From positions 62,001-126,000 of the forward strand of contig NZ_JAGGKQ010000007.1 in the NCBI RefSeq assembly GCF_017873815.1: a DNA stretch of 64,000 bases, given 5' to 3'. The position numbers were made by a program, and so were the translations under genes. The first letter of the stretch is position 1. Every line of letters starts with the position of its first letter. A model generated the notes under the pieces. That model saw nothing but the letters and a program-made list of their open reading frames with translations. It did not search any database and was not told the DNA's origin. Below, one piece after another: positions 1 through 64,000 of this stretch. The stretch comes from Halorubrum alkaliphilum (lineage in GTDB: Archaea > Halobacteriota > Halobacteria > Halobacteriales > Haloferacaceae).

Positions 1-602
1 CGTTCGGAGCGGATCACGACCGCGTTGAGATCGGCGTCGGCATCCTCGGAGCGCCACGTCGCCGACGCCGGCTTTCCGACCCCGTCGTTGCCGACGTTGT
101 TCCCCCAGGAGTCGTAGTCCTCGAAGTCGTCGATGTGGATCCTATCGCCCGCGTCGTACGTCTCGTCCTGCCAGTCGTACGTGCCCGGATTCGCTCGGAA
201 GATGTTGTCCGACTCGAAGTTCGGGCGGACGTTCTCTTGGGACTCGATGCCGCAGTACTGGAACCACTCGCCGGCGTACGTCCGGCCGCCGAGCTCCTCC
301 CGTGCCACCTCGATCTCGAACCCCTCGTCCTCGATGGTCTGGACCTCGGGCCAGATGCCCTGTATGAAGCCGTCGTCGTCGACCCGAACCGGGATCTGCG
401 GGAGACCGCGGGGCGCCGGACCGCCGGTGTGCTCGATCGTCATTGCGACGGTCTGTCCGCCGCCGACGCCGCCGGCCGTCGTCAGGCTGTTCACCGTCGC
501 GGATCCCATCGCACCGACCCCTGCGAGGGTCGCACCACCGACGACGCCCTTCACGAAGCGTCGCCGTCCGGACTCGGCCGGATACTTGTCGGACATGCTC
601 AT
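1..602 (-). CDS. Rieske-type iron-sulfur protein, C-terminally cut by window edge
   Basis: About 200 N-terminal residues are present; the part that would carry the Cys/His cluster loops lies beyond the left edge. The N-terminus has a twin-arginine signal (SGRRRFVKG) followed by an Ala/Gly-rich hydrophobic stretch, as expected of an exported, membrane-anchored Rieske subunit of a bc1-type quinol oxidoreductase. The segments PRGLPQIPV and GEWFQYCG match what I recall of haloarchaeal Rieske proteins. Two in-frame ATGs are possible (602 and 596); a TATA-like TTTTTAC at 624-630 favours a leaderless start at 602. The assignment rests on the N-terminal half only. Confidence 0.7.
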   Translation of the reverse strand, partial: MSMSDKYPAESGRRRFVKGVVGGATLAGVGAMGSATVNSLTTAGGVGGGQTVAMTIEHTGGPAPRGLPQIPVRVDDDGFIQGIWPEVQTIEDEGFEIEVAREELGGRTYAGEWFQYCGIESQENVRPNFESDNIFRANPGTYDWQDETYDAGDRIHIDDFEDYDSWGNNVGNDGVGKPASATWRSEDADADLNAVVIRSE

Positions 603-623
603 AGTAACAGTCGGGTGGGGCCA

Positions 624-630
624 GTAAAAA
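624..630 (-). promoter_or_regulatory. TATA-like box of the Rieske gene
   Basis: The minus strand reads TTTTTAC, centred 25 nt before the ATG at 602. This spacing fits leaderless transcription starting at or next to that ATG. Confidence 0.55.
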
Positions 631-823
631 GGGTGACGAACCATGGGACATCACGGAATACGGCGATGCCGATCCACCGCCAAGCCGAGGACTCCATCCG
701 TACTCCTGGCCGCGAACGTCGACTCCGACGTAGCGGTCCGTGGCGCTATCGAGGTACACGACGCGCACGGCTTCGTTTCGAAAAGTTACTCGCCACCGAG
801 GCAAGGATTCGTCCGGACGGCGG

Positions 824-830
824 TTTTAAC
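824..830 (+). promoter_or_regulatory. TATA-like box of ppc
   Basis: TTTTAAC is centred 29 nt before the ATG at 856. It supports 856 as a leaderless start over the longer open frame that begins at 643. Confidence 0.6.
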
Positions 831-855
831 CGGTCACGGACGTACCGTGAATGGT

Positions 856-3558
856 ATGGAGTTGCACGATCGGGCCGTACGAACCGATGTCCGTGAACTC
901 GGTGCGCTGCTCGGGGACGTACTCGCCGCACAGACCTCTACTGAAGCCTTCCAGACGGTCGAGGATCTCCGGAACGCGGCGATAGACTACCGGCGGGGAG
1001 ACGCGGCGGATCGGAGTCCCCTGCACGCGTCGGTCGACGACCTCTCGACCACTCGAGAGGGGATAGTCGCCCGGGCGTTCACGACGTATTTCGAACTCAT
1101 CAACCTCGCGGAGGAGCGCGAGCGGGTTCGGGCAGTCCGGAACACGGACGCTGACGGTGCGCTACACGATTCCTTCGAGGCGACGATCGAGGAGTTCGCG
1201 GACGCCGGCGTCGACGCCGACGAACTCGAATCCCTCCTCGACGATGTGCTCATCGAGCCGACGTTCACCGCGCACCCGACGGAGGCCCGCCGCGCAACCG
1301 TGAAATCGAAGCTGCGATCCATCGCGAACCACCTCGAGGAGTTGGACGAACACCGACTCTCCGAACGCGAGCAGAACGCGGTCTGGCGCGACGTGACCGC
1401 GGAAGTGACGAGCCTCTGGGGTACTCGACAGGTCCGACAGCGCCGGCCGGAGCCGGAAGACGAGGCGCGAAACGTCCGGTGGTATCTCGAGAATACGCTG
1501 TTCGACGTCGTCGGCGACGCCTACGAGGAGTTCGAGAGAACGATCTCCGAGGAGTACGAGGACGTCGACTGTCCGAAGCTGTTCGAGTTCCGCTCGTGGG
1601 CCGGCTCCGACCGCGACGGCAACCCGTTCGTCACGCCGGAGGTCACCGACGAGACGCTGGCCGGACAGCGTTCGGTCGCGCTCGGGAAGTACCGAGAACA
1701 GTGTAAGCGTCTCTCGGCGGTGTTGAGCCAGGACGGCGAGCGATACGCGGTCAGCGATGCCTTCGCCGAGTCGCTCGCGGCCGACGCCGAGCGCTTCCCG
1801 ACGGTCGTCCAGGAAGCGCGCGAGCGGTACCCGGACGAACCGTACCGACAGAAGCTCAAGCTGATGCGCGAGCGACTCGATCGCGTCGACGACGTGCGTC
1901 CCGGCGGCTACCCCGACGGCGACGCGTTCCTCGAGGACCTCGACGTCATCGCGGAGTCGCTGTCGGCGGACCGGAACGAGGTCGTCCGGGAGTCGTTCAT
2001 CGACCCGCTTCGTCGGCAGGTCGACACCTTCGGGTTCGTCCTCGCGTCGCTGGACCTCCGCGATCACCGCGAGAACCACACCGAGGCGGTCGCCGAGACC
2101 GTCGGCGTCGAGGGCGTCGACTACCGCTCGATGGACGAATCGGAGCGTGAGGAGTTCCTCACGGAGGCGATCCTTCAGAACGAGCCCGTGATCGAGGTCG
2201 AGGAGCCCGGTGACGTCTCCGAGACGGCCGAGCGCGTGCTCGACCGCTTCTGCGAGTTCTCGGAGTGGCAGGCGGAGTACGGCACGCAGGCCATCGACAC
2301 CTACTGTATCTCGATGACCGAGGAGCCGAGCCACGTCCTCGAAGTGCTCTTCTTGGCCGATCAGGTGGGTGTCGTGTCCTTGCCCGATCACTGCGGCGTC
2401 GACGTCGTGCCGCTGTTGGAGACCGAGTCGGCGCTCAACGGGGCCGAACGGATCCTCGGGACGCTCTTCGAGAACGACGCGTACGGCGCGGCACTCGAGG
2501 CTCGCGGGGAAGTCCAGGAGGTCATGCTCGGCTACTCCGACTCCAACAAGGAGAACGGCTTCCTCGCGGCTAACTGGGACCTCTACAAGAACCAGCGCCG
2601 ACTCGCGAGTTTCTGCCGCGAGGAGGAGGTCACGCTTCGACTGTTCCACGGACGCGGCGGGTCGATCTCCCGTGGCGGCGGTCCGATGAACGAAGCGCTG
2701 CTCGCCCTCCCCAACGAGACGGTCACCGGTCAGGTGAAATTCACCGAGCAGGGCGAGGCGATAGCGGAGAAGTACGCCAACCGTCGGATCGCCGAGCGCG
2801 AACTCGAACAGATGCTCGACGCACAGATCCACGCCCGTCGTGAGGCGAAGGAGGAACCCAACGAGGAGGTTCCGGAGGCGTGGGTCGACGCGATGGAGAC
2901 AATGGCTCCAGCCGCACGGACGACCTATCGTGATCTGCTGAACAGCGACGGGTTCGTCTCCTACTTCGGGCAGGCGACGCCAATCTCGGTCGTCGAGGAC
3001 CTCAACCTCGGCTCCCGGCCCGCCTCGCGTTCCGGCGAGCGAACCGTAGAGGACCTCCGTGCCATCCCGTGGGTGTTCTCCTGGACGCAGACCCGGCTCA
3101 TCCTCCCCGGATGGTACGCACTGGCCTCCGGGATCGACGCGTATCTCGATTCGGTCGGCGAGGAGGACGGACTGGAGACGCTTCGCGAGATGTACGAGGA
3201 GTGGCCGTTCTTCCGGACGACCCTCGATAACGCTGGACTCGCGCTCGCGAGAACCGAACCGGAGATCGCGGCGGAGTACGCGGATCTGGCGGACGACGAG
3301 CTCCGGGAGCGGTTCTTCCCCGAACTCGTCGGCGAGTACGAGCGCGGCCGCGAACTCGTTCTCGCGATCAGCGGACGTGACCAGCTCATTCGTCGCGAAT
3401 GGCTCTCCGAGAGCCTCGATCGTCGGAATCCGTACGTCGACCCGCTCAACCTGCTACAGGCCGATCTCCTCGGGCGGACCCACCGAACAGACGAGGAGGA
3501 ACGGACCCTCCGGCTCACTGTCAACGGGATCGCGGCCGGAATGAAGAACACCGGATAA
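856..3558 (+). CDS. ppc: phosphoenolpyruvate carboxylase
   Basis: A 900-residue protein of full bacterial-type PEPC length. It carboxylates PEP to oxaloacetate in the cytosol (anaplerosis). The catalytic histidine lies in FTAHPTEARR (His140). The second signature, LFHGRGGSISRGGGP, starts near residue 596 and carries the active-site histidine and PEP-binding arginines; GYSDSNKENG is near residue 559. The C-terminus ends MKNTG, close to the family's conserved NTG tail. The frame stays open upstream to 643, but that extension does not look like PEPC and a TATA-like box sits 29 nt before 856. The gene appears monocistronic. Confidence 0.96.
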   Translation: MELHDRAVRTDVRELGALLGDVLAAQTSTEAFQTVEDLRNAAIDYRRGDAADRSPLHASVDDLSTTREGIVARAFTTYFELINLAEERERVRAVRNTDADGALHDSFEATIEEFADAGVDADELESLLDDVLIEPTFTAHPTEARRATVKSKLRSIANHLEELDEHRLSEREQNAVWRDVTAEVTSLWGTRQVRQRRPEPEDEARNVRWYLENTLFDVVGDAYEEFERTISEEYEDVDCPKLFEFRSWAGSDRDGNPFVTPEVTDETLAGQRSVALGKYREQCKRLSAVLSQDGERYAVSDAFAESLAADAERFPTVVQEARERYPDEPYRQKLKLMRERLDRVDDVRPGGYPDGDAFLEDLDVIAESLSADRNEVVRESFIDPLRRQVDTFGFVLASLDLRDHRENHTEAVAETVGVEGVDYRSMDESEREEFLTEAILQNEPVIEVEEPGDVSETAERVLDRFCEFSEWQAEYGTQAIDTYCISMTEEPSHVLEVLFLADQVGVVSLPDHCGVDVVPLLETESALNGAERILGTLFENDAYGAALEARGEVQEVMLGYSDSNKENGFLAANWDLYKNQRRLASFCREEEVTLRLFHGRGGSISRGGGPMNEALLALPNETVTGQVKFTEQGEAIAEKYANRRIAERELEQMLDAQIHARREAKEEPNEEVPEAWVDAMETMAPAARTTYRDLLNSDGFVSYFGQATPISVVEDLNLGSRPASRSGERTVEDLRAIPWVFSWTQTRLILPGWYALASGIDAYLDSVGEEDGLETLREMYEEWPFFRTTLDNAGLALARTEPEIAAEYADLADDELRERFFPELVGEYERGRELVLAISGRDQLIRREWLSESLDRRNPYVDPLNLLQADLLGRTHRTDEEERTLRLTVNGIAAGMKNTG

Positions 3559-4012
3559 CACGCGTATTGACCCGGCTGTAGGGGTTCACACCACGAGACA
3601 AAAAACCGGCTCTCCTTGTCCCGCGTTCGTGATCCGTCTTCGATCCTTGCGCAGTCGTTCCTCAGCTCCGGTCGTTCGCTGCCCACGATCGTTCCGCTCT
3701 CGTCTTGCTCTCCCAGCCCTTCCGGTGAGCTCAGACGCCCGTCTTCACCTCGACATCGGCTCGGACGCGTCGACTCCGAGCACACCGACCGAGCATCCCG
3801 ACTCCCAACACGCCCGTCCAACACGTGACTGCGCGTTCGGATCTCGAATCAATATTTGATATCGCGTTATACTATTTATATTGTTGTCGTATCCGTCTAG
3901 AGCCGCGGAGAGTATGCGCTTGACTATCCGAGGATCACTCGCAAACTGCGTTAGGTATCCCGCGAAGCCCGACGCTATGGGCGGTAAAATCGAGAAGTCC
4001 GAAAAAGCCGCT
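3559..4012. other. intergenic stretch without a recognisable gene
   Basis: 454 bp between the converging ppc and rps19e genes. I see no convincing coding region, tRNA or repeat. There is an AT-rich patch at about 3849-3895 (including tatactatttatattg) in otherwise GC-rich DNA. The right end contains T-runs on the minus strand just after rps19e. It could be a decayed locus or a long 3' region. Confidence 0.5.
3986..4006 (-). terminator. probable T-run terminator of rps19e
   Basis: On the minus strand, T5 (4002-4006) and T4 (3986-3989) follow within 30 nt of the rps19e stop codon. Archaeal termination often uses short T-runs without a hairpin. Confidence 0.45.
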
Positions 4013-4468
4013 CTACGCGTAGCGTTCGAGTTCGGGGCGGTCGAGATCTTCGAGGACCTCGCTTGCGACCTCGGAGAGGAACGCCTCGCCCTCGTCGGAG
4101 ACTCGGCGACCCTCACCGGCCGCCGTGGTCACGAGCCCATCCTCCTCAAGGGTCTGAAGCGACGCACGAATGAGCTTTCGGGAGCCACCGGCGTGCTCGC
4201 CGGGGCGGACGATGTAGCGGTTCGAGCCGCGCTTCTTCGAGCCGTACTCGGTCGCGAGCCGCTCGATGCCGATCGGCTCGTTCTGCGCGACCTTCCGGAG
4301 AAGGCTCGCCGACCGAACGTACCAGAAGTCGTCCTGTTCCGGGGGTAGCTCCTTGCCGGCACCGCTCTTCGCGAACTCCACCCAGTCGGGCTCGTCGATC
4401 CGGTCCTCGAGTCGTGCCGCGACCGCCTCGATCAGGGCGTCGGCGGGCACGTCGTAGATGGTCACCAT
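4013..4468 (-). CDS. rps19e: 30S ribosomal protein S19e
   Basis: A 151-residue protein starting MVTIYDVPADALI, with the family segments PDWVEFAKSG and WYVRSASLLRK and a C-terminal winged-helix region (SRKLIRASLQTLEEDGLV). It is a small-subunit protein found only in archaea and eukaryotes and needed for 40S/30S maturation. A longer frame reaches 4504, but TTTAAA at 4494-4499 is centred 28 nt before the ATG at 4468, indicating a leaderless start there. In many archaea the next gene encodes a PDCD5-like protein; here the downstream side is non-coding. Confidence 0.95.
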   Translation of the reverse strand: MVTIYDVPADALIEAVAARLEDRIDEPDWVEFAKSGAGKELPPEQDDFWYVRSASLLRKVAQNEPIGIERLATEYGSKKRGSNRYIVRPGEHAGGSRKLIRASLQTLEEDGLVTTAAGEGRRVSDEGEAFLSEVASEVLEDLDRPELERYA

Positions 4469-4469
4469 T

Positions 4470-4499
4470 GAGTGAGAATTCACTCTAACGTCGTTTAAA
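4470..4499 (-). promoter_or_regulatory. rps19e promoter with 6-bp inverted repeat
   Basis: TATA box TTTAAA lies at 4494-4499. Between it and the start codon an inverted repeat GAGTGA-GAAT-TCACTC occupies 4470-4485, where the transcription start should fall. It could be an operator, or a coincidence of an EcoRI-like core. Confidence 0.5.
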
Positions 4500-4569
4500 C
4501 CCATCGTCTTCGAGAAGCGTCGTGTGACGCGTTTTCACGGGGGAGCGGCACGCTCGCCACGAGTCGCAG

Positions 4570-5913
4570 TTACGCCACGTACTCGTACTTCCGCTCGTTC
4601 ATCCGACCCCAACCGGTGAACACGAACTCCCCATCGGGAGCGGTGAACTCCTCAATCTCGCGATCGAGGTCCTTGTCGTACTCGTGTACGTCATGGACGT
4701 CCTCGTATTCGTCCCACGAGAGGTCATACCGTGCGTCGAGCTGTGCGTCGATATCGAGCGTCTCGATCTCCTCACGCCATCCTTCCTGAACCGTTTCGGC
4801 GTGTATCTCGGCCTGCGCGCCGGAACCGTATGAGGCGACGAGCAGCGTTTCGCCGACGAAGTCGCGGTCGCGGTCGAGAGCGTCCCGTAGCGCGCTGACA
4901 CGGGCGATGTGGACGGACCCGGTGTACCAGTTGCCAACCTCCCGAGAGAGTTCGAGCGTCGGCTCCACGACGTCGTCGTACCACGCTCCGTACTGCTCGG
5001 TCGTTTTCAGCTCGTCCATGTACTCGCGGATCGCCTCCTCGTACGCCTCGCGGTCCGCGTACTCGTTCTCACGGGGCTGACGACCGATCTCGCCCGCCAA
5101 GTCGTCCTCGTACTCCGTGTCGCGGATGACGTGCCGGTACGCGAGTAGGGCCGCCTTCCGGACCATCCCCGGGAACGGAGTATGGTACGGAGCGTACGCG
5201 AAGTCGTCGAGGTGGATCTTCCCCGAGACCGACTCGTAGTCTTCGAGCGCCTCGCGCATCCGTGAAAGATACACCTGCATCGATCGCTTGCCGTCGACGC
5301 TGGGGAACTGCTGATTCGGCTTGAGAAAGTCCGTCTCGTCCATCGAGCCGTACCCCTGATGGGTCGACAGCTCGACGAGGTCAGGGTCTTCGTCGATAAG
5401 CATCGCGACCGCGCCCGCACCCTGCGTTGCCTCGCCGGGGTCACCGCGGGCGTACAGCGCCGTGTCCGTCGCGATCACGAGCGCGGCACGGTCGCGGTTG
5501 CGACCCGCCTGGATCCAGTTGTACGCGTCGTCGATCGCTTGGGTGCCCGCGACGCAGGCGAACTTACGCTCGCCCTTGTTAGCGTGGCGGAAGTCGCCGT
5601 CGTACACCTTCTCCAGACAGCCCGCGATGTACGTCGAAACCGGTTTCGAGTGGTCGAACGCGGACTCGGTGGCGACGTCGATCCGGCCGATGTCGGCCGG
5701 TTCGAGCCCCTTGCGGTCCATCAGGCGCTTCGCGGCGTTCGCGCCCATCGTGACGATGTCCTCGTACACGTCCGGGAACGAGGAGTTCTGGAGCCCGAGC
5801 CCCTTCGTGTACTTCTCCGGGTCGTCGCCCTTCTCCGGCGCGAACGTGCCGGGCAAGTCGAGCTTGAGCTTTCCGGTCCAGATCTCGACGGCGTCGATGC
5901 CGACTTCGGTCAT
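4570..5913 (-). CDS. hmgB: hydroxymethylglutaryl-CoA synthase
   Basis: A 447-residue enzyme condensing acetyl-CoA with acetoacetyl-CoA to HMG-CoA, the entry to the mevalonate route to archaeal isoprenoid lipids. The catalytic triad is visible: Glu83 (ATESAFDHSK), nucleophilic Cys120 (FACVAGTQA) and His244 (APYHTPFPG). Length and motif order match archaeal HMG-CoA synthases. The minus-strand box CCATATG around 5937-5943 is about 27 nt before the ATG, so the gene is probably leaderless and transcribed alone. The acetoacetyl-CoA thiolase/DUF35 partner genes common beside it in other archaea are not adjacent. Confidence 0.95.
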   Translation of the reverse strand: MTEVGIDAVEIWTGKLKLDLPGTFAPEKGDDPEKYTKGLGLQNSSFPDVYEDIVTMGANAAKRLMDRKGLEPADIGRIDVATESAFDHSKPVSTYIAGCLEKVYDGDFRHANKGERKFACVAGTQAIDDAYNWIQAGRNRDRAALVIATDTALYARGDPGEATQGAGAVAMLIDEDPDLVELSTHQGYGSMDETDFLKPNQQFPSVDGKRSMQVYLSRMREALEDYESVSGKIHLDDFAYAPYHTPFPGMVRKAALLAYRHVIRDTEYEDDLAGEIGRQPRENEYADREAYEEAIREYMDELKTTEQYGAWYDDVVEPTLELSREVGNWYTGSVHIARVSALRDALDRDRDFVGETLLVASYGSGAQAEIHAETVQEGWREEIETLDIDAQLDARYDLSWDEYEDVHDVHEYDKDLDREIEEFTAPDGEFVFTGWGRMNERKYEYVA

Positions 5914-6077
5914 AGGCGATTGTTCATGAGGTGGGCATATGGCTTTGTCGATGGTGGATTACGTCGATTGTTGTATCTTCTAAAGCCACCTACAGAAACC
6001 GGTTCTCGTACATTTGCCAGCACGAGAGCTAAAAGCGGCCTGTACTACACTGAGACCGCTGCAAAAGCGGAGCCGAC

Positions 6078-8378
6078 TCAGCCACTATACACAATTTCCC
6101 GCGTTTCGACGACCTCGTTTCCGTTGTTGTCTGTCACGATCAGTCGTACGGTATACGTTTGATCGGGAGGATTTGCGGTCTGTTCGACCCGATCGGTTCC
6201 CGAAGCACTCCCACCGCCGACGTCGTTAAGAACTGTATCGACAACAGTACCGGTCTCATCTTGTAGTTCGATTTCGACTGTATCGAGGTCGTCGTCGTCA
6301 TTTGTCACAACCCAATCGACATCAAACCGAGCTTGGTTACCGCTCTGGTCCGTCACGTCGAACGCATTGATCGCAGACGCTCCACCTCCGACGGTGGTGC
6401 TATCCTGATCCAGTTGCCGCTCTTCCGTGTCACTTTCATAGAGGGTGGCGACGATTTCATCGCCCTCAGAGAGTCCGCCGACGTCAGCCGAATCGACCGC
6501 CGTCGTCTCCCCATCAGTCGACTCAAACGAAACCGTTTGGCCACTTGCTGCGTTCTCGACAACGACCCATCCCGCTGCTAAACTCTGGAACTGATCGGTG
6601 GTCACATCGAAGTCGACGTCACCGGGTGCAATGTTTTCTTGGACGTTCACGCGCCCTATCGGCGCTTCCTCGATCGTCGTAACGAACTGTTTGGTCTGTC
6701 GCTCACCTGCGACCTTGTATCCGATAGTAACGCTGAACGTCTCACCAGCGACATCGACGACAGCCGCATCAAACAGATCAACTTTGTAGAACTCCGCTAG
6801 GGTAATCGTGGCCTGTTCTCCGGAATTCAGCGGGACTTCTACACCGGAAAAGTCCGTCTCGGCGTCGACATATTCCCCGGTGTCCGTGTCGTACGCTCGT
6901 TTTTCAGGGCCGCGCTGGAGATTCAGTTGGAGTCCGCTGTTCGGAATGAAAGCGTACTCCCGATCGGGAATTAAGAGAACGTTTTTATCACCGATGGCGT
7001 CGGTTTCGGACTGCACGTACAGTTCAGATCGACCCGGTCCAGAGCTATCCGCCTCATCGGACAACCCGTTGAGGGCCGGATCCTCTGGAAGGACCGTTAC
7101 GTCGGTGATGCGGACTTGCTCATCGTGTTGATTCTCGACATCTAATTGAAACCCGCCTCGTTCGGTAGAGCCAGGACCATTGAACGCGACTGCCTCCTCC
7201 GGTGCGACGAGGAGCGATTGGGCACCACCACCTCCGCCAGGGGCACCAGCACCGACACTCTCGAACGAAATGGATTCCCACGTTTCGGTCCCGTCGTTGA
7301 TCGCCATCTCAATATCCGAAACGTCGTCAACCTCGTAACTGACGCGACCCTCTTCATTGGTCTGCGCGGTCTCCTCGAACGAACCGTCGACCGAGATAGT
7401 GACTTGTGCGTTCCCAACAGGGTTGTTGTATCGGTCACGAACTTCCGCGACTGCGACCCCGTTCTCCGAAGAGACCTTGATGATGTACCCGTCCGATTCG
7501 TTGGTAGCGGTCGTCTCAGTTCCGAGTCCGACCTTGCCAAGCTCAAGGCGGTACGTTGCTGTACCGTTCAGTTCGACTCGAACCGTGCCGCTCGCGACGG
7601 TGACATCCTCGACATTCGCATCGTCTTCCGCAAGTCGGTCGCGCCACACCGACTCGAGATCCCCGGCTCGCTCAGTCGACACATCCGTCGGTAGCTCGAG
7701 GACGATCGGATCGCTTCCGGTCGAGTTCAGCGTCACCGAACGCCGGCTCTGCGAGAGCGCTTCCGGGTCCAGACTCGTCCGCTCGACGCCCGACTCGTCT
7801 ACGCTTCCGTCCAGCGCGGTCAGCCGGATCCGGTTGTCGCCGTCCACCGCGGTCTGCCCGGTCCGGGAGAGGACCGTGTTCTCGAACTCGGCGACGACGA
7901 GCGAGTGCTCGTACACGAGGTCGGGACCGTCCCGGAACTCGTTGTATCCGGGCGAGTACCGCAGCGAGCTCGTGTTGAACGCGATCGCACCGTCCCTCGT
8001 AGTCCGGTTGTTCCAGTATGCGACGACGTTCCCTTCTCCCTCGACCGTGGCGTTCTCGACACGCAGCTCACGGGGGTCGGTCGTCGATAACTGGCCCGCG
8101 GCCGGCGGCGGGTTCAGCGCGAACGTCCGCTGTGGATACCGGGTTCCGAGTTTCAACGATGTCGAGCGGCCGGCACCGGTGCGGCTCGCGCTCAAGACCG
8201 CGTTTCGGAGGTCCAAAAACTCTCCTTCGACCTGCTGGCTGTGGTCAAACTCGATGTCGCTGTTCTCCTGTGGCACCACCTGCACCTGGTACAGCGACAG
8301 CGCCAAGATGAGGAAGCCGAACAGGATCACCGTCCCGACCACGACCGACTGACCTCGACGGTCGTGACTGAAGCTCAT
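6078..8378 (-). CDS. large pilin-like (type IV pilin N-domain) surface protein
   Basis: 766 residues. The N-terminus DRRGQSVVVGTVILFGFLI is a class III (archaeal type IV pilin/archaellin-like) signal: a short charged leader, then one hydrophobic helix used for anchoring or assembly. The rest is an extracellular, Asp/Glu/Thr-rich beta protein. An Ig/Big-like module lies near residues 300-365 (NNPVGNAQVTISVDGSFEE), then a glycine run, then a long second half ending in a PKD/Ig-like module (VRLIVTDNNGNEVVE). Most pilins are far shorter, so this is probably an adhesin-like relative, not a filament subunit. TTTATAA at 8402-8408 sets a leaderless start. DNA encoding the C-terminal half looks less GC-rich than that encoding the N-terminal half. 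Exact function unknown. Confidence 0.75.
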   Translation of the reverse strand: MSFSHDRRGQSVVVGTVILFGFLILALSLYQVQVVPQENSDIEFDHSQQVEGEFLDLRNAVLSASRTGAGRSTSLKLGTRYPQRTFALNPPPAAGQLSTTDPRELRVENATVEGEGNVVAYWNNRTTRDGAIAFNTSSLRYSPGYNEFRDGPDLVYEHSLVVAEFENTVLSRTGQTAVDGDNRIRLTALDGSVDESGVERTSLDPEALSQSRRSVTLNSTGSDPIVLELPTDVSTERAGDLESVWRDRLAEDDANVEDVTVASGTVRVELNGTATYRLELGKVGLGTETTATNESDGYIIKVSSENGVAVAEVRDRYNNPVGNAQVTISVDGSFEETAQTNEEGRVSYEVDDVSDIEMAINDGTETWESISFESVGAGAPGGGGGAQSLLVAPEEAVAFNGPGSTERGGFQLDVENQHDEQVRITDVTVLPEDPALNGLSDEADSSGPGRSELYVQSETDAIGDKNVLLIPDREYAFIPNSGLQLNLQRGPEKRAYDTDTGEYVDAETDFSGVEVPLNSGEQATITLAEFYKVDLFDAAVVDVAGETFSVTIGYKVAGERQTKQFVTTIEEAPIGRVNVQENIAPGDVDFDVTTDQFQSLAAGWVVVENAASGQTVSFESTDGETTAVDSADVGGLSEGDEIVATLYESDTEERQLDQDSTTVGGGASAINAFDVTDQSGNQARFDVDWVVTNDDDDLDTVEIELQDETGTVVDTVLNDVGGGSASGTDRVEQTANPPDQTYTVRLIVTDNNGNEVVETREIVYSG

Positions 8379-8401
8379 TGACGACGTTCGGTCGTCCGTG
8401 C

Positions 8402-8408
8402 TTATAAA
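8402..8408 (-). promoter_or_regulatory. TATA box of the pilin-like gene
   Basis: The minus strand reads TTTATAA, centred 27 nt before the ATG at 8378. Confidence 0.65.
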
Positions 8409-8463
8409 TTCCCGCGACCACGTCTCACGTCCGATAACCGGTTTCTGGCCCTCCTCGAGTTGG

Positions 8464-8661
8464 TCACTCGTTCGACGACCGCCGCGCCGTCACCGCCGCC
8501 GAGGCCGCGGCGACGACCCCGCCGAACCCGCCGAGTAGGACGGCCTGGGTCCAGTTGTATCCGAGAAGCGTTCCCGACAGGAGGGTGATCCCCACGAACG
8601 ACACCACGACCGCGCCGAGCGTCGAGAGCAGCGACCCCCCGTCAGCGGAATCGTCGTCCAT
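8464..8661 (-). CDS. small two-helix membrane protein
   Basis: 65 residues: an acidic N-terminus (MDDDSADGG), two hydrophobic helices (about 13-33 and 38-58) and a charged tail (RRSSNE). I do not recognise the family; short proteins of this form are common in haloarchaea. The start is fixed by TTATATA at 8683-8689, 25 nt upstream. A longer open frame continues through the neighbouring phosphorylase gene and is not real. Confidence 0.6.
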   Translation of the reverse strand: MDDDSADGGSLLSTLGAVVVSFVGITLLSGTLLGYNWTQAVLLGGFGGVVAAASAAVTARRSSNE

Positions 8662-8682
8662 ACGAAACCCACCGGCTACCAG

Positions 8683-8689
8683 TATATAA
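8683..8689 (-). promoter_or_regulatory. TATA box of the small membrane protein gene
   Basis: TTATATA on the minus strand, centred 25 nt before the ATG at 8661. Confidence 0.6.
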
Positions 8690-8805
8690 GTGAACACACT
8701 TGCTGAGCAAAATACATCGTATACTGCTATAGAGAATGTAGATGCCGAGCGTACCCCTCGCTCGCTACCGGGTCGTTTTTGCGCGCGGCGGTGCTCTTCG
8801 CGGAC

Positions 8806-9531
8806 ATGGCGAAACAGCCGCATCTGCTGATCGAGGAGGGCGACGTCCACGAGATCGCGATCGTCCCGGGCGATCCGGGGCGCGTCGACCGCATCGCGGA
8901 CCTGTGTGACGACAGCGAGCTCGTCGCGGAGAACCGCGAGTACCGCGTCGTCAACGCGAGCTACGAGGGCGTCGACCTCACGATCTGTTCGACCGGTATC
9001 GGTTGCCCCTCCGCGGCCATCGCCGTCGAGGAGCTCTCGCGCGTCGGCGTCGAGACGTTCCTCCGGTGTGGCACCTGCGGCGCGCTCCAGGCGGACATGG
9101 AGGTCGGCGACATGGTCGTCGCGACGGGCGCGGCCAAGGAGGAGGGAACGAGCAAGCGCTACGAGTCGGCGAACTATCCCGCGGTGCCGGATTACGAGGC
9201 CCTCTCGGCGCTCGTCGACGGCGCGGAGGCGAACGACGAAGACGTCCACGTCGGGCCCATCGTCTCCGACGACGCCTTTTATAATGAGAGCGACAAGTAC
9301 GTCGACGACTGGAACGACGCGAACCTCCTCGCGATCGAGATGGAGGCCGCGACCGTGTTCTCGCTGGCTCGCCGGAAGGGGCTCGCCGCGGGCGCGATCT
9401 GTACCGTCGACGGCAACCTCGTCGCGGGCTCACAGAAGGGTGCGGACTCCGACGGTGAACTCCCTGAAAAGGCGAAAAACAACGTCGAACGCGCCATTCG
9501 GATCACGCTGAACGCGGTCACGGCGCTGTAG
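8806..9531 (+). CDS. nucleoside phosphorylase (uridine phosphorylase-like)
   Basis: 241 residues of the PNP/UDP phosphorylase family, cleaving nucleosides with phosphate to a base and (deoxy)ribose-1-phosphate. Phosphate-binding PGDPGRV is at the N-terminus, CSTGIGCPSAAIAVEEL lies near residue 56, FLRCGTCGAL near residue 79, and the nucleoside-binding LLAIEMEAATVFSLA near residue 166. The ATG at 8806 gives the usual MAKQPHLL-type N-terminus; TTTTTGC at 8776-8782 is a weak TATA box 27 nt upstream. Substrate (uridine or purine nucleosides) cannot be fixed by eye. Confidence 0.88.
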   Translation: MAKQPHLLIEEGDVHEIAIVPGDPGRVDRIADLCDDSELVAENREYRVVNASYEGVDLTICSTGIGCPSAAIAVEELSRVGVETFLRCGTCGALQADMEVGDMVVATGAAKEEGTSKRYESANYPAVPDYEALSALVDGAEANDEDVHVGPIVSDDAFYNESDKYVDDWNDANLLAIEMEAATVFSLARRKGLAAGAICTVDGNLVAGSQKGADSDGELPEKAKNNVERAIRITLNAVTAL

Positions 9532-9673
9532 TCGGACCACCGTCACCGATCGCAGTCGCTCGATGGTCGACAGCTCGTTAAAACTGTGTCGCGTCCGGCG
9601 TTCTCGCGTAGAGGAACCGGGCTCGATGGTCGTGGTGAGAGGATCTCCGGGCGACGGTCGCCGGAAGACGTAG

Positions 9674-9880
9674 TTAGTTACGGACGACGTTCGTCGCGCG
9701 GGGGCCTTTCGGCGACGACTCGATGTCGAACTCTAACTCCTGTCCCTCTTCGAGGTCCGGGCCGCCAACGTCTTCCATGTGGAAGAACACGTCATCGTCC
9801 TCGTCCAAGTCGCCGTCGTCCGTCGAAATGAAACCGTAGCCGCCAGTATCGTTGAAGAAATCAACCTTTCCGTTTGCCAT
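9674..9880 (-). CDS. cspA: cold-shock domain protein
   Basis: 68 residues forming a single cold-shock (OB-fold) domain that binds single-stranded RNA or DNA. RNP1-like GGYGFIST and RNP2-like DVFFHMEDV are present. It is more acidic than bacterial CspA (run DDGDLDEDDD), as expected for a halophile. A box GTTATCA near 9907-9913 lies about 30 nt upstream of the ATG, so it is probably leaderless and monocistronic. Confidence 0.95.
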   Translation of the reverse strand: MANGKVDFFNDTGGYGFISTDDGDLDEDDDVFFHMEDVGGPDLEEGQELEFDIESSPKGPRATNVVRN

Positions 9881-9978
9881 TACAAACGAACGTAGGGTCG
9901 GTCCGGTGATAACCCTTCCGAGAGCCGTGGTATCACGGTGGATCCGACGAGCCGATGTTGACGAGCTCCGAGCGATCG

Positions 9979-9985
9979 TTTATAC
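9979..9985 (+). promoter_or_regulatory. TATA box setting the GTG start of the PLD-like gene
   Basis: TTTATAC is centred 28 nt before the GTG at 10010, supporting a leaderless GTG start. Confidence 0.6.
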
Positions 9986-10009
9986 GGGATACCGCGGCGA
10001 CTCTCTCCC

Positions 10010-11815
10010 GTGCGTTCCTCGTCCAGGCGATCCCGTCGGTCCGATCCGCCCGGTAGCACGGCCGACGATACCGCCGGTCCTCGCCGGATCGGGAGTGTCG
10101 TGTTTCCCGTCTTAGTCGTCGCAGTACTCACGACTCTTGCCCTCACTGCGGCGGTCGTCCCCGCTGGAACGGTCTCTCCCGCCACTCCGATCGCCGCGAG
10201 TTCGGACGCCGCCACTCCGATCGCCGCGAGTTCGGACACCGCGGGTTCGGACGTTCCACCGAACACGTTACACCCCGTGTTAACCGACTCGAACGCGTCC
10301 TCAACGGAAGATCCGGGGATCGTCGAGCTGTATCCGAACCCGGTCGCGGAAGGAAATCGTGGAGAGTACCTCGTCGTCAGGCTTCCCCCGTCCGGAAACT
10401 GGTCGCTCTCGGACGGCTACCACGAGGTCGAGGTCCCACCGGCAGCGAACGGAACCGTTGCGCTCTCGATGAAGCCGGAGCTCGCGGCGGCCCACCTCGA
10501 GGGGATCGATGTCCACGCTCTTGAGGGCCACTTCCCCCTCGCGGCTGCCGGCGACCGGATCGAGCTCCGTAACGACGACGAGGTCGTCGACGTCGTCGAG
10601 TACGGACGCGTTCGCGAGGGGCATCGCTGGCGTGCGGAATGGGGCGAGTGGCGACCGGACGGATACGAGCCCCGGTCGCCGAAACCCGTCTCGGATACGA
10701 CGGTGACGCCGTTCGTCCTTCCTGACAGTCCGTCCGTGCCCGTCGATCCCCTCGAAACGGCGGAGGAGCGCGTCCTGCTCGCCGGCTACACGGTCGAGTC
10801 CGATCGAGTCGTCGACCGGCTGGTCGCCGCCCACGAGCGGGGCGTCGAGGTCCGGGTGTTGATCGAGGGAACCCCGGTGGGTGGGTTCCAGAAGGGGGGC
10901 GCAGACGCGGCCGATCGGCTCGACGAAGCGGGCATCGATGTCCGCGTCCTCGACGGCGACCCCGATCGGTTCCGATTCCATCACGCGAAGTACGCCGTCG
11001 CCGACGATCGTGCCCTCGTCCTCACGGAGAACTGGAAGCGTTCGGGGACGGGTGGCGGCTCGAACCGCGGCTGGGGAGTTCTCACCGACGACGACGCGAT
11101 CGCAGCCGAGATCGCTACCCTCTTTTGGAACGACGCGACCGCCGAAGACACCCGAGACTGGGCGTCGTTTCGGGCGGACACGACGTTTCACGGACCGCCA
11201 TCGGATCCTACCGACGGATCGGGCGGGAAGCGTGAGAGGCCGTATCCGTCCCGTTTCGAGCCGTCGTCTCCCGCACCCGCGGACGTGGAACTCCTCACTG
11301 CCCCCGGAAACGCCGCCGCCCGGATCGTGGCGCGGATCGACGCGGCGGACGACCGCGTGCTGGCCGTCGTCCCCCGGACCGGCGGCCCCGACGAGCGGAT
11401 CGTCCGGGCGCTCCGCCGGGCCGCCGACCGCGGCGTCGACACGCATCTCCTGCTTTCCGGCGAGTGGTACGACCGCGAGGAGAACCGGGAACTGGCCGAA
11501 ACGCTAGCCGACGAGCCGATCGATGTCGCCGTCGCCGACCCCCGTGGTCGGTACGGAAAGGTCCACGCCAAGGGACTCGTGATCGACGACACCGCGGTCG
11601 TGGGGAGTCTCAACTGGAACGAGCAGGCGGCGACGGAGAACCGCGAGGTGTTGCTCGCGGTCGAGAGTCCCGACGTAGCCGACTTCTACGCGCGAACGTA
11701 CGCGGCCGACTGGCGCGGGGGCGGGGTCCACCTCCCCGTCGGACTCGTCGGCGGATTAGTCGCGTCGCTTGCGGGTGCGGGAGTCGTTGCGCGTCGGAGG
11801 GTGGCGTTCGCGTGA
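10010..11815 (+). CDS. membrane-anchored phospholipase D-like protein with lamin-tail-like domain
   Basis: 601 residues from a GTG start. An Arg-rich N-terminus and hydrophobic helix (about 28-50) suggest a Sec signal or anchor; a second helix near 575-593 followed by ARRRVAFA anchors the C-terminus, so the body is probably extracellular. Residues about 100-205 resemble a lamin-tail domain (IVELYPNPVAEG...GDRIELRNDDEVVD), and two PLD domains follow. The HKD motifs are FHHAKYAVADD (near 324) and VHAKGLVIDD (near 522), so the phosphodiesterase site appears intact. Substrate may be phospholipid or extracellular DNA. Residues about 58-77 are a tandem duplication (TPIAASSDA repeated). Confidence 0.85.
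   Translation: MRSSSRRSRRSDPPGSTADDTAGPRRIGSVVFPVLVVAVLTTLALTAAVVPAGTVSPATPIAASSDAATPIAASSDTAGSDVPPNTLHPVLTDSNASSTEDPGIVELYPNPVAEGNRGEYLVVRLPPSGNWSLSDGYHEVEVPPAANGTVALSMKPELAAAHLEGIDVHALEGHFPLAAAGDRIELRNDDEVVDVVEYGRVREGHRWRAEWGEWRPDGYEPRSPKPVSDTTVTPFVLPDSPSVPVDPLETAEERVLLAGYTVESDRVVDRLVAAHERGVEVRVLIEGTPVGGFQKGGADAADRLDEAGIDVRVLDGDPDRFRFHHAKYAVADDRALVLTENWKRSGTGGGSNRGWGVLTDDDAIAAEIATLFWNDATAEDTRDWASFRADTTFHGPPSDPTDGSGGKRERPYPSRFEPSSPAPADVELLTAPGNAAARIVARIDAADDRVLAVVPRTGGPDERIVRALRRAADRGVDTHLLLSGEWYDREENRELAETLADEPIDVAVADPRGRYGKVHAKGLVIDDTAVVGSLNWNEQAATENREVLLAVESPDVADFYARTYAADWRGGGVHLPVGLVGGLVASLAGAGVVARRRVAFA
10181..10240 (+). repeat. 30-bp tandem duplication inside the PLD-like gene
   Basis: 10181-10210 and 10211-10240 match at 29 of 30 positions. 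The duplication is in frame and adds ten residues to the linker after the signal/anchor helix. Confidence 0.9.
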
Positions 11816-11850
11816 CCGTGTCGGTGCTCGCGTGACCGTGTCGGTGCTCG
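11811..11850 (+). repeat. 20-bp tandem repeat over the PLD-like stop codon
   Basis: The unit cgtgaccgtgtcggtgctcg is present twice (11811-11830, 11831-11850) and a degenerate third begins. The first copy carries the stop codon; the second lies in the 3' region. Confidence 0.9.
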
Positions 11851-11940
11851 CGTGATCGTACCGTGAGGTAGTGCTGCGAGACGGAGTCGTCCCCCGGTCG
11901 ACTGCGAACGGAGTCTCGGTCGCCGACCGGGAACCGCGTC

Positions 11941-13884
11941 TCAGTCGTCGATCGCGATCGTCGAGGAGAGCGCCTCGTCGATCTCGGCGTCAGCCATCTT
12001 CCCAATGAGCGCCTCGATGACGGCCTCACGCCGACCTTTCACGAACTTGATCGAGCCGACGACGAGGTGGCCGCCGCCCGAGACGCCCGCCTCGGGGAGT
12101 TCCTCGTTCAGCTCCGTGACCATGTTCGGGATGTCGAGCCGAACGCCGTCGGAGCGGAGCACACAGAAGTCGGGCCCGTAACCGATCGTGATGACGGGAT
12201 CGCCCGTCTCCGTCACGCGCGAGTCGTGAAGCTCCCCGGTGGTCGTCCCCGGTGCGGGATAGGTGAATCGGTGGGCGTACTCGTCGACGTCGATCCGGTA
12301 GAGGTGTGCGCCGGAGGCGAGTCGCTCGTGTTCGACGTGTTCGTCGAGGGCGTTCAGCTGGCGGTTCACGTCGCGCTCGGCGCGATCGGAGAGGAACTCT
12401 ACGAGCTCGGAGTGGCGTTCGGGATCGTCGCAGCCGACGTTGAGCACGTCGTTGACGAGGGTCTTCCCCTCGGAGTAGCGCAGCCAGTGGGCGGCGTAAT
12501 CGAGCGCCTCGCCGATGTCGCGGAGGTCGTCCACGTCGTAGCCGGCGTCCGCGGCCAGCGCGAGGTAGTCGTCCATCGCCTCCGCCTTCGAGCGGTCCGA
12601 GAGTCCCGCGACCGCGGGGACGTGTTCGAGCTCGTCGCCGATCGACGGGTCGATCAGTCGCGCGAGCTCGACGCACATCATTCCGGTCGTGATCCGGTAG
12701 TCCTCGCCGTGGAGGTACGGGTTGACGTGTGCGTCGAGCAGCGGAGCGACCGCCTCCGGATCCGGATGGTGGTGGTCGACGGCCGCGATCGGGATGTCGT
12801 AGTGGGTGAGGTTCTCGTAGGCGGGCACATCCTCCTCGGTCGAGCCGTTGTCGAGCATCAACAGGAGGGGCAGCTTCCGGCCGTGGCGGGCACGACCCTC
12901 CAACGCGAAGTTGAGGTCGCGCGTGACGTCCTCCATCTCGTAGTAGGGGGCCTTGCTCGGCAGTCGCTTGAACAGGTGCTGCGGAGCGTCGGGATCCTCG
13001 TAGACGTCGCGGATGAGCCGCTCCAACGCCAGCTGGACGGGGATCGCCGCACACATCCCGTCGCCGTCGGCGTGATGCCGGACGCGGAGCGGCCGGCCCG
13101 CGAGCACCGTCCGACGGAGGGTTCGGGCGAGTTCACGGAGGTCCTCGTGAATCGACTCGAACGACTCCCACTCCACGAGCGGTTCCACGTCCGCGGGCTC
13201 GGCGCGCTCGTCGAGCGCGGTCTCGAAGCGGTCCCGTGCCTCGTTTTCACGGTCGCCGTCGAGCGGCTTTAGCGAGTCGACCTCCAGTTGAATACCGCCC
13301 TCGCGGGTCTCGACGGTTCCGGCGACGTGGACCACGTCACCGACGCCGATCTCGGGGTACGCGCGGACGCCCGCCTCCTCGAAGGCGGCACACGAGAGGA
13401 CGCCGGATCCGTCCGCGACGCCGAAGATCGTCGGACCGCCCGTCTGTTTCGCCTGGACGACCTCTCCCTCGACGGTGACCTCGTCGCCGGGAACGAGCCC
13501 GTGAACTCGCGAGACGGTCGGCTCGTGTTCGACGGTCTCGGTCGTGTAGGCCTCCGGCGACTCGTCGGCGAAGGCGATGTCACCGTTCTCCTTGATATCC
13601 GTGAGCCGGACGACCAGCCGGTCGCCGACCTCGTAGGATCCGTCGAGCGTCGACGAGTGGATGAGTCCGGAGACGGCGTCGGAGACGTCGACGAAGACGC
13701 CGTACTCGACGACGCCGTTGACTTCGGCGTGGTACAGCGCGTCGCTCTCGACGTCCTCGAGCGTACAGTCAGGCGCTAGGTCGTAGACGATCGCCTCGTC
13801 GGCGGTCCCCTTCGCCGTCGCGGCGTCGGGTTCGGGACTCGAATCGTCCCGCATGCCGGAATCCCCGGCGGTGTTCTCGCTCAT
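11941..13884 (-). CDS. RecJ-like DHH-family phosphoesterase with S1 and OB domains
   Basis: 647 residues. A variable acidic N-terminus is followed by an S1 RNA-binding domain (about 45-108; NGVVEYGVFVDVSDAVSGL), an OB-fold (about 130-208; VTVEGEVVQAKQTGG), and a DHH catalytic core with HHADGDG (270-276) and VDHHHPDPEA (369-378). A C-terminal DHHA1 domain ends in SGGGH. This architecture is typical of archaeal RecJ-like 5'-3' exonucleases acting on single-stranded DNA or RNA at forks, in repair or in RNA turnover. CTTAACAC at 13908-13915 is about 27 nt before the ATG. Haloarchaea carry several RecJ paralogues and I cannot say which this is. Confidence 0.88.
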   Translation of the reverse strand: MSENTAGDSGMRDDSSPEPDAATAKGTADEAIVYDLAPDCTLEDVESDALYHAEVNGVVEYGVFVDVSDAVSGLIHSSTLDGSYEVGDRLVVRLTDIKENGDIAFADESPEAYTTETVEHEPTVSRVHGLVPGDEVTVEGEVVQAKQTGGPTIFGVADGSGVLSCAAFEEAGVRAYPEIGVGDVVHVAGTVETREGGIQLEVDSLKPLDGDRENEARDRFETALDERAEPADVEPLVEWESFESIHEDLRELARTLRRTVLAGRPLRVRHHADGDGMCAAIPVQLALERLIRDVYEDPDAPQHLFKRLPSKAPYYEMEDVTRDLNFALEGRARHGRKLPLLLMLDNGSTEEDVPAYENLTHYDIPIAAVDHHHPDPEAVAPLLDAHVNPYLHGEDYRITTGMMCVELARLIDPSIGDELEHVPAVAGLSDRSKAEAMDDYLALAADAGYDVDDLRDIGEALDYAAHWLRYSEGKTLVNDVLNVGCDDPERHSELVEFLSDRAERDVNRQLNALDEHVEHERLASGAHLYRIDVDEYAHRFTYPAPGTTTGELHDSRVTETGDPVITIGYGPDFCVLRSDGVRLDIPNMVTELNEELPEAGVSGGGHLVVGSIKFVKGRREAVIEALIGKMADAEIDEALSSTIAIDD

Positions 13885-14018
13885 ACGGGTCGTTCGGGAT
13901 CAGTAGGTGTTAAGCTTGTTATCTCCGCCTCCGCTGGGATCCTGCGGGATCAGGACCGTCTCCGAGTCCCTGCCACCGGTCCGGAACCCCTATGAGGCGA
14001 CGACGAGTTACTTCTGGT

Positions 14019-14636
14019 ATGCGACTGTTCCGGTCGGACGAGCTCCTCGGGATCGCCCGGGAGACCATGGAGTTCATCCTCGAAGCCAGCGAGGAGACCC
14101 ATCCCAACGAGTACATGGGGTTTCTGCGGAGCGACGACGCCAGAAAGCTCGACATCGACCGGGAGGGACAGGTGATCACGGACGTGCTCGTCATCCCGGG
14201 CACGGAGTCGAACCCGGTGAGCGCCTCCGTCAGATCACACATGAAACCGAACGACATGCGCTCGGTCGGCTCCGTCCACTCGCACCCGAACGGAGCGCTT
14301 CGACCGAGCTCGGCCGACCTCGCCACGTTCGGCCAGGGCGAGGTACACATCATCGTCGGCGCGCCCTACGGGTGGGGCGACTGGAAGGCGTTCGACAACG
14401 AGGGGAACCAGACGACCCTCGACGTGCTCGACGTCGAGGTTCCGGACGAGCACTTCTTCCATTTCACGCAGGAGGACATCGACCGGGAGCTCGTCGAGGA
14501 CGGCCACGACCGCGGCGTCATCGATCCCGACGACCACGCCCGGGAGGGTCGTGGCGGTCACGCTCGTGATGACGGCGGCAGCTGGGGCGACGAGGACGAC
14601 GACTCCGGTGGCTTCCTCTCGTGGCTGCGGCGATGA
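14019..14636 (+). CDS. JAMM/MPN-domain metalloprotease
   Basis: 205 residues with a complete JAMM zinc site: Glu31 (NEYMGFL) and the exact H-x-H-x10-D signature, His87, His89 and Asp100 ([14 protein letters not shown]). The C-terminal 40 residues are a low-complexity acidic/Gly tail ending LSWLRR. Archaeal JAMM proteases remove SAMP (ubiquitin-like) modifiers, so desampylase activity is a reasonable guess; the tail makes it longer than the characterised HvJAMM1. The ATG at 14019 is preferred to the frame opening at 13992. Its stop overlaps the start of the next gene (ATGA), implying translational coupling to FAD synthase. Confidence 0.85.
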
Positions 14637-15061
14637 CTCGGGTCGTCGCGCAGGGGACGTTCGACCTCCTCCATCCGGGGCACGTCCACTACGTGGAGGA
14701 CGCGGCGACGTACGGCGACGAGCTACACGCCATCGTCGCCCGGCCGTCCAACGTCACCCACAAGCCGAAACCGATCCTTGACGCCCGACAGCGACGGGAC
14801 ATGATCGCCGCGCTCGACGCCGTCGACGAGGCACACCTCGGCGACCCGGACGACGTGTTCGTCCCGATAACGCGGATCGACCCGGACGTCATCGTGTTGG
14901 GGTTCGACCAACACCACGACGAGGCGGAGATCGCGGCCGCCCTCGCCGACCGGGGCATCGACTGTCGAGTCGAGCGGGCGAGCGCGCGGGAGCCCCGATA
15001 CGACGACGAACTGCTTTCGACCGGCGACATCGTCGATCGAGTGCTCTCGCGTCGGGAGTGA
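14633..15061 (+). CDS. ribL: FAD synthase (RibL-type cytidylyltransferase-like)
   Basis: 142 residues, a compact nucleotidyltransferase: nucleotide-binding HPGH at 14-17 ([16 protein letters not shown]), a long central region ([18 protein letters not shown]) and a C-terminal STGDIVDR. Archaeal RibL uses FMN with ATP or CTP to form FAD, and this length and sequence match that family better than glycerol-3-phosphate cytidylyltransferase. It overlaps the JAMM gene by four bases, so the two are probably one operon. Confidence 0.87.
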
Positions 15062-15127
15062 CTCCGGGATCGGCACGGTAAACGGGATCGGCGGGCGAAC
15101 CGGTCCGTGGCCGCGGAAGCGCGGGAC

Positions 15128-15133
15128 ATATAT
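15128..15133 (+). promoter_or_regulatory. TATA box fixing the GTG start of ctaB
   Basis: ATATAT is centred 27 nt before the GTG at 15158. This selects 15158 over the longer frame opening with GTG at 15107, which would place the box inside the coding region. Confidence 0.65.
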
Positions 15134-15157
15134 GGACAGATCCCTAAGCGTATCCAC

Positions 15158-16582
15158 GTGACGATACCCGATCGGTTCCCCGCGGTCCTCGGCGCGACGG
15201 CGATGGGGGCGTACCTCCTGCTCGTCGTCGGGGCGACGACCTCGCTGGCGGACGCCGCGGCGGCCTGTACCGGCTGGCCCGCCTGTGGCAACGGCTACGC
15301 GCTCCCGACTGCGCGTGCCGGCTGGGTCGCCTTGGGCCACCGCCTTCTCGCGGCGGTCGTCGGCGCGTCTATCGCGGCGTCCGCGCTGCTCGCGTGGCGC
15401 GAGAACGCGGCCCGCCGGGTCCGTGCCGCGCTCGCGTTCGCCCTCCTCCTCTACCCGGTCCAGATCGGACTGGGTGCGCTCGTCGCCCTCGGCGGCACGT
15501 CGACGCCCGTGATCGCCTCTGTTCCCCTCCCTGCTGTCCATCTCGGGATCGGCGTGGCGATATTCGGCGGCGTTCTCGCCGCGCTCGCGTGGTGGCTGGA
15601 GGCCGCGACCGGCGACGACGACGACGTCCCGATCGATTTCGAGCCCGGTACCGACGACCTCCCGCCCGTCGAGGAGACTCCGTCGCCGACGGTGCCGACC
15701 GCGACGATCCCGCGCTTGAAGGCGACCGCCGCGGCGTATTTCCGGCTGATGAAGCCACGATTGATGTGGCTGCTCTGTCTCGTCGCCGCCGCCGCGATGG
15801 CGCTGGCCGGCGGCGCGGGCTTCACCCCGTACACGGTCGCCGCGACGCTCGTCGGCGGCGCGCTCGCCATCGGCGCGTCAGGGACGTTCAACCACGTGCT
15901 CGAACGCGACGTCGACAAGCGGATGCAACGCACAAACGACCGCCCGCTGGCGACCGACCTCGTTCCAGTCCCGCACGCGTTAGCGTTTGGAGGACTCCTG
16001 GCTGCGGTTTCGCTCGGACTGTTCTGGAGCGTGAACGCGTTGACGGCGTTCCTCGGGCTGGTCGCGATCCTGTTTTACAGTGTCGTGTACACCCTGATAC
16101 TGAAGCCGAACACCGTCCAGAACACCGTTCTCGGCGGGGCTGCGGGCGCGCTCCCGGCGCTCATCGGCTGGGCGGCCGTGACGGGAACGATCGGCGGCGG
16201 CGGGCTGTTGCTCGCAACGGTCATCTTCCTGTGGACGCCAGCCCACTTTTATAACCTCGCGTTGGCGTACAGAGACGACTACGAGCGCGGCGGGTTCCCG
16301 ATGATGCCCGTCGTTCACGGCGAGACGGCGACGCGCCGACACATCGTCTGGTATCTCGGCGCGACGCTCGTCGCCGCCGCGGTGCTCGCGCTCGTCGCGG
16401 AGCCACTGGGCGGACTGTACGCGGCCGTCGGCGTCGCGCTCGGCGGGGTGTTCCTGTGGGCGGTGATCCGGCTCCACTACGAGCGGACTGAGGCGGCGGC
16501 GTTCCGGGCGTTCCACGCGTCGAACGCCTATCTCGGCCTGCTGTTGTTCGCCGTCGTCCTCGACGCGCTGGTCGTCGTATGA
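15158..16582 (+). CDS. ctaB: fusion of a half-CtaA (heme A synthase-like) domain and heme O synthase CtaB
   Basis: 474 residues. Residues 1-150 form four helices with the CtaA hallmarks CTGWPAC (Cys37, Cys43), GHRLLAAVVG (His61) and AVHLGIGVAI (His128). This is half of the usual eight-helix CtaA, like compact archaeal heme A synthases. An acidic linker (about 151-185) leads to a CtaB prenyltransferase domain with NHVLERDVDKRMQRT (245-259; Glu249 where many have Asp) and YRDDYERGGFPMMPV. CtaB farnesylates heme B to heme O; CtaA oxidises heme O to heme A. The next gene overlaps by four bases. Heme-binding activity of the N-terminal domain is inferred. Confidence 0.88.
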   Translation: MTIPDRFPAVLGATAMGAYLLLVVGATTSLADAAAACTGWPACGNGYALPTARAGWVALGHRLLAAVVGASIAASALLAWRENAARRVRAALAFALLLYPVQIGLGALVALGGTSTPVIASVPLPAVHLGIGVAIFGGVLAALAWWLEAATGDDDDVPIDFEPGTDDLPPVEETPSPTVPTATIPRLKATAAAYFRLMKPRLMWLLCLVAAAAMALAGGAGFTPYTVAATLVGGALAIGASGTFNHVLERDVDKRMQRTNDRPLATDLVPVPHALAFGGLLAAVSLGLFWSVNALTAFLGLVAILFYSVVYTLILKPNTVQNTVLGGAAGALPALIGWAAVTGTIGGGGLLLATVIFLWTPAHFYNLALAYRDDYERGGFPMMPVVHGETATRRHIVWYLGATLVAAAVLALVAEPLGGLYAAVGVALGGVFLWAVIRLHYERTEAAAFRAFHASNAYLGLLLFAVVLDALVVV

Positions 16583-17274
16583 CCGCGAGCTGGACGGAGG
16601 TCGGCGGGACTGACCTCGTCGGCCGGCTCCAGGCGGCGCTTCCGTCCGCGCGGACCGCCGGCGTGCTCGCGCTGATCGGCAACTTCCAGCTGCTCGCGGT
16701 CGTCCTGTACTACGCGTTTCTCGGCTCGTTCCCGTCGACTCCGAGATACGTCTTTTACGGGCTCGTGTGGGTCAACGTGGGCGCGTACGTCCTGTATGCC
16801 GTGCCGCTGCCCGCCGGATACAACTTCCCGACCCGTCGTCGCGCGCTGGCGATCGCGACCGCCTACTTCGGGCTGTTAGCCTTCTTCGCCGGGCTGGTTG
16901 CGACCGGTGTTCCGGAGCGCGCGGTCGACGCCCGAATCGCGTGGCTTCCACTAGGCTGGGGGCCCGCGGTCGTCTACGCGAGCGAGTACCTGACGCTGGT
17001 GTTGGTGCCTGCTTACCTGATCGGCTACGCCGCGCTTGCGAAGCTCGTATACATCACCGTGTTGGAGGCGTCCGGATCGGTCGTCGCCGGCGTCGTCGGA
17101 CTGCTCTCGTGTGTCTCTTGTACGTTTCCGATCATCGCGATGGTCGCTTCGGCCGTGTTCGGCGGAAGTGGGATTCTCGCGGCGACCACCCTCGACGTTT
17201 CCTACGGACTCTCGACAGCCGTGTTTCTGATCACAGTCGGACTGTTGTACTGGCGGCCGGGATTCCGGTCGTGA
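16579..17274 (+). CDS. polytopic membrane protein with SCxxC motif, coupled to ctaB
   Basis: 231 residues with about seven predicted helices, start overlapping the ctaB stop (ATGA). The most notable feature is LLSCVSCTFPIIAMVASAV near residue 177: a CxxC followed by Pro inside a helix. A protein in the ba3 oxidase operon (24722-25420) has the same pattern, LFSCAGCLLPIVAAAASAV, at a comparable position, so the two look like distant paralogues. Coupling to heme O synthase and the link to the oxidase suggest a role in heme or copper assembly, but that is inference; I know no characterised function. Confidence 0.7.
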   Translation: MTASWTEVGGTDLVGRLQAALPSARTAGVLALIGNFQLLAVVLYYAFLGSFPSTPRYVFYGLVWVNVGAYVLYAVPLPAGYNFPTRRRALAIATAYFGLLAFFAGLVATGVPERAVDARIAWLPLGWGPAVVYASEYLTLVLVPAYLIGYAALAKLVYITVLEASGSVVAGVVGLLSCVSCTFPIIAMVASAVFGGSGILAATTLDVSYGLSTAVFLITVGLLYWRPGFRS

Positions 17275-17328
17275 GAGTGTCGCCAGCGTCTCTTGGTTCA
17301 GCCACCTCTCCCGGCTGTCAATAGCTGG

Positions 17329-17982
17329 CTACTCTCCCGAGTCGGGTGTTTGGATGGTCGGAAGACTCCAGTTGTAGGTAACTGCCGCTATTCGTGTTAT
17401 GACGACGACTCCCGCACACATCCCGGCAGCGATCCCTTCAGCAACTCCCACGCTCCCGGCGAGCCAGTACGCGACCCCGCCGAGAACTGCGCAACTCGCA
17501 TAGAAGTCCTCGAAGAGAATAAACGGCGATCGGTCAAGCAGAATGTCGGCAAATGCGCCTCCCCCGACGGCGTTTATTGTGCCGATAGCAACGATACCGA
17601 AGACGGACACTCCTGCCTCGGTGGCCACGATTACGCCTGTCGTCGTGAACGCTGCCAAGCCGATAGCGTCCGAAAGAACCGTAATGGGATGTGTATCCGG
17701 CGTCGACAGAACGACACTCAGGGCGATGGCTAACCCGACACCGAGCAGCCCGAGAGCAATCTCGGTGGGTGCCTGAAGCGCGAGCGGAGTTCGCGTCACG
17801 AGCAGATCACGTGTTGCCCCGCCGGCGAACGCCATTGCCAATCCAACGATGGTGATTCCAAACAGATCGAACTCCTCACGGATCGCTTTTGCGGCGCCAA
17901 CGAGCGCGAATGCGACCAGACCAATCGTATTCATCACAGCGAACGGATCACCAAATAAAAGCTGGATGATCTCCTGTCTCAT
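17329..17982 (-). CDS. TRIC/YadS-type (UPF0126) membrane protein
   Basis: 217 residues, seven helices arranged as two three-helix repeats plus one. Each repeat carries the glycine-rich signature of the TRIC family: GGATRDLLV and GGGAFADILLDR. Prokaryotic TRIC proteins form trimeric monovalent cation channels. The ATG at 17982 starts at MRQEIIQLL; the longer frame to 18195 runs into the promoter region of the neighbouring gene. No clear TATA box is visible. Its DNA is somewhat less GC-rich than that of its neighbours. Confidence 0.85.
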   Translation of the reverse strand: MRQEIIQLLFGDPFAVMNTIGLVAFALVGAAKAIREEFDLFGITIVGLAMAFAGGATRDLLVTRTPLALQAPTEIALGLLGVGLAIALSVVLSTPDTHPITVLSDAIGLAAFTTTGVIVATEAGVSVFGIVAIGTINAVGGGAFADILLDRSPFILFEDFYASCAVLGGVAYWLAGSVGVAEGIAAGMCAGVVVITRIAAVTYNWSLPTIQTPDSGE

Positions 17983-18107
17983 TACAGTCGTTTTTGTGCG
18001 TTTCTCCTTGACTGCTGCGCACCAGTGGGTCCGGCACGACGCAGCCGAAAGCGGCCGTTCCAGTTCGTCCCCGCCCGTCCGCGAAATATCGGTTCCGCGA
18101 GGCTCCC

Positions 18108-18113
18108 TTTTAA
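18108..18113 (+). promoter_or_regulatory. TATA box of the SelT/W-like gene
   Basis: TTTTAA, about 30 nt before the ATG at 18141. Confidence 0.55.
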
Positions 18114-18140
18114 GTCTCAGCGGGCCCGACATGTGGGAGT

Positions 18141-18383
18141 ATGACACGAGTCGAGGTCGAGTACTGCGTACCGTGTGGCATGTTGAACCGCGCACAGGAC
18201 GTCTCCGGAGCGGTCCTCGAACAGTTCGGCGAGGGCGTCGACGAAGTCGCCCTCGTCACCGGCGACGACGGCGTGTTTGTCGTCCGCGTCGACGACGAGG
18301 TCGTCTTCGACAAGACCGAAGACGAGTACGACGTGGACGCCATCGTCCGCGCCGTGAAACCCCACGTCGGCGCGGCGGCCTGA
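18141..18383 (+). CDS. SelT/SelW/SelH (Rdx) family thioredoxin-like protein
   Basis: 80 residues with one redox motif near the N-terminus, YCVPCGM (Cys9, Cys12), within VEVEYCVPC, followed by a beta-alpha-beta-beta region. Members of this family (Cys versions of SelW) are small thioredoxin-fold proteins of unsettled function. It is leaderless by the TATA box at 18108-18113 and lies just upstream of a repeat-rich gene-free region. Confidence 0.8.
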   Translation: MTRVEVEYCVPCGMLNRAQDVSGAVLEQFGEGVDEVALVTGDDGVFVVRVDDEVVFDKTEDEYDVDAIVRAVKPHVGAAA

Positions 18384-18522
18384 CTGCGGCGAGACGGCCC
18401 GAAGACGGAGAAGGTTGGCCCTGTTGAACTCCGTAGCAAGTGATACTGTTCTTTCCTTGGGTCAGTACAGACGCAGTAGTGAGTGATGTCGGGAGTAGGT
18501 CTCGCAATACGTTGGAGTAGTT

Positions 18523-18620
18523 GTTTATAAGTGGGATAGTGGTGTTGCTGGCGGCTGTTTATAAGTAGATGGTGCTGTGGTGAGCGGCTCTACTTCTCCA
18601 GCTGTTCGTTTATAAGTGGT
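18523..18620 (+). repeat. three GTTTATAAGT boxes (promoter-like)
   Basis: GTTTATAAGTGGG (18523), GTTTATAAGTAGA (18557) and GTTTATAAGTGGT (18608) are spaced 34 and 51 bp apart; the first and third are followed by related TTGCTGGCGG segments. Each looks like a good haloarchaeal TATA box on the plus strand, yet no gene follows, so they may drive a non-coding transcript through the hairpin block. Confidence 0.6.
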
Positions 18621-18642
18621 TGCTGGCGGATCGGCGGTGAAC

Positions 18643-18865
18643 ACTCCCAAAGCCCCAGCCGTGTGGGCGGCGTACGCTCGCTGTGCTCCTCACTCGGTCG
18701 CAGGCTCCCTCGTTGCGGTGTCGCCGGCGGCGGAGCCGCCGGCTGCCCGTGGCGCGGAGCGCCACGCTGCTTACATCGTCATCAGAACGCGTAGCGTTCT
18801 GATTGGCTCACGAGAGCTCCGCTCTCGTGAACGCCTACGCCGCCCACACGACTGCCCCTTTGAGT
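18643..18865. repeat. long-range stem enclosing four perfect 3-nt-loop hairpins
   Basis: The outer stem pairs GTGTGGGCGGCGTACGC (18661-18677) with 18833-18849 (16 of 17). It extends outwards through CAGCC/GACTG (4 of 5), a CCC/CCC internal loop, AAAG/CTTT and ACTC/GAGT (18643-18646 with 18862-18865). Inside are hairpins at 18723-18743 (9-bp arms, loop GGA), 18749-18765 (7 bp, GGA), 18781-18803 (10 bp, GTA) and 18808-18830 (10 bp, TCC). All arms are perfect. The form suggests a structured RNA or cruciform-forming DNA; strand and expression are unknown. Confidence 0.85.
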
Positions 18866-18910
18866 CCCGCCCCGCACAGCATCCGCACCTCACGCCTCCC
18901 CAGCCTCGCC

Positions 18911-18936
18911 GGAACGGCGCTTATAAGCGCCGTTCC
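18911..18936. repeat. 26-bp perfect palindrome centred on TTATAA
   Basis: The half-site GGAACGGCGCTTA is followed directly by its exact complement, with no loop. The centre is a TATA-like TTATAA. It lies directly after the conserved block at 18891-18910. Confidence 0.9.
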
Positions 18937-18954
18937 GGGCTCCCTCGCACCGTC

Positions 18955-18982
18955 GGTTCGCGCCCTCAAAAGGGCGCGAACC
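18955..18982. repeat. hairpin with 12-bp perfect arms and CAAA loop
   Basis: GGTTCGCGCCCT (18955-18966), loop CAAA, then the exact complement (18971-18982). It lacks a T-run, so it is not an obvious terminator. Confidence 0.9.
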
Positions 18983-19170
18983 GGGGCGCGCCACCGCATC
19001 GTTCATTTATAAGGGATCGTCGCAGCCGCTCACAGTCTTTTTAAAACGGTCACGTCGCTGCCGATGTGAGAGACTCACTCCCGGAACCGATCACTACGCG
19101 CTCTTCAACGAATGGTTGTTTCAGACTACAACGTATCTGACGAATTATATTTCAACAGAGCCAGAGACTG

Positions 19171-21621
19171 TTAATTCGCGTCGAACACCGCCCGCGCCGA
19201 GTTGCTCACGACGAGCAGGCTGCTCGCGCCCATCGCCAGCGCGGCCAGAAGCGGGTTCAACGCACCGGTGATCGCGAGCGGAATGGCGACCCCGTTGTAC
19301 ACGAACGCCCAGCCGAGGTTCTCTTTTAAGCGTCGGTTCGTTCCGGCGGTGATGTCGAACAGCTCGGGAATCGCCGACAGTCGATCCTCCAACAGGACGG
19401 CATCGGCCGCGTCGGCGGCCAGATCGGTTCCGCTCGCGATCGATATCCCGATGTCGGCCGCCGCGAGCGCGGGGGCGTCGTTGCTCCCGTCGCCGACCAT
19501 CGCCACCTGCTCGGTCGCCCCCAGCCGCCGCACCGTCTCGGCTTTCGCCTCCGGGGGCACCTCCGCGAACACCTCGTCGATCGCGGGGTGCTCCTCGAAG
19601 CGCCGGGCGGCGGCGGTCGAGTCGCCGGTGAGTACGACCACCCGTTTCCCCCGCGCGTCGAGTTCCTCAACCAGAGTCTCCCACCCGTCCCGGACCGCGT
19701 CGCCGACGACAAGCACGCCGCGAACCGACCCGTTCCAGCCGACGTACACTGGAACGTGGCCCGCAGACTCGGCCTCCGTGCCCGCTGTGACCAGTCGGTC
19801 GGAAAGCGACCACGCCGCTCCCGCGAACAGCGACCGGTGACCGACGATAACCCGGTCGCCGCCCACCTGTCCCGCAACCCCTCGGTCGGTGACCGTCACA
19901 TCGGCGACGCCGGGCACCTCGGCGACTCCGGACACATCGGCTCTCGACCCCTGCTGCGGGGTCGTTTCCGCCCGTTCGTCGACGCCGACGGCCGACTCCG
20001 TCCCGCCGTCGGTTGCGGTCTCTGACCCGGCGGTCGGGTCGACCGCGCCGACGATCGCGTCGGCGATCGGGTGTGCGGAGGCGCGTTCGAGTGTGGCCGC
20101 CCGTTCGAGAACGCGCTCCGTTGTGATCCCGTCGGCGGCCGTGGATCCGACGAGCCGCATCTCTCCGTCGGTGAGGGTGCCGGTCTTATCGAGTACGACG
20201 GTGTCGACATCGCCGGCCGACTCGAAAACCGCGTCTGAGACGACCACGATCCCGCGTCGAGCAGCGTCTCGGATCCCGGCCGCAATCGCGAGCGGAGTCG
20301 CGAGCCCGAGGGCACACGGACACGAGACGATGAGCACCGTGAGCGCGACGAGCGCGGCGGCCGTTGCCGATCCACCGGTCGCGAGCGTCGCGCCGCCGAC
20401 GAGCACCGCGACGACGATCACAAGCGGGACGAAGATGGTCGCCAGTTTGTCGACGAGCCGCTGGATCCCCGACCGCGAACTCTGTATCTCCCAGAGGAGT
20501 CGGACGAGCGTGTCGAGCGTGCTCGTCGCCTCCTCGCCGACCGCGACGACGACCGGCGAGTCGGTGACGACGGTGCCGCCGCGGACCGCGTCGCCCTCGC
20601 GTTTCGTCGTCGGCAGCGACTCGCCGGTGACGAGCGCTTCGTCGACCGCGGCGGTTCCCTCCGCGACCGTCCCGTCGAACGGAACCCGCTCTCCCGGCCG
20701 AACGAGCAGCCGGTCTCCGGGCTCTATCGCCTCCGTGGGAACGGTCTCTCCCGACTCGCGTCTGGCGGTCGTCTCCGCCGCCGTCGTCAGCGCCGAGAGC
20801 GCTCCGGTCGCGCGCTCCTTGATTATCGCCTCGTAGTGGCCGCCCGCGGTGACGACGAGGATCACGGCGATGGTGACGTCGAAGTAGAGGTCAGTTCGAC
20901 CGAGAAACATCGCGAGCGTGCTGTACGCGTAAGAGCTGACCGCCGCCAGCGACACTAACAGATCCATGTTCGGCTGCCCCGCCCGGAGGCTCACGTATGC
21001 TCCCCGGAGGATCGGGAACCCCGTATAAAAGAGGATGATCGAGGTAAACACCCAGATCTGAGTGAACAGGTAGAGCCCGGAGACACCGCCCAGATCGAGC
21101 AGCGGCTCGTAGCCGAAGTAGGTGGGATACAGAAAGATCACGTACCACAGCATCGCCATCATCCCGAAGAACCCGCCGCCGACGAGGAACCGGACCACAT
21201 CGACGTCGTCGCCCTCGGGTGTCGGTTCCGCGCGGTCGCTCGCAGTGTAGCCCGCGACGGAGAGCGCGCTCGGCAACTCGTCGCGGTCGATCCGCTCGGG
21301 ATCGTAGTCGACCCGGATCGTGTCCGTCGCGTAGCTCGCCTCCGCGGCCTCGACCCCGTTCCGTTTCCCGGCAGTCAGTTCGAGAAAGGACTCACAGGTC
21401 GCACAGTGCATTCCGTTCACGTGGAGGAAGGTCGTCTCGCCGTCGAACGACTCGCTTGGCTCCGTCCCCGGCCGTCGCTCGTCGAGATCCGCGGGGTCGT
21501 CGACGCCGTCGAGCGACCGGGCGACCGCGAGACAGCCCCGGCAGCAGAACTCGCCGTCGACGTCCGCGGCGGTGTGCGGGTCGTCCCCGTTTGGCAGGTC
21601 ACAGAGGGTACAGTTCGACAT
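19171..21621 (-). CDS. copper-type P1B ATPase (CopA/FixI-like)
   Basis: 816 residues. The N-terminus carries two Cys clusters (CTLC at 4-7; CCRGC at 26-30), then an HMA domain with GMHCATC (70-76), about eight helices, and the Cu(I) translocation motif SCPCALGLATP. A P-domain with DKTGTLTDG, an N-domain with SAHPIADAI and a hinge with MVGDGSNDAPALA follow. The extra N-terminal Cys motifs are typical of the FixI/CcoI branch that exports Cu(I) for cytochrome oxidase assembly, fitting the adjacent ba3 operon. Residues about 515-560 are an acidic insertion in the N-domain. No clear TATA box precedes the ATG at 21621. Confidence 0.92.
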   Translation of the reverse strand: MSNCTLCDLPNGDDPHTAADVDGEFCCRGCLAVARSLDGVDDPADLDERRPGTEPSESFDGETTFLHVNGMHCATCESFLELTAGKRNGVEAAEASYATDTIRVDYDPERIDRDELPSALSVAGYTASDRAEPTPEGDDVDVVRFLVGGGFFGMMAMLWYVIFLYPTYFGYEPLLDLGGVSGLYLFTQIWVFTSIILFYTGFPILRGAYVSLRAGQPNMDLLVSLAAVSSYAYSTLAMFLGRTDLYFDVTIAVILVVTAGGHYEAIIKERATGALSALTTAAETTARRESGETVPTEAIEPGDRLLVRPGERVPFDGTVAEGTAAVDEALVTGESLPTTKREGDAVRGGTVVTDSPVVVAVGEEATSTLDTLVRLLWEIQSSRSGIQRLVDKLATIFVPLVIVVAVLVGGATLATGGSATAAALVALTVLIVSCPCALGLATPLAIAAGIRDAARRGIVVVSDAVFESAGDVDTVVLDKTGTLTDGEMRLVGSTAADGITTERVLERAATLERASAHPIADAIVGAVDPTAGSETATDGGTESAVGVDERAETTPQQGSRADVSGVAEVPGVADVTVTDRGVAGQVGGDRVIVGHRSLFAGAAWSLSDRLVTAGTEAESAGHVPVYVGWNGSVRGVLVVGDAVRDGWETLVEELDARGKRVVVLTGDSTAAARRFEEHPAIDEVFAEVPPEAKAETVRRLGATEQVAMVGDGSNDAPALAAADIGISIASGTDLAADAADAVLLEDRLSAIPELFDITAGTNRRLKENLGWAFVYNGVAIPLAITGALNPLLAALAMGASSLLVVSNSARAVFDAN

Positions 21622-21690
21622 GAGTGGGTGTCCGCGTTTCGCAGTTCGATGCCGGTCACGGTGTGAGCACCGTGGGTCGACTCCGCCGAA

Positions 21691-21891
21691 TCAGACGCCG
21701 TCGTGAGGGTCGTCGCCGGTACTGCCGGATCGGAACCCTCCACCGGTGGCGACTCGGAGGCTCGCCCAGATGAGGAGGACGTTCACGCCGGCGATGACAA
21801 CGAGTACGTCAGCGCGGGCGGCCGCATACGCGACGACGGGCACGAGAGCGCCCAACACGAGGAGTAACGCCCACTGTAACGGGAGTTGCAT
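21691..21891 (-). CDS. small two-helix membrane protein between the Cu-ATPase and the ba3 operon
   Basis: 66 residues: helix about 5-27, helix about 29-48, then a polar tail (GGGFRSGSTGDDPHDGV). It is divergent from the ba3 operon and transcribed towards the Cu-ATPase gene, which starts 69 bp beyond its stop, so the two may share a transcript. The family is not recognised; position suggests an oxidase accessory protein. Confidence 0.6.
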   Translation of the reverse strand: MQLPLQWALLLVLGALVPVVAYAAARADVLVVIAGVNVLLIWASLRVATGGGFRSGSTGDDPHDGV

Positions 21892-21959
21892 ACTGGTACA
21901 CGGTCACCTGATGTCATAGATAGCGGCAAGATTCTTATTACTTGGGAATGGTTCGACGG

Positions 21960-21966
21960 TATATGA
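21960..21966 (+). promoter_or_regulatory. TATA box of the ba3 oxidase operon
   Basis: TATATGA is centred 26 nt before the ATG of cbaD at 21989, consistent with a leaderless operon start. Confidence 0.65.
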
Positions 21967-21988
21967 AAGGGGGTATTCAACAGCTACC

Positions 21989-22159
21989 ATGAGCCGAACC
22001 GAGACCGCAGAAACCGTCGTCGACGACGGTGGCGAAGAGGAGTTCGATCCGATCGGAACCTTGGCGCTCATCGGCGTCTACTTCGCGATCCTCGTGTTGG
22101 CGTGGATCTACGTCTACTACATCGAGTTCCTGAGCCGGGATCTCGTTATTGTGGGGTGA
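21989..22159 (+). CDS. cbaD: ba3-type oxidase small subunit CbaD
   Basis: A 56-residue protein: acidic N-terminus (MSRTETAETVVDDGGEEEFD), one helix (about 24-44; LALIGVYFAILVLAWIYVYY) and a short tail. It is the first gene of the operon and is followed by subunits II and I, the order cbaD-cbaB-cbaA-cbaC described for the Natronomonas ba3 oxidase. CbaD is a single-helix subunit of unknown catalytic role. Its stop codon region forms part of the ribosome-binding site of cbaB. Confidence 0.85.
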   Translation: MSRTETAETVVDDGGEEEFDPIGTLALIGVYFAILVLAWIYVYYIEFLSRDLVIVG

Positions 22160-22161
22160 TC
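22153..22161 (+). promoter_or_regulatory. Shine-Dalgarno site of cbaB
   Basis: GGGGTGATC is nearly the full anti-16S complement and ends 5 nt before the ATG at 22167. It overlaps the cbaD stop codon, suggesting coupled re-initiation, and selects 22167 over the upstream TTG. Confidence 0.75.
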
Positions 22162-22166
22162 ACTGG

Positions 22167-22691
22167 ATGCACATTCACGCCTACGAGAAGCTCTGGTTGG
22201 CGCTCTCGATCGTCCTGATACTGCTGCTCATTGGCTCCGTCACGTACGGAGCGGTCGGGCCGGGGATCGCGATGGTCTCCGACAGCGGCGGACAGATCGA
22301 CGCGACCGCTCTCGACGAGGACGATCGGTTTGCCGACCCGCGCGTCGAGCAGGTCGGCGAGAACAGCTACGAGGTGTACGTCGTCGCGTTCCAGTACGGG
22401 TTCGACCCGGGAACTATCGATCCGATCGTCGTGCCGGAGAACAGCGAGGTCACCTTTTATATCACCTCTCCTGACGTGATCCACGGCTTCGAGGTCGTCG
22501 GAACGAACGCGAACACGATGGTCGTGCCCGGCGAGGTCGCCGAGATCACCGTTGAGGCGAACGAACCCCGTGAGTACGGGATCGTCTGTAACGAGTACTG
22601 CGGCGCGGGCCACCACGACATGGAGGGGACGATGGAGGTCGTCACCGAGGAGGAGTACGCCGAGTTGACCGAGGGAGGTGAGGACGCATGA
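22167..22691 (+). CDS. cbaB: ba3-type cytochrome oxidase subunit II (CuA subunit)
   Basis: 174 residues: one N-terminal helix (about 10-32), then an extracellular cupredoxin domain. CuA ligands are visible as the upstream His of DVIHGFEV and the cluster CNEYCGAGHHDM (two Cys, His, Met). It takes electrons from a soluble or anchored copper protein (halocyanin in haloarchaea) and passes them to subunit I. The last codons overlap the cbaA start (ATGA). Confidence 0.95.
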   Translation: MHIHAYEKLWLALSIVLILLLIGSVTYGAVGPGIAMVSDSGGQIDATALDEDDRFADPRVEQVGENSYEVYVVAFQYGFDPGTIDPIVVPENSEVTFYITSPDVIHGFEVVGTNANTMVVPGEVAEITVEANEPREYGIVCNEYCGAGHHDMEGTMEVVTEEEYAELTEGGEDA

Positions 22692-24481
22692 GCGCCGAGC
22701 TCGAAACCGAGCCGACGTTCGTCGACAAGTTCCCGCAAGAGGCGAAGGTCGTCCGCGCCGCGTTCCTCGGCTCGTTCCTCGCGCTCACGCTGGGGGCCGC
22801 CTTCGGTATCGTCCAGACGCTCCACCGGACTGATATCCTCCGTGGACTCATCAGCTCCGGCGAGTATTACACGGTGCTTACGGCCCACGGCGTTTTCCTC
22901 GTCATCAGCTTCACCATCTTCTTCCTCGTCGGTCTGTTCACGTGGGCGGTCGTCCGGAGTCTTGACCGCCCTGTCGTCGATATCCGGATCACGTGGACGT
23001 GGTACCTCCTGATGTCAGCGGGGATCACGATGACCGGGATCGCGATCCTCGCCGGGTTCACTGACCGACTCGACATGAGCGCCGACGTGCTGTTCACGTT
23101 CTACGCCCCGCTTCAGGCGCATCCGCTCTTCTATGCTGGCCTCGTCGTGTTCATTATCGGAACGTGGCTCGCGGGCGCCGACTGGTTCCGCACGTGGCTC
23201 GCGTGGCGCGAGGAGAACCCGAACGAGCGGATCCCGCTCCAGACGTTCATGGTGTTGACGACGATGATCATGTGGTACATCGCGACGTCAGCGATCGCGG
23301 CCTCCGTGCTGGTCTTCCTGCTGCCGTGGTCGCTCGGGCTGATAGAGCAGATAAACCCGACCCTGACGCGAACGCTGTTCTGGTTCTTCGGCCATCCGGT
23401 CGTCTACTTCTGGCTGATGCCCGCGTACCTGCTGTGGTACACCGTCCTCCCGAAGATCGCCGGCGGACGGCTGTTCAGCGATCCGCTCGCGCGGGTCGTG
23501 TTCGTGTTGTTCCTGCTGCTCTCGACGCCCGTCGGGATCCACCACCAGTACCTCGACCCCGGCATCGCGGAGGGGTTCAAGTTCATCTCGATGACGAACA
23601 CGATGTTCCTGTTGCTGCCCAGCCTGCTCACCGCGTTTACCGTCGTCGCGAGCGTCGAATACGGCGCACGCCAGCGGGGTGGGACCGGGCTCTTCGGCTG
23701 GCTCACGTCGTTGCCGTGGCGCGACCCCGCGTTCACCGGCATGATGCTTGCGGGCCTGATGTTCGCGGCCGGCGGCTTCTCCGGGATGGTGAACGCCGGG
23801 CTCAACATCAACTACATGATCCACAACACGATGTGGGTGCCCGGCCACTTCCATCTCACCGTCGGCACCGCGGTCGCGCTCACGTTCATGGCGGGGACGT
23901 ACTGGATCTGGCCGCAGATATCGAACAAGCCGATCTACAGCAAGGCGATCGGGCTGTTCCAAGTCGTCCTCTGGTTCATCGGGATGGCGCTCATGTCGAA
24001 CGCGATGCACGCGCAGGGGCTCCTCGGAGTCCCCCGTCGGACCGCCGAGCCGGAGTACTCCGGCTTCGACTACCCGATTGGTTTCGGGGGCGTGGAGGAG
24101 CTCAACGTTCAGATCGCCATCGGCGGGACGCTGCTTTTCGTCTCGACCATCCTCTTCATCGGCAACGTCGTGTTGACGATGGGGAACCCGAAAGTGTCCG
24201 GGCTGGCGGAGCCGCTGCCGCCCGCGCTCTCGGGTCCCGAGGACGCGCCGAAAGTCCTCGATAACCTGCGGCTCTGGGTGGGAATCGCGATCGTCCTCGT
24301 CGTACTCGCGTACGCACTCCCGCTGGCCGCGATCATCGACAACGGCGGACTGTTCGGCCCCGGCGTCGGGACGTATCCGCAGTGGATCGGCGCACCGCTC
24401 GTCGCGTTCGCGGACGCGGTCGCTCCGATAGCGGGAGCGATCGCCGACGCCGCGACACCGGTCTCAGGGGTGATCCGATGA
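22688..24481 (+). CDS. cbaA: ba3-type cytochrome oxidase subunit I
   Basis: 597 residues, about 13 helices. It reduces oxygen at a heme-CuB centre. Visible ligands are the low-spin heme His in LTAHGVFL, the CuB His of FFGHPVVYFW with its Tyr partner (the cross-linked His-Tyr), the CuB pair in GIHHQY, and the heme pair in VPGHFHLT. Absence of the A-family proton-channel signature and the operon order place it in the B (ba3) family. It overlaps subunit II and CbaC by ATGA. Confidence 0.96.
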   Translation: MSAELETEPTFVDKFPQEAKVVRAAFLGSFLALTLGAAFGIVQTLHRTDILRGLISSGEYYTVLTAHGVFLVISFTIFFLVGLFTWAVVRSLDRPVVDIRITWTWYLLMSAGITMTGIAILAGFTDRLDMSADVLFTFYAPLQAHPLFYAGLVVFIIGTWLAGADWFRTWLAWREENPNERIPLQTFMVLTTMIMWYIATSAIAASVLVFLLPWSLGLIEQINPTLTRTLFWFFGHPVVYFWLMPAYLLWYTVLPKIAGGRLFSDPLARVVFVLFLLLSTPVGIHHQYLDPGIAEGFKFISMTNTMFLLLPSLLTAFTVVASVEYGARQRGGTGLFGWLTSLPWRDPAFTGMMLAGLMFAAGGFSGMVNAGLNINYMIHNTMWVPGHFHLTVGTAVALTFMAGTYWIWPQISNKPIYSKAIGLFQVVLWFIGMALMSNAMHAQGLLGVPRRTAEPEYSGFDYPIGFGGVEELNVQIAIGGTLLFVSTILFIGNVVLTMGNPKVSGLAEPLPPALSGPEDAPKVLDNLRLWVGIAIVLVVLAYALPLAAIIDNGGLFGPGVGTYPQWIGAPLVAFADAVAPIAGAIADAATPVSGVIR

Positions 24482-24714
24482 CCGTAGACATCACTCGCGG
24501 GGGGCTCTACGTCGCGCTCGCCGTCTTCGGCGTGATCCTCTATGAACTCCGGACCGTGTTGGATTTCGTCGGCGTCGAACTTCCGCTCATCCCGTACATG
24601 ATCGGCGTGTTCGCACTTGCGGGCCTCGTCATCGCCGTCATCCAACTCAAAGGGGGGTGGCGGGAAGCGGACGAGACGGGATCGAACGGGACCGACCCGA
24701 ACGACCCGGTCTGA
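24478..24714 (+). CDS. cbaC: ba3-type oxidase subunit CbaC
   Basis: 78 residues with two helices (about 8-27 and 37-55) and a polar tail (GSNGTDPNDPV). It overlaps cbaA by four bases and takes the cbaC position of the known haloarchaeal operon. A GGGGTGATC site lies 2 nt before the ATG. Named by position and topology, not by a catalytic motif. Confidence 0.75.
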   Translation: MTVDITRGGLYVALAVFGVILYELRTVLDFVGVELPLIPYMIGVFALAGLVIAVIQLKGGWREADETGSNGTDPNDPV

Positions 24715-24721
24715 TCCGATC

Positions 24722-25420
24722 ATGGCGACCGATCTCGGTACCGTCGACGGCCTGCCCGCCCGGTTCCACGGCGTCCGAGGTGCGGTGTATCGCGGCGTAC
24801 TGGCGGGAACGCTCGTCGCGCTCGCGTACCTCGTCGTCCTCGCGGCGTACCTCTCGGTGACGAGCACCGACGTGATCGACGTAGGGCGGGCGGGCTACCC
24901 GCTCGTCTGGTTCGTGACCGGGGCGGGGGCGCTGGCGGCGATCACGGCGGTCGACGGGCGCGCGTCGAGCGGTCGACGGCGAACGTCCCCGTGGGCGGTC
25001 GGGGTCGCCGTCGGCTACGTTCTGCTGCTCGCGGCGGTCAGCGGGCTCGTCACGCTGGACGCGGCCGGGTTCGGCGGCTCCGTGACCGGCGCGCTTCCCG
25101 GCTGGGGACCCGTCGTCCTCGCCGACCTCGGGATCGTCGGGCTCGCTATCGTCCCGTTCCAGTCGGTCGGCTACGTCGTCCTCGGCGTGTTGCTCGCGAG
25201 AGCGCTCACCGTCCGATCCGGGTCACTGGCGGCGGGCGTCGTCGGGCTGTTCAGCTGTGCGGGCTGTCTGCTGCCGATCGTCGCGGCTGCCGCGTCGGCC
25301 GTCGGCGTACCGCTGTTCGAGGGCGTCGGCTCCTACCGACTGTCGACGGTCGCGTTCGTGAGTGCCGCGCTCCTGCTTGTCGGCGTGATCGTTCGCGGAG
25401 CGGGCAGCTGCCGGCGGTGA
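24722..25420 (+). CDS. polytopic membrane protein with SCxxC motif, end of the ba3 operon
   Basis: 232 residues with about six or seven helices, starting 7 bp after cbaC. LFSCAGCLLPIVAAAASAV near residue 178 matches LLSCVSCTFPIIAMVASAV of the ctaB-coupled protein (16579-17274). The two Cys-x-x-Cys-x-x-Pro motifs and the genomic link to heme and oxidase genes make an oxidase-assembly role attractive, but nothing is demonstrated. The C-terminus is GSCRR with a further Cys. Confidence 0.7.
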   Translation: MATDLGTVDGLPARFHGVRGAVYRGVLAGTLVALAYLVVLAAYLSVTSTDVIDVGRAGYPLVWFVTGAGALAAITAVDGRASSGRRRTSPWAVGVAVGYVLLLAAVSGLVTLDAAGFGGSVTGALPGWGPVVLADLGIVGLAIVPFQSVGYVVLGVLLARALTVRSGSLAAGVVGLFSCAGCLLPIVAAAASAVGVPLFEGVGSYRLSTVAFVSAALLLVGVIVRGAGSCRR

Positions 25421-25484
25421 GATCGGTGTTCGTGGTGTCGTCGTTCAGTTATAAACAACCGTGCGGCCGACGGGCGGCTCTTGA

Positions 25485-26174
25485 CTACTCTCGGTCGGCG
25501 AACGCCTCGACGACCGTTTCGATGTCGTCGGCGACGCGATCGTGATCGAGGTTCTCGCCGCGGTAGGCGCGCTCAACGACCCCGTCGGGGTTGACGAGCG
25601 TCGTGAGCACGACGTGGGTGAAGTCGTAGCCGGGGAGCCGATCGCTCCCGGTGTCGCGCTCAAACTCGAGTCCGAACTCCTCGGTGACGACGCGGTTCGC
25701 CTCGTCGGGGTCCTCGGGCCGGAGGTAGTGCCAGTTACCCGCCTCGAGGTCGACGCCGTAGATGTCGGCGTTCTCACGGAGCGCGTCGGCGTCGTCACGG
25801 TCGGGATCGAACGTGATCGGGAGGAATGCGGTCTTCTCGGTCAGCCCTCGTTCGGCGACGAGCTCCTGGACCGCACTGAGCCGACCCATGAGGATCCCGC
25901 ACTCCGCCGGACACGAGGCGAAAAAGGTAGTGTACACCGCGGTTCGGTCGAGATCCTCCGTGTCGACGGTGATCCCCCCGACCGGGTCCGGAAGCGAGAT
26001 CGTCGGCATCGACTGCCCGTAGGCGGGGTACGAGAGCGCGTCGCTCTCGGCGATCTGGTCCGCTTGTGGGCCGAGGACGACCCCCTCGGGCCCGTCCTCG
26101 AACAGCCGGGTGAGACACCCTGCCGTCCCCGCAGTCACGGCGGCGGCACCGCCGAGCAGCGCACGTCGGTTCAT
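25485..26174 (-). CDS. SCO1/SenC-family copper chaperone lipoprotein
   Basis: 229 residues from the ATG at 26174. Twin arginines (NRRALLGG) and a lipobox ending TAGC (Cys20) indicate a TAT-exported lipoprotein. The thioredoxin-fold domain has the copper-binding CPAEC (Cys88, Cys92) after VYTTFFAS and the third ligand His187 in DFTHVVLT. SCO proteins deliver copper to, or reduce, the CuA site of oxidase subunit II, matching cbaB nearby. The box GTTATTCC near 26197-26203 lies about 26 nt upstream. Confidence 0.92.
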   Translation of the reverse strand: MNRRALLGGAAAVTAGTAGCLTRLFEDGPEGVVLGPQADQIAESDALSYPAYGQSMPTISLPDPVGGITVDTEDLDRTAVYTTFFASCPAECGILMGRLSAVQELVAERGLTEKTAFLPITFDPDRDDADALRENADIYGVDLEAGNWHYLRPEDPDEANRVVTEEFGLEFERDTGSDRLPGYDFTHVVLTTLVNPDGVVERAYRGENLDHDRVADDIETVVEAFADRE

Positions 26175-26270
26175 ACCTGATCTCGGCACGCGATCGGAAT
26201 AACCCGTCTGGTACGATCGACTGACGAGCCGCGGCGGGGAGTGCCGTGACCGCTCGGACGTTCGTCCCCT

Positions 26271-27068
26271 TCAGATCGGGGAGTAGTAGGGGATCGGCGG
26301 ATGCGGCAGGGGGACGCCGAGCGCCGCGAGCCCGTGCTGGAGGGGGACATACCCGAGGACGACGTAGACGACCCCCAGCACCCGGTGAAAACGGAGCCTG
26401 GTCTCGCGGCTCACGGACGCAAAGAGGGTTCCCGTGAGGAACATCGCCGGAATCGTTCCGATCCCGAGCGCGGCGAGCGCGACCGCACCGCCGAGGGGAT
26501 CGCCTTGGACGAACGCGTAGAGGAACGCGGGGTACAGGAGCGGACACGGCAACAGCCCGTGGGCTGCCCCGAGCCCGGCGATCCGGACATCTCCCACCCA
26601 CGCGTCGACACGTGGAACGATCCGTCCGGTGACGGCCGTCGAGAGCCGGCCGAGTCCGGGGACGGTCGTGGACGGGAACTCAAGTCGCACCGCGTACCGA
26701 ACTCCGATCGCGACGATAACCGCGCCGACGACGATCCCGGCTACGGCGTGGATGTCGCGCGCGACGGTCGTCGCCGTCCGGCCCGTAACGAACGCGAGGC
26801 TACCGGCGAGACCGAACAGCCCACCGATGGCGGTGTAGCTCGCCGTCCGCCCGAGATTAAAGAGAGCGTGTTGGCGAACCTGCCCGACCGTGAGATGATC
26901 CTCACGCCGACCCGACTCGCGCATCCGATCGGCATAGGTCGTCACGAGCGGGCCGCACATCCCGATACAGTGGGCACCGCCCAACAGTCCGATGAGGAGG
27001 AAGACGACGAGGCTCAACGGTTCGGACGCGTAGATGCTGCCGGACGGCTCGCAGGTCTCGACCGTCAC
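26271..27068 (-). CDS. DsbD_2/TauE-like membrane protein (oxidase or copper assembly)
   Basis: 265 residues from a GTG start, about six helices. The hallmark GGAHCIGMCGPL (Cys34, Cys38) starts the first helix pair, and HGLLPCPLLYP lies in the fourth. This matches the DsbD_2 (sulfite exporter TauE/SafE-like) family frequently found with FixI-type ATPases and cytochrome oxidases, where it is proposed to handle copper or thiols in the membrane. An imperfect GAGGTCGG about 8 nt before the GTG may be the ribosome site. It lies 96 bp upstream of the SCO1 gene on the same strand. Confidence 0.82.
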   Translation of the reverse strand: MTVETCEPSGSIYASEPLSLVVFLLIGLLGGAHCIGMCGPLVTTYADRMRESGRREDHLTVGQVRQHALFNLGRTASYTAIGGLFGLAGSLAFVTGRTATTVARDIHAVAGIVVGAVIVAIGVRYAVRLEFPSTTVPGLGRLSTAVTGRIVPRVDAWVGDVRIAGLGAAHGLLPCPLLYPAFLYAFVQGDPLGGAVALAALGIGTIPAMFLTGTLFASVSRETRLRFHRVLGVVYVVLGYVPLQHGLAALGVPLPHPPIPYYSPI

Positions 27069-27256
27069 GCAGACCGACCTCGTCGCGTCGGCGCGTTCGC
27101 GTTACGGGGTCCGAGTGTCTCCACGCGCCATGGTTCGATCCACGCCCGATTAACGCGTCTGGTGCGATCCTCTCGCGACCGTGTCGGGCGCGGACCCACC
27201 GACTCCGATCCAAGTCGACCGTGGTGGTTATCGCGGCGGGGCTCCTCCGTGCTCGT

Positions 27257-27613
27257 ATGGAACGAACCCGGGTCATGGTAGCGTGTGACGACTGCTCGTT
27301 CGAGTCGACACACGCGAAGCTCCGGTCGGCCCGCACGACGCTGGACGACCACCGGAGCGAGACGGGTCACGCGGTCGACTGGCGGATCGAGTCGCTCTCG
27401 GGCGGCGTCGAGCGTGCCGGCGCGGCCGCCGGTGTGTGCGGAGTCCCGGGACTAGTCGACGAGGACTCCCCGCTGCTTCGACCGGACCGCTCCCGATCGG
27501 ACCGCGCGGAGCCGCCGTACCCGGCCGCTCCGAAGCGTTCGGACGGGTCAGAGCACGAGGCCGATCTGGACCGCGCCGGCGACGACGAGGACCGCGCCGG
27601 CGACTCGCGTTAG
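27257..27613 (+). CDS. small haloarchaeal zinc-finger-like protein
   Basis: 118 residues. The core has a Cys-x2-Cys pair (VACDDCSFES), histidines in DHRSETGHAVDW and a further Cys in AGVCGVPG, suggesting a zinc-ribbon fold. This pattern (short haloarchaeal protein ending its core near EDSPLL) is one I recognise as a conserved but uncharacterised family. The last 40 residues are low-complexity and lie partly over the 3' end of ccdA on the other strand (66 bp overlap). GTTATCG at 27224-27230 is about 30 nt upstream of the ATG. Confidence 0.68.
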   Translation: MERTRVMVACDDCSFESTHAKLRSARTTLDDHRSETGHAVDWRIESLSGGVERAGAAAGVCGVPGLVDEDSPLLRPDRSRSDRAEPPYPAAPKRSDGSEHEADLDRAGDDEDRAGDSR

Positions 27614-28222
27614 CGACCGGGAGTGGCCGACGAGTCGCTTCACGCCGGCGTCGCGGCCGAGCGCAACGAGGACGGTCGTCGCGAGCAGCAGCGCGGCGAA
27701 CGTCCCCGCGAGCGCGCCGAAGGAAGCGATCGCGGTCGTCGTCGGCAGCGAGAGCGACTGAACGGCGACAGCGATCACGATCGGGGAGACGCAGCCGGCC
27801 GCCGCGAGCGCGTACATCGCCCCGAACGCCCCGAATCCGGCGATACTCGTCCGACGACGCGGAAGCGGGACGTGTGTGTCGAGATCGAGGCCCGCAAGCG
27901 TCATGGTTCCGAGAAGCACCAACGCAACGCCGACGCCGCCCTCGAGAAACGGGAGCGTCGTCCGGAGCAGGTCACCGGCGAGCAGTGCCGCCCCCGCGAT
28001 CACGGCGAACGTGGTGAACACACCGATGACGGCGGCTCCACCGCGGACGAGCGCCCCGGCGAGCGGCGGCCCGTTGCCGTCGGTCGCGGCGACGTAGTAG
28101 CCGACGTAGCCCGGCAACAGCGCGTACGCACACGGGGAGAAGAAGGCAGCGACGCCGACGCCCGCGGCGAACGCAATCGACCCGCCCCCGGCTCCGAACC
28201 CGAACATTCCGACCACGCTCAT
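27548..28222 (-). CDS. ccdA: CcdA-type thiol-disulfide transporter
   Basis: 224 residues, six helices. The two redox cysteines are in FFSPCAYALLPGY (first helix) and AAGCVSPIVI (fourth helix). CcdA passes electrons from cytoplasmic thioredoxin across the membrane to exported thiol proteins. The tlpA-like gene lies directly upstream with a 4-bp overlap (ATGA), so the exported partner is encoded in the same operon. Confidence 0.9.
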   Translation of the reverse strand: MSVVGMFGFGAGGGSIAFAAGVGVAAFFSPCAYALLPGYVGYYVAATDGNGPPLAGALVRGGAAVIGVFTTFAVIAGAALLAGDLLRTTLPFLEGGVGVALVLLGTMTLAGLDLDTHVPLPRRRTSIAGFGAFGAMYALAAAGCVSPIVIAVAVQSLSLPTTTAIASFGALAGTFAALLLATTVLVALGRDAGVKRLVGHSRSLTRVAGAVLVVAGAVQIGLVL

Positions 28223-28791
28223 GCCCGGTCGATCGCGTCGCGGAGGTCGTGTTCGGCCACCGCTCCCACGCCGGCGTACACGACCGCGTTCGAGCCGTCG
28301 AGGACGGCAGTGAAGGGGACGCTTGCGGCGTCGAGCGCGGTCGAGAGGATCAGGTCATCGTCGACGCCGACCGTCCATGTCCCGTCGTGTTCGCGCCACC
28401 AGTCGACGACGGTCTCGCGCTCGACGGTCACGTCGACGACCTCGACCGTGATCGAGACGAACGTCGCGTCGACGTCGCTCTCGACCGCCCGGAGCGTCTC
28501 CATGTAGCCCGCACAGACCTCACAGGTGGTCGCGAAGAACTCGAGTACCGTCGGGGACCCGCGCTTGGGGACCTCCTCGTGGCCCGCCTCGCTGCCCGGC
28601 GCATCGAACGTCTCGATCCGCGTCGTCGGGACGGTCGTGCGGTCGTTCGTGCCGTCCCGTTCGTCTCCGGCTCTTTCGTCCTCGACCGAGCCGTTCGAGG
28701 AGGAGCCGACCGCGTGGGGACAGCCGACCGCGACCCCGCCGGCGATGACTCCCGCTCCGGCGAGCCCGGCCAACAGGTCGCGTCGTCGCAT
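28219..28791 (-). CDS. TlpA/ResA-like exported thioredoxin
   Basis: 190 residues. MRRRDLLAGLAG plus a hydrophobic stretch is a twin-arginine signal; a Cys in VGCPHAV may be a lipobox. A Ser/Asp/Thr linker leads to a thioredoxin fold with FFATTCEVCAGYM (active CxxC) and the cis-Pro region ASVPFTAVL. It would reduce exported disulfides, for example in heme or copper proteins, using electrons from CcdA encoded immediately downstream. Confidence 0.86.
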   Translation of the reverse strand: MRRRDLLAGLAGAGVIAGGVAVGCPHAVGSSSNGSVEDERAGDERDGTNDRTTVPTTRIETFDAPGSEAGHEEVPKRGSPTVLEFFATTCEVCAGYMETLRAVESDVDATFVSITVEVVDVTVERETVVDWWREHDGTWTVGVDDDLILSTALDAASVPFTAVLDGSNAVVYAGVGAVAEHDLRDAIDRA

Positions 28792-28944
28792 ATCGGATCC
28801 TCTCTTCCCCGCCGCCTTACCGCGTGTGGTACGATCGTCTCACGACTCCGTGGGTCGTCGCTGTCGACCACGGCGGGATCGGTTCCCGTAGGTCGTCGGA
28901 GTCGTGGGGTGGTGGGGTCGAGAGGTGGGAGTCGGGCGTATCCA

Positions 28945-28980
28945 TTCAGCGACCGGTCGTTTCAGACAAGAACAGCTCTG
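28945..28980 (+). repeat. possible fragment of the dispersed non-coding repeat tail
   Basis: TTCAGCGACCGGTCGTTTC and the following bases align to 36475-36510 with 18 matches in the first 23, all differences being transitions. It lacks the rest of the element, so it may be a decayed copy or chance. Confidence 0.3.
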
Positions 28981-29010
28981 AGGGACAGGATTCAGCGGAG
29001 CCGTGTCGGC

Positions 29011-29027
29011 GTGGTGTTTATCACCAC
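29011..29027 (+). promoter_or_regulatory. trx promoter: TATA box inside an inverted repeat
   Basis: GTGGTG-TTTAT-CACCAC: the TATA-like core lies exactly between 6-bp inverted arms, centred 27 nt before the ATG at 29046. A protein bound here would block TBP, so this is a candidate repressor operator. Confidence 0.6.
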
Positions 29028-29045
29028 CCGCACACGATAGTGTGT

Positions 29046-29414
29046 ATGGAAAACAATACAGTTGAATCGGAGGCAGTCACGAACGCGTCCGCGGATCGGC
29101 CCGTCCCGCTCACAGACGCGGCGGAACTCGACGCGTTCGTCGGGGACGCCGACGCCGCCCTCGTCGAGTTCTACACCGACGGCTGCGGGATCTGTGCGAG
29201 CATGGAGGCCGTTCTCGGGAATATTGCGCACGAACTCGACGTTCTCGTTGGCCTGGTGAACCCGCGGGACGATCCGCCGCTCGTCGAGCGCTTCGACGTC
29301 CGGAGCGTGCCGCTTTTCGTCCTCTTCGTCGACGGTGAGCCCGTCGCACGTCGCGCAGAGGGGTTCATCCCCGGCGAGGATCTGAGCGAGTGGGTCCTCG
29401 AACACGCCGGATAG
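29046..29414 (+). CDS. thioredoxin-family protein
   Basis: 122 residues. After a 25-residue polar N-terminus, a thioredoxin fold with EFYTDGCGICASM (CGIC active site) and cis-Pro in RSVPLFVLFVDG. No signal peptide, so it is cytosolic. It is leaderless from the box at 29017-29021. It sits between CcdA/TlpA and a VKOR-like gene, so it may supply or receive electrons in the same disulfide network. Confidence 0.9.
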   Translation: MENNTVESEAVTNASADRPVPLTDAAELDAFVGDADAALVEFYTDGCGICASMEAVLGNIAHELDVLVGLVNPRDDPPLVERFDVRSVPLFVLFVDGEPVARRAEGFIPGEDLSEWVLEHAG

Positions 29415-29514
29415 CGACGAGTTCTCCTCCATCGGAAGCGACTCCGTACCCTCACATCCGCGTCTCGTATCGATCACGAACGTCCTCGATAGTATTGATA
29501 GAAAAGCACAATTC

Positions 29515-29522
29515 TTAAAATA
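29515..29522 (+). promoter_or_regulatory. TATA box of the VKOR-like gene
   Basis: TTAAAATA is centred 26 nt before the ATG at 29544. Confidence 0.6.
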
Positions 29523-29543
29523 CTGTAGGTAGTATCGGTTCGT

Positions 29544-30179
29544 ATGGGAACGCAGACCTACACCGCGAATCGATTCGACTACGACTGGGACTACTCCTCG
29601 CGAGTGTCGCTCCTGTTCGGGATATTCACTTCGGTCGCGGTGGTCGGCTGGCTCGTGAGCGTGATGTTGACCTCGATCCACCTGTTCGCGCTGCCGTCGG
29701 TGCCGGCCGACGCGCCGGTCGCGGGCAGCATCGAGGTGATCACGAGCCAGTGGGCGTACGTGTTCGGCGTCCCGCTGGCGACGCTCGGTGCCTTGTATTA
29801 CCTGACGACCATCGCGATGGCGCTGTGGTGGTTCGACACTCGGCACCCGCTGATCATCAAGATCCTGACGCCGATCACGGCGAGCGGGGTGGCGTTTTCG
29901 GCGTACTTCGTCTACCTCCAACTGTTCGTCATCGGTGAGATCTGTCCGTTCTGTATGGTCTCGGCGGCCGCAACCGTGATCCTCTTCGGTCTGGAGTTGG
30001 CGGCGCTTTCGAGCAGCGACACGCCGGGGCTCTCCGAGATGAGCGGCGACCTCGGCGGCGTCCTCGGTGGAACGACTCTCGCGCTCGTCGTCTTCCCGGT
30101 CCTGATGGGGGTGGCGACGATCGTCGGGCTGTTCGCCGTCCCGATGCTTCCGCTGCCCGAAATGATCCCCTTCGCGTGA
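29544..30179 (+). CDS. VKOR-family membrane protein lacking the loop cysteine pair
   Basis: 211 residues, about five helices. The active-site CxxC is present in GEICPFCMVSAA near residue 133, and VFGVPLATLGALYYL matches the conserved segment before it. In typical VKORs the periplasmic loop ahead of that segment contains two cysteines; here the equivalent loop (PVAGSIEVITSQWAYVFG) has none. VKOR enzymes oxidise thiols at the expense of quinone. Without the loop pair, electrons would have to come from a separate thioredoxin-like partner, possibly one encoded nearby. Confidence 0.82.
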   Translation: MGTQTYTANRFDYDWDYSSRVSLLFGIFTSVAVVGWLVSVMLTSIHLFALPSVPADAPVAGSIEVITSQWAYVFGVPLATLGALYYLTTIAMALWWFDTRHPLIIKILTPITASGVAFSAYFVYLQLFVIGEICPFCMVSAAATVILFGLELAALSSSDTPGLSEMSGDLGGVLGGTTLALVVFPVLMGVATIVGLFAVPMLPLPEMIPFA

Positions 30180-30301
30180 TGGGGGCCTGAACGTCGTCCG
30201 AGCGCCGCCCGGACGACGTCGTTGCCGACGACGCCCACGAAACCGATCCGAAACGCGAGCGCTTTTCGCGTCCGGTTCCCTTGATCCGGACGTAGTGCTC
30301 G

Positions 30302-30859
30302 ATGATTCCTCCACTCACACTCGTTGACGTCGGCAGCGTTCTCGACGGGGCGTCGGGATTCATTGCCTACCCGCTGGTGTTCTTGCTCGCGATGATCCCC
30401 CTGATCGAGCCGTTCGTCGTGATCCCCGTGGCGATCGGCCTCGGCTTCGACCCGGTGCTCACCGGACTCGCGGCGTTCGGCGGAAGCGTCACCGCCGTCG
30501 TCGCCATCGTTCTCGCGGGACACCGCCTCCGCGCGTGGTGGACGAACCGGTCGGGATCGACGCCGGACGACCCCGCCGAGAGCGACGAAGATTCGACCGC
30601 GGACGACTCCGATGACGGATCGAGCGGTCGATACGAGCGCGCGCGGCGGGTCGGCGAGCGCTACGGGCTCGTCGGTCTCGCGCTCGCCGGGCCCCCGCTG
30701 GCCGGACTCCACCTCATGGCGGTCGTCGGAGCCGCGATCGGCCCCGACGATCGGTCGACAATCGGCTGGCTCACGGCCGGACTCGCCGTTTGGACGGCTC
30801 TCCTCGTCGCCGGCTCCGTCGCGGGCCTCTCCGCGCTCGAATCGGTGTTCGTCGGCTGA
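30302..30859 (+). CDS. COG2426-type (small multidrug export-like) membrane protein
   Basis: 185 residues, about four helices split by an acidic cytoplasmic loop (residues about 82-110, rich in Asp/Ser). The N-terminal MIPLIEPFVVIPVAIG and the later GERYGLVGLALAGPPL fit the family annotated as putative small multidrug export proteins, whose function is not established. It converges on the ABC permease gene, with 6 bp between the stops. Confidence 0.7.
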   Translation: MIPPLTLVDVGSVLDGASGFIAYPLVFLLAMIPLIEPFVVIPVAIGLGFDPVLTGLAAFGGSVTAVVAIVLAGHRLRAWWTNRSGSTPDDPAESDEDSTADDSDDGSSGRYERARRVGERYGLVGLALAGPPLAGLHLMAVVGAAIGPDDRSTIGWLTAGLAVWTALLVAGSVAGLSALESVFVG

Positions 30860-30865
30860 CTCGTT

Positions 30866-32482
30866 TCACCCCATTCGGTAGCCGTCCAGACGGTCGAGCG
30901 CGACGGACGCGGAGACGACCCCCACGCCGACCGCGACGACGGCGGCGGTCCCGGACCCAACCACCCCGATGGCGAGTCGACTGACGCCGAACCACTCCGC
31001 CAGCGCGCCGCCGACGAACCCCGAGTGTGCGAGCAGCGTCGGCAGCGAGACGACGGCGACGACGACCGAGTAGACCGCGAAGGCGATGGTGCTCGGGACG
31101 ACCGCCTTCGTGCTTCGGGAGACGCTGACCGCCTCGAACCGCGGGAACGCGACCCCGATCCCCGTCGCGATCGCGCCGGTCGCGACCGAGAGAACGACGG
31201 CCGAGAGTGCGAGACTCGCGACCATCGGTAGCGAGTGCGGGCTCGCCACCCCCGTCACCACGGTCGCCACAACGGTGAGCGGCGCGACGAGCAGCGCGCC
31301 CGCGATGACGTGTCCGACGACGAGCGATCGTCCCCCGTCCGCCGCCAGCAACGTCGACGGCAACACGGCCCCCTCGTGCCCGAGGACGTTCAACGCGAAC
31401 AGCGAGCCGGCGATCCACGCGCCACACAGGAGAAGCCACAACGGAAGCCCCGTCCCGATCGATCCGGTCTGGACCGCCGTCGTGATGGGCCCGGCGAGCA
31501 CGATGAGCGGGTACAGCGCGAACGACAGCGACAGCGGTGACCGGCGAGCGCGCTTCCAGTCGGCGGCCACGACGCCGAGGACGGGCGCGGGGAGCAGCCC
31601 CGACAGCCGGGACGACCGTCCGGTTTCGGTCTCCCGCTCGACCGAGTGATCGATGTGAACTCCGTCGGCGTACCAGAGCCACGCCGCGAGTCGGTGGATC
31701 GCTGGGACGGCGACGACGACGAAGCCGCCGACGAACGCCACGGCTCCAACCGCCCGGAGCGGCGACGCGCCGACGCCGAGCCCAAGGACGGCGAGGTCGC
31801 CGAGCCATCCCAGCGGCGTGGGCGCGAAAACCCGGTACAGCGGGTCGAGTACGGAGACGAACGCGCCCGTGAACGCCACCCAGAAGTAGGCGACGCCGAG
31901 GAGGACGAAAAAGAGCGTCCGGAGGCGGGTGAGAAGCACCGAGCGAACCCCCGTGTTTCGCACCGCGAGCGCGAGCAGGAATCCGCCGAGGAGCCCCGTG
32001 GTGAGGATACAGACGAGCGTCGCACCGACGAACGGAACCATGAAAGGTGATCCGGCACCGATCCCGAACGCGACCGCGGCGGCGACCCCGGCCGTGAGGA
32101 CGAACGCGGCCCATAAGAGCAGTTCCGCGAGCGCGAGCCCCCCGATCACCTCCCGGTGGGAAACGGTCGTCAGGAGTCCGTCGACGTTGTCCGGGCGGAG
32201 CGCGACCGCGTACGCCCGATATCCGCCGAAACCGACGACGAAGATCCACGCGTATACGGCGACCATCCCCGCCACGTCGAGAACGGTGTCCGCCTCCGAT
32301 TCGGCGGCGACACCACCGAGGAGGTACGCGCCGAACACCCCAGCGAGGGAGAACGGAAGCAGGAGGAGCCCGACGAACGCGAACGCCAGCATCTGGGCGG
32401 TGTTGTCCCGGATCGAGCGCCACCGACGCCGGAGCTCGGTCCCAGCGATGAGCACGACGTGGGCACGACTCACCCCCGTCAT
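30866..32482 (-). CDS. ABC transporter permease
   Basis: 538 residues with about 12 helices in two groups separated by a polar region near 275-300. ELRRRWRSIRDNTAQM at the N-terminus resembles ABC-2-type export permeases. It is the third gene of an operon (membrane protein, ATPase, permease). The ATG lies in the last unit of a three-copy 20-bp repeat that also carries the ATPase stop codon. Substrate unknown. Confidence 0.8.
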   Translation of the reverse strand: MTGVSRAHVVLIAGTELRRRWRSIRDNTAQMLAFAFVGLLLLPFSLAGVFGAYLLGGVAAESEADTVLDVAGMVAVYAWIFVVGFGGYRAYAVALRPDNVDGLLTTVSHREVIGGLALAELLLWAAFVLTAGVAAAVAFGIGAGSPFMVPFVGATLVCILTTGLLGGFLLALAVRNTGVRSVLLTRLRTLFFVLLGVAYFWVAFTGAFVSVLDPLYRVFAPTPLGWLGDLAVLGLGVGASPLRAVGAVAFVGGFVVVAVPAIHRLAAWLWYADGVHIDHSVERETETGRSSRLSGLLPAPVLGVVAADWKRARRSPLSLSFALYPLIVLAGPITTAVQTGSIGTGLPLWLLLCGAWIAGSLFALNVLGHEGAVLPSTLLAADGGRSLVVGHVIAGALLVAPLTVVATVVTGVASPHSLPMVASLALSAVVLSVATGAIATGIGVAFPRFEAVSVSRSTKAVVPSTIAFAVYSVVVAVVSLPTLLAHSGFVGGALAEWFGVSRLAIGVVGSGTAAVVAVGVGVVSASVALDRLDGYRMG

Positions 32483-32530
32483 TCGTCGCTCACACCCATC
32501 ATTCGTCGCTCACACCCGTCATTCGTCGCT
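32471..32530 (-). repeat. three 20-bp repeats at the ATPase/permease junction
   Basis: Units at 32511-32530, 32491-32510 and 32471-32490. On the coding strand each unit reads GTGAGCGACGA followed by ATGA (diverging to GTGAGTCGTG after the last ATG), so each provides a stop codon overlapping an ATG. The first encodes the ATPase C-terminus (VSDE, stop), the next two are seven-codon mini-frames, and the last ATG starts the permease. Confidence 0.9.
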
Positions 32531-33328
32531 CACGCTCGACTCGTCGCCCGCGAGCCTCACGTCGTCGCGGTCGGCGGTCACCGAGAGGAACACGTCTTCG
32601 AGCGTCGTCCCCTCCTCCGCGGCCATACGCGCCGTGAGTTCGGCGGGAGCGCCCTCGGTGACGAGGTCGCCCTCGTAGAGCACGCCGACGACGTCGGCGA
32701 GCTCCTCGACGACCGGGAGGATGTGCGTCGAGAGGAACACCGTCTGCCCCTCCTCGGTCAACTCGGCGATCACGTCGAGGACGGTCCGGGCCGCCCGCGG
32801 GTCGAGCCCGCTCGTCGGCTCGTCGAGGAACACCACGTCGGGTCGGTGAAGGAGCGCCTGTATCAACCCGATCTTTCCCCGCATTCCCTTCGAGTAGTCG
32901 TCGATCCGCTTGTTCGCGTCGCCCGCGAGGTCGAACCGGTCGAGCCAGTCGTCGATCCGATCGGTCATCTCCTCGCGCGGGAGATTCCGCAGTCGGCCGA
33001 AGTACTCCAGCTGCTCGCGCCCGGTGAGCTCGTCGAACACCGGCGGCTCCTCGGGGAGATAGCCGATCGAAGACCGGATCGCGTCGCGGTCGGAGACGGG
33101 GTTCCCCTCGATCCACGCCTCCCCGTCGGTCGGCCGCGTCAGCGACGTCAACATCCGCATCGTGGTCGTCTTCCCGGCCCCGTTCGGGCCGAGAAAGCCG
33201 TACACCGTGCCGGACTCGACCGTGAGATCGAGCCCCTCAACGGCGGTGTCGTCGCCGAAGCGCTTCGTGAGGTCGCGGGCCTCGATGGCGTGAGGGTGCT
33301 CGGGCGGACTCCGGGGCGCGTCCATCAT
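32519..33328 (-). CDS. ABC transporter ATP-binding protein
   Basis: 269 residues. Walker A GPNGAGKT (near 47), the Q-loop region GYLPEEPPVF, signature YSKGMRGK, Walker B VVFLDEPTSGLD and switch His in STHILP. It belongs to the DRI/CcmA-like exporter ATPases. The start overlaps the upstream membrane gene by four bases; the stop lies in the 20-bp repeat block before the permease. Confidence 0.92.
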   Translation of the reverse strand: MMDAPRSPPEHPHAIEARDLTKRFGDDTAVEGLDLTVESGTVYGFLGPNGAGKTTTMRMLTSLTRPTDGEAWIEGNPVSDRDAIRSSIGYLPEEPPVFDELTGREQLEYFGRLRNLPREEMTDRIDDWLDRFDLAGDANKRIDDYSKGMRGKIGLIQALLHRPDVVFLDEPTSGLDPRAARTVLDVIAELTEEGQTVFLSTHILPVVEELADVVGVLYEGDLVTEGAPAELTARMAAEEGTTLEDVFLSVTADRDDVRLAGDESSVSDE

Positions 33329-34191
33329 CGACTGATCTCCGCGGATCCCGCCCCGAACCCGTCCACCGGACCACTCGCGGCGGTCGCCTCTCGGCTCCCC
33401 ACACCGACGAGTTCGCGGTAGAAGACGACCGAGAAGGCGAGGAAGAACGCGCCGAACAGCGTGGTTCCGACCACGACCCCGCCCGATCCGAGCACCGCGG
33501 GAACGAGGTCGGGGAGGGGGGCTGGCTCACCCGGGGCGGGGGCGGTGGGGAACACGAGGGAGATCACGAACGCGTACCCGCCGCCGAGAACGCCGCCGAA
33601 AACGAGCGAGACGAGGGCGTACCCCGCGATCGCCGTGAGGTTCCCCCGGACGACGTTCACGCTCCGTACGAGGCCGGACACCGCGCCCTCGCCCTCGATG
33701 ACGATGGCGTGCGCGTAGAAGTGGACGGCGAACAGCGCGATGAGGAACGCGAGTCCGACGAGCGCGAGCGCCCCGACACCGGCGACGAGCAGGGGAGTAC
33801 CTCCGCCCGCAACCCCGAAGGCAACGGCACCGACGACGACTGCGAGCACGACTGCGATCACGACCGCGAGCGTAACGCCGGTGATGAACAGGTACGCGAT
33901 CAGCACGCTAACGTAGTTCTCGCGCGCGTGTCGCCGGAAGCGACCGATCGAGGTCCGCTCACCGCTCGCGGCCTCGTTCGTCATCCCGATGACAGCCGCA
34001 TAGATCGCGGGCGTGACGAACAACAGCACCCCGGCGAACAGCACCGACACAACCGCCGAAACGATCGGGTCGAGCGAGTCGAAGAACAGTTGCGGAGTCT
34101 GGAGGACCGCAAGCAGCGCGAACGGAGCGAGTATCACGGGGTTCTCCCGGAGGATACCCGGGGCTTGGCGGAGGGACTGGAGGACGACCAT
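33325..34191 (-). CDS. haloarchaeal multi-helix membrane protein, first gene of the ABC operon
   Basis: 288 residues with six predicted helices and an amphipathic N-terminus (MVVLQSLRQAPGILRENPVIL). It resembles the DUF7847/glycerophosphodiesterase-membrane-domain-like proteins common in haloarchaea, whose function is unknown. It overlaps the ATPase gene (ATGA), suggesting it is a component or regulator of the exporter. Confidence 0.7.
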   Translation of the reverse strand: MVVLQSLRQAPGILRENPVILAPFALLAVLQTPQLFFDSLDPIVSAVVSVLFAGVLLFVTPAIYAAVIGMTNEAASGERTSIGRFRRHARENYVSVLIAYLFITGVTLAVVIAVVLAVVVGAVAFGVAGGGTPLLVAGVGALALVGLAFLIALFAVHFYAHAIVIEGEGAVSGLVRSVNVVRGNLTAIAGYALVSLVFGGVLGGGYAFVISLVFPTAPAPGEPAPLPDLVPAVLGSGGVVVGTTLFGAFFLAFSVVFYRELVGVGSREATAASGPVDGFGAGSAEISR

Positions 34192-34214
34192 GCCGGCCGT
34201 ACTCGACGGGAGTA

Positions 34215-34222
34215 TTTATAAA
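34215..34222 (-). promoter_or_regulatory. TATA box of the ABC exporter operon
   Basis: The palindromic TTTATAAA is centred 27 nt before the ATG at 34191. Confidence 0.7.
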
Positions 34223-34337
34223 TAGCCGCCTCCGGTAGGGTCCCTCTCTCGGGGGTTTTCAACCGGCATCCGTCGACCGTCGTCTCGGGTTCTATCTTTC
34301 TCTGCCCGCTCGTTCCGTCCCGTTCCCCCCGTACGCC

Positions 34338-35297
34338 TCATCGGATCGGTTCGCTGGCGACGCCGTCGATCCGGTCGAAATAGCCGCCGAACGACTCCGA
34401 AACGAGCGCCGACGCATCCCCGAGATGGCGTCTCGCGTCCTCGAGGTGCTCGGTCGCGAGCCGGTCGAATCGGACTTCACCGCCGCCAAGTGCCCGGTAC
34501 GGGTTCGATCCGTCCCGGCTCCACCCCGGGGCGTCGGCGTCGTGTCGGGGCTCGACCGCGGTCGGCCGATCACGACGCGGTGCGCTTCCCGGAGCGAGTC
34601 GCCGGCACGCGATCGACGCGCCGATCGACGCGCCGGCCGCCCGGAGAGGTTCGGATGCGTTCGGAGATCCACGAGCGAGGACGGCCGCGAGGTCGACGGC
34701 GAGTACGCCCGTCAGCGCTGGGGTCACGATCCCTACGGAGTCGAGGCCGTCGTCACCGTGTCGCGCGAGGACGTCGTCGCCGGTTCGGCCGTCCGCCCGG
34801 TCGTCGGTTCGGCCGTCCGCCTCGTCGTCCGTCCCGCGGTCGGATCGGAACGTACAGAACTGTTCGACCGTCGCCGAGGCCGTCCGGATCCCGCAGGATA
34901 TCCGACGTGTCGATGCCGTTTCCCGGGCGATCCGGTCGAACGACGTCGAGAGAAATCGGTCCCCCGCCAGGATCGACGGCGGAGACGGTGCGACTCCGGG
35001 TTCTGTGTCGGCGTCCTCGTGGAGGGAAAGCTCCCGCGTGAGACCGTAGGCCCGGAAGAGTTCGACGGCGACCGCCGTGTCGACGGGGTCGGTCGACTCG
35101 TCGCCGTTCCTGCTTCCCTCGCGTTCGTGTGTCGTCAGGGCGCCATACGATCGGAGGAGCAGTTCGCCGTGTAGCGTCGCCGTCGGGAGATACCGGAGCC
35201 CGATCCGGCGGATGTCCGGATGGAACTCTCGGAGGGAACGGTCGAGTTCCTGATCGAGCGCCGTCTCGCCGACCGCTGTCTCGTGGTGGTCTCGCAT
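34338..35297 (-). CDS. polyprenyl-synthase-like protein without aspartate motifs
   Basis: 319 residues from the ATG at 35297, chosen because GTGATC lies 6 nt upstream. The order of segments follows an isoprenyl diphosphate synthase: an N-terminal region with a basic/aromatic helix, then DTAVAVELFRAYGLTRELSL, then PSILAGDRFLSTSFDRIA. The first Asp-rich motif (normally DDxxD after the HAYSLIHDD-type segment) is replaced by ELSLHEDADTE, and no second DDxxD is visible. Prenyl transfer is therefore unlikely. A short repeat (DGRTDDRADGRTGDD) marks a loop. It may be a regulatory or structural relative; the family link is my reading of weak similarity. Confidence 0.55.
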   Translation of the reverse strand: MRDHHETAVGETALDQELDRSLREFHPDIRRIGLRYLPTATLHGELLLRSYGALTTHEREGSRNGDESTDPVDTAVAVELFRAYGLTRELSLHEDADTEPGVAPSPPSILAGDRFLSTSFDRIARETASTRRISCGIRTASATVEQFCTFRSDRGTDDEADGRTDDRADGRTGDDVLARHGDDGLDSVGIVTPALTGVLAVDLAAVLARGSPNASEPLRAAGASIGASIACRRLAPGSAPRRDRPTAVEPRHDADAPGWSRDGSNPYRALGGGEVRFDRLATEHLEDARRHLGDASALVSESFGGYFDRIDGVASEPIR

Positions 35298-35345
35298 ACT
35301 GTCGATCACGGGGATGGCCGGTCACCGTCCTGAACGATACGTCAA

Positions 35346-35354
35346 TATTTAAAT
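35346..35354 (-). promoter_or_regulatory. TATA box of the prenyl-synthase-like gene
   Basis: The minus strand reads ATTTAAATA. It predicts a transcript start near 35323 and a leader of about 25 nt that includes the GTGATC ribosome site. Confidence 0.5.
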
Positions 35355-35396
35355 GTAGGTGTGTCGGTCGCTCCACTCTCCGTCAAGCCGTTCGGT

Positions 35397-36134
35397 TCAG
35401 TGGTCGGGTCGTTCGGGTCCGTCGTCGTCCTCCGTCGACCCCGCTTCATCAATCGTCATCCCGTCGCGGGCCGGCTCCGCACCGCCGACCGTCGTCCCGT
35501 CTTCGGTCGACGGCAACCGGTCGAGATATGTCTCGAGTGCGCGACGCGTTTCCCGGACGTCGAACTCCTCATAGGTGGTCAGTCGGCGCGTACGCGCACC
35601 GATCAAAAGCGAGACGAGGAGCTCCGCTTCGGTCTCCGGATCGATATCGGTGAACGTGCCGGTCTCGACACCTCGACGAAGGATCCCCGAGATCACCGCC
35701 GTGATCCGCTCGTCGACCGCGGTGTACTGGTCACGAAACAGGTCCTCGTGTGGAGCCTCGCTCCGCAACTCCAAGAGCGCGATCTGGACGTGGTAGGAGT
35801 CCTCCTCCAACTCCTCCGGGACGAGCCGATCGACGAGCGTCCGGAGTTGCTCGGCCGGATCGTCCTCCTCGACCGCGATCTCCGTCTCGAACCGGTGTAA
35901 CGCGAACTCGAGGAACTCCGCGAGCAGGTCCGCCTTTCCGTCGTAGTGGTAGTACAGGAGGGATTTGCTCTTGGCGAACTCGTCGGCGATTCCCTGCATT
36001 GTCAGATCGCTATACCCCTGCGTGATCAGCGCTCGATAGGTCGCCCGCATTATTTCCGTTTTCAACGGGTCGAACTCGTGGTTCTCGGTCGCGGCGTTCT
36101 CCGTGTCGGCCTCCTCCGCCTCCTCCGTCGACAC
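35397..36134 (-). CDS. TetR/AcrR-family transcriptional regulator
   Basis: 245 residues from a GTG. An acidic N-terminus precedes the helix-turn-helix: EIMRATYRALITQGYSDLTM, then IADEFAKSKSLLYYHYDGKADLL, the classic TetR recognition region. The C-terminal ligand domain (about 90-215) is followed by an acidic tail. A strong purine-rich ribosome site precedes the GTG, and a longer open frame to 36362 is ignored. Such regulators usually repress an exporter or lipid gene; the neighbouring ABC operon and prenyl-synthase-like gene are possible targets. Confidence 0.88.
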   Translation of the reverse strand: MSTEEAEEADTENAATENHEFDPLKTEIMRATYRALITQGYSDLTMQGIADEFAKSKSLLYYHYDGKADLLAEFLEFALHRFETEIAVEEDDPAEQLRTLVDRLVPEELEEDSYHVQIALLELRSEAPHEDLFRDQYTAVDERITAVISGILRRGVETGTFTDIDPETEAELLVSLLIGARTRRLTTYEEFDVRETRRALETYLDRLPSTEDGTTVGGAEPARDGMTIDEAGSTEDDDGPERPDH

Positions 36135-36140
36135 GCTAAC

Positions 36141-36150
36141 TCTCCTCCTC
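36141..36150 (-). promoter_or_regulatory. Shine-Dalgarno site of the tetR-like gene
   Basis: GAGGAGGAGA on the minus strand ends 6 nt before the GTG at 36134 and decides the start. A TATA-like TATTAAT at 36199-36205 predicts a leader of about 40 nt. Confidence 0.65.
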
Positions 36151-36261
36151 GATCGTCGTAGAGGGATCCATCTCCCGGAGATCAATGCTTCCTCGGGATT
36201 AATACCATGGTATCGACGCCCACGAGCGTTCTCCAAGGACCGCCTCGTCGCTCCGCGCCTC

Positions 36262-36510
36262 GGGCAGTCGGACGTAGTCCGGCGACTGCCCCTTTGAGTC
36301 CTGCCCCGCGACCGAACCCCACGCCTCCCCAGCCTCGCCCTGTCGGCGACCTCGCGCGCCAACCGTAATCCCTTGTTTATAAGTAATCGTCGCTGCCGCT
36401 CAAATGTCTCTTAAATATGATCTCGTCGCCATCGATCTGAGAGATTCACTCTCGACATCGGTCACCACGCACTCTTCAGCAACCGGCCGTTCTAGGCAAA
36501 ACCGCTGTCG
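36262..36510. repeat. compact copy of the 18.6-19.1 kb non-coding element
   Basis: It starts with a nested hairpin (36262-36291): arms GGGCAGTCG/CGACTGCCC enclosing GGAC-GTA-GTCC, again a 3-nt GTA loop. It continues with CGACTGCCCCTTTGAGTCC (identical to 18849-18867) and CACGCCTCCCCAGCCTCGCC (36320-36339, identical to 18891-18910). GTTTATAAGTAATCGTCG at 36375 and a tail to about 36510 follow, about 75% identical to 19009-19126 over ungapped blocks. The four inserted hairpins of the first copy are absent. Confidence 0.85.
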
Positions 36511-36560
36511 GAAGACGTCTGAACGGGACCGTACGGACTCGACGATCGTTTATAAACGGT

Positions 36561-37109
36561 TCATCGGTCGACCGGGCGGGCGACCATCTCGCCCCAGCCC
36601 TCGAAGCCGTGTCGCTCGTAGAAGGCCCGTGCGCGCTCGTTAGCCGGGTCGACGTCGAGAACGACGCGGTCGAGCGGGAGGGATTGGTCGGCGGCGAGGT
36701 CGAGCGCGGCGGTCATGAGGTCGTCCGCGACCCCCGTCCCGCGGTGTTCGGGCGCGACGTAGAGTTCATTGACGACGGCCGCGTCCCAGATGAACCCCAG
36801 CCGTTCGGGGAGCAGGAAAACGTAGCCGACGACGTCGGCGTCGGCGTCCGGTTCGGCTCCGTCGGTCGCCCCATCCGTCTCGGTACCCTCATCGACGGCA
36901 ACCGTCACGCACCGCTCGTCGTCCGCGACACACCGGCCGACCCACGACAGCCACGACTCGCGGTAGTTGTCGGTGAGTTTGCCCTCGTACGCGGCCGCCT
37001 TGTCGTCGCCGCCGGTGTTCGCGCCGAGTCCGCGTTCGAAGGCGACCTTACGTCGATAGAGGCCCCCGGCGTCCGTCTCGGGATCGTACGGGCGTATTTC
37101 GACCGTCAT
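36561..37109 (-). CDS. GNAT-family N-acetyltransferase
   Basis: 182 residues. The acetyl-CoA-binding motif A is VAPEHRGTGVADDLMTAAL, followed by VLDVDPANERARAFYERHGFE (motif B). An acidic low-complexity insertion (about 75-92) precedes the core. It starts 3 bp after the stop of the ornithine cyclodeaminase-type gene, so the pair is one operon. Substrate unknown; an amino-acid or protein N-terminus is possible. Confidence 0.87.
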   Translation of the reverse strand: MTVEIRPYDPETDAGGLYRRKVAFERGLGANTGGDDKAAAYEGKLTDNYRESWLSWVGRCVADDERCVTVAVDEGTETDGATDGAEPDADADVVGYVFLLPERLGFIWDAAVVNELYVAPEHRGTGVADDLMTAALDLAADQSLPLDRVVLDVDPANERARAFYERHGFEGWGEMVARPVDR

Positions 37110-37112
37110 CGA

Positions 37113-38414
37113 TCACTCGTCATCGTCGGTGACGACGGTCCGTCCGCCATCGGTCTCTCCGTCGTCGAGGACGAACTCCGCGAGCGTCGGCACGAACGTC
37201 CCGATGTCGGTCACCATCCCGACCGCCTGCGCCGAGCCGCGGTCGAGCAGTTGGGTGACTGTCGCGGGGTTGATGTCGACACAGACGGTCTTCGTCGTCG
37301 ATGGCAGGCAGTTCCCGACCGCGACGGAGTGGAGCAGCGTCGCGAGCATCAACACGATGTCGGCGTCGTGGGCCTGCTCGCGGATGGCGTTCTGTGCCTC
37401 GACGGCGTCGGTGATCGTGTCCGGGAGCGGGCCGTCGTCGCGGATGGAGCCGGCGAGCACGGTGTCGACGTCGTTCTCGACACACTGGTACATCACGCCC
37501 TCGGTCACCTTTCCCTGCTCGACGGCAGCCTCGATACCGCCCGCGCGAATGACCTCCGAGATGGTCCAGATGTGGTGTTTGTGTCCCTTTCGCGGGTGTT
37601 CGAGCGTTTCCACGTCCATTCCCAAGGAGGTGCCGTACAGCGAGCGTTCGAGATCGTGGGTCGCGAACCCGTTGCCCGCCGACAGCGAGTCGACGTAGCC
37701 GGCGTCGACCAGTCGCGCCAGCGCCTCGCCCGCCCCGGAGTGGACCACCGCTGGCCCGGCGACGACCATCACGTTCCCGCCGGTCGATTTTACCTCGCGC
37801 AGCTCCGCTGCGACCTCGCGGATCGTCGACTCGGAGGGGCGCTCCGAGGAGACGCCGCCCTGCATGAACCCGAACGCGCCGCCGCCGCTCCGGGGACGCT
37901 CTGGCGGGTTCACCCGGATCCCTGATTGGTCGGTCGCGACGAGATCACCCTCATCGACCGCGTTGAGAACCTTCGTGTACGCGCGGGGACCGTTGGCCGG
38001 ACCGCCGTTCGGACCGGTCTCCGGTTCGGGGTCCACCACGAGCGCACAGTCCATTTCGATGCGTTCGACGTCGATCCACTCGCCGTCGTACAACACCTCA
38101 GTCGGGTGGTTCGTCGTCGAGTAGAAGTTCGGCGGCACGACCTTGTCGGCGGGCGCGGCCACGAGCTCCACGTCGGAGGGGTTCTCCAGCACCGCGCCGT
38201 TCTGGTGAAGCTCGTGGAGGATCGCTCGGAGGGTCTCCTCATCGTCCGCGGAGACCGCCATCCGACAGTACGATTCGGCCTCCTCGTGGGTTCCCACGTC
38301 GAACTGCTCGACGTCGAAGGAGCCGCCCAGATCCATCACCGCGCCGAAACAGCGCTGCATCGTCCCGCTGTCGATGATGTGTCCCTCGATCTCGACGGTG
38401 CGCGAGTGGCTCAT
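37113..38414 (-). CDS. ornithine cyclodeaminase-type protein (TIGR00300/LOR-SDH domain family)
   Basis: 433 residues. The N-terminal part (EIEGHIIDSGTMQRCFGAVM) is the LOR/SDH-type domain; the C-terminal part has a Rossmann-like segment (VMVVAGPAVVHSGAGEALARL). It also holds conserved LPSTTKTVCVDINPATVTQL, matching the archaeal TIGR00300 family. A methanogen member is an ornithine cyclodeaminase converting ornithine to proline. A GAAACC-GGTTTC palindrome (38438-38449) covers the position where a TATA box would be expected. Confidence 0.82.
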   Translation of the reverse strand: MSHSRTVEIEGHIIDSGTMQRCFGAVMDLGGSFDVEQFDVGTHEEAESYCRMAVSADDEETLRAILHELHQNGAVLENPSDVELVAAPADKVVPPNFYSTTNHPTEVLYDGEWIDVERIEMDCALVVDPEPETGPNGGPANGPRAYTKVLNAVDEGDLVATDQSGIRVNPPERPRSGGGAFGFMQGGVSSERPSESTIREVAAELREVKSTGGNVMVVAGPAVVHSGAGEALARLVDAGYVDSLSAGNGFATHDLERSLYGTSLGMDVETLEHPRKGHKHHIWTISEVIRAGGIEAAVEQGKVTEGVMYQCVENDVDTVLAGSIRDDGPLPDTITDAVEAQNAIREQAHDADIVLMLATLLHSVAVGNCLPSTTKTVCVDINPATVTQLLDRGSAQAVGMVTDIGTFVPTLAEFVLDDGETDGGRTVVTDDDE

Positions 38415-38506
38415 ATCCGTCAGTGACCCCGCGCGGAGAAACCGGTTTCCCCTGCGGCGGACGTTGCTGTCGGGAGACGGATCGAAGCGCGAGGGGTCCG
38501 GCCGCC

Positions 38507-40384
38507 TCAGACGAGTCCGAACGCGCCGAGGATCTGGTTGCCGAAGATCATCGCTATCAGTCCGAACAGCATGATCAGCCCCGAGGACACCGTGATGGTC
38601 CGGACGGCGGCGTGTCTGTCGCCGAGCGGAAGCCGGCTCATCACCGCCTCGGCGGCCATCCGTAAGATTCGGCCGCCGTCCAGCGGGAACGCGGGGAGGC
38701 AGTTGAACAGCGCGAGCTGGATGTTGATCCAGCCGGTCCAGAAGAGCAGGTTCGCGAGCAGGAACGCCCCACCGCCCAACACTGCGAGGCCGCCGTCGAG
38801 GACGAAGAAGTTGGTGAGCTCGCCGGTGAACCCCGCGAAATTAAAGGGGAGCCCGAACAGGCTGCCGAGTGGGAGGATCAGCGTCACGAACACTAACCCC
38901 AGCGGGGAGTCGACGAGCCCGGCGAAGCCGGGGTTGACGTCGGCGAGCGCCCCCTCGCCACCGTCGCCGCCGAGCAGTTCGAGGTACGCGCCCGCCGGGT
39001 ACTCGCTGGCTCCGAAGTCGTCGAGCGCGAGCCCGCCGGTTCCAGGGAAGACGTTGACGCCGATGAAGCCGCCCTCGCGGTTCGGATGCGGATCGAGTTC
39101 AACGTCGTAGGTGACACGCTCCTGCTCGGTCGTGTACGCCACCACCTCGACGGTCGATCCGGGCTCACGGTCGGCGAGGACCGTCGAAAGCCCGTCGGCG
39201 TCGTCGAGCACTCCGTCGTCGTCATCGAGGACTCTGTCGCCGTCGATCTCGACGACAGTCAACGGCTCGCCGAACGCCGCGCCCGCCTCGTGGAGCGGGC
39301 CGTCCTCTTGGACGCCGACGACGTACGCGCCGATCGCCATCTCGACGCCGTCGGTAGCATCGCCCAGACCGTCCTCGACCCCGGCGGCCTCGGTCGTCAC
39401 CGTCGCCTGCTCGGCGTCGCCGACGGCACGGAAGAACTCGGCCTCGGTCCGGACCGGCTCGCCGTTCACCGACGTGATCGTCGCCGGCTCGTCGGTGATC
39501 GTGAGCCCGAGCGCGTTGCCGCCGGCCGAGCCGATCGCCTGGAGCTCCCGTGCGACCTCGGCGGTTCGCTCCCCGTCGCCGTCGTCGACGACGATATCGA
39601 CATCGGCGTCGGCATCGCGGATCACCGACTCGAACTCGCTCGCCGACTCGACGGGCTGGCCCGCGACCTCGATCAGCCGGTCTCCCTCGGCGATGTCGGC
39701 GGCGGCCGCCGGCGACCCGGGGTTCACTTCGCCGACGGCGTAGCCGGGCGCGACCGACATCGCGCCGACGACGGGGCCGAAAAGCAGCGCGAAGACGACG
39801 ATCGTCAGGAGCGTGTTCGCGGTGACGCCCGCGGCGAACATCCGGGCACGTGCCCCGCGTGAGACCTCCTGTGTCGCCTCCTGATCCGGCTCGACGAACG
39901 CGCCGACGGGGATCAACGCGAAGAGGACGAGCCCCATCGACTCGATGTCGATCCCCTCGACGCGGCACAGTAGGCCGTGTGCGCCCTCGTGGACCACCAT
40001 CGCGATCGCGAGGCCGGCGACGATCTCTCCGGCGACCGAGAGCGGCAGGAACTCGTTGACGCCGGGGATGATGAGGAAGTTCTGCGGCTGTTGGACGGGA
40101 GAGGGCTGTGCCGCCGTCAGCGCCGAGATGCCGCTGGTGACGATCAGGACGAACGACCCGAGCATCGCGACTAATGCGCCGCCGAGACCGACGTTCGCGA
40201 CGACCCGCCAGAACCGCTTCGGTCCGGAGAGGCGGTCGAGGAACGCTCGTCCTCGGAGGGTGTGTATCGTCGTCAACGGACCGGAAACCCGAACGGAGTC
40301 GGGGAGGTATCCCCGGTTCCGGAGCCACATGGTGACGGCCGCGTACGCGAGGATCCCCGTTAGGATCCACAGCAGGGTACTCAT
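38507..40384 (-). CDS. site-2-protease family (M50) intramembrane metalloprotease
   Basis: 625 residues from the ATG at 40384. Zinc-binding HEGAH is in MVVHEGAHGLL (near 135); the third ligand motif NCLPAFPLDGGRIL lies near residue 575 in the last helices. Between them are helices and two PDZ-like modules (about 215-300 and 335-440; the first begins VGEVNPGSPAAAADIAEGDRL). Such enzymes cut membrane-anchored regulators or signal peptides within the bilayer. CCTTACAC near 40409-40416 may be the TATA box. Confidence 0.9.
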   Translation of the reverse strand: MSTLLWILTGILAYAAVTMWLRNRGYLPDSVRVSGPLTTIHTLRGRAFLDRLSGPKRFWRVVANVGLGGALVAMLGSFVLIVTSGISALTAAQPSPVQQPQNFLIIPGVNEFLPLSVAGEIVAGLAIAMVVHEGAHGLLCRVEGIDIESMGLVLFALIPVGAFVEPDQEATQEVSRGARARMFAAGVTANTLLTIVVFALLFGPVVGAMSVAPGYAVGEVNPGSPAAAADIAEGDRLIEVAGQPVESASEFESVIRDADADVDIVVDDGDGERTAEVARELQAIGSAGGNALGLTITDEPATITSVNGEPVRTEAEFFRAVGDAEQATVTTEAAGVEDGLGDATDGVEMAIGAYVVGVQEDGPLHEAGAAFGEPLTVVEIDGDRVLDDDDGVLDDADGLSTVLADREPGSTVEVVAYTTEQERVTYDVELDPHPNREGGFIGVNVFPGTGGLALDDFGASEYPAGAYLELLGGDGGEGALADVNPGFAGLVDSPLGLVFVTLILPLGSLFGLPFNFAGFTGELTNFFVLDGGLAVLGGGAFLLANLLFWTGWINIQLALFNCLPAFPLDGGRILRMAAEAVMSRLPLGDRHAAVRTITVSSGLIMLFGLIAMIFGNQILGAFGLV

Positions 40385-40561
40385 TACGAGTTCGTCCGTG
40401 TCCGTCGGGTGTAAGGCGTTCGGTTCCGGGAACTCGATCGAGACGTCGGCGAACACGTACCGCGTGATCGGTCAACCCGAGCGTGCGGCGTGATCGGTTA
40501 GCCGGAGCGTGGAACCCCTCGAACTACAACACCCAAGTACCCCCCTCCCCAACAGCCGACC

Positions 40562-40801
40562 ATGATCGCACTCGTCGATTTCGTCACGCGGCTTCTCGGT
40601 GATGTCGGTCGGTTCATCCAGATATTTACGGACAACCTGCTGCTCGGCCCGGTCGACCCCCTGACCGCGGTGCTCGCGGTCGCTGGACAGCTCATCCTCG
40701 GGGTGGCGGTCGTCGTCCTCGGCTACGCCGCCGTCGGCGCGCTCCTGAACGAGCTCGGCGTGACGCTCCCGTCGCTCGGCGGGCGCGGTCGGCGCGACTG
40801 A
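40562..40801 (+). CDS. small two-helix membrane protein
   Basis: 79 residues: an amphipathic N-terminus (MIALVDFVTRLLGDVGRF), then hydrophobic stretches at about 19-48 and 48-66, ending GRGRRD. No family is recognised. The promoter is weak (CCAAGTACC about 27 nt upstream). Codon use and acidic/basic balance look haloarchaeal, supporting a real gene, but the evidence is modest. Confidence 0.5.
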   Translation: MIALVDFVTRLLGDVGRFIQIFTDNLLLGPVDPLTAVLAVAGQLILGVAVVVLGYAAVGALLNELGVTLPSLGGRGRRD

Positions 40802-40845
40802 ACGCGGATCGGCTCGTCCCGGGCGAGTACACAACGGTCGCCGGT

Positions 40846-42579
40846 TCAGTCGTCTCCGGTCGCCGGTTCAGCCGTAGCCGTCGTGGAGCCGTCCATCCCG
40901 GTTCCGTCCCGCCGGGACGAACCGCTCGTCGGATCGGTGTCACCGGACGACCCCTCAGGAACCTCGAACTCGTCGAGCGCGGCCGACAGCTCGTCCGACT
41001 GATCCGAGAGCGTGTGGATCCGACGGGTTACCTCGGAAACGGTCGCGGTTTGCTCCTCGGCGGCCGCGGCAGCGTTCTCGGCCTCGGTCGTCGTCCGTCG
41101 GCTAACGGTTGCGACATCGTCGACCATGTCGACGACCTCTTGGGTCGTTCGTGCTTGGTCGTCGGTCGCGTCGCTTATCTCTTGAACCGTCTCGTCGACC
41201 GTCGTCACGTCCTCGACGACGCCCTCAAACTCCCGCAGGGTCGATTCGATCGTTCGAACGCTCTCGGAGACCTGCGACTCCATCGCCTCGACGTCGGCGG
41301 CCGTTCCGGCGGACGCCGACTGTACCTCGTCGATGCGCCCCGAGATCTCGGCCGCCGACTCGCGGGTCTCCTCCGCGAGCGACTTCACCTCGTCGGCGAC
41401 GACGGCGAACCCGGCTCCCGCCTCGCCGGCCCGGGCCGCCTCGATGGAGGCATTGAGCGCCAGCAGGTTCGTCTCCTCGGCGATCTCGTCGATCACGGCG
41501 GCGATCTCGTCGATCTCCTCGACGCGGTCGACGAGGTCGGCGACCGCCGTCGCGGTCTCGGCGATCCGCGTTTCGAGCGTCTCCAGCTCCTCGATCGCCT
41601 CCGTGGCCTCCTCACGACCTGCCCGTCCCCGGTCGGCCGCGTTCCGGGCGGTTCCAGCGGCGTCGTCGGCGGACGCCGCGATCTCCTCGACGGTCGCCGA
41701 CAGCGTGCTCATCTCCTCGGACACCGCCTCCAGGTCCGCCGTCTGTTCGGCCGCACCGTCGGAGATCTCGCTCACCGAACGGGCGACCTCTGCGCTCGCG
41801 TCGTCGACCTCGTCCATGCTCGCGCGAACGTCGCCGCTCGTCTCGGCGACCTCGCCGGTGAACGTCTCGACCTCGCCGACCGTTCCGCCGAGGGCCGCGA
41901 TCAGCCGGTTGTAGTCGTCGACGAGCGCCTCGTAGCGCCCCTCCTCGATCGAGAGCGCCTCCTCGTCTATCGTCGCGGTGAGATCCCCGTCCCGTGCCCG
42001 GTTGGTGGCGTCCCCGAAGGCGTCCACGAGCGTCTCCAGCTCCGTCGTGTACGCCTCCATGTTCGTCGCCATCTCCGAGAGGGAGTCGCCGAACGCACCG
42101 GGAACCTCCTCATCGAGCACCGGATCGTCGAACTCCTGTGCGGCGAGCGACTCGGCCTGTGCCGACACGGTCGCGAGGTACCGCTGGACTGCCGCGAACG
42201 ACTCGGAGAGACTTCCGACCTCGTCGGGGCGCTCGCTACCCGACACCGTCTCCCCCCGGACCTCTCCCGCGGCGATCGCGTCCGCGCTCGCCTCCAACTC
42301 CCGTATCGGGCCGGTGAAGTCGCGTCTGACGATGAGAAGCGTGTTGTAGATCGCAACGATCGCCCCGAGAAACAGCGCCGCGGAGACGACGTAGAGGGCG
42401 GGTCCCGACAGCAGGAGCACCGTGAGAAAGATACCGACGGTGGCGAGAAACTGGAGCCCGACGGCTGCGATGACTTTTCGCTCTATCGATCCGGAGACGC
42501 CCATGAGATCCATCGTCCACCGAAGGACCCCCTCGTATCGATCCCGTATGGTGGAGCGTTGCCGGCGCGTATTGGTCAT
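40846..42579 (-). CDS. methyl-accepting transducer with two helices and no extracellular domain
   Basis: 577 residues. Two helices (about 35-60 and 62-85) are joined by only a few residues, followed by a HAMP domain ([19 protein letters not shown]). A long coiled-coil signalling domain carries the conserved tip [19 protein letters not shown], and Glu-rich methylation regions flank it. It would signal to CheA. With no outside domain, the stimulus must be intracellular or come from a membrane partner, as with HtrI-type rhodopsin transducers. No rhodopsin or che gene is adjacent. TTCATAAC near 42603-42610 is the likely TATA box. Confidence 0.92.
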
Positions 42580-42692
42580 ACGTCGGCATCGACGGAACGG
42601 GGTTATGAACTTCGCCCCGAGGTTATCAGGATCGATTCTCGATTCCCGAGCGCCGGGAACGCGGCGTGGGGCTCAGGAGCGCGGTCAGTGGG

Positions 42693-43676
42693 TTACAAGA
42701 GCCCTTCGACCGCCTCTGCCGCGAGGTCGACGCTCGCCTCCAGATCCGGGCCGAGCGGGGACCCGACGACGAGGCCGTCGGCGTGGTCGGCGACGGCGGC
42801 GGCGCGCTCGCGGACGGTTTCGGGAGTCCCCGCCATACAGAACGCGTCGATCATCGCCGGCGTCACGCGCTCGAAGGCCGCGGAGAACTCGCCGGCGGAG
42901 ACGTGCTCGCCGATCGCTTCGGCGGTGTCGGAGTCGATTCCGTGACGGTCGAGGACGGGCGGGGCCGCGCCGGCCGTAATGAAGGCGACCGGGGGACGAG
43001 CGGCCTCGCGGGCGGCCGTCTCGTCCGCGGCGATCGACACCGCGGCGTACGCGATCAGATCGAACTCTCCCCGGCTTTCGGGCCGCTCCGAGAGGCCGTC
43101 GTCGACCTGCTCGCGGGCCCACGCGAGGTCCTTCGGGTGCGAGCCGTTATACAGGAGACCGTCCGCGTGTTTCGCCGCCATCCGACACATATGCGGCCCC
43201 TCACCGCCGACGTGGATCGGGATGCCCGCGCCCTGCGGGGGTTCGTAGTTGAGTCCGGCCTCGCTGGCGTCGAAGCTCCCGTCGTGGTCGACGCGCTCGC
43301 CCGCCCACAGCTTCTGGGCGGTCTTGAACGCCTCCAACACGGAGCGAAGCCCGCGTTCGTCCTCAAGGCCGAGGTTCCGGAGCGTCGAAGGGTCGCCGGG
43401 GCCGAGCCCGAAGACGGCCCGCCCCTCGGACAGTTCGTCCACGGTCGCGACCTTCGAGGCGAGCGTCACCGGGTGTGTCTCGTAGGGGTTGGCGACGCCC
43501 GGCCCGAGCCGGACCGAATCCGTCGCGGTCGCGAGTTGCGAGAGGAACGTCCACGGGTCGCGGTTGTTGTAGTGACACGTCGAGTAGACGGCGTCGTAGC
43601 CGGCCTCCTCGGCGCGGACGCCGAGGTCGACGAGGCGGTGCAAGTCGTGTTCGGGGGTGAGTTCGATTCCGAGCAT
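42693..43676 (-). CDS. mer: methylene-tetrahydromethanopterin reductase-like F420 enzyme (Mer)
   Basis: 327 residues, a luciferase-like TIM barrel. F420-family segments visible are LGIELTPEHDLHRLVDLG at the N-terminus, RLGPGVANPYETHPV, FGLGPGDPSTLRNLGLE and IPIHVGGEGPHMCRMAAKHADG. Haloarchaea lack methanogenesis, so Mer is thought to act on a folate-type C1 carrier. The start at 43676 lies 2 bp after the cofE stop, so the F420 biosynthesis gene and this F420-dependent enzyme are cotranscribed. Confidence 0.88.
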   Translation of the reverse strand: MLGIELTPEHDLHRLVDLGVRAEEAGYDAVYSTCHYNNRDPWTFLSQLATATDSVRLGPGVANPYETHPVTLASKVATVDELSEGRAVFGLGPGDPSTLRNLGLEDERGLRSVLEAFKTAQKLWAGERVDHDGSFDASEAGLNYEPPQGAGIPIHVGGEGPHMCRMAAKHADGLLYNGSHPKDLAWAREQVDDGLSERPESRGEFDLIAYAAVSIAADETAAREAARPPVAFITAGAAPPVLDRHGIDSDTAEAIGEHVSAGEFSAAFERVTPAMIDAFCMAGTPETVRERAAAVADHADGLVVGSPLGPDLEASVDLAAEAVEGLL

Positions 43677-43678
43677 GG

Positions 43679-44434
43679 TTATCCGTCGAATGTCCACTGC
43701 CGGAGCGCCTGCCGGACGAAGTCGCCGTCGACCTCGCGGAAGTGGTTGTCCGAGCCCTCGTGGTCGCCGAACGCCCAGTCGCGGACGACGACGACCGGAG
43801 TTCCCCCGTCGCCCTCGCCAGCGACGAGGTTGGCCGCGGAGGCCAACTCGTCGATCACGTTCTGGACGGTGACGCCCATCTCGCGGCCGTCGCGGTCGCG
43901 CTCGCCGCGCCAGTCCCGGCTCGCGGGGATCCCGGCCCAGCCGATAGCGACGCCCCGTTGCCCGTGTCTAAACGGGCGGCCGCACGTGTCGCTGACGACG
44001 ACGCGATCGGCCCGGAGCCCGTTCCGGATGCGCTCCGCGCTCTCCGATGGGTGCTCCGGGAGCAGCAGCAGGTCCCCGCCGGGGACGTTCGACCGGTCGA
44101 TGCCGGCGTTGACACCGATGTGGCCGAAACGGGTCGCCGTCAGCAGGAACGGAGCCTCCATGATCAGCTCCGTCGACTCCTCAATGACGGCCTGCGCGAA
44201 CCGCGGGTCCTTCTTCTCGTCCGCGATGTCGGCGAGCCGGTCGGCTATCTCGTTCGCGCGCGGACTCGGCGGGAAGTCGTCGAGGTCGTAGGTGCGACCC
44301 TCCGCCTTGGAGACGACGGTGCTGGCGACGACGACGACGTCGTCCTCGCGGAGGTCGACGCGCTCGTCGATCATGGGCGCGAGGTCGTCTCCCTCCCGTA
44401 TTTCCGGGAGATCCGGGACGGCGAACAGCTCCAT
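43679..44434 (-). CDS. cofE: coenzyme F420-0:L-glutamate ligase
   Basis: 251 residues. CofE adds glutamates to F420-0 using GTP. Family segments are VVVVASTVVSKAEGRTYDL near the N-terminus, FGHIGVNAGIDRSNVPGGD, VVSDTCGRPFRHGQRGVAIG and a C-terminal VRDWAFGDHEGSDNHFRE. The minus-strand box TTTTTCG near 44456-44462 is about 26 nt upstream of the ATG, and mer follows directly in the same operon. Confidence 0.94.
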   Translation of the reverse strand: MELFAVPDLPEIREGDDLAPMIDERVDLREDDVVVVASTVVSKAEGRTYDLDDFPPSPRANEIADRLADIADEKKDPRFAQAVIEESTELIMEAPFLLTATRFGHIGVNAGIDRSNVPGGDLLLLPEHPSESAERIRNGLRADRVVVSDTCGRPFRHGQRGVAIGWAGIPASRDWRGERDRDGREMGVTVQNVIDELASAANLVAGEGDGGTPVVVVRDWAFGDHEGSDNHFREVDGDFVRQALRQWTFDG

Positions 44435-44620
44435 ACGTATCCCTGCGGCGCGACGACGAAAAACCCCGCCGGTACCGGGCCGGTTTGACGGTATCCGACG
44501 GGGACGGAACCGGGAGAGGCGACGGAGTATAAACGGACGGCCGAGCCCCGAGGATCACCACGAGTGAGTCGCCGTGTATCGAATCGGTCCGATATTGATA
44601 AATAATTTTACATAAGAACG

Positions 44621-44627
44621 TTTATGC
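44621..44627 (+). promoter_or_regulatory. TATA box of the orphan lipoprotein gene
   Basis: TTTATGC, centred 30 nt before the ATG at 44654, at the end of an AT-rich stretch (44591-44625). Confidence 0.5.
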
Positions 44628-44653
44628 TGTTCGGTGGCCTTTAGAACCTGATC

Positions 44654-46252
44654 ATGACTTCACAACAACCAGAGAACGATACATCTAGTATAGTAGATGG
44701 TATCGTCAGTCGTCGTCAGCTCCTCGCGGTGGGTGGGGTTGTCGCAATCGGCGGACTAAGTGGCTGTGTGAGTCGAGTCGCTGCGAGGACCACGAACATC
44801 GGAGCCTCGCCCGCTGCCATGTTTGGAGGGGTTCGAGGAGATGGACTGATCCCCGGCACAGCGAGAGAGACCATCAAGTTCTCCCCCACTGTTCGCGTCG
44901 AAGAGCGGTTCATCTCAGGTGATGTCGAGCTCGAAGCATGGATGACGAACACGACGATGGCCGTCGAAGCGGAGAATTACAGATCCGTCCGGTCGAACCC
45001 GAATCGTGGTGAAGCGGGTGCTGTCGACGACGGTTTTGACGACGAGGACGACGATGTCATCTCCCCCGCAAACGATTACAACTCCGTCCGGTCGAACAAA
45101 CGGCGTAGTGCGTTTGCCCCTGCTGACGACGAGGACGACGAAGATGACGGAGATGACGAAGATGAGGCACACAGTGACTCGATTCGACGCTTACAACGGC
45201 TCACTGGTGCGAGCGAGGACGAGATACGTGAACTGTACGAGTACCTCGAAGGAGAACCCGTCTTGGGCGAACGGTGTGTCATCACACTCCCCGACGCACG
45301 GGCACCCCGAGGTGGGCCGAGCATCGAGTCGCTGATTACTCCAAAGCGAGTTATCGATTTCGTCACTGGTCGAGCGGACGGCGACGGGAACGTCTACTCG
45401 TGGGGAAGCAACCACAAGACTGCCGCGGCGGTAGCGGACGAAGACGACGAAGACGCCGATGACGAGGACGGATCGTGTGAGCAACACTCCTCTGGAGGAG
45501 GTCTGTCGGCGGAACAGTCGGTGTACTGCTGGGGAGGCAACACATCTCAAACCAACATTTCCGGACCGACTCACACGTACGGTTCTCTCGACGTGCTCAC
45601 GTCCGACTCTGGGGTTGTCGTCATAAACGTGACAAACCGCCCTCCAGCGGCGTCCGATACGAAGTCGATGGTTGGTGTGAGTTCAGACGGACGGCCAACT
45701 GATGTCGATTCGCTGGACGAGTGGGGGCGTGAGTCCGGTCCTGCTTCATCCACGTCAGTGATCGTTTGTCAGGTCCTCGTACAGCCGGTCGGGTGCCCGT
45801 GCCCGTTCCCGGCGTTGTTACACGTCCAGCGACACACGAACAACAACCAGTACGTCTACTCGTGTGGGTGGGTGATCGATGAGTCCTGCCTCTACGAGAA
45901 CTCGGTTACAGCGTTGGCAGGGGGTGGTGGAGGGAACGTACGCATTCAGGACATCACGCTGTCTCGCTCCGGGGAGGTCAGTGGGGACGAGATTCTGCGC
46001 CTGTTGCCGGACGACGTTTCACCGGTCGGGGCACAGCTGTTCTTTGGACACCTCGAAGACGCCGTCATCACAGGGAGTCTTCTCGACGACGAGCTCGTAG
46101 AGGAGGTCGCTGGAGCCGTCTCGTCGGACGGTGACGTGTACTGTTCGTGTCATCCGCTCGACGGTCACTGCCTACACCTCGTGGACGACGGAAACACGTC
46201 TGACACGGTGAAATTTAAGGCAGGGGCCGAGCTCTCGAAAAGCGTGAACTGA
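44654..46252 (+). CDS. cysteine-rich TAT lipoprotein of unknown function
   Basis: 532 residues. SRRQLLAVGGVVAIGGLSGC is a twin-arginine signal with a lipobox (Cys near 38), so the protein is anchored outside the membrane. The remainder has no domain I recognise. It contains two related motifs (NYRSVRSN and DYNSVRSN), three acidic runs, aromatic-Gly segments (NVYSWGSN, VYCWGGN, YVYSCGW) and about 12 cysteines, several as CPC or CSC pairs near the C-terminus (VYCSCHPLDGHCLH). That many Cys is unusual for an exposed haloarchaeal protein and suggests metal binding or disulfides. Base composition and codon use differ from the neighbours, suggesting acquisition. Confidence 0.6.
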   Translation: MTSQQPENDTSSIVDGIVSRRQLLAVGGVVAIGGLSGCVSRVAARTTNIGASPAAMFGGVRGDGLIPGTARETIKFSPTVRVEERFISGDVELEAWMTNTTMAVEAENYRSVRSNPNRGEAGAVDDGFDDEDDDVISPANDYNSVRSNKRRSAFAPADDEDDEDDGDDEDEAHSDSIRRLQRLTGASEDEIRELYEYLEGEPVLGERCVITLPDARAPRGGPSIESLITPKRVIDFVTGRADGDGNVYSWGSNHKTAAAVADEDDEDADDEDGSCEQHSSGGGLSAEQSVYCWGGNTSQTNISGPTHTYGSLDVLTSDSGVVVINVTNRPPAASDTKSMVGVSSDGRPTDVDSLDEWGRESGPASSTSVIVCQVLVQPVGCPCPFPALLHVQRHTNNNQYVYSCGWVIDESCLYENSVTALAGGGGGNVRIQDITLSRSGEVSGDEILRLLPDDVSPVGAQLFFGHLEDAVITGSLLDDELVEEVAGAVSSDGDVYCSCHPLDGHCLHLVDDGNTSDTVKFKAGAELSKSVN

Positions 46253-46263
46253 GCCGTCCCGCT

Positions 46264-46560
46264 TCAGCGACTCTCTCGTTGCTCCACCTTGTTCAACTCG
46301 ATCAGCAGCCGGAAAATCGCTTTCACCAGATTGGCGTCGACGTCGAACTGCTCGGCGTTCGTGCCCGCGCGGTCCATCACGCGCTCCTCTTGGCTTTCGT
46401 CGGTCGTCGGCAGGTCCCGTTCCGCTTTGACGGCCGCGACCGTGTCGGCGACGTAGGTTCGGCGGGCGATCAGTTCGACTATCTCGCGGTCGATGTCCTC
46501 GATCTCCTCGCGGAGTTCGTCGAGGCTCATCTCCTCGGGGTTGGGTGTGTTAGTGCTCAT
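46264..46560 (-). CDS. chorismate mutase (AroQ type)
   Basis: 98 residues, all-helical. The first helix MSLDELREEIEDIDREIVELIARR and the segment VKAERDLPTTDESQEERVM carry the Arg/Lys/Glu residues of AroQ-type mutases. It converts chorismate to prephenate for Phe/Tyr synthesis. Its start overlaps the 3' end of the shikimate kinase gene by 11 bp, so two steps of the aromatic pathway are translationally linked. Confidence 0.9.
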   Translation of the reverse strand: MSTNTPNPEEMSLDELREEIEDIDREIVELIARRTYVADTVAAVKAERDLPTTDESQEERVMDRAGTNAEQFDVDANLVKAIFRLLIELNKVEQRESR

Positions 46561-47488
46561 GGGTTTCTCCGACGGTCGCGCCGTCGTTCCGCGTGGTCGT
46601 TCGTCGCAGCGTTCCGGGTCGGTCCGCCCACCGGTCCGCGAGCGCGTCGAGGTCGGCGTCGGGATCGTCGGGGGCCGCGACCGCGACGACGCTCGGACCG
46701 GTTCCCGACAGCGACACGCCCGACGCCAGCGGCATCGCCTCGACCGCGGGGTCGGTGTCGAAACCGAGCGCGGCCGAGAACGCGAGTCCGTTAACGCTCA
46801 TCGCTTCTCCGTACTGCCCGTCGGCGGCGAGGTCGGCGACGAGATCGGCCATCGACGCCACGTCGCCACAGCGGTCGACGTCGGCGTCGGCGCTGTAGGC
46901 GCGCTCGGGTGGGGTCCAAACGAGAACGTCCCAGTCGACGGCCTCTCGCGACCGGAGCCGATCGTCGTCGTTGTCGGTGAGACAGACGCCGCCGAGCATC
47001 GACGCGGTCGCGTCGTCGAACGCGCCGGTGACGGTGACGCCGGCGTCGCGTGCGGCACACACGCCGAGTCGACAGGCTTCGAGGCGGGTGACGTCCGGGT
47101 CAGCGTCTCCGCCTCCGGTGTCGTTCGCGTCGTCGCCGTTCGCCTCATCACCGACCCGGAGGCCGAGCGCGTCACAGGTCGCGAGGACAGCTGCGTTGGC
47201 GGCTGCGCTGGAGCTTTTCAGTCCCGCAGCGAGCGGTACGTCGCTGTCGGTACGGACCGTCCCGCCTTCGCCGTCACCCCACCGCTCAATGGCAAGCGCG
47301 ACGCAACGCTCGATCAGCGTTGTGTCGGCGTCAGGGTCCTCGGCGATCGTTCCCGAAACGTCTTCACGATCGGGATCGAGCCGGACGGTCGCGCGGGTCT
47401 CGACGTCGATCCCGAACGCCGCACCCGTCCCGGTCGCAAGCGCGTTCAACACGGTGCCCGCGCCGAGCGCGGCTGCCCGTCCCTCCAT
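46550..47488 (-). CDS. archaeal (GHMP-type) shikimate kinase
   Basis: 312 residues. Archaeal shikimate kinases belong to the GHMP superfamily, unlike bacterial AroK. The N-terminal GRAAALGAGTVLNALATGTG and the ATP-binding PLAAGLKSSSAAANAA are diagnostic, and a C-terminal SGTGPSVVAV matches motif 3. An acidic insertion (ANGDDANDTGGGDADPD) is lineage-specific. Two ATGs (47497 and 47488) are possible; 47488 gives the usual N-terminus and a better distance to a weak upstream box. Chorismate mutase follows with overlap. Confidence 0.92.
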   Translation of the reverse strand: MEGRAAALGAGTVLNALATGTGAAFGIDVETRATVRLDPDREDVSGTIAEDPDADTTLIERCVALAIERWGDGEGGTVRTDSDVPLAAGLKSSSAAANAAVLATCDALGLRVGDEANGDDANDTGGGDADPDVTRLEACRLGVCAARDAGVTVTGAFDDATASMLGGVCLTDNDDDRLRSREAVDWDVLVWTPPERAYSADADVDRCGDVASMADLVADLAADGQYGEAMSVNGLAFSAALGFDTDPAVEAMPLASGVSLSGTGPSVVAVAAPDDPDADLDALADRWADRPGTLRRTTTRNDGATVGETHEH

Positions 47489-47635
47489 GTACTCCATCGG
47501 GGCCGGGCGTGAACAAAGGGTTAGCGATCGCGGCGAGTCTCTTGGGACGGACCGCCGTCCGATGGTTCGCTCCTCCGTTCCGCCCATCCCGTGCCGAACG
47601 CGGTCCTTTTCAGGGAGGCGAGCGGACGGATCGGC

Positions 47636-48094
47636 ATGTCAGCACCGTCACGCAGCGACGTGCCGCCGACGTCGATCGGCATCGACCTCCGCGAGGAGGG
47701 GGTCGTCGTCGAGTACCTCGACGGTCGGACCACGCTGTATCGGGGGGTTCCGGAGTCGGTCGAGGGCTCTCTCACCGCGGGCCCCGGCAAGGAGACGCAC
47801 GTCCTCGTCACGGACCCGACCGAGACGGAGGGCGTCATGACCTACGTGAACGACTACAAGACCGACGAGGCGATCCTCGAGGACTCCGGCGTGGGGCGGG
47901 TGACGGTCGAGGACGGGGAGACAGACGAGGTGTTCCCGGGCGTCGTCGTCGGCCGAAACGGGCAGCGAAACGAGGTGATCGCCGATCCCGAGATCGCGGG
48001 TGGGCGCGTGTTCGTCTTCGTCGAGGACGGCTGGAGCGAGGGGAGCTTCGAGATCGTCGAGGGACCGGAGGAGGGTCTCGACGCCTACCGGTAA
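47636..48094 (+). CDS. DUF5796-like haloarchaeal protein
   Basis: 152 residues, soluble and acidic, beta-rich by appearance (VVVEYLDGRTTLYRGVP, VFVFVEDGWSEGSFEIVE). I recognise it as a conserved haloarchaeal family of unknown function. CCTTTTCAG at 47606-47614 lies about 27 nt before the ATG at 47636, which excludes the longer upstream frame. No functional clue from neighbours. Confidence 0.75.
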   Translation: MSAPSRSDVPPTSIGIDLREEGVVVEYLDGRTTLYRGVPESVEGSLTAGPGKETHVLVTDPTETEGVMTYVNDYKTDEAILEDSGVGRVTVEDGETDEVFPGVVVGRNGQRNEVIADPEIAGGRVFVFVEDGWSEGSFEIVEGPEEGLDAYR

Positions 48095-48137
48095 TGAGCC
48101 ATCACGCCCCATCGGATGCGGAGTGACATCCATTCCA

Positions 48138-48920
48138 ATGGACACGGATTCGGACGATCTCTTCCGGATCGCTCATCGTGGGTGTCATGACCAGTATCCG
48201 GAGAACACGATCGCCGCGGTCGAGGCGGCCGCGCCACACGTCGATGCCGTCGAAGTCGACCTCCGTGCCTGCGGAACCGGCGAGCTCGTCGTGTTCCACG
48301 ACGAGACGCTTGACCGCGTCACAAGCGGGACGGGACGGATCGACGAAACGCCGCTCGCAGCGATCCGTGAACTCGACGTGTTGGGATCTGGCGAACCGAT
48401 ACCGACACTACGCGAACTGCTCGATGCGATGTCAGCGCTGTCGGAGCCCCCAACCCTCAACGTCGAACTCAAATCATCCGGGATCGCTCCGACGGCGGTC
48501 AGTGAGTGCGCCGACACTGATCTGGACGTGTTGTATTCGTCGTTTCACGGGTCGGTCCTGCGTGAGATCCGAACTGCCGGTCCCGACGCCCCGATCGCGG
48601 TGGTGTTCAGTGAGCGTCCTGATACGGCGCTCGAACTTGCGGACGAGATTGACGCCGTCGCCGTCCACCCGTGGAAGGGCCTGATCTGTGGCACCGACAC
48701 GGAAGCCGAAGGGAGCGACCAGTCGACTCTCGACGACGACCTTGTTGCGGCCGCCCACAGCCGCGACCTCGTCGTGAACGCGTGGAGCGTTGAGACCACA
48801 TCAGAGGTCAAACGGCTCCAAGCGGCGGGCGTCGATGGGGTTATCGCCGATCGCTGCGATATTTTTGGATCGGCTACCGGTTCGGTTGAGCCCGGACACA
48901 CGAACGCGTCGGACCCCTGA
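48138..48920 (+). CDS. glycerophosphodiester phosphodiesterase
   Basis: 260 residues, TIM-barrel GDPD family. Catalytic features are IAHRG (His14, Arg15), PENT, the metal pair in VEVDLR and the general-acid His in VFHDETLDRVTSG; LNVELKSS and NAWSVETTSEVKRLQAAGVDGVIAD form the C-terminal barrel. It splits glycerophosphodiesters from lipid turnover into glycerol-3-phosphate and alcohol. No signal peptide, so it is cytosolic. A GGAGTGA-like site lies about 12 nt before the ATG. Confidence 0.93.
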   Translation: MDTDSDDLFRIAHRGCHDQYPENTIAAVEAAAPHVDAVEVDLRACGTGELVVFHDETLDRVTSGTGRIDETPLAAIRELDVLGSGEPIPTLRELLDAMSALSEPPTLNVELKSSGIAPTAVSECADTDLDVLYSSFHGSVLREIRTAGPDAPIAVVFSERPDTALELADEIDAVAVHPWKGLICGTDTEAEGSDQSTLDDDLVAAAHSRDLVVNAWSVETTSEVKRLQAAGVDGVIADRCDIFGSATGSVEPGHTNASDP

Positions 48921-48947
48921 CTGCTCGGAAACACGGGATACCCGCGT

Positions 48948-50330
48948 TTATAATAAAAAGAATGCCGCCATACCGACTCCGCCACCACCGAAGATGAGAT
49001 ACACCGCGTCGACGCCGCGGTTAAAGAGGACAAATGTCGCGGCCGCTAGGACGACAGTAAGCGGATCGAGGACGCCGTCGACGATGAACGACTCGCGCGC
49101 AAGCGTGACCGTCGCCCCAAGAATTGCTCCAACGACCGCCGCGTTGACGCCGGTCAGTGCCGTCTGAATCACGTCGTTCTCGCGGACCTTCGCAAAGTAC
49201 GGGAAAAACCCCATAATGAAAACAAACGAGGGGCCAAACGCGCCGATCGTCGCGACGAGCGCGCCAAGTACGGCGATTGCCAGCAGCCCACCGGAGGCAT
49301 CCAGCAGTACCTTGTAGCCGACGAACGCAGTGGTCATCACGACTGGGCCCGGCGAGAGCTGACCAATTGCGACCCCATCAACGAACTCCCGTGCCGTCAT
49401 CCACGCAAACTCGTTGACAACGTACTTTTCGATGAATGGGATGAGGACGAGCCCACCGCCGTAGATGAACGAGCCCGTATACAGCATGAACGCGAACAGC
49501 TGGACCCACGTGTTCGACCAGAGCAGAACCAGTAGCCCCCAGATCGGTGAGGCTTCCAGTGCTCCACGCACGCTTGGTCCGAGGAAGTCGAGGAGCCGAT
49601 CACGAAACGTATAGGCAGCGGCGACGACGCTTCCAACGACCACACCAATGCTCACGGCCCGAAGATTTGTTCGGACCCACGCCGACCGATAGAGCGCGAC
49701 GGCGATCAGTCCGGCAACGACGAAGGCGACGACCGGGTTCGGATTCAGGGTTGCGGTGACGAGGATCGTCGCGACCAACAACACGACGAGCAGAATGTCG
49801 ATCTGCCACGTATTTCCGCGAACGTCAAACTCGAAATCGGTTCGTCCTTCTGCGAGCGCTGACTGTCCCATTGACCACGCCGCACCGACGATGAGTCCGA
49901 TGACAACGGGGTTGATACCGTAAAAGAACGCCTCAACCGAGGGAACTGCCTGAAACGCGAAGTATATCCAGGAAAAAAGCACGACGAGCAAAAACGTCGG
50001 GAGCATGAACGCCCCGCCGGCGACGAGCGCACCGAGGTTCCCACCGCGAACCCATCCCATGAATATCCCGAGTTGCGTCGATGCCGGTCCCGGAAGGGTG
50101 TTACAGATCGCGAGTCCTTCCATGAACGTCGACTGGTCCGTCCACCCGCTCGACTCCGGATCGTCGGGGTCGTCGTCGACGAGGTCGTCCTCCATCATCG
50201 CGATGTGAACGAGCGGACCGCCGAAGCCAACGATTCCAATATAAATAAAGTAGCGTGCGATCCCTCTGAGCGTTTCGGGGGTTGCCTCGCCCCGGTACGA
50301 GGAGACATCCGTGGCTGACGTCTCACTCAT
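48948..50330 (-). CDS. chrA: chromate transporter (ChrA/CHR family, two-domain)
   Basis: 460 residues with two homologous CHR halves. The first has GFGGPLVHIAMM and LAICNTLPGPASTQLGIFMG; the second has SFIYGGGLVLIPF and GVAIGQLSPGPVVMTTAFVGY. Long ChrA proteins export chromate by exchange with sulfate. An acidic loop (about 47-62) is a haloarchaeal insertion. TTTATAAT at 50361-50368 predicts a very short leader. No regulator is adjacent. Base composition is a little lower in GC than the neighbours. Confidence 0.92.
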   Translation of the reverse strand: MSETSATDVSSYRGEATPETLRGIARYFIYIGIVGFGGPLVHIAMMEDDLVDDDPDDPESSGWTDQSTFMEGLAICNTLPGPASTQLGIFMGWVRGGNLGALVAGGAFMLPTFLLVVLFSWIYFAFQAVPSVEAFFYGINPVVIGLIVGAAWSMGQSALAEGRTDFEFDVRGNTWQIDILLVVLLVATILVTATLNPNPVVAFVVAGLIAVALYRSAWVRTNLRAVSIGVVVGSVVAAAYTFRDRLLDFLGPSVRGALEASPIWGLLVLLWSNTWVQLFAFMLYTGSFIYGGGLVLIPFIEKYVVNEFAWMTAREFVDGVAIGQLSPGPVVMTTAFVGYKVLLDASGGLLAIAVLGALVATIGAFGPSFVFIMGFFPYFAKVRENDVIQTALTGVNAAVVGAILGATVTLARESFIVDGVLDPLTVVLAAATFVLFNRGVDAVYLIFGGGGVGMAAFFLL

Positions 50331-50485
50331 TTCGGTTGGCCCTCCCGATCCGTCCCTGTCATTATAAACCGATCTTCACCGTAACTGATCCGCATGGAGC
50401 GGATTCGAACGCCGCAGGTAAATAGATTCTTACTAATGGTAAAGTATTTGCTTGTATACTATCTCGGTCGAGACATGTGCCGACC

Positions 50486-50494
50486 GGAGGTCAT
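50486..50494 (+). promoter_or_regulatory. Shine-Dalgarno site of the 50498 gene
   Basis: GGAGGTCAT ends 3 nt before the ATG at 50498 (GGAGGT core to ATG, 6 nt). TATACTAT at 50455-50462 is the likely TATA box. Confidence 0.6.
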
Positions 50495-50497
50495 TAC

Positions 50498-51145
50498 ATG
50501 ACTGCGCGACGGAACGCGATGCTCACAACGGAGGACCGCCGCTGGTTAAGAGGTGAGAAGCGATACGACGGAGAACACGCCAAACAACAGCGATACCAGC
50601 GCCGGCGGGACATCCGTGAGCGAATCGACAACTCGATCCGTGATCTCACGATTGTGTTCGATCATCTCGAACCGGCTGAGCAGCAGAAGGTGTTCGAACC
50701 CGTGCGCACGGGCGACAGGGTGTCCGACGACCCCGAGCTGACTCGGGGTGTCCGCGATGGGCTCGCGTTCTTACTCCACGGAACCGGAATCACCGACGGA
50801 ATGGATGATTCCGGAACGCGCGTTGCGGAGACACTCGCGGGAACACTACTAACGGAGGGCATCGAGGCGGTCGGACGAAAGGAGGGGTTCCTTGTCGAGC
50901 GCGTCGACATCGAGGCCGACACGCGTCCACTGAGTCGATCGGACCTTGCCGAGCGGCTAGCGAGTGACGACCCCGTGACGGCCGCAGAGTTGGCCGCAGC
51001 GATCGAACACGAGGCCGTGGACACGGCGTCAGTACAGGCACACGTCCGTGAGATGCTCATCGACGATACCAAAACGGATCACGGCCGCGAGGACGGAGCA
51101 ACCGCCTCCGGAGCGAGGAACTCGGACACGGAGGACCAGTCATGA
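50498..51145 (+). CDS. haloarchaeal protein of unknown function, coupled to a ferritin-like gene
   Basis: 215 residues. The N-terminal third is basic and helical (LTTEDRRWLRGEKRYDGEHAKQQRYQRRRD), resembling a family often annotated in haloarchaea as a domain of unknown function. The middle is helical (IDNSIRDLTIVFDHLEPAEQ) and the C-terminal 25 residues are disordered. The ATG at 50498 is supported by the ribosome site. The stop overlaps the next start (ATGA), so the two proteins are made together. Confidence 0.65.
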   Translation: MTARRNAMLTTEDRRWLRGEKRYDGEHAKQQRYQRRRDIRERIDNSIRDLTIVFDHLEPAEQQKVFEPVRTGDRVSDDPELTRGVRDGLAFLLHGTGITDGMDDSGTRVAETLAGTLLTEGIEAVGRKEGFLVERVDIEADTRPLSRSDLAERLASDDPVTAAELAAAIEHEAVDTASVQAHVREMLIDDTKTDHGREDGATASGARNSDTEDQS

Positions 51146-51621
51146 GTATCGAGACGAAAGAAGAGATGTTCCTTCGGGAACTGCGGAAGCTGTACCACGC
51201 CGAGCTCGAAATCCTCGACCTTCATCGAGATCTCTCGGCGGCGGCAGCGAGCGAAGAGATATCCGAGCTGTTTGCGAGCCACCGTGACGATACAACCGCA
51301 CAGATCAACCGTATCGAGCGGATGTTCGAGGCGATCGACGCCGAGCCGAGTGCCCGCCCGAGCCCGATCATGGAAGGGTTGATCGCTGAAAAAGACGAGT
51401 TCATCGGCGAAGTCGAACGCGACGACCTTCGCGATATCGACGCCATCGGGATCGGCACGATCAACGAACGGATCGAGATCACGCTGCTCGATCGACTGAT
51501 CCTGCTCGCGACCGACCTCGGATATCCCGATTCGCTCGTCGACGCGCTGCGGACGAACCGGGCGGAGGCCGAAGACGCCCTCGCACACATGCGGTCGGTC
51601 GTCACCGCGGAACGCTCGTAG
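51142..51621 (+). CDS. YciE/DUF892-type ferritin-like protein
   Basis: 159 residues, four-helix bundle. MFLRELRKLYHAELEILDLHRDL and the later ELFASHRDDTTAQINRIERMFE follow the DUF892 (YciE-like) pattern, a ferritin-like fold with possible metal ligands Glu/His in the helices. Family members are stress-associated and their chemistry is not settled. It overlaps the preceding gene by four bases. Confidence 0.78.
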   Translation: MSIETKEEMFLRELRKLYHAELEILDLHRDLSAAAASEEISELFASHRDDTTAQINRIERMFEAIDAEPSARPSPIMEGLIAEKDEFIGEVERDDLRDIDAIGIGTINERIEITLLDRLILLATDLGYPDSLVDALRTNRAEAEDALAHMRSVVTAERS

Positions 51622-51681
51622 CTCGGAACCAGGTGCTCGAACGCCGTGGTCGCTCGATCAGTGCGAGTTCAGCGATCGATT

Positions 51682-52566
51682 TCATCGCCGGAGCATCATC
51701 TCGCGTCCGATGCTCTCTCGCAGGTCGCACAGTCTGTCGCCGAGTCTCCCAACGGTCGCCAGTGCGGGATACGTCACCGAATGGTCCTGATACAGGTACG
51801 TGGCTACGTCGGGGAGTGTGTCGTCGAGTTGTAGCGAGCGACTCGTCGCGGCGTGTTCGCGCTGCCGACGCCGTGCGATTGCGTCGCAGTTCGACTCCAG
51901 CGTCTCCGTCCGCACACGGTAGGCATCGAGCGTTCCGTAGTCGAGATCCGAAAGCGGAGGTTCACCGAGCGTTTGGAGCTCCTCAGCGATCGACCGCAGT
52001 CGATCGGCCGCCCGGGTAAGCGATTCCCGCTCCGTATCGACAGCCGTTATGAACTGCTCTCGTTCCTCGATGGATTCCCTGGTCTTTGCGCACAACAATC
52101 GGTTATACCGCTCTGTGAACACCGACCCCTGTGTCAGCGCAACGGCGACCTCCGGGCTAAACTCGGCGGCGAGACTCTGCGGGTAGGTGTCGTTGTACTC
52201 CGCCTCGTAGTGCGGAACTCCCATCACCGTCTCGCGATACGCGTCACGAACAGCAACGAGGCCGGTTCCCGGTACCTGTTCTTGTCGCTGAAGCGTCTTT
52301 GACGACGTGGACGTAGTTGGGGTCTTGCTGGTTGGAATCCGATTAATACGCGATCGGAACGCCTTGAACGCCTGACACTCATCGACGAGCCGCCGCCGTT
52401 CGAGATCGAGTGACTCCGTCGCTTCCCGTAGCGGTTTCAGGATGGTCCCGTACTCCACCGCTTTTGATCGCTCTTTGTTGACCCCACCGTTCGGCTGAGA
52501 CAGCGACTCGTTCCCGGTGTCCGTGCTCTCGCTGTCGTTCGGATCGCTCGGGTCACTGGCGGCCAT
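51682..52566 (-). CDS. haloarchaeal coiled-coil protein (DUF7260-like)
   Basis: 294 residues, soluble. After a disordered Ser/Asp N-terminus come helical, heptad-like segments (LREATESLDLERRRLVDE; REQFITAVDTERESLTRAADRL). The central SVFTERYNRLLCAKTRESIE and the C-terminal YLYQDHSVTYPALATVGRLGDRL resemble a family of haloarchaeal proteins that I know only as uncharacterised. A palindromic ATAATCGATTAT (52592-52603) lies over its predicted TATA position. It is divergent from the pst operon. Confidence 0.6.
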   Translation of the reverse strand: MAASDPSDPNDSESTDTGNESLSQPNGGVNKERSKAVEYGTILKPLREATESLDLERRRLVDECQAFKAFRSRINRIPTSKTPTTSTSSKTLQRQEQVPGTGLVAVRDAYRETVMGVPHYEAEYNDTYPQSLAAEFSPEVAVALTQGSVFTERYNRLLCAKTRESIEEREQFITAVDTERESLTRAADRLRSIAEELQTLGEPPLSDLDYGTLDAYRVRTETLESNCDAIARRRQREHAATSRSLQLDDTLPDVATYLYQDHSVTYPALATVGRLGDRLCDLRESIGREMMLRR

Positions 52567-52591
52567 AGTTCAGGTCAGACAGCTTCCGTAC

Positions 52592-52603
52592 ATAATCGAT
52601 TAT
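52592..52603. promoter_or_regulatory. 12-bp palindrome upstream of the coiled-coil gene
   Basis: ATAATCGATTAT, a perfect palindrome overlapping the TTATGTA-type box about 27 nt before the ATG at 52566. Candidate operator. Confidence 0.4.
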
Positions 52604-52638
52604 ATGAGGTATACGACGTGCTCGTCACCCGTTCTGTC

Positions 52639-52797
52639 CGATATATATCGCTTGATACGACTATATTCATGAGCGACATGAAATAAAAGTAGAACACGAC
52701 CCATACTCCTATATATCAATAAATAGGGCTCTAATGCCCATGTACGGACATTGTAGCCTACGCCCCTCCGTATATATCACATAGCATACTACTTAAC
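52639..52797 (+). promoter_or_regulatory. pst operon regulatory region
   Basis: An AT-rich region with three TATATATC(A/G) boxes: 52642-52650 (within the palindrome CGATATATATCG at 52639-52650), 52710-52718 and 52771-52779. The proximal CTTAAC (52792-52797) is about 27 nt before the ATG of pstS and probably the TATA box. A phosphate-responsive element is expected here by analogy with the P-box described upstream of Halobacterium pst genes; which bases serve that role is unknown. Confidence 0.5.
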
Positions 52798-52820
52798 CGA
52801 TCTCCGACTTTGCTTCGGTG

Positions 52821-53783
52821 ATGGCACCCAGCCAGAACGCGGACGAAACAGGCATCACTCGGCGAACCACGCTCGCGACGATCGCTGGAGTCGGCGCAGT
52901 CGCGGTGGCCGGCTGTTCCGATGACGACGGGGAGGACCTCACTGTCGAGGCATCCGGGTCGAATACGGTGCGCCCGCTCACGGACGCCGTCGGCGAGGCG
53001 TTCGAGGACTCGCGTGACGACGACGTCCGGATCAACGTCCGCGGACCGGGAACCGGTGCCGGCTTCGAGGAGTTCACGCAGGGCGATACGACCATCCAGA
53101 ACGCGAGCCGTGACATTTCTGAACCGGAAGCAGCACGGGCAGAAGAGAACGGCATCGAATACACGCGCTTTATTGTCGGACAAGACGGTCTCACGGTGTA
53201 TCTTCACCCCGACAACGACTGGGTCGACTACCTCACCGCTGACGAACTCCAGCAGATCTACGACTTCGAATCCGATGTCGAGACCTGGAGCGACGTTCGC
53301 TCGGAGTGGCCCGACGAAGACATCGATGTCTGGAGCCGGGACACGGACTCCGGCACGTTCGACTTCTTCACAGAGGTGATCAACGGCGAGGCTGCTCGGG
53401 TCCGGCAGGACGACATCACGATGCGGCAGGAGACTATCGCTATCGTCGACGGCGTCGCACAGAACCAGTTCGCAATCGGCTTCGGCGGCTGGAGTTTCTG
53501 GCAGGAGAACCAGGACCGGGTCAACGCCGCCCCTATTCAGGACCGCGGCGAGAGCGAGGCGTTCGCGCCGACAGTCGAGAACATCAACGCCGGTGATTAC
53601 ACGCCCCTGACGCGACCGCTCTTCACGTTCTATAACAACGAGGATGTGAGCCGGCAGATCGTCCAGGATTTCGCTCGGTTCTACTTCGACAACGTTCAAG
53701 ATGTCGCCCTCGATGTCGGCTTCTTCGGCGCTCCAGACGCGACGCTGGAGGAGAACCACGAAACGCTGGACCAGCTGATCTGA
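52821..53783 (+). CDS. pstS: phosphate-binding lipoprotein PstS
   Basis: 320 residues. TRRTTLATIAGVGAVAVAGC is a twin-arginine signal with lipobox, so the binding protein is tethered outside the membrane. Phosphate-site segments are EASGSNTVRPLTDA, RGPGTGAGFEEFTQGDTTIQNASRDI and VWSRDTDSGTFDFFTE. A GTG at 52818 is in frame, but the TATA distance favours the ATG at 52821. First gene of a seven-gene phosphate operon; pstC starts 15 bp after its stop. Confidence 0.95.
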   Translation: MAPSQNADETGITRRTTLATIAGVGAVAVAGCSDDDGEDLTVEASGSNTVRPLTDAVGEAFEDSRDDDVRINVRGPGTGAGFEEFTQGDTTIQNASRDISEPEAARAEENGIEYTRFIVGQDGLTVYLHPDNDWVDYLTADELQQIYDFESDVETWSDVRSEWPDEDIDVWSRDTDSGTFDFFTEVINGEAARVRQDDITMRQETIAIVDGVAQNQFAIGFGGWSFWQENQDRVNAAPIQDRGESEAFAPTVENINAGDYTPLTRPLFTFYNNEDVSRQIVQDFARFYFDNVQDVALDVGFFGAPDATLEENHETLDQLI

Positions 53784-53798
53784 ACGGAGCACGAACGA

Positions 53799-54803
53799 AT
53801 GAGCACGGACACCGATCCCGAAATAACGTCGGCTGACGGCCGCGTGGCGGCCGACCAGCGACGTGACCGCCTCGTTCAGGGCGGACTGTTCCTCTGTATT
53901 TCGTTCACGTTACTGACGACACTCGCCATCTTTTGGGTGTTGTTCAACGAAGCGACCCACTTCTTTTTCGATGGCCGGTTCAGCGATGTCGTCGTCTCGC
54001 TTCTCACCGGCGAGAGCGTGTCCCAGCGGATCACGTTCGTCGAGTTCTTCGCCGGCGAGCGCTGGGACGTGACTCACTCGATCAACCCCGGGTATTGGGT
54101 CGGTCCGCTGGTGTGGGGGACGTTTCTGATCACGGTCGGTGCCGCGTTCGTCTCGATCCCAATCGGTACGCTGACGGCACTGTACCTCTCGGAGTACGCC
54201 AGCCAGGATGTCCGAAAGTATCTCAAACCGGGGCTGGAGATACTGGCCGGCATCCCGACCATCGTCTACGGCTTTTTCGCCATCTCGTTCATTACGCCGT
54301 GGCTGATACGACCGGCGGCCGAGCTGCTCGGCGTCCAGACGCGGTCGGCCAACGTCGCAGCGGGCGCTATCGTCGTTGGCATCATGACGATCCCCATTGT
54401 TGCCTCCATCAGCGAGGACGCGATGAGTTCGGTGCCCGATGACCTCCGGAACGGAGCGTACGCGTTGGGGGCAACAAAGTTCGATGTCTCGCTCGGCGTT
54501 GTGCTTCCGGCGTCGGTGTCCGGCGTCTTTGCCGCGTACATTCTGGCCATCTCCCGAGCGATAGGCGAAACGATGGCAGTTACCATCGCAGCCGGATTCA
54601 CCCCACAGATCGCGTTCAGCCCGTTCGTAGAGATACAGACGATGACCGCGTACATGGTCGACGCCGTTCGCGGCGAGGCCGTCGTCGGCAGCATCCGGTA
54701 TCAGAGCCTCTTCGCGGTCGGACTGTTGCTGTTCATTATCACGCTGGTGATGAACCTCCTGAACAACAAGCTGAAAGAGCGGTACCGGGAGGAGTACAGA
54801 TGA
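53799..54803 (+). CDS. pstC: phosphate ABC transporter permease PstC
   Basis: 334 residues, six helices after an acidic N-terminus. The EAA-type loop that docks to PstB is visible in NGAYALGATKFDVSLGVVLP, and IPIGTLTALYLSEYA and ILAGIPTIVYGFFA are typical of PstC. A long extracytoplasmic loop (about 65-105) lies between the first two helices. It overlaps pstA by four bases. Confidence 0.95.
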   Translation: MSTDTDPEITSADGRVAADQRRDRLVQGGLFLCISFTLLTTLAIFWVLFNEATHFFFDGRFSDVVVSLLTGESVSQRITFVEFFAGERWDVTHSINPGYWVGPLVWGTFLITVGAAFVSIPIGTLTALYLSEYASQDVRKYLKPGLEILAGIPTIVYGFFAISFITPWLIRPAAELLGVQTRSANVAAGAIVVGIMTIPIVASISEDAMSSVPDDLRNGAYALGATKFDVSLGVVLPASVSGVFAAYILAISRAIGETMAVTIAAGFTPQIAFSPFVEIQTMTAYMVDAVRGEAVVGSIRYQSLFAVGLLLFIITLVMNLLNNKLKERYREEYR

Positions 54804-55708
54804 GTACGCCACCGATGGATGAGCTGTTCGGCGATATCGACCTCGAGTGGGAGCACAGAAAGAACCGCGCGTTCCGGTCGCTCTGCTTCCTCTCGTCGAT
54901 TCTGGGGCTCGCCGCCCTGGCGCTTCTCATCGCGGATGTCCTCTGGGAAGCCTACCGCGGCGTGTCCGAGTACGACATCGGTATCATCCACTTCATCACG
55001 AGCACCGGGTCCGTCAACCCCGATCGGGCGGGAATGTACGGCGCGCTCGTCGGGTCGGTGTTGCTGATCGTTCTGGCGTCTATCATGACGTTCTTCATCG
55101 GTGTTGGCGCGGCGATTTACCTCGAAGAGTACGCGCCTGATACCCGGCTGGTTCGACTGATCGACGCGAACTTGGCGAACCTCGCTGGCGTTCCGTCCGT
55201 CGTGTACGGGCTGGTCTGTTTCGGACTGCTGATCAACGGCCCGCTTGATCTGGGCCGGATCATTCTCGTCGGCGCAATAGCGCTCGCGCTGGTCGTGTTG
55301 CCGATCATTATCGTTTCGGCAATGGAGGCGCTTCGAGCGGTGCCGGACAGCGTCAGAAACGGGTCGTACGCCATCGGCGCAACCCGCTGGCAAACCATCC
55401 GACGTGTCGTGTTGCCGGCCGCGATGCCCGGTATCATGACCGGGACGATACTGGCGATCGCTAACGCCTGGGGACAGACTGCGCCGCTTCTGATGGTCGG
55501 TGCCATCGCGAGCGCACGACACGTCCCGACCGGTCCCTTCGACGACATCACCGCACTGACGGTCACCATCTTCGACTGGGCGTTCCGTTTTCAGGACCAG
55601 TTCCACGTTCTGGCGGCGATGGGTATTGTCGGCCTGCTCGTCGTGCTGCTCGGGATGAACATGGTTGCGATCTACATACGGAGTCGATACGAGAAGGAGC
55701 TGAGCTGA
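54800..55708 (+). CDS. pstA: phosphate ABC transporter permease PstA
   Basis: 302 residues, six helices. The EAA loop is [22 protein letters not shown], and [17 protein letters not shown] and the C-terminal [15 protein letters not shown] match PstA. It pairs with PstC to form the membrane channel. ATGA overlap with pstC; pstB starts 2 bp after the stop. Confidence 0.95.
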
Positions 55709-55710
55709 TC

Positions 55711-56538
55711 ATGGCAACACAAGAACCCGACGACAAACTGATCTCGACCGAGGTATCGGCAGACGAAACCGTCCGCAACGAACGCCCCGACGAGACCGTC
55801 CTTGCGGCGAAGGATCTCGATGTGTACTACGGTGAGGACCGTGCCATCGACGACGTTTCCATCGAGATACCCGAAAACAAGGTGACGGCGCTCATCGGTC
55901 CCTCCGGCTGTGGAAAGTCGACGTTCCTCAGGTGTATCAACCGCATGAACGACCAGATCGACGTCTGTCGGGTCGACGGCGATGTCGTATTTAAGGGCAA
56001 AAACGTCTACGACGGCGATGTCGATCCGGTCGCTCTCCGTCGGAAGATCGGAATGGTGTTTCAGAAACCGAACCCGTTCCCCAAGAGCATCCGTGAGAAC
56101 GTCACGTATGGCCTCGAAGTACAGGGCAAACCTGCGACTGAGGGGGATGTCGAACGCGCCCTTCGGGGGGCAGCGCTGTACGAGGAAGTACATGACAAAC
56201 TGGATACTTCCGGACTCGACCTCTCCGGCGGCCAGCAACAGCGGCTCTGTATCGCGCGGGCGATCGCTCCGGACCCGGAGGTGATCCTGATGGACGAGCC
56301 CACGAGCGCGCTTGACCCCGTCGCCGCCTCGAAAATCGAGGACCTCATCGACACGCTCGTCGAGGAGTACACGGTGATCATCGTCACCCACAACATGCAA
56401 CAGGCCGCTCGTATCTCGGATAAGACTGCGGTCTTTCTCACCGGCGGCGAGCTGGTCGAGTTCGACGACACCGCAACGATCTTCGAGAACCCGGCGGACA
56501 GCCGGGTTGAAGACTACATCACGGGGAAGTTCGGATAA
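55711..56538 (+). CDS. pstB: phosphate ABC transporter ATPase PstB
   Basis: 275 residues. Walker [10 protein letters not shown], PstB-type [10 protein letters not shown] just after it, signature LSGGQQQRL, Walker [14 protein letters not shown] and switch His in [11 protein letters not shown]. The N-terminal 30 residues are an acidic extension. Its TAA stop shares a base with the phoU ATG (TAATG). Confidence 0.96.
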
Positions 56539-57236
56539 TGCCCCGCGAGAACTACCAAAAGCGGCTCGATGGGCTCAGACGCGACGTCGTCGTCATGGGC
56601 GAGTTCGTCCGCGAGCGGTACGACACCGCGATCGAGGCGGCCGAGACCGGCGACGACGACCTCGCACGTGAAGTGATCGAGGGCGATCACGAGATCAACG
56701 ATCGCTATCTCGAACTCGAAGACGAGTGTACTGAGCTCCTCGCGCTCCAACAGCCCGTCGCCGGCGACCTCCGACTGGTGACCGCGTCGTTCAAGATCAG
56801 TACCGACCTCGAACGCGTCGGGGATCTCGCGACCAACCTCGCCGGGTACGGCGGCCCGGACGGCGGGTTCCATCCGGCGGTCGACTTCCGAAACCTCGCC
56901 GTCGACGCGGGCGACATGGTCGCCGACGCCGTCGCCGCCTACGAGATGGGGGATCCCGAGGCCTGCCGGACGGTCGCGGCGCGCGACGACGACCTCGACG
57001 AGCGCTGTCGGCGGGCCAGCGAGGCGGTCGTCCGGGACCTGTTGGAGGCCGACCGGGCACGAGACGCGAGGAACGGCACCGCCGAGGGGAAGCCGGATCG
57101 CTTGGCCGCTGCTCTCGACGACGTCTCCCGCTCCCTGCTTGCGATCCGCGACGTGGAGCGTGTCGGCGACCACGCGGTCAACATCGCGGCGCGAGCGCTG
57201 TACATGGTCGAGAACGACGACGAGCTGATCTACTGA
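56538..57236 (+). CDS. phoU: phosphate transport regulator PhoU
   Basis: 232 residues, two three-helix PhoU repeats. The metal-binding signatures are DLRLVTASFKISTDLERVGDL... in repeat 1 and SLLAIRDVERVGDHAVNIAA in repeat 2. PhoU restrains the Pst transporter when phosphate is sufficient. It is fused to pstB by a TAATG junction. Confidence 0.94.
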   Translation: MPRENYQKRLDGLRRDVVVMGEFVRERYDTAIEAAETGDDDLAREVIEGDHEINDRYLELEDECTELLALQQPVAGDLRLVTASFKISTDLERVGDLATNLAGYGGPDGGFHPAVDFRNLAVDAGDMVADAVAAYEMGDPEACRTVAARDDDLDERCRRASEAVVRDLLEADRARDARNGTAEGKPDRLAAALDDVSRSLLAIRDVERVGDHAVNIAARALYMVENDDELIY

Positions 57237-57237
57237 G

Positions 57238-58269
57238 ATGACCGACCCCGATGGCCCCTACGAACGGAAAGTCCAGCTGACCGGCGGGACGACGCTCACC
57301 GTCTCGCTCCCGAAGTCGTGGGCCCGTGAACACGGGCTCGACGTCGGGGACCGCGTCGAACTCCATCCTCGTGGGAACCGGCTCCTCGTCACGCAGTCGG
57401 ACGACGACGAGAGGGACCGAACCGTCACGGTGTCGGCACACCGGTACGACCCGCCGCGGCTCGGACGGGTCGTTACCGCCGCGTACGTCGCGGGCGCGAG
57501 GACGATCCGAGTCGAGGGTCGACCGAATCGAGCCGCCAGCGAGGCCGTCCGGTCGGCGGTCGCCGGGCTCGTCGGCGTCGAGGTCGCCTCCGAGACCGAA
57601 ACCGAGCTCGTGGTCCGGACGATGCTCGACGTCGAGGACCTCTCTCCGGCGCAGACGCTCGCACAGATGGAGAGCGTGACCCTCTCGGCTCACGAGGCGG
57701 CCGTCGACGCGGTCCTGACCGGCGACGGCGAGGCCGGTCGCCGGATCGCGAGCCAGGACGACACGATCGATCGGCTGTTCGGTCTGATCGCCCGGGAGTT
57801 CCACCGGTCGCTCGTCGACGTGACGGGAGACGGGACGGGCGACGGGTTCACGACGTTCGACGCCTATACCATCGCCAGACAGCTGGAGCGTGTCGGCGAC
57901 CACGCGGAGAAGATCGGTCGGGTCGCCGAGCGCATCGACGACAACCCACCGACCCCAGTCGCGAGCGACCTCGACGACCTCGCGGTCGACGCGCGCGCGG
58001 TCGTCCGGAACGCCCTCTCCGCGACGCTCTCCGAGCGCGATCCCGACACGCTGTGTTCGGTACTCACGGAGGGCGAGGCGGTCGTCGAGGCTGCGACCGG
58101 GATGGACCAGGACCTGTACGAGCACGATCTCGCGGACGGATACGCGCTCGCGACCGTCGTCGACAGTCTCACGCGGACCGCCGAGTACGGCCGTAACGTC
58201 GCGGAAGCGGGCCTCCGTGCGTCGCTTCGCGGGTCAGCACCCGAACGGCTCGCGGAGGCGAACCGATGA
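57238..58269 (+). CDS. PhoU-domain regulator with AbrB-type DNA-binding N-terminus
   Basis: 343 residues. Residues about 8-50 form an AbrB/SpoVT swapped-hairpin domain (RKVQLTGGTTLTVSLPKSWA, then GDRVELHPRGNRLLV). The rest is a two-repeat PhoU region with RQLERVGDHAEKIGRVAE and a degenerate second repeat. This architecture is widespread in archaea and is a plausible transcriptional regulator of the pst genes. It starts 1 bp after phoU and overlaps the next gene (ATGA). Confidence 0.88.
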   Translation: MTDPDGPYERKVQLTGGTTLTVSLPKSWAREHGLDVGDRVELHPRGNRLLVTQSDDDERDRTVTVSAHRYDPPRLGRVVTAAYVAGARTIRVEGRPNRAASEAVRSAVAGLVGVEVASETETELVVRTMLDVEDLSPAQTLAQMESVTLSAHEAAVDAVLTGDGEAGRRIASQDDTIDRLFGLIAREFHRSLVDVTGDGTGDGFTTFDAYTIARQLERVGDHAEKIGRVAERIDDNPPTPVASDLDDLAVDARAVVRNALSATLSERDPDTLCSVLTEGEAVVEAATGMDQDLYEHDLADGYALATVVDSLTRTAEYGRNVAEAGLRASLRGSAPERLAEANR

Positions 58270-58784
58270 CGAAGCACCGATCGGTATCACCCTCCGACGC
58301 ATCCAATACGACAATGACACGAACTGAATCCACTGACGACGAACCGGTCGACGACCGACTCGCCGACACCGACTCCAAGACCGTCCTGACGTTCATGTGC
58401 GTCCGAAACGCCGGACGGAGCCAGATGGCGACCGCCTTCGCGGAGCGCGAGGTTTCGGCGCGCGGCCTTGCGGACGACGTCGAGATCGTGACCGGCGGGA
58501 CTGCCCCCGCTGATAGCGTCCACGGAGTCGTCCTCGAGGCGCTCGCGGAGGTCGACCTCGACGTGAACGGGCGGGAGCCGCAGCCCATCTCCGACGGGAC
58601 GCTCGAAGGCTCCGACTTCGTCGCGACGATGGGCTGTTCGACGCTCGAACTGCCCGGCGTCGACACCGACGACTGGGACCTCGACGACCCCGGAGAGCGA
58701 CCGATCGAGGAGGTACGACCGATCCGCGACGAGATCGAACGGCGTGTCGTCGCGCTCTTCGACGAGCGGTTCGGCGAGCGCTGA
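58266..58784 (+). CDS. ArsC/low-molecular-weight phosphotyrosine phosphatase-like protein
   Basis: 172 residues. The P-loop CVRNAGRSQMA has the Cys-x5-Arg of LMW phosphatases and thioredoxin-type arsenate reductases, and the acid-loop region is DDWDLDDPG. Start at 58266 overlaps the previous stop (ATGA); an alternative ATG at 58314 would remove a 16-residue unconserved extension. Position at the end of a pst operon suggests either arsenate detoxification, since Pst admits arsenate, or phosphoprotein dephosphorylation. Confidence 0.82.
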   Translation: MTKHRSVSPSDASNTTMTRTESTDDEPVDDRLADTDSKTVLTFMCVRNAGRSQMATAFAEREVSARGLADDVEIVTGGTAPADSVHGVVLEALAEVDLDVNGREPQPISDGTLEGSDFVATMGCSTLELPGVDTDDWDLDDPGERPIEEVRPIRDEIERRVVALFDERFGER

Positions 58785-58797
58785 GGCCGGCCCCGGA

Positions 58798-59400
58798 TCA
58801 CGACGGAGCGGTGACCGAACGCGTTCCGCGGAGCCGGTCGGCATTGTGATCCGGTCGGTGGGCGTCGCTCGACCCGTGCTCGGTCTCGAACCCGAGACCC
58901 GTGTAGAACCCCGCCAGCGAGGCGTCGAACTCCGCGGTAACCCGATCCGTTTCGGGGTTGTCCTCGGCACGTTCGACTGCGCGCTCGACGAGCGTGGACC
59001 CGATCCCCCGGCCACGTCGCGCACGCCGGACCGCGACCGCGTCGACGTGGAGGTCGATCGACGGGTCGCCGTCCGGTTCGTCGCGAGTCGACCTCGATTC
59101 ACTTCCGTGTCGAACCGCGACCAGCGCCCCGACGACCACGCCGGTCCGGTCGAACCGTGCCACGAGCACGTCGCCGGCTCCGATCCGTTCCGCGACCGCC
59201 TCGGCGTCAGTTTCCAACATGGCGGCGTCGAGCACGCGGAGCACGTCCAGCCGGTCATCGGGAGTCGCGGGCTCGATCGTGATCCCGTCGATCACGGTCC
59301 CTCCCGTCGCCTCCCGATCGGTCACGTCTCCGCCGGTCACATCTCCGCCGGTCATGTCTCCGCCGGTCACGTCTCCGCCGGTCACGTCTCCGCCGGTCAC
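58798..59400 (-). CDS. GNAT-family acetyltransferase with repetitive N-terminus
   Basis: Up to 200 residues. Acetyl-CoA motif A is VAVRRARRGRGIGSTLVERA, then FDASLAGFYTGLGFETE. The N-terminus is five repeats of (V/M)TGGD encoded by 15-bp tandem units, each carrying a possible GTG or ATG start, so the true start is uncertain (59400, 59385, 59370, 59355, 59340 or 59325). The first GTG overlaps the stop codon of the SAMP2-like gene. Cotranscription with a ubiquitin-like modifier is notable. Confidence 0.8.
   Translation of the reverse strand: MTGGDVTGGDVTGGDMTGGDVTGGDVTDREATGGTVIDGITIEPATPDDRLDVLRVLDAAMLETDAEAVAERIGAGDVLVARFDRTGVVVGALVAVRHGSESRSTRDEPDGDPSIDLHVDAVAVRRARRGRGIGSTLVERAVERAEDNPETDRVTAEFDASLAGFYTGLGFETEHGSSDAHRPDHNADRLRGTRSVTAPS
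59321..59400 (-). repeat. 15-bp tandem repeat, five copies plus a partial
   Basis: The plus-strand unit gtcacgtctccgccg runs from 59321 to 59395, then five more bases. On the coding strand each unit ends in GGAGAC or GGAGAT followed by GTG or ATG, a ribosome-site-like GGAG 2 nt before a start codon. Confidence 0.9.
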
Positions 59401-59603
59401 CGGTGCCCTCCCTGTATCAGTCGGAGCAGTCGGACCTGCTCGGCGTCGACGACGCGGTCGCCGGGGACGGGCGAGCCGTCGACGAGCACCGACGCCTCCT
59501 GTGGATGGTAGCCGGCGGCACGGATCAGATCGGCGTACGTCGCGTCGGCGGCGAGGGTGTGCTCCTCGGTGCCCTCGCCGACGACGTCGACGATCACGTT
59601 CAT
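59397..59603 (-). CDS. samp2: SAMP2-like ubiquitin-fold modifier
   Basis: 68 residues, beta-grasp fold (MNVIVDVVGEGTEEHTL, YADLIRAAGYHPQEASVLVDG, RLLRLIQGG). It closely follows the SAMP2/ThiS-like proteins that are conjugated to lysines through a C-terminal Gly-Gly and supply sulfur for tRNA thiolation. Here Gly-Gly is followed by His-Arg before the stop, so activation would require trimming. The ATG at 59612 is an alternative start. The stop overlaps the start of the GNAT gene. Confidence 0.87.
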   Translation of the reverse strand: MNVIVDVVGEGTEEHTLAADATYADLIRAAGYHPQEASVLVDGSPVPGDRVVDAEQVRLLRLIQGGHR

Positions 59604-59767
59604 GGACGTCATAGCCGGGCGGCGGTGATCAACCACACGGTTCGGATCGGCCGGTCGCCGTCGCCGGCGGCTACCCGTAACTGGTCGATGGATCTGCGCT
59701 GACTACCTCCGGCCATCCAACCACGCTTCACGCCATCGTACCGGCGATTCACATGACCTGAACTCGC

Positions 59768-60847
59768 TCAGAAGTCGTCCTCGAAGACGAACGTGCCGTC
59801 GCGCTGGACGACCTCGCCGTCGACCTCGATGACGGAGTCCTCGCTCATGTCGACTATCATGTCGACGTGCTCGGCGGACTCGTTGATCTCGTTGTCCTCG
59901 CCCACCGTCTCCGGGTACGCGGAGCCGACCGCCATGTGGACGGTGTCGCCCATCTTCTCGTCGAACAGCATGTTGTAGGTGAACCGGTCGATCTGGCGGT
60001 TCATCCCGATGCCGAGTTCGCCGAGGCGATGCGAGCCCTCGTCGGTGTCGAGGATCCCAGTCAGCAGATCCTCGTTGCGCTCGGCGGAGTGGGAGACGAC
60101 CTTCCCGTCCTCGAATCGCAGCCGAACCCCGCCGATCTCGCGACCGTAGCGGTATAAAGGGAGATCGAAGTGGACCTCGCCGTTAACCCCGTCCCGGGTG
60201 GGCGCGGTGAACACCTCGCCGCCCGGGAGGTTCGCCTCGCCGTAGTCGTTGAGCGTGGAGTTGCCGGACACGTCGAGCGTGAGCTCCGTCTCCTCGCCGG
60301 ACGTGATCCGGACCTCGTCGGCGTCGTCGAGGATCTCGACCATGTTCGACTGGAACTCGCGCTGTTCGTCCCAGTCCAGCGAGACGGCGTCCCAGACGAA
60401 GTTCTCGTACGCCTCCGTGCTCATGCCGGCGAGTTGGGCATGGCTCGCGGTCGGATACTGGGTGAGACACCACGTCTTCGAGAGACGAGTCCGTTTGACC
60501 TCCTCCATCGCGCGGTTGTACGCGGCGTTCGTCTCCGGATCGACGTCGGCGTCCTCGGTAGCGTTCGCGCCGCCGCGCGCGATGACGAAGACGTCGGCCT
60601 CCTCATAGAGCGCGCGGCGATGCCCCGGCTCGGAGAACTCCTCGGAGGAGCGTTTAAAAGCGCGCTGGGCGCGCTTCGAGTAGTTGAGGTAGATCGGGTT
60701 GGCTCCACGGTCCCCGCAGACCTCGTGGAGGGCGACCGCGAGGTCCTCGGCCTCCTTCGGCATCTGGATGACGACGTCATCGCCCGCCCCGATGCCCGTG
60801 GAGTGGTCGGCGATCGTCTCGGCGTGTTCCCGTACGCGTGCGTCCAT
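59768..60847 (-). CDS. M29-family aminopeptidase
   Basis: 359 residues, aminopeptidase T/AmpS family (dinuclear metal). Segments are LAVALHEVCGDRGANPIYL, the metal-region NLPGGEVFTAPTRDGVNG, RLGELGIGMN and HMAVGSAYPETVG, then EHVDMIVDMSED near the C-terminus, with the expected Glu, His and Asp ligands. It removes N-terminal residues from peptides in the cytosol. GGTAATC near 60871-60877 is the likely promoter box; it is divergent from the M48 gene. Confidence 0.92.
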   Translation of the reverse strand: MDARVREHAETIADHSTGIGAGDDVVIQMPKEAEDLAVALHEVCGDRGANPIYLNYSKRAQRAFKRSSEEFSEPGHRRALYEEADVFVIARGGANATEDADVDPETNAAYNRAMEEVKRTRLSKTWCLTQYPTASHAQLAGMSTEAYENFVWDAVSLDWDEQREFQSNMVEILDDADEVRITSGEETELTLDVSGNSTLNDYGEANLPGGEVFTAPTRDGVNGEVHFDLPLYRYGREIGGVRLRFEDGKVVSHSAERNEDLLTGILDTDEGSHRLGELGIGMNRQIDRFTYNMLFDEKMGDTVHMAVGSAYPETVGEDNEINESAEHVDMIVDMSEDSVIEVDGEVVQRDGTFVFEDDF

Positions 60848-60938
60848 GTCTCAGCCGTCTCGCCGCGGGGGATTACCGCTTTCCCTTCGGATGCCGGCTC
60901 GACACAACGGGTTTGACCCCGCACCGCGTAGTCAGACC

Positions 60939-61892
60939 ATGGCTCGGTTCGCGTTCAGGCTCGTCGCGGCGACAGTGGGCGTCGGTCTCATCGTCGCGTA
61001 CCTGCTCGCGGCGCTGCTCGTCGTCGAGGGGATGAGATATCTCGGATCGCTCCTGCCGAGCCTCGTCGAGCTGGTCGCGCTACTCGTCGTCGCGACGCTC
61101 GTGTCGACGTACGTCGGCTATCGCTTCGGAACGTCGCGTCTGGTCGCCGCCATCGAGACGGACCGCCTGTCGCGCGAACGAACCCCGCAGCTCCACCGAC
61201 GACTCGACGGGCTCGTCGCCCGGATGGACGTCGACCGGCCGGCGCTGTACGTCGCGGACCTCCGAGCGCCGAACGCCTTCGCGGTCGGCGGCTCCGAGGG
61301 CGGCGCGCTCGTGGTCGACCGGTCGCTGTTCCGGCTGTTGCCGCCGCCGGAGCTTGGAGGAATCCTCGCACACGAGCTCGCCCATCTGGAGGGAAACGAC
61401 GGCCTCACTGCCGCGATCGTCGACGGCTTCGCTCGGACCGCTACCGGGATCGTAACGCTCGCGGCGCTGCCGGCGTTGCTGTCGCTTTCCGGACTCGCCC
61501 ACGGCACGGCGTGGATCCGCGGACGCCCGGGTGATCGGTCCGGTCTCTTCGCGCGGCTCCACCGGACGCTCTCGAACGCGTTGTTCGCCGGCTTCGTGCT
61601 CGCGACGCTGCTCGTTCGGGCGCGCTCACGACGACGGGAGTTCGCGGCCGACGACCGCGCCGCGGAGGTGACGGGCGATCCGATGGCGCTCGCGCGGGCA
61701 CTCCGACGGATCGAGCGCGCGACCGAGCCGACGTGGCCGTTCGCGCCCGTCTCCACACGGAAACGGACCGACGATCCGGCCGAGCGCTGGCTGTCGACAC
61801 ACCCCTCGACCGACGAGCGCGTCGAGCGCCTGCGCCAGCGGGCCGCGTCGCAGGAGTCGGGACAGCGGATCCCGCTCGGACCGTCGGAGTGA
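60939..61892 (+). CDS. M48-family (HtpX-like) membrane metalloprotease
   Basis: 317 residues. Two N-terminal helices (about 8-30 and 40-60), then the zinc motif [10 protein letters not shown] ([11 protein letters not shown] near 146), one or two further helices, and the third ligand in [34 protein letters not shown] and the C-terminal [15 protein letters not shown] are typical HtpX features. It is a membrane quality-control protease facing the cytosol. The ATG at 60939 is set by GGGTTTGAC about 27 nt upstream. Confidence 0.9.
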
Positions 61893-61930
61893 ATCGCCGG
61901 AGGCGAGCGGTCTCTCGTTGTAAGCAACAC

Positions 61931-61975
61931 GAACCGTGTAACGTCGAACCGTGTAACGTCGAACCATGTAACTTC
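61931..61975 (+). repeat. 15-bp tandem repeat upstream of nadA
   Basis: gaaccgtgtaacgtc is present twice exactly (61931-61960), then once with two changes (61961-61975), then its first five bases again. It lies in the 185-bp space before nadA, about 100 bp from the promoter. Confidence 0.9.
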
Positions 61976-62047
61976 GAACCGGCTATGAGAACGATCGGTA
62001 CCGACCATAGGAAAGTATTGAAGACGAATATTTTTCAACGTGCGTCC

Positions 62048-62053
62048 TATAAC
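62048..62053 (+). promoter_or_regulatory. TATA box of the nad operon
   Basis: TATAAC is centred 27 nt before the ATG at 62078 in an AT-rich segment. It excludes the long upstream open frame. Confidence 0.6.
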
Positions 62054-62077
62054 ACTCTATTACGAACGTATTCGCTT

Positions 62078-63208
62078 ATGACAGCAATGAACACTGCGGA
62101 ATTCGAGACTGACCTCAGTCTCTTCAAATACGACCATCTCGAACAGCTCCCTCCGGAGTATCGGGGACTCACGGAGGACGCGCGAACGAACCGTATCGAG
62201 GCCGCGCTACGGACTCTCGGCGACGACGTGGTGATACTGGGCCACAACTATCAGCGACGAGAGATAGTCGAGCACGCCGACTTCGTCGGCGACTCCTACC
62301 AGCTGAGCAAGGAGGCTGCCGCCGCCGACGCCGAGTACGTCGTCTTCGGCGGAGTCACGTTCATGGCCGAGTCCGCGGACGTCATCACCGATCCCGATCA
62401 GACGGTCCTGCTTCCGAGCATGGAGGCATCCTGTCCGATGGCCGGGATGGCCGAGGCGCTCCAAGTCGACGCGGCGTGGGAGGAACTCACTGCCGAGACC
62501 GACGCGGACGTGATCCCGGTGACCTATATGAACAGCTACGCCGACCTCAAGGCGTTCTGTGCCGAGCAGGGCGGGCTAGTCTGTACGTCCTCGAACGCAC
62601 ACGAGGCGTTCGAGTACGCCCTCGATCGGGGCGACAAGGTGCTGTTCCTCCCGGACAAACACCTCGGGGAGAACACGGCGCACCGTCTCGGGCTGGAAGA
62701 GGAGATCGCACGGTGGGACCCGTGGGCCGCGGAGTCGGCCGACGCGAGCAGCGTCGTCGAGAACGACGTGATCCTCTGGGACGGCTACTGTCAGGTCCAC
62801 GAGCGCTTCCGCGAGTCACACGTCGAATCGGTCCGCGAGGAACACGACGACGTCGACGTGGTCGTCCACCCCGAGTGTCGTCGAGAGGTCGTCGAGGCGG
62901 CCGACGTGGTCGGATCCACCGCGACGATTCGTGAAACAGTCGCAAACGCCGATGCCGGCGACACGTGGGCGATCGGGACCGAGATCCACCTCGCCAACCA
63001 CCTCGGGCGCTGGCATCCCGAGGTGAATGTCGTCCCGCTGTGTGGCGACGCCTGTATGGACTGTAACGCGATGCGACAGATCGACCCCAACTACCTCGCG
63101 TGGATCCTCGAAGAGCTGGCCGCGGGTCGCGAACACAACGTCATCGAGGTCGCGCCGGAGGAAAAGGAGCTCGCACGGGTCGCGCTCGACCGAATGTTAG
63201 AGATCTGA
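62078..63208 (+). CDS. nadA: quinolinate synthase
   Basis: 376 residues, the long (Bacillus-type) NadA. It condenses iminoaspartate with dihydroxyacetone phosphate to quinolinate using a [4Fe-4S] cluster. Substrate segments are [20 protein letters not shown] and [13 protein letters not shown]. Candidate cluster cysteines are Cys119 (EASCPMAG), Cys267 (VHPEC) and those of DACMDC (326, 329). The ATG at 62078 is preferred by the TATA box, with 62087 as alternative. nadB follows after 3 bp. Confidence 0.95.
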
Positions 63209-63211
63209 TCC

Positions 63212-64000
63212 ATGACCGGACACGAGACCACGGACGTTCTCGTCGTCGGATCGGGGATCGCCGGGCTCGCGGCCGCCCTCGCCGCGGCCCGCGAGGGGAA
63301 CGAGGTCGTCGTCGCGACGAAGGCCACCCGTCCGGAGGCGGCGTCCTCCTGGTGGGCACAGGGCGGTATCGCAGTCGCTCGCGATCACCCGGATCGGTTC
63401 AGACGGGACATCGTCGCCGCCTCGGACGACACGGCCGACCCGGACGCCGTCGACGTGCTCGTCGAGAACGCGAACGACGCCGTACACGACGTGCTCGTCG
63501 AGACGCTCGACGTGGCGTTCGACGCCGCGACCGAGGGTCGCGCAGCGACCGACCGAACGGTCCTCGGGGAACGTCTCGACGGCGACGGCGGCTTCGACTT
63601 CGGTCGGGAGGCGGGTCACGGCGAGGACCGTATCCTTCACGTCGGTGCCGAGACGGGCAAGCACGTCCACGTCCCGTTGTTGAACCACGTTGCCGACCGT
63701 GAGGGCGTGACGGTACGGACCGGCGTCGCCGCACTGGACCTGATCCGTCACGAGGGGCGAGTCCACGGCGCTATCGTGGAGTCCGACGGCGGTTGCGCTC
63801 CCGTCTACGCCGGTTCGACCGTGCTGGCGACCGGGGGGATCGGCGACCTCTTCGCCCGTTCCACGAATCCTTCGGGTGCTACCGGCGACGGCGTCGCAAT
63901 GGCGGCTCTCGCCGGGGCGGACGTGACGGATATGGAGTTCGTTCAGTTCCACCCGACCGCGTACGCCGCGGGTCCGGAGGAGGAGACCTTCCTCGTCAGC
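63212..64000 (+). CDS. nadB: L-aspartate oxidase, cut by the right window edge
   Basis: The first 263 residues are present. The FAD-binding Rossmann motif VLVVGSGIAGLAAALAAARE is at the N-terminus, then the family segments SSWWAQGGIAVA, VGAETGKHVHV, ATGGIGDLF, NPSGATGDGVAMA and EFVQFHPTAY. It oxidises aspartate to iminoaspartate, the substrate of NadA encoded immediately upstream. The rest lies beyond the window. Confidence 0.93.
   Translation, partial: MTGHETTDVLVVGSGIAGLAAALAAAREGNEVVVATKATRPEAASSWWAQGGIAVARDHPDRFRRDIVAASDDTADPDAVDVLVENANDAVHDVLVETLDVAFDAATEGRAATDRTVLGERLDGDGGFDFGREAGHGEDRILHVGAETGKHVHVPLLNHVADREGVTVRTGVAALDLIRHEGRVHGAIVESDGGCAPVYAGSTVLATGGIGDLFARSTNPSGATGDGVAMAALAGADVTDMEFVQFHPTAYAAGPEEETFLVS

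Follow-up and report, generated by a model that had tools for sequence, protein, structure and literature searches.

A dispersed haloarchaeal intergenic repeat with a multi-hairpin core, bounded in Halorubrum by IS5-type terminal repeats

The window, a 64,000-nucleotide stretch of the Halorubrum alkaliphilum genome, contains two copies of a noncoding repeat (Table 1). The initial annotation described the compact copy as the second occurrence of an element lying 17 kb away, with two blocks identical between the loci, one minimal hairpin (GGAC-GTA-GTCC), and a related TTTATAAG-ATCGTCG-GCCGCTCA segment and tail. Both blocks (CGACTGCCCCTTTGAGTCC and CACGCCTCCCCAGCCTCGCC) were found at both loci, the minimal hairpin was present, and the segment began at position 36376, with a tail alike in the two copies. 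The relatedness of the copies stood and their extents did not: the copy at 18.8 kb runs from terminal repeat to terminal repeat, and the 5' side of the compact copy is truncated or decayed, with no CCAAAGCCCCAG foot that can be recognized. Its cassette, GGGCAGTC-GGAC-GTA-GTCC-GGC-GACTGCCC, recurs in many other element copies of the same genome, and its TTAAATA-bearing block B is TATA-like and kept among paralogs.

Table 1. Parts of the two repeat copies in the window
Copy	Feature	Position	Strand	Remark
Compact	Entire copy (core, linkers, and right arm)	36262..36510	+	5'-decayed
Compact	Stem 1 remnant GGGCAGTC-GGAC-GTA-GTCC-GGC-GACTGCCC	36262..36291	+	
Compact	Block CGACTGCCCCTTTGAGTCC	36283-36301		Also in 18.8-kb copy
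Compact	3' foot and linker CTGCCCCTTTGAGTCC	36286..36301	+	
Compact	Linker C CACGCCTCCCCAGCCTCGCC	36320..36339	+	Also in 18.8-kb copy
Compact	Block B TTTATAAG-N-ATCGTCG...TTAAATA...CACTCTCG	36376..36462	+	
Compact	Decayed right arm CACTCTTCAGCAACCGGCCG...	36463..36510	+	Likeness to IS5 right end judged by eye
Full length	Entire copy, terminal repeat to terminal repeat	18417..19162	+	746 bp
Full length	Left terminal inverted repeat GGCCCTGTTGAACTCC	18417..18432	+	
Full length	5' foot CCAAAGCCCCAG	18647..18658	+	
Full length	Stem 1 domain	18659..18851	+	Four nested hairpin cassettes
Full length	3' foot CTGCCCCTTTGAGTCC	18852..18867	+	CAAAG/CTTTG pairing with 5' foot
Full length	Linker C CCTCACGCCTCCCCAGCCTCG	18888..18908	+	
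Full length	Hairpin 2 CCGGAACGGCGCTTATAAGCGCCGTTCCGG	18909..18938	+	
Full length	Hairpin 3 CGGTTCGCGCCCTCAAAAGGGCGCGAACCG	18954..18983	+	
Full length	Block B TTTATAAG...	19006..19095	+	
Full length	Right terminal inverted repeat ATTTCAACAGAGCC	19149..19162	-	Perfect match to GGCTCTGTTGAAAT

Read from the left, a Halorubrum unit begins with a terminal repeat and arm and one to four degenerate TTTATAAGTGGTTGACTGCGGATCGACGGTGAACACCTCCAAAGCCCCAGCC units, continues through variable stem 1 with its nested hairpins, CTGCCCCTTTGAGTCCCACCC, a C/A-rich spacer, CCTCACGCCTCCCCAGCCTCG, hairpin 2, CTCCCTCGC, more hairpins, and GGCGCGCCACCGCA, and closes with TTTATAAG-N-GATCGTCGCTGCCGCTCA...TTTAAATACGATC, an arm, and a terminal repeat. 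The core combines a long variable stem with a foot helix (in Halorubrum, CAAAG/CTTTG) and a CCC/CCC internal loop, and its linkers are C rich with low pairing potential. Minus-strand G runs are conserved in all copies (positions 36286 to 36311 in the window), with the arrangement GGGGTGGGACTCAAAGGGG-(stem 1)-GGGG in full copies, and might fold into a quadruplex in which stem 1 is a loop.

Positions 36262 to 36510, used as a BLASTN query against the same genome, matched about 55 pieces at an E value of 1e-3 or lower, which fell in two conserved regions at variable spacing; the 18.8-kb copy as the query gave 71 matches. In this genome, 58 matches to the 16-mer CTGCCCCTTTGAGTCC were counted when 2 mismatches were tolerated, compared to 4 for the reversed pattern. 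Because of these BLASTN pieces and pattern matches, the repeat is far above chance expectation, and removal of two chance matches after inspection of flanks left about 56 real intergenic copies in the 3.1-Mb genome. With 1 mismatch allowed, the 16-mer was present in 48 of 52 Halorubrum genomes (0 to 186 per genome; control, 0 to 1), in agreement with the statement in the initial annotation that such repeats recur in this genus. The genome searches found neither a family limited to two copies nor one confined to a single orthologous locus. The family is real and dispersed, and its hairpin cargo is modular, as had been proposed from the conserved outer parts and variable inserts of the two window copies.

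At least 117 stretches with the motif were recovered when all species genomes were scanned, and all among the matches listed were from Halorubrum. Order-wide sampling found it in 19 of 19 Halorubrum genomes, while 274 other genomes had 0 to 2 matches each, several of which had one mismatch in common (TTTCAGTCC). Other haloarchaeal genera carry a sister form, GAAAGCCCC-stem-GCCCCTTTCAGTCCCACC (longer pattern, GAAAGCCCCCG-stem-CGGCCCCTTTCAGTCCCACC), without the Halorubrum-type IS5 ends. Searches for GCCCCTTTCAGTCCCACC with up to 1 mismatch showed it to be repeated in 86 of 146 genomes, including 9 of Halorubrum; outside Halorubrum, 77 of the 137 genomes sampled had the sister form as a repeat, the highest count being 138 copies and the reversed control giving none, and allowing 2 mismatches raised one genome to 235 copies. 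With per-genome copy numbers in the tens to hundreds throughout an archaeal order, the repeat makes up a major unannotated part of haloarchaeal intergenic DNA. Three Halorubrum genomes at 93 to 99% completeness (G025, G041, and G049) have no or nearly no copies, and the element is therefore not essential. A viral origin was considered and appears unlikely: seven IMG/VR contigs (L242 to L248) were the only viral stretches carrying the 16-mer, and a 5' foot was recognizable in none of the seven.

One sister type has an apical sequence identical to that of Halorubrum (GCTCGCTGCGCTCCTC...TGCGGTGCTTACGTCGCC), and a second, type ii, has conserved asymmetric loops, ATAT/ATAGNGG (GACGACCACGTAAACGC). 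In some haloarchaea (L339 to L342), two sister elements lie head to head across a spacer of about 25 bp, forming a large palindrome, AACAGC..GAAAGCCCC....GGGGCTTTC..GCTGTT. One genome (G119; L368 to L370) has tandem arrays of a 5' foot half-unit, GAACACCCAGAAAGCCCCGCCCGCTCGC, ahead of a sister element, placed like the TATA-bearing half-units of the Halorubrum element. Downstream of the sister core at L351 and L358, the reverse complement of linker C, GAGGCTGGGGAGGCGTGAGGC, was present in another family, and linker C may therefore be an independent module.

Full Halorubrum units are 470 to 746 bp long, too short to code, intergenic, and present in many copies, with IS5-type terminal inverted repeats (GGCTCTGTTGAAATC) at both ends. 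The GGCTCTGTTGAAAT repeat, with up to 3 mismatches, was found on the left of 18 copies and on the right of 12, compared to 1 and 2 in the wrong orientation. Arm profiles, which were seeded from some of the 292 copies scanned, identified left arms in 40 copies, right arms in 41, and both in 21, with one wrong-way match; only about one-fifth of copies keep recognizable arms. The core was placed in either orientation between the two arm types (RL, 13 cases; LR, 6; LL, 2). Terminal repeats of the GGCTCTGTTGAAATC type also bound an IS5-family transposase remnant in the same genome (PF01609, 7e-12; NF033579, 1e-43). This decayed element, with a broken transposase frame (L251:1501-3015 and L252, at G000:C24:37033-38640), was the sole related insertion sequence examined. 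IS6-type ends, the first candidate considered, were superseded by IS5 once this relative with the same terminal repeats was found.

In eight complete copies, the flanks matched over 8 bp at 58% compared to 28 to 30% in controls (permutation P = 0.0006), and duplications of other lengths gave only background in these copies; the 8-bp target duplications are decayed. A natural empty site was also recovered, with a 665-bp insert in H. kocurii corresponding to 22 to 23 bp in G013 and H. salsamenti. Because terminal inverted repeats and decayed 8-bp duplications flank the core, full Halorubrum units moved as DNA, and they would have been mobilized in trans by a DDE transposase of the IS5 family. 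Arms of this type also occur at DNA without the hairpin core (L264, at G000:C18:54397-54855, and solo ends L257, L268, and L270), and other miniature elements (MITEs) therefore carry identical ends.

The IS5-type ends cannot account for the origin of the core, because arms are retained in so few copies and sister copies lack these ends (the Halorubrum terminal repeat was found on the left of 1 of 92 copies from other genera and on the right of none). The multi-hairpin core is older than the ends, and MITE membership holds for Halorubrum units that keep arms, to the exclusion of the core family. Like other MITEs of the IS5 family, these units are short, noncoding, and multicopy, share terminal repeats with an IS5-family element of the same genome, and have 8-bp target duplications and empty sites. 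They differ in having a core that folds, covaries, and occurs in other genera without such ends; that the inner core is conserved better than the terminal repeats is also unusual for a MITE. We consider it somewhat better than an even bet (probability of roughly 0.55) that this haloarchaea-wide dispersed repeat with a folded core, fitted with IS5-type MITE arms in Halorubrum, is mainly selfish with a structurally constrained, RNA-like core. The structured core would have hitchhiked on IS5-type ends in Halorubrum, and the element would persist mainly as a selfish yet structurally constrained intergenic repeat, notably between convergent genes.

Among 158 copies for which both neighbors could be called by a simple codon model, 64 lay between convergent genes, 36 and 33 between tandem genes in the two senses, and 25 between divergent genes. 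A cis-regulatory reading was rejected, as the copies had no orientation bias relative to their neighbors (++, 36; --, 33).

Forty-one pairs of copies occupied orthologous sites in different species. With the CTGCCCCTTTGAGTCC block left out as the search key, identity was 93% in linker A, 96% in linker C, about 87% in flanking genes, and 68% on the stem 1 side, with the stems still pairing. The linker conservation is compatible with both purifying selection and gene conversion among paralogs. The contrast between conserved linkers and rebuilt, still-pairing stems separates parts that may be recognized (feet and linkers) from parts in which shape alone is kept, and a protein that recognizes the foot and linkers of the core would fit this pattern. 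Hairpin cassettes also turned over: CCGGACGTAGTCCGG occurred in 11 and TCACGAGAGC in 16 of the 58 H. alkaliphilum copies, and both in none of 79 copies in G001. Identical hairpins had loops in both orientations, and the apical domain of one orthologous pair was inverted. Species-specific cassettes and two-way loops imply spread or conversion of cassettes within a genome, plus local inversion. Stem 1 hairpins would be cargo that is tolerated and can be exchanged, spreading from paralog to paralog in one genome and flipping in place. Fungal mitochondrial GC clusters and double-hairpin elements are likewise GC-rich hairpin cassettes spreading within one genome; in contrast to these, the linkers and foot helix described here are conserved across an archaeal order.

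Both foot and stems covaried. The foot helix changes between lineages as CAAAG/CTTTG, GAAAG/CTTTC, and GGAAG/CTTCC, and outer-helix counts were 198 for CAAA/TTTG (Halorubrum), 56 for GAAA/TTTC (other genera), and 3 for CGAA/TTCG; the GGAA/TTCC form of G176 was recognized by eye at L421, L422, L424, and L434 and once by automatic count. In 32 type ii sequences, three or four of the standard base pair types were represented at many stem pairs. At type ii pairs predicted independently from each strand, there were 1,123 Watson-Crick, 22 A.C, and 4 G.T combinations, an A.C being a G.U on the opposite strand. Counted as distinct column-by-genome events, this bias was 21 to 4 in favor of RNA from the G-rich strand (P = 0.0009), where P values serve as guides because related copies are not fully independent. 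Halorubrum stem 1 leaned the same way, mainly from one column. Small hairpins had no wobble bias (10 versus 8), and 225 hairpins, with 2,391 pairs and 18 G.T or A.C, were near-perfect Watson-Crick palindromes. Covarying pairs together with one-strand wobble, the criterion used for a structured RNA, were thus found in the foot and type ii stem, the small hairpins excepted. The folded core would probably be made as RNA from the G-rich strand (minus at both window copies), as judged from base-pairing patterns, and TATA-like boxes at constant spacing on both sides of the element leave the transcribed strand uncertain.

These patterns make a functional noncoding RNA family the leading rival, one transcribed from the G-rich strand, acting in trans or bound to protein, and kept in copy by selection with mobility secondary. 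Linkers that evolve more slowly than flanking genes, compensatory foot and stem changes, one-strand wobble, loops conserved in other genera, and a TATA-like box at fixed spacing all favor it. Its dispensability in G025, G041, and G049, a copy number from 0 to 186, the unbiased small hairpins, and searches of Rfam at gathering and relaxed thresholds, where no credible match was found and the gathering threshold was never exceeded, make it unlikely. The existence of Halorubrum species with no copies and with many makes the choice between a selfish repeat and a functional RNA directly testable. A broader proposal, which we offer tentatively, is that the family represents a class of structured RNA, previously undescribed, present in high copy across the haloarchaea, and transcribed from the G-rich strand, whose foot helix surrounds a G-rich internal loop and could scaffold a host protein, and which travels on transposon ends while its stems are renewed by cassette exchange and inversion.

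Less probable again is a purely DNA-level element with no RNA role, whose hairpins or cruciforms serve as binding sites for a nucleoid or recombination protein or owe their perfection to template switching in replication. Near-perfect palindromes, in-place loop inversion, species-specific cassettes, and the lack of orientation bias relative to genes would suit such an element, but strand-asymmetric wobble and conserved asymmetric loops in type ii copies are not expected of DNA palindromes.

It is very improbable that the family is a REP/BIME/REPIN-like or PATE-like repeat whose hairpin foot is recognized, and which is moved, by a Y1 (HUH) single-strand transposase, despite conserved hairpin feet and the short-spacer head-to-head pairs. 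No Y1 transposase was found in G001, which carries about 100 copies, whereas the low- or zero-copy genomes G025, G041, and G049 carry one or two; on this comparison of copy numbers, a Y1/HUH link was rejected. Y1 elements are not known to produce terminal repeats or 8-bp duplications, and full Halorubrum units have both. That the element is a leftover IS605/IS1341 end, or a TnpB omega RNA lacking its gene, was suggested by its structured, RNA-like nature and mobile origin in TnpB-rich archaea but is scarcely credible. There was no Rfam match, and the 1.73 Mb surrounding 286 cores contained a single TnpB zinc-ribbon signature, which lay 2.3 kb away from its nearest core, with no tnpB adjoining any.

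As with the bacterial BIMEs and REPINs, copies are dispersed intergenic palindromic mosaics with conserved feet flanking variable hairpins, some in inverted pairs, but they are archaeal, have much larger, nested stems, and lack a Y1/RAYT link. PATEs and small mobile repeats (SMRs) of Haloquadratum are likewise transposase-free haloarchaeal mobile repeats with palindromes that insert into other repeats. PATEs have ends related to IS605 and neither terminal inverted repeats nor target duplications; SMRs likewise lack duplications, and their terminal repeats are unrelated to those of known transposons (PMC3119063); by these descriptions, the IS5-like terminal repeats and 8-bp duplications of the Halorubrum units set them apart from both. 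The motif description was not found in open-access papers, and the repeat is apparently undescribed so far. In three cases (L071, L080, and L089), contigs terminate inside an element copy, with long poly(G) or poly(C) runs at hairpin 2, and these ends are probably assembly breaks at the element.

Follow-up and report, generated by a model that had tools for sequence, protein, structure and literature searches.

SAMP2 genes encoding residues beyond the diglycine throughout Halorubrum, and their near confinement across the order to genomes with a desampylase gene

The window analysed here, the whole 64,000-nucleotide stretch of Halorubrum alkaliphilum DNA (contig NZ_JAGGKQ010000007.1, positions 62,001 to 126,000), contains a gene for the small archaeal modifier SAMP2 whose reading frame continues past the Gly-Gly pair. 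The features considered, in window coordinates, are as follows:

13992–14636, plus strand: JAMM gene of the second, JAMM2-like type (PF14464, 40.2 bits; NF041370, 17.1 bits)
14621–15061, plus strand: cytidylyltransferase-like gene (PF01467), overlapping the JAMM gene
58798–59400, minus strand: GNAT acetyltransferase gene (PF13508, PF13673 and PF00583 above cut-off)
59319–59400, no strand: 15-bp tandem array of 5.5 copies (94% matches, score 150)
59397–59603, minus strand: SAMP2 gene, putatively for a proprotein, of 68 codons plus TGA, with its ATG at 59603–59601
59406–59411, minus strand: Gly-Gly codons GGA GGG, residues 65–66, with cleavage predicted after Gly66
59400–59405, minus strand: CAC CGG, the two-residue tail His-Arg, as read from the sequence
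59399–59397, minus strand: SAMP2 stop codon TGA, which falls inside the first unit of the 15-bp array

Translation of 59603–59397 gives a product of 68 residues (MNVIVDVVGEG...LLRLIQGGHR*) that ends Leu-Ile-Gln-Gly-Gly-His-Arg; the encoded C terminus is His-Arg and not Gly-Gly. The product scored 97.6 bits against Pfam SAMP2 (PF21965, cut-off 27) and 100.9 bits against NCBIfam SAMP2 (NF041919, cut-off 70), and it aligned with Haloferax SAMP2 (PDB 2l32) free of gaps as far as Gly-Gly. Translation, scores and alignment together confirm the proposal, made from the sequence alone, of a SAMP2-like modifier with a Gly-Gly-His-Arg end. It belongs to the same family as Haloferax volcanii SAMP2 (2l32, 4hrs; NF041919) across the 66-residue core, but the NF041919 model and the 4hrs chain both end at Gly-Gly, whereas the window protein has two more residues. 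A search of the genome found the window gene as its only copy of SAMP2. The gene has no second domain in its own frame, and the GNAT gene downstream uses another frame.

The two genes meet at a GTGA, in which the GTG at 59400–59398, the first possible GNAT start, overlaps the SAMP2 stop. The exact GNAT start is uncertain, since the array, which crosses the SAMP2 stop and the beginning of the GNAT gene, supplies a run of in-frame GTG and ATG codons. The GTGA overlap was found at 46 of 47 unfused Halorubrum loci. A second 15-bp array (3.5 copies, 91% matches) lies at 61930–61981, shortly upstream of what we take to be a quinolinate-synthase-like gene.

SAMP2 was found in 49 of 52 Halorubrum genomes when the genus was searched, and in all 49 genes residues followed the Gly-Gly. 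In 47 of them the extension was a tail of 2–25 residues; the other two, which lacked a stop, continued as GNAT domains (155 and 170 residues), although in these two fusions (G029 and G033) a single base divides fusion from overlap and they could be assembly slips. The Gly-Gly was invariant (49/49), against 44 distinct extensions. One member of the Halorubrum group is filed as Halobellus captivus. The Gly-Gly ends throughout the genus that the sequence-only reading had set against its own proposal were not seen when the C termini of relatives were compared, and His-Arg is merely the version of a genus-wide tail that the window species carries.

Across the order 299 SAMP2 genes were read, including 93 of 106 matches from the family outside the genus and, outside the family, 78 of about 105 genomes lacking a desampylase (8, plus 70 of 80 searched; 10 low-completeness genomes and a further 7 from one genus were left out of this set). 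The states of two genes, L369 (an exact Gly-Gly end) and L373 (tail SGAVDA), were set from the translation by eye. Gly-Gly stood at the matching place in all 299 genes: 185 ended there, 94 had 1–25 extra residues and 20 were fused onward. Gly-Gly as the encoded C terminus, which holds for those 185 of 299, was not taken as defining SAMP2.

The onward fusions joined SAMP2 to one of two partners. In genus g13 a SAMP2-GNAT fusion was present in all 12 members read, which is hard to explain by an assembly slip. SAMP2-peroxiredoxin fusions were found in 3 of 3 cases in genus g3 and once each in g20, g18 and g37. Both Pfam domains, SAMP2 and GNAT, were detected in two fusions, and the Haloparvum sedimenti fusion matched SAMP2 and AhpC/TSA. 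The gene order of unfused genomes matches that of the fusions: SAMP2, often a peroxiredoxin next, and then GNAT. In three genes (L087, L089 and L179) the first 45 codons past Gly-Gly contained no ATG, GTG or TTG, which suggests that the partner may there be made only as a fusion product. An AlphaFold model of one SAMP2-GNAT fusion (L193), built from a two-row alignment, had a mean pLDDT of 52.1, with the lowest values (24–34) in the junction block at residues 61–90; this would fit a loose linker.

We dropped the idea that SAMP2 is a special case among the SAMPs, as SAMP3 and some SAMP1 genes were tailed too. All 29 Halorubrum SAMP3 genes read were extended past Gly-Gly, 25 of them by 1–3 residues and 4 into a second domain. 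In the window organism itself SAMP3 (L242, G000:C5:21500-23500) continues in frame into a second domain with the end Met-Arg-Ala-Gly-Gly, and fusions with two Gly-Gly ends were seen in at least seven others (L211, L219, L226, L410, L416, L419 and L423). The second domain of the window organism's fusion gave no match in Pfam. Its context and Gly-Gly end make it a candidate for the TBP-like Gly-Gly protein whose gene is reported to adjoin a MoaD-like ubiquitin-like protein (Ubl) in Halobacteria (PMC2948915). Of 14 Halorubrum SAMP1 genes read, 8 were tailed and 6 ended at Gly-Gly. The window organism's own SAMP1 ends exactly at Gly-Gly; tails are therefore dispensable for SAMP function.

If tails have to be removed, they should be absent where the cutting enzyme is absent. 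The HvJAMM1-type desampylase was defined by NCBIfam NF041370 with a cut-off of 130 bits. The JAMM gene at 14 kb, which the sequence-only reading had put forward as the trimming protease, scored 17.1 bits and is not of the desampylase type, so it was dropped as the processing enzyme; that proposal is probably wrong, as the genome has a desampylase gene on another contig (G000:C17:24316-24768; L236:4317-4769) that scored 159.1 bits. Recombinant HvJAMM2 was reported to be non-functional (PMC4895103). The JAMM2-type and cytidylyltransferase-like genes at 13992–15061 show the pairing reported for archaeal Jab genes (PMC2948915).

In the order-wide search, 298 of 392 genomes had some NF041370 match and 273 had one above the cut-off. 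SAMP2 was extended in 113 of 208 genes from genomes with a desampylase and in 1 of 91 from genomes without one, the other 90 ending exactly at Gly-Gly (Fisher p = 2e-22 for 298 genes, L373 excluded), where desampylase status was assigned by hand from the match lists, weak matches (E about 1e-3 to 1e-6) were scored as absent, and 74 unmatched genomes were scored as absent because they did not appear in the match list. Tails are thus found almost exclusively in genomes that carry the desampylase gene. The lone exception (G444, contig 11, L154) is a fusion of SAMP2 with GNAT from a draft genome that is 79% complete and gave no desampylase match; it belongs to genus g13, and the other 11 members read carry the enzyme. 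The converse does not hold. Since 95 of the 208 genes in desampylase-bearing genomes were tail-free, the enzyme allows tails but does not imply them.

The association persisted when only loci sharing the same downstream neighbour were compared. Where that neighbour was GNAT, extension was found in 86/153 genes with a desampylase and 1/60 without; with peroxiredoxin next, the figures were 19/24 and 0/18. Where neither neighbour was present they were 8/31 and 0/13, a difference that is not significant (p = 0.08). The possibility that tails are a by-product of operon layout was dropped in view of this contrast at constant next gene. Permutation at the level of genera within families gave p = 0.001, or 0.0002 when G444 was omitted. 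On a tree of the 66-residue SAMP2 cores, which is weakly supported, parsimony placed 22 gains of extension, none of them on the desampylase-lacking branches that make up 33% of its length (binomial p = 1.5e-4). The other SAMPs behaved in the same way, with no extension in 30 SAMP1 and SAMP3 genes of desampylase-lacking genomes against 14 of 30 SAMP3 genes from genomes outside Halorubrum with the enzyme (10 tails and 4 fusions), although these sets are uneven, the former being 22 SAMP1 and 8 SAMP3 genes and the latter all SAMP3. For SAMP3 alone, outside the genus, the contrast was 14/30 against 0/8 (p = 0.017).

These observations argue that SAMP2 is quite probably a proprotein that is cut after Gly-Gly by the HvJAMM1-type desampylase, where we infer from comparison of sequences that the cut is made, where it falls, which enzyme makes it and that it is needed. 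The earlier suggestion that the protein might be a precursor is well supported at this level by the genus-wide tail, the invariant Gly-Gly and the near confinement of tails to desampylase genomes. On this mechanism, the window SAMP2 would be synthesised as a 68-residue proprotein, and the desampylase encoded on another contig would cut after Gly66 and release His-Arg. Adenylation of the Gly-Gly end by UbaA, the E1 enzyme, would become possible only after this cut, and the freed SAMP2 would go on to act as modifier or sulfur carrier. Little specific function would fall to the tail, a fast-changing linker from the Gly-Gly to the GTGA overlap with the GNAT gene. Given the protease, it would matter little where the SAMP stop codon lies, so that in lineages that keep the desampylase tail length could drift and the stop could sometimes be lost. 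Loss of the stop would leave SAMP-partner fusions, which the same cut could resolve.

The tail might instead be removed by some other peptidase (a carboxypeptidase, a JAMM2-type enzyme or a general protease), with the desampylase needed for something else. A two-residue tail could be taken off by many peptidases, and 169 of the 170 genomes of the family contain a JAMM gene of some kind. However, a JAMM of another type is retained in desampylase-lacking genera of family f1 (g10, g11, g15 and g17; weak PF14464 matches) and their SAMP2 nevertheless ends at Gly-Gly, while a carboxypeptidase would be poorly able to resolve fusions to whole domains; we consider trimming by another peptidase unlikely. 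Slightly less likely again is that the link between tails and desampylase reflects shared ancestry or another correlated trait and not a need for the enzyme. Tails and desampylase do both cluster by genus, and an independent-pairs test on the weak SAMP2 tree found only 2 supported pairs and so had no power to decide. Against this stand the within-family permutation and the absence of any of the 22 inferred gains from desampylase-lacking branches, together with the persistence of the link when the downstream gene is held constant and in other SAMP genes.

It would also account for an encoded C terminus other than Gly-Gly if Halorubrum SAMP2 simply retained its tail and were no longer conjugated. 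We regard this as very improbable, since SAMP2 proteins with and without tails alike retain the Gly-Gly, which has stayed constant in the genus while the extensions diversified. The last alternative, raised by the sequence-only reading, is that the tail was made by a sequencing error at the junction or by a recent stop-codon shift from the adjacent tandem repeat, and it draws on the position of the stop in the first repeat unit. With all 49 homologues of the genus tailed, the tails differing in sequence and many of the genomes near-complete, an error is not needed to account for the tail, and as a source of the tail itself neither origin retains any appreciable probability. Where the stop-shift proposal was partly right is in tying the tail to the repeat: a 15-bp period like that of the window array occurs in several long SAMP2 tails of relatives, which suggests that the length of tail and junction is probably set by slippage of a five-codon repeat unit.

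Release of a modifier from a C-terminal extension after Gly-Gly is familiar from the ubiquitin-ribosomal protein fusions of eukaryotes and from QbsE/QbsD of Pseudomonas, in lineages unrelated to the haloarchaeal SAMPs. In archaea, precursors of Ubls and their trimming by JAMM proteases are already known. In vitro, HvJAMM1 cleaves a linear fusion of SAMP1 and MoaE precisely behind the Gly-Gly; in cells the cleavage requires HvJAMM1, without which the fusion does not support DMSO respiration (PMC4443979). The haloarchaeal fusions described here likewise place a second domain across the Gly-Gly at which the desampylase cuts SAMP1-MoaE; that fusion was built for experiment, whereas the SAMP2-GNAT, SAMP2-peroxiredoxin and SAMP3-Gly-Gly-domain fusions are natural. 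Natural archaeal Ubl-MoaE fusions were reported in Crenarchaeota only (PMC4443979). In Caldiarchaeum, CsJAMM cuts CsSAMP precursors, and a CsUb precursor is paired with CsRpn11 (PMC6043591). These are also archaeal Ubls with residues after Gly-Gly, and JAMM removal was demonstrated there while for Halorubrum it is a prediction. Unlike the Caldiarchaeum case, ours lies in another archaeal lineage and involves all three SAMPs of a genus, with the extended state tracking the enzyme across an order. The samp2-GNAT gene pair (arCOG00535-arCOG04721) was reported from Halobacteria in 2010 (PMC2948915 Table 1), and the GNAT neighbour is the same as in the window; the accessible text of that paper mentions no SAMP2 tail, fusion or desampylase link for the pair.

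In the open-access literature, as judged from titles and abstract openings, no paper on SAMP tails or SAMP2 fusions was found, nor was one combining SAMP2, Halorubrum and diglycine. Three things were not found there: SAMPs of a whole genus encoded with extensions; natural fusions of SAMP2 with GNAT or peroxiredoxin, and of SAMP3 with a second Gly-Gly protein; and an extended SAMP state that follows the desampylase across an order.

A broader picture, which we hold to be about evenly poised between right and wrong, is that haloarchaeal SAMP systems with a desampylase often run on proproteins and polyproteins. The enzyme would then license new SAMPs besides erasing conjugates, the fusions would supply a modifier and its partner in equal numbers from one chain, and the extended state would have arisen many times while being barred where the enzyme is lacking. 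Maturation by proteolysis is regarded as characteristic of ubiquitin in eukaryotes, and SAMPs are regarded as proteins made with Gly-Gly already at the end. Should SAMPs prove to be precursors over much of the order, the desampylase would gain a second, earlier role, and this licensing would parallel that of some eukaryotic deubiquitinases acting on ubiquitin. The partners delivered one to one would be an acetyltransferase, a peroxiredoxin and a second Gly-Gly-ended protein. The phenotypes of jamm1 knock-outs in such species would need rereading, and the many natural fusions would be available as substrates for studying how dependence of a modifier on a protease arose. As a caution, SAMP C termini would not be readable from gene annotation.

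In one other genome (G045; L237:2005-5044) the desampylase gene lies with E1-like and cysteine-synthase-like genes and with a fourth Ubl, whose C terminus is Gly-Gly-Arg, all named by eye. This cluster resembles the mycobacterial CysM-CysO-MoeZ-Mec cluster. In several other Halorubrum genomes a weak ThiS match was seen within a few kb of the JAMM match.
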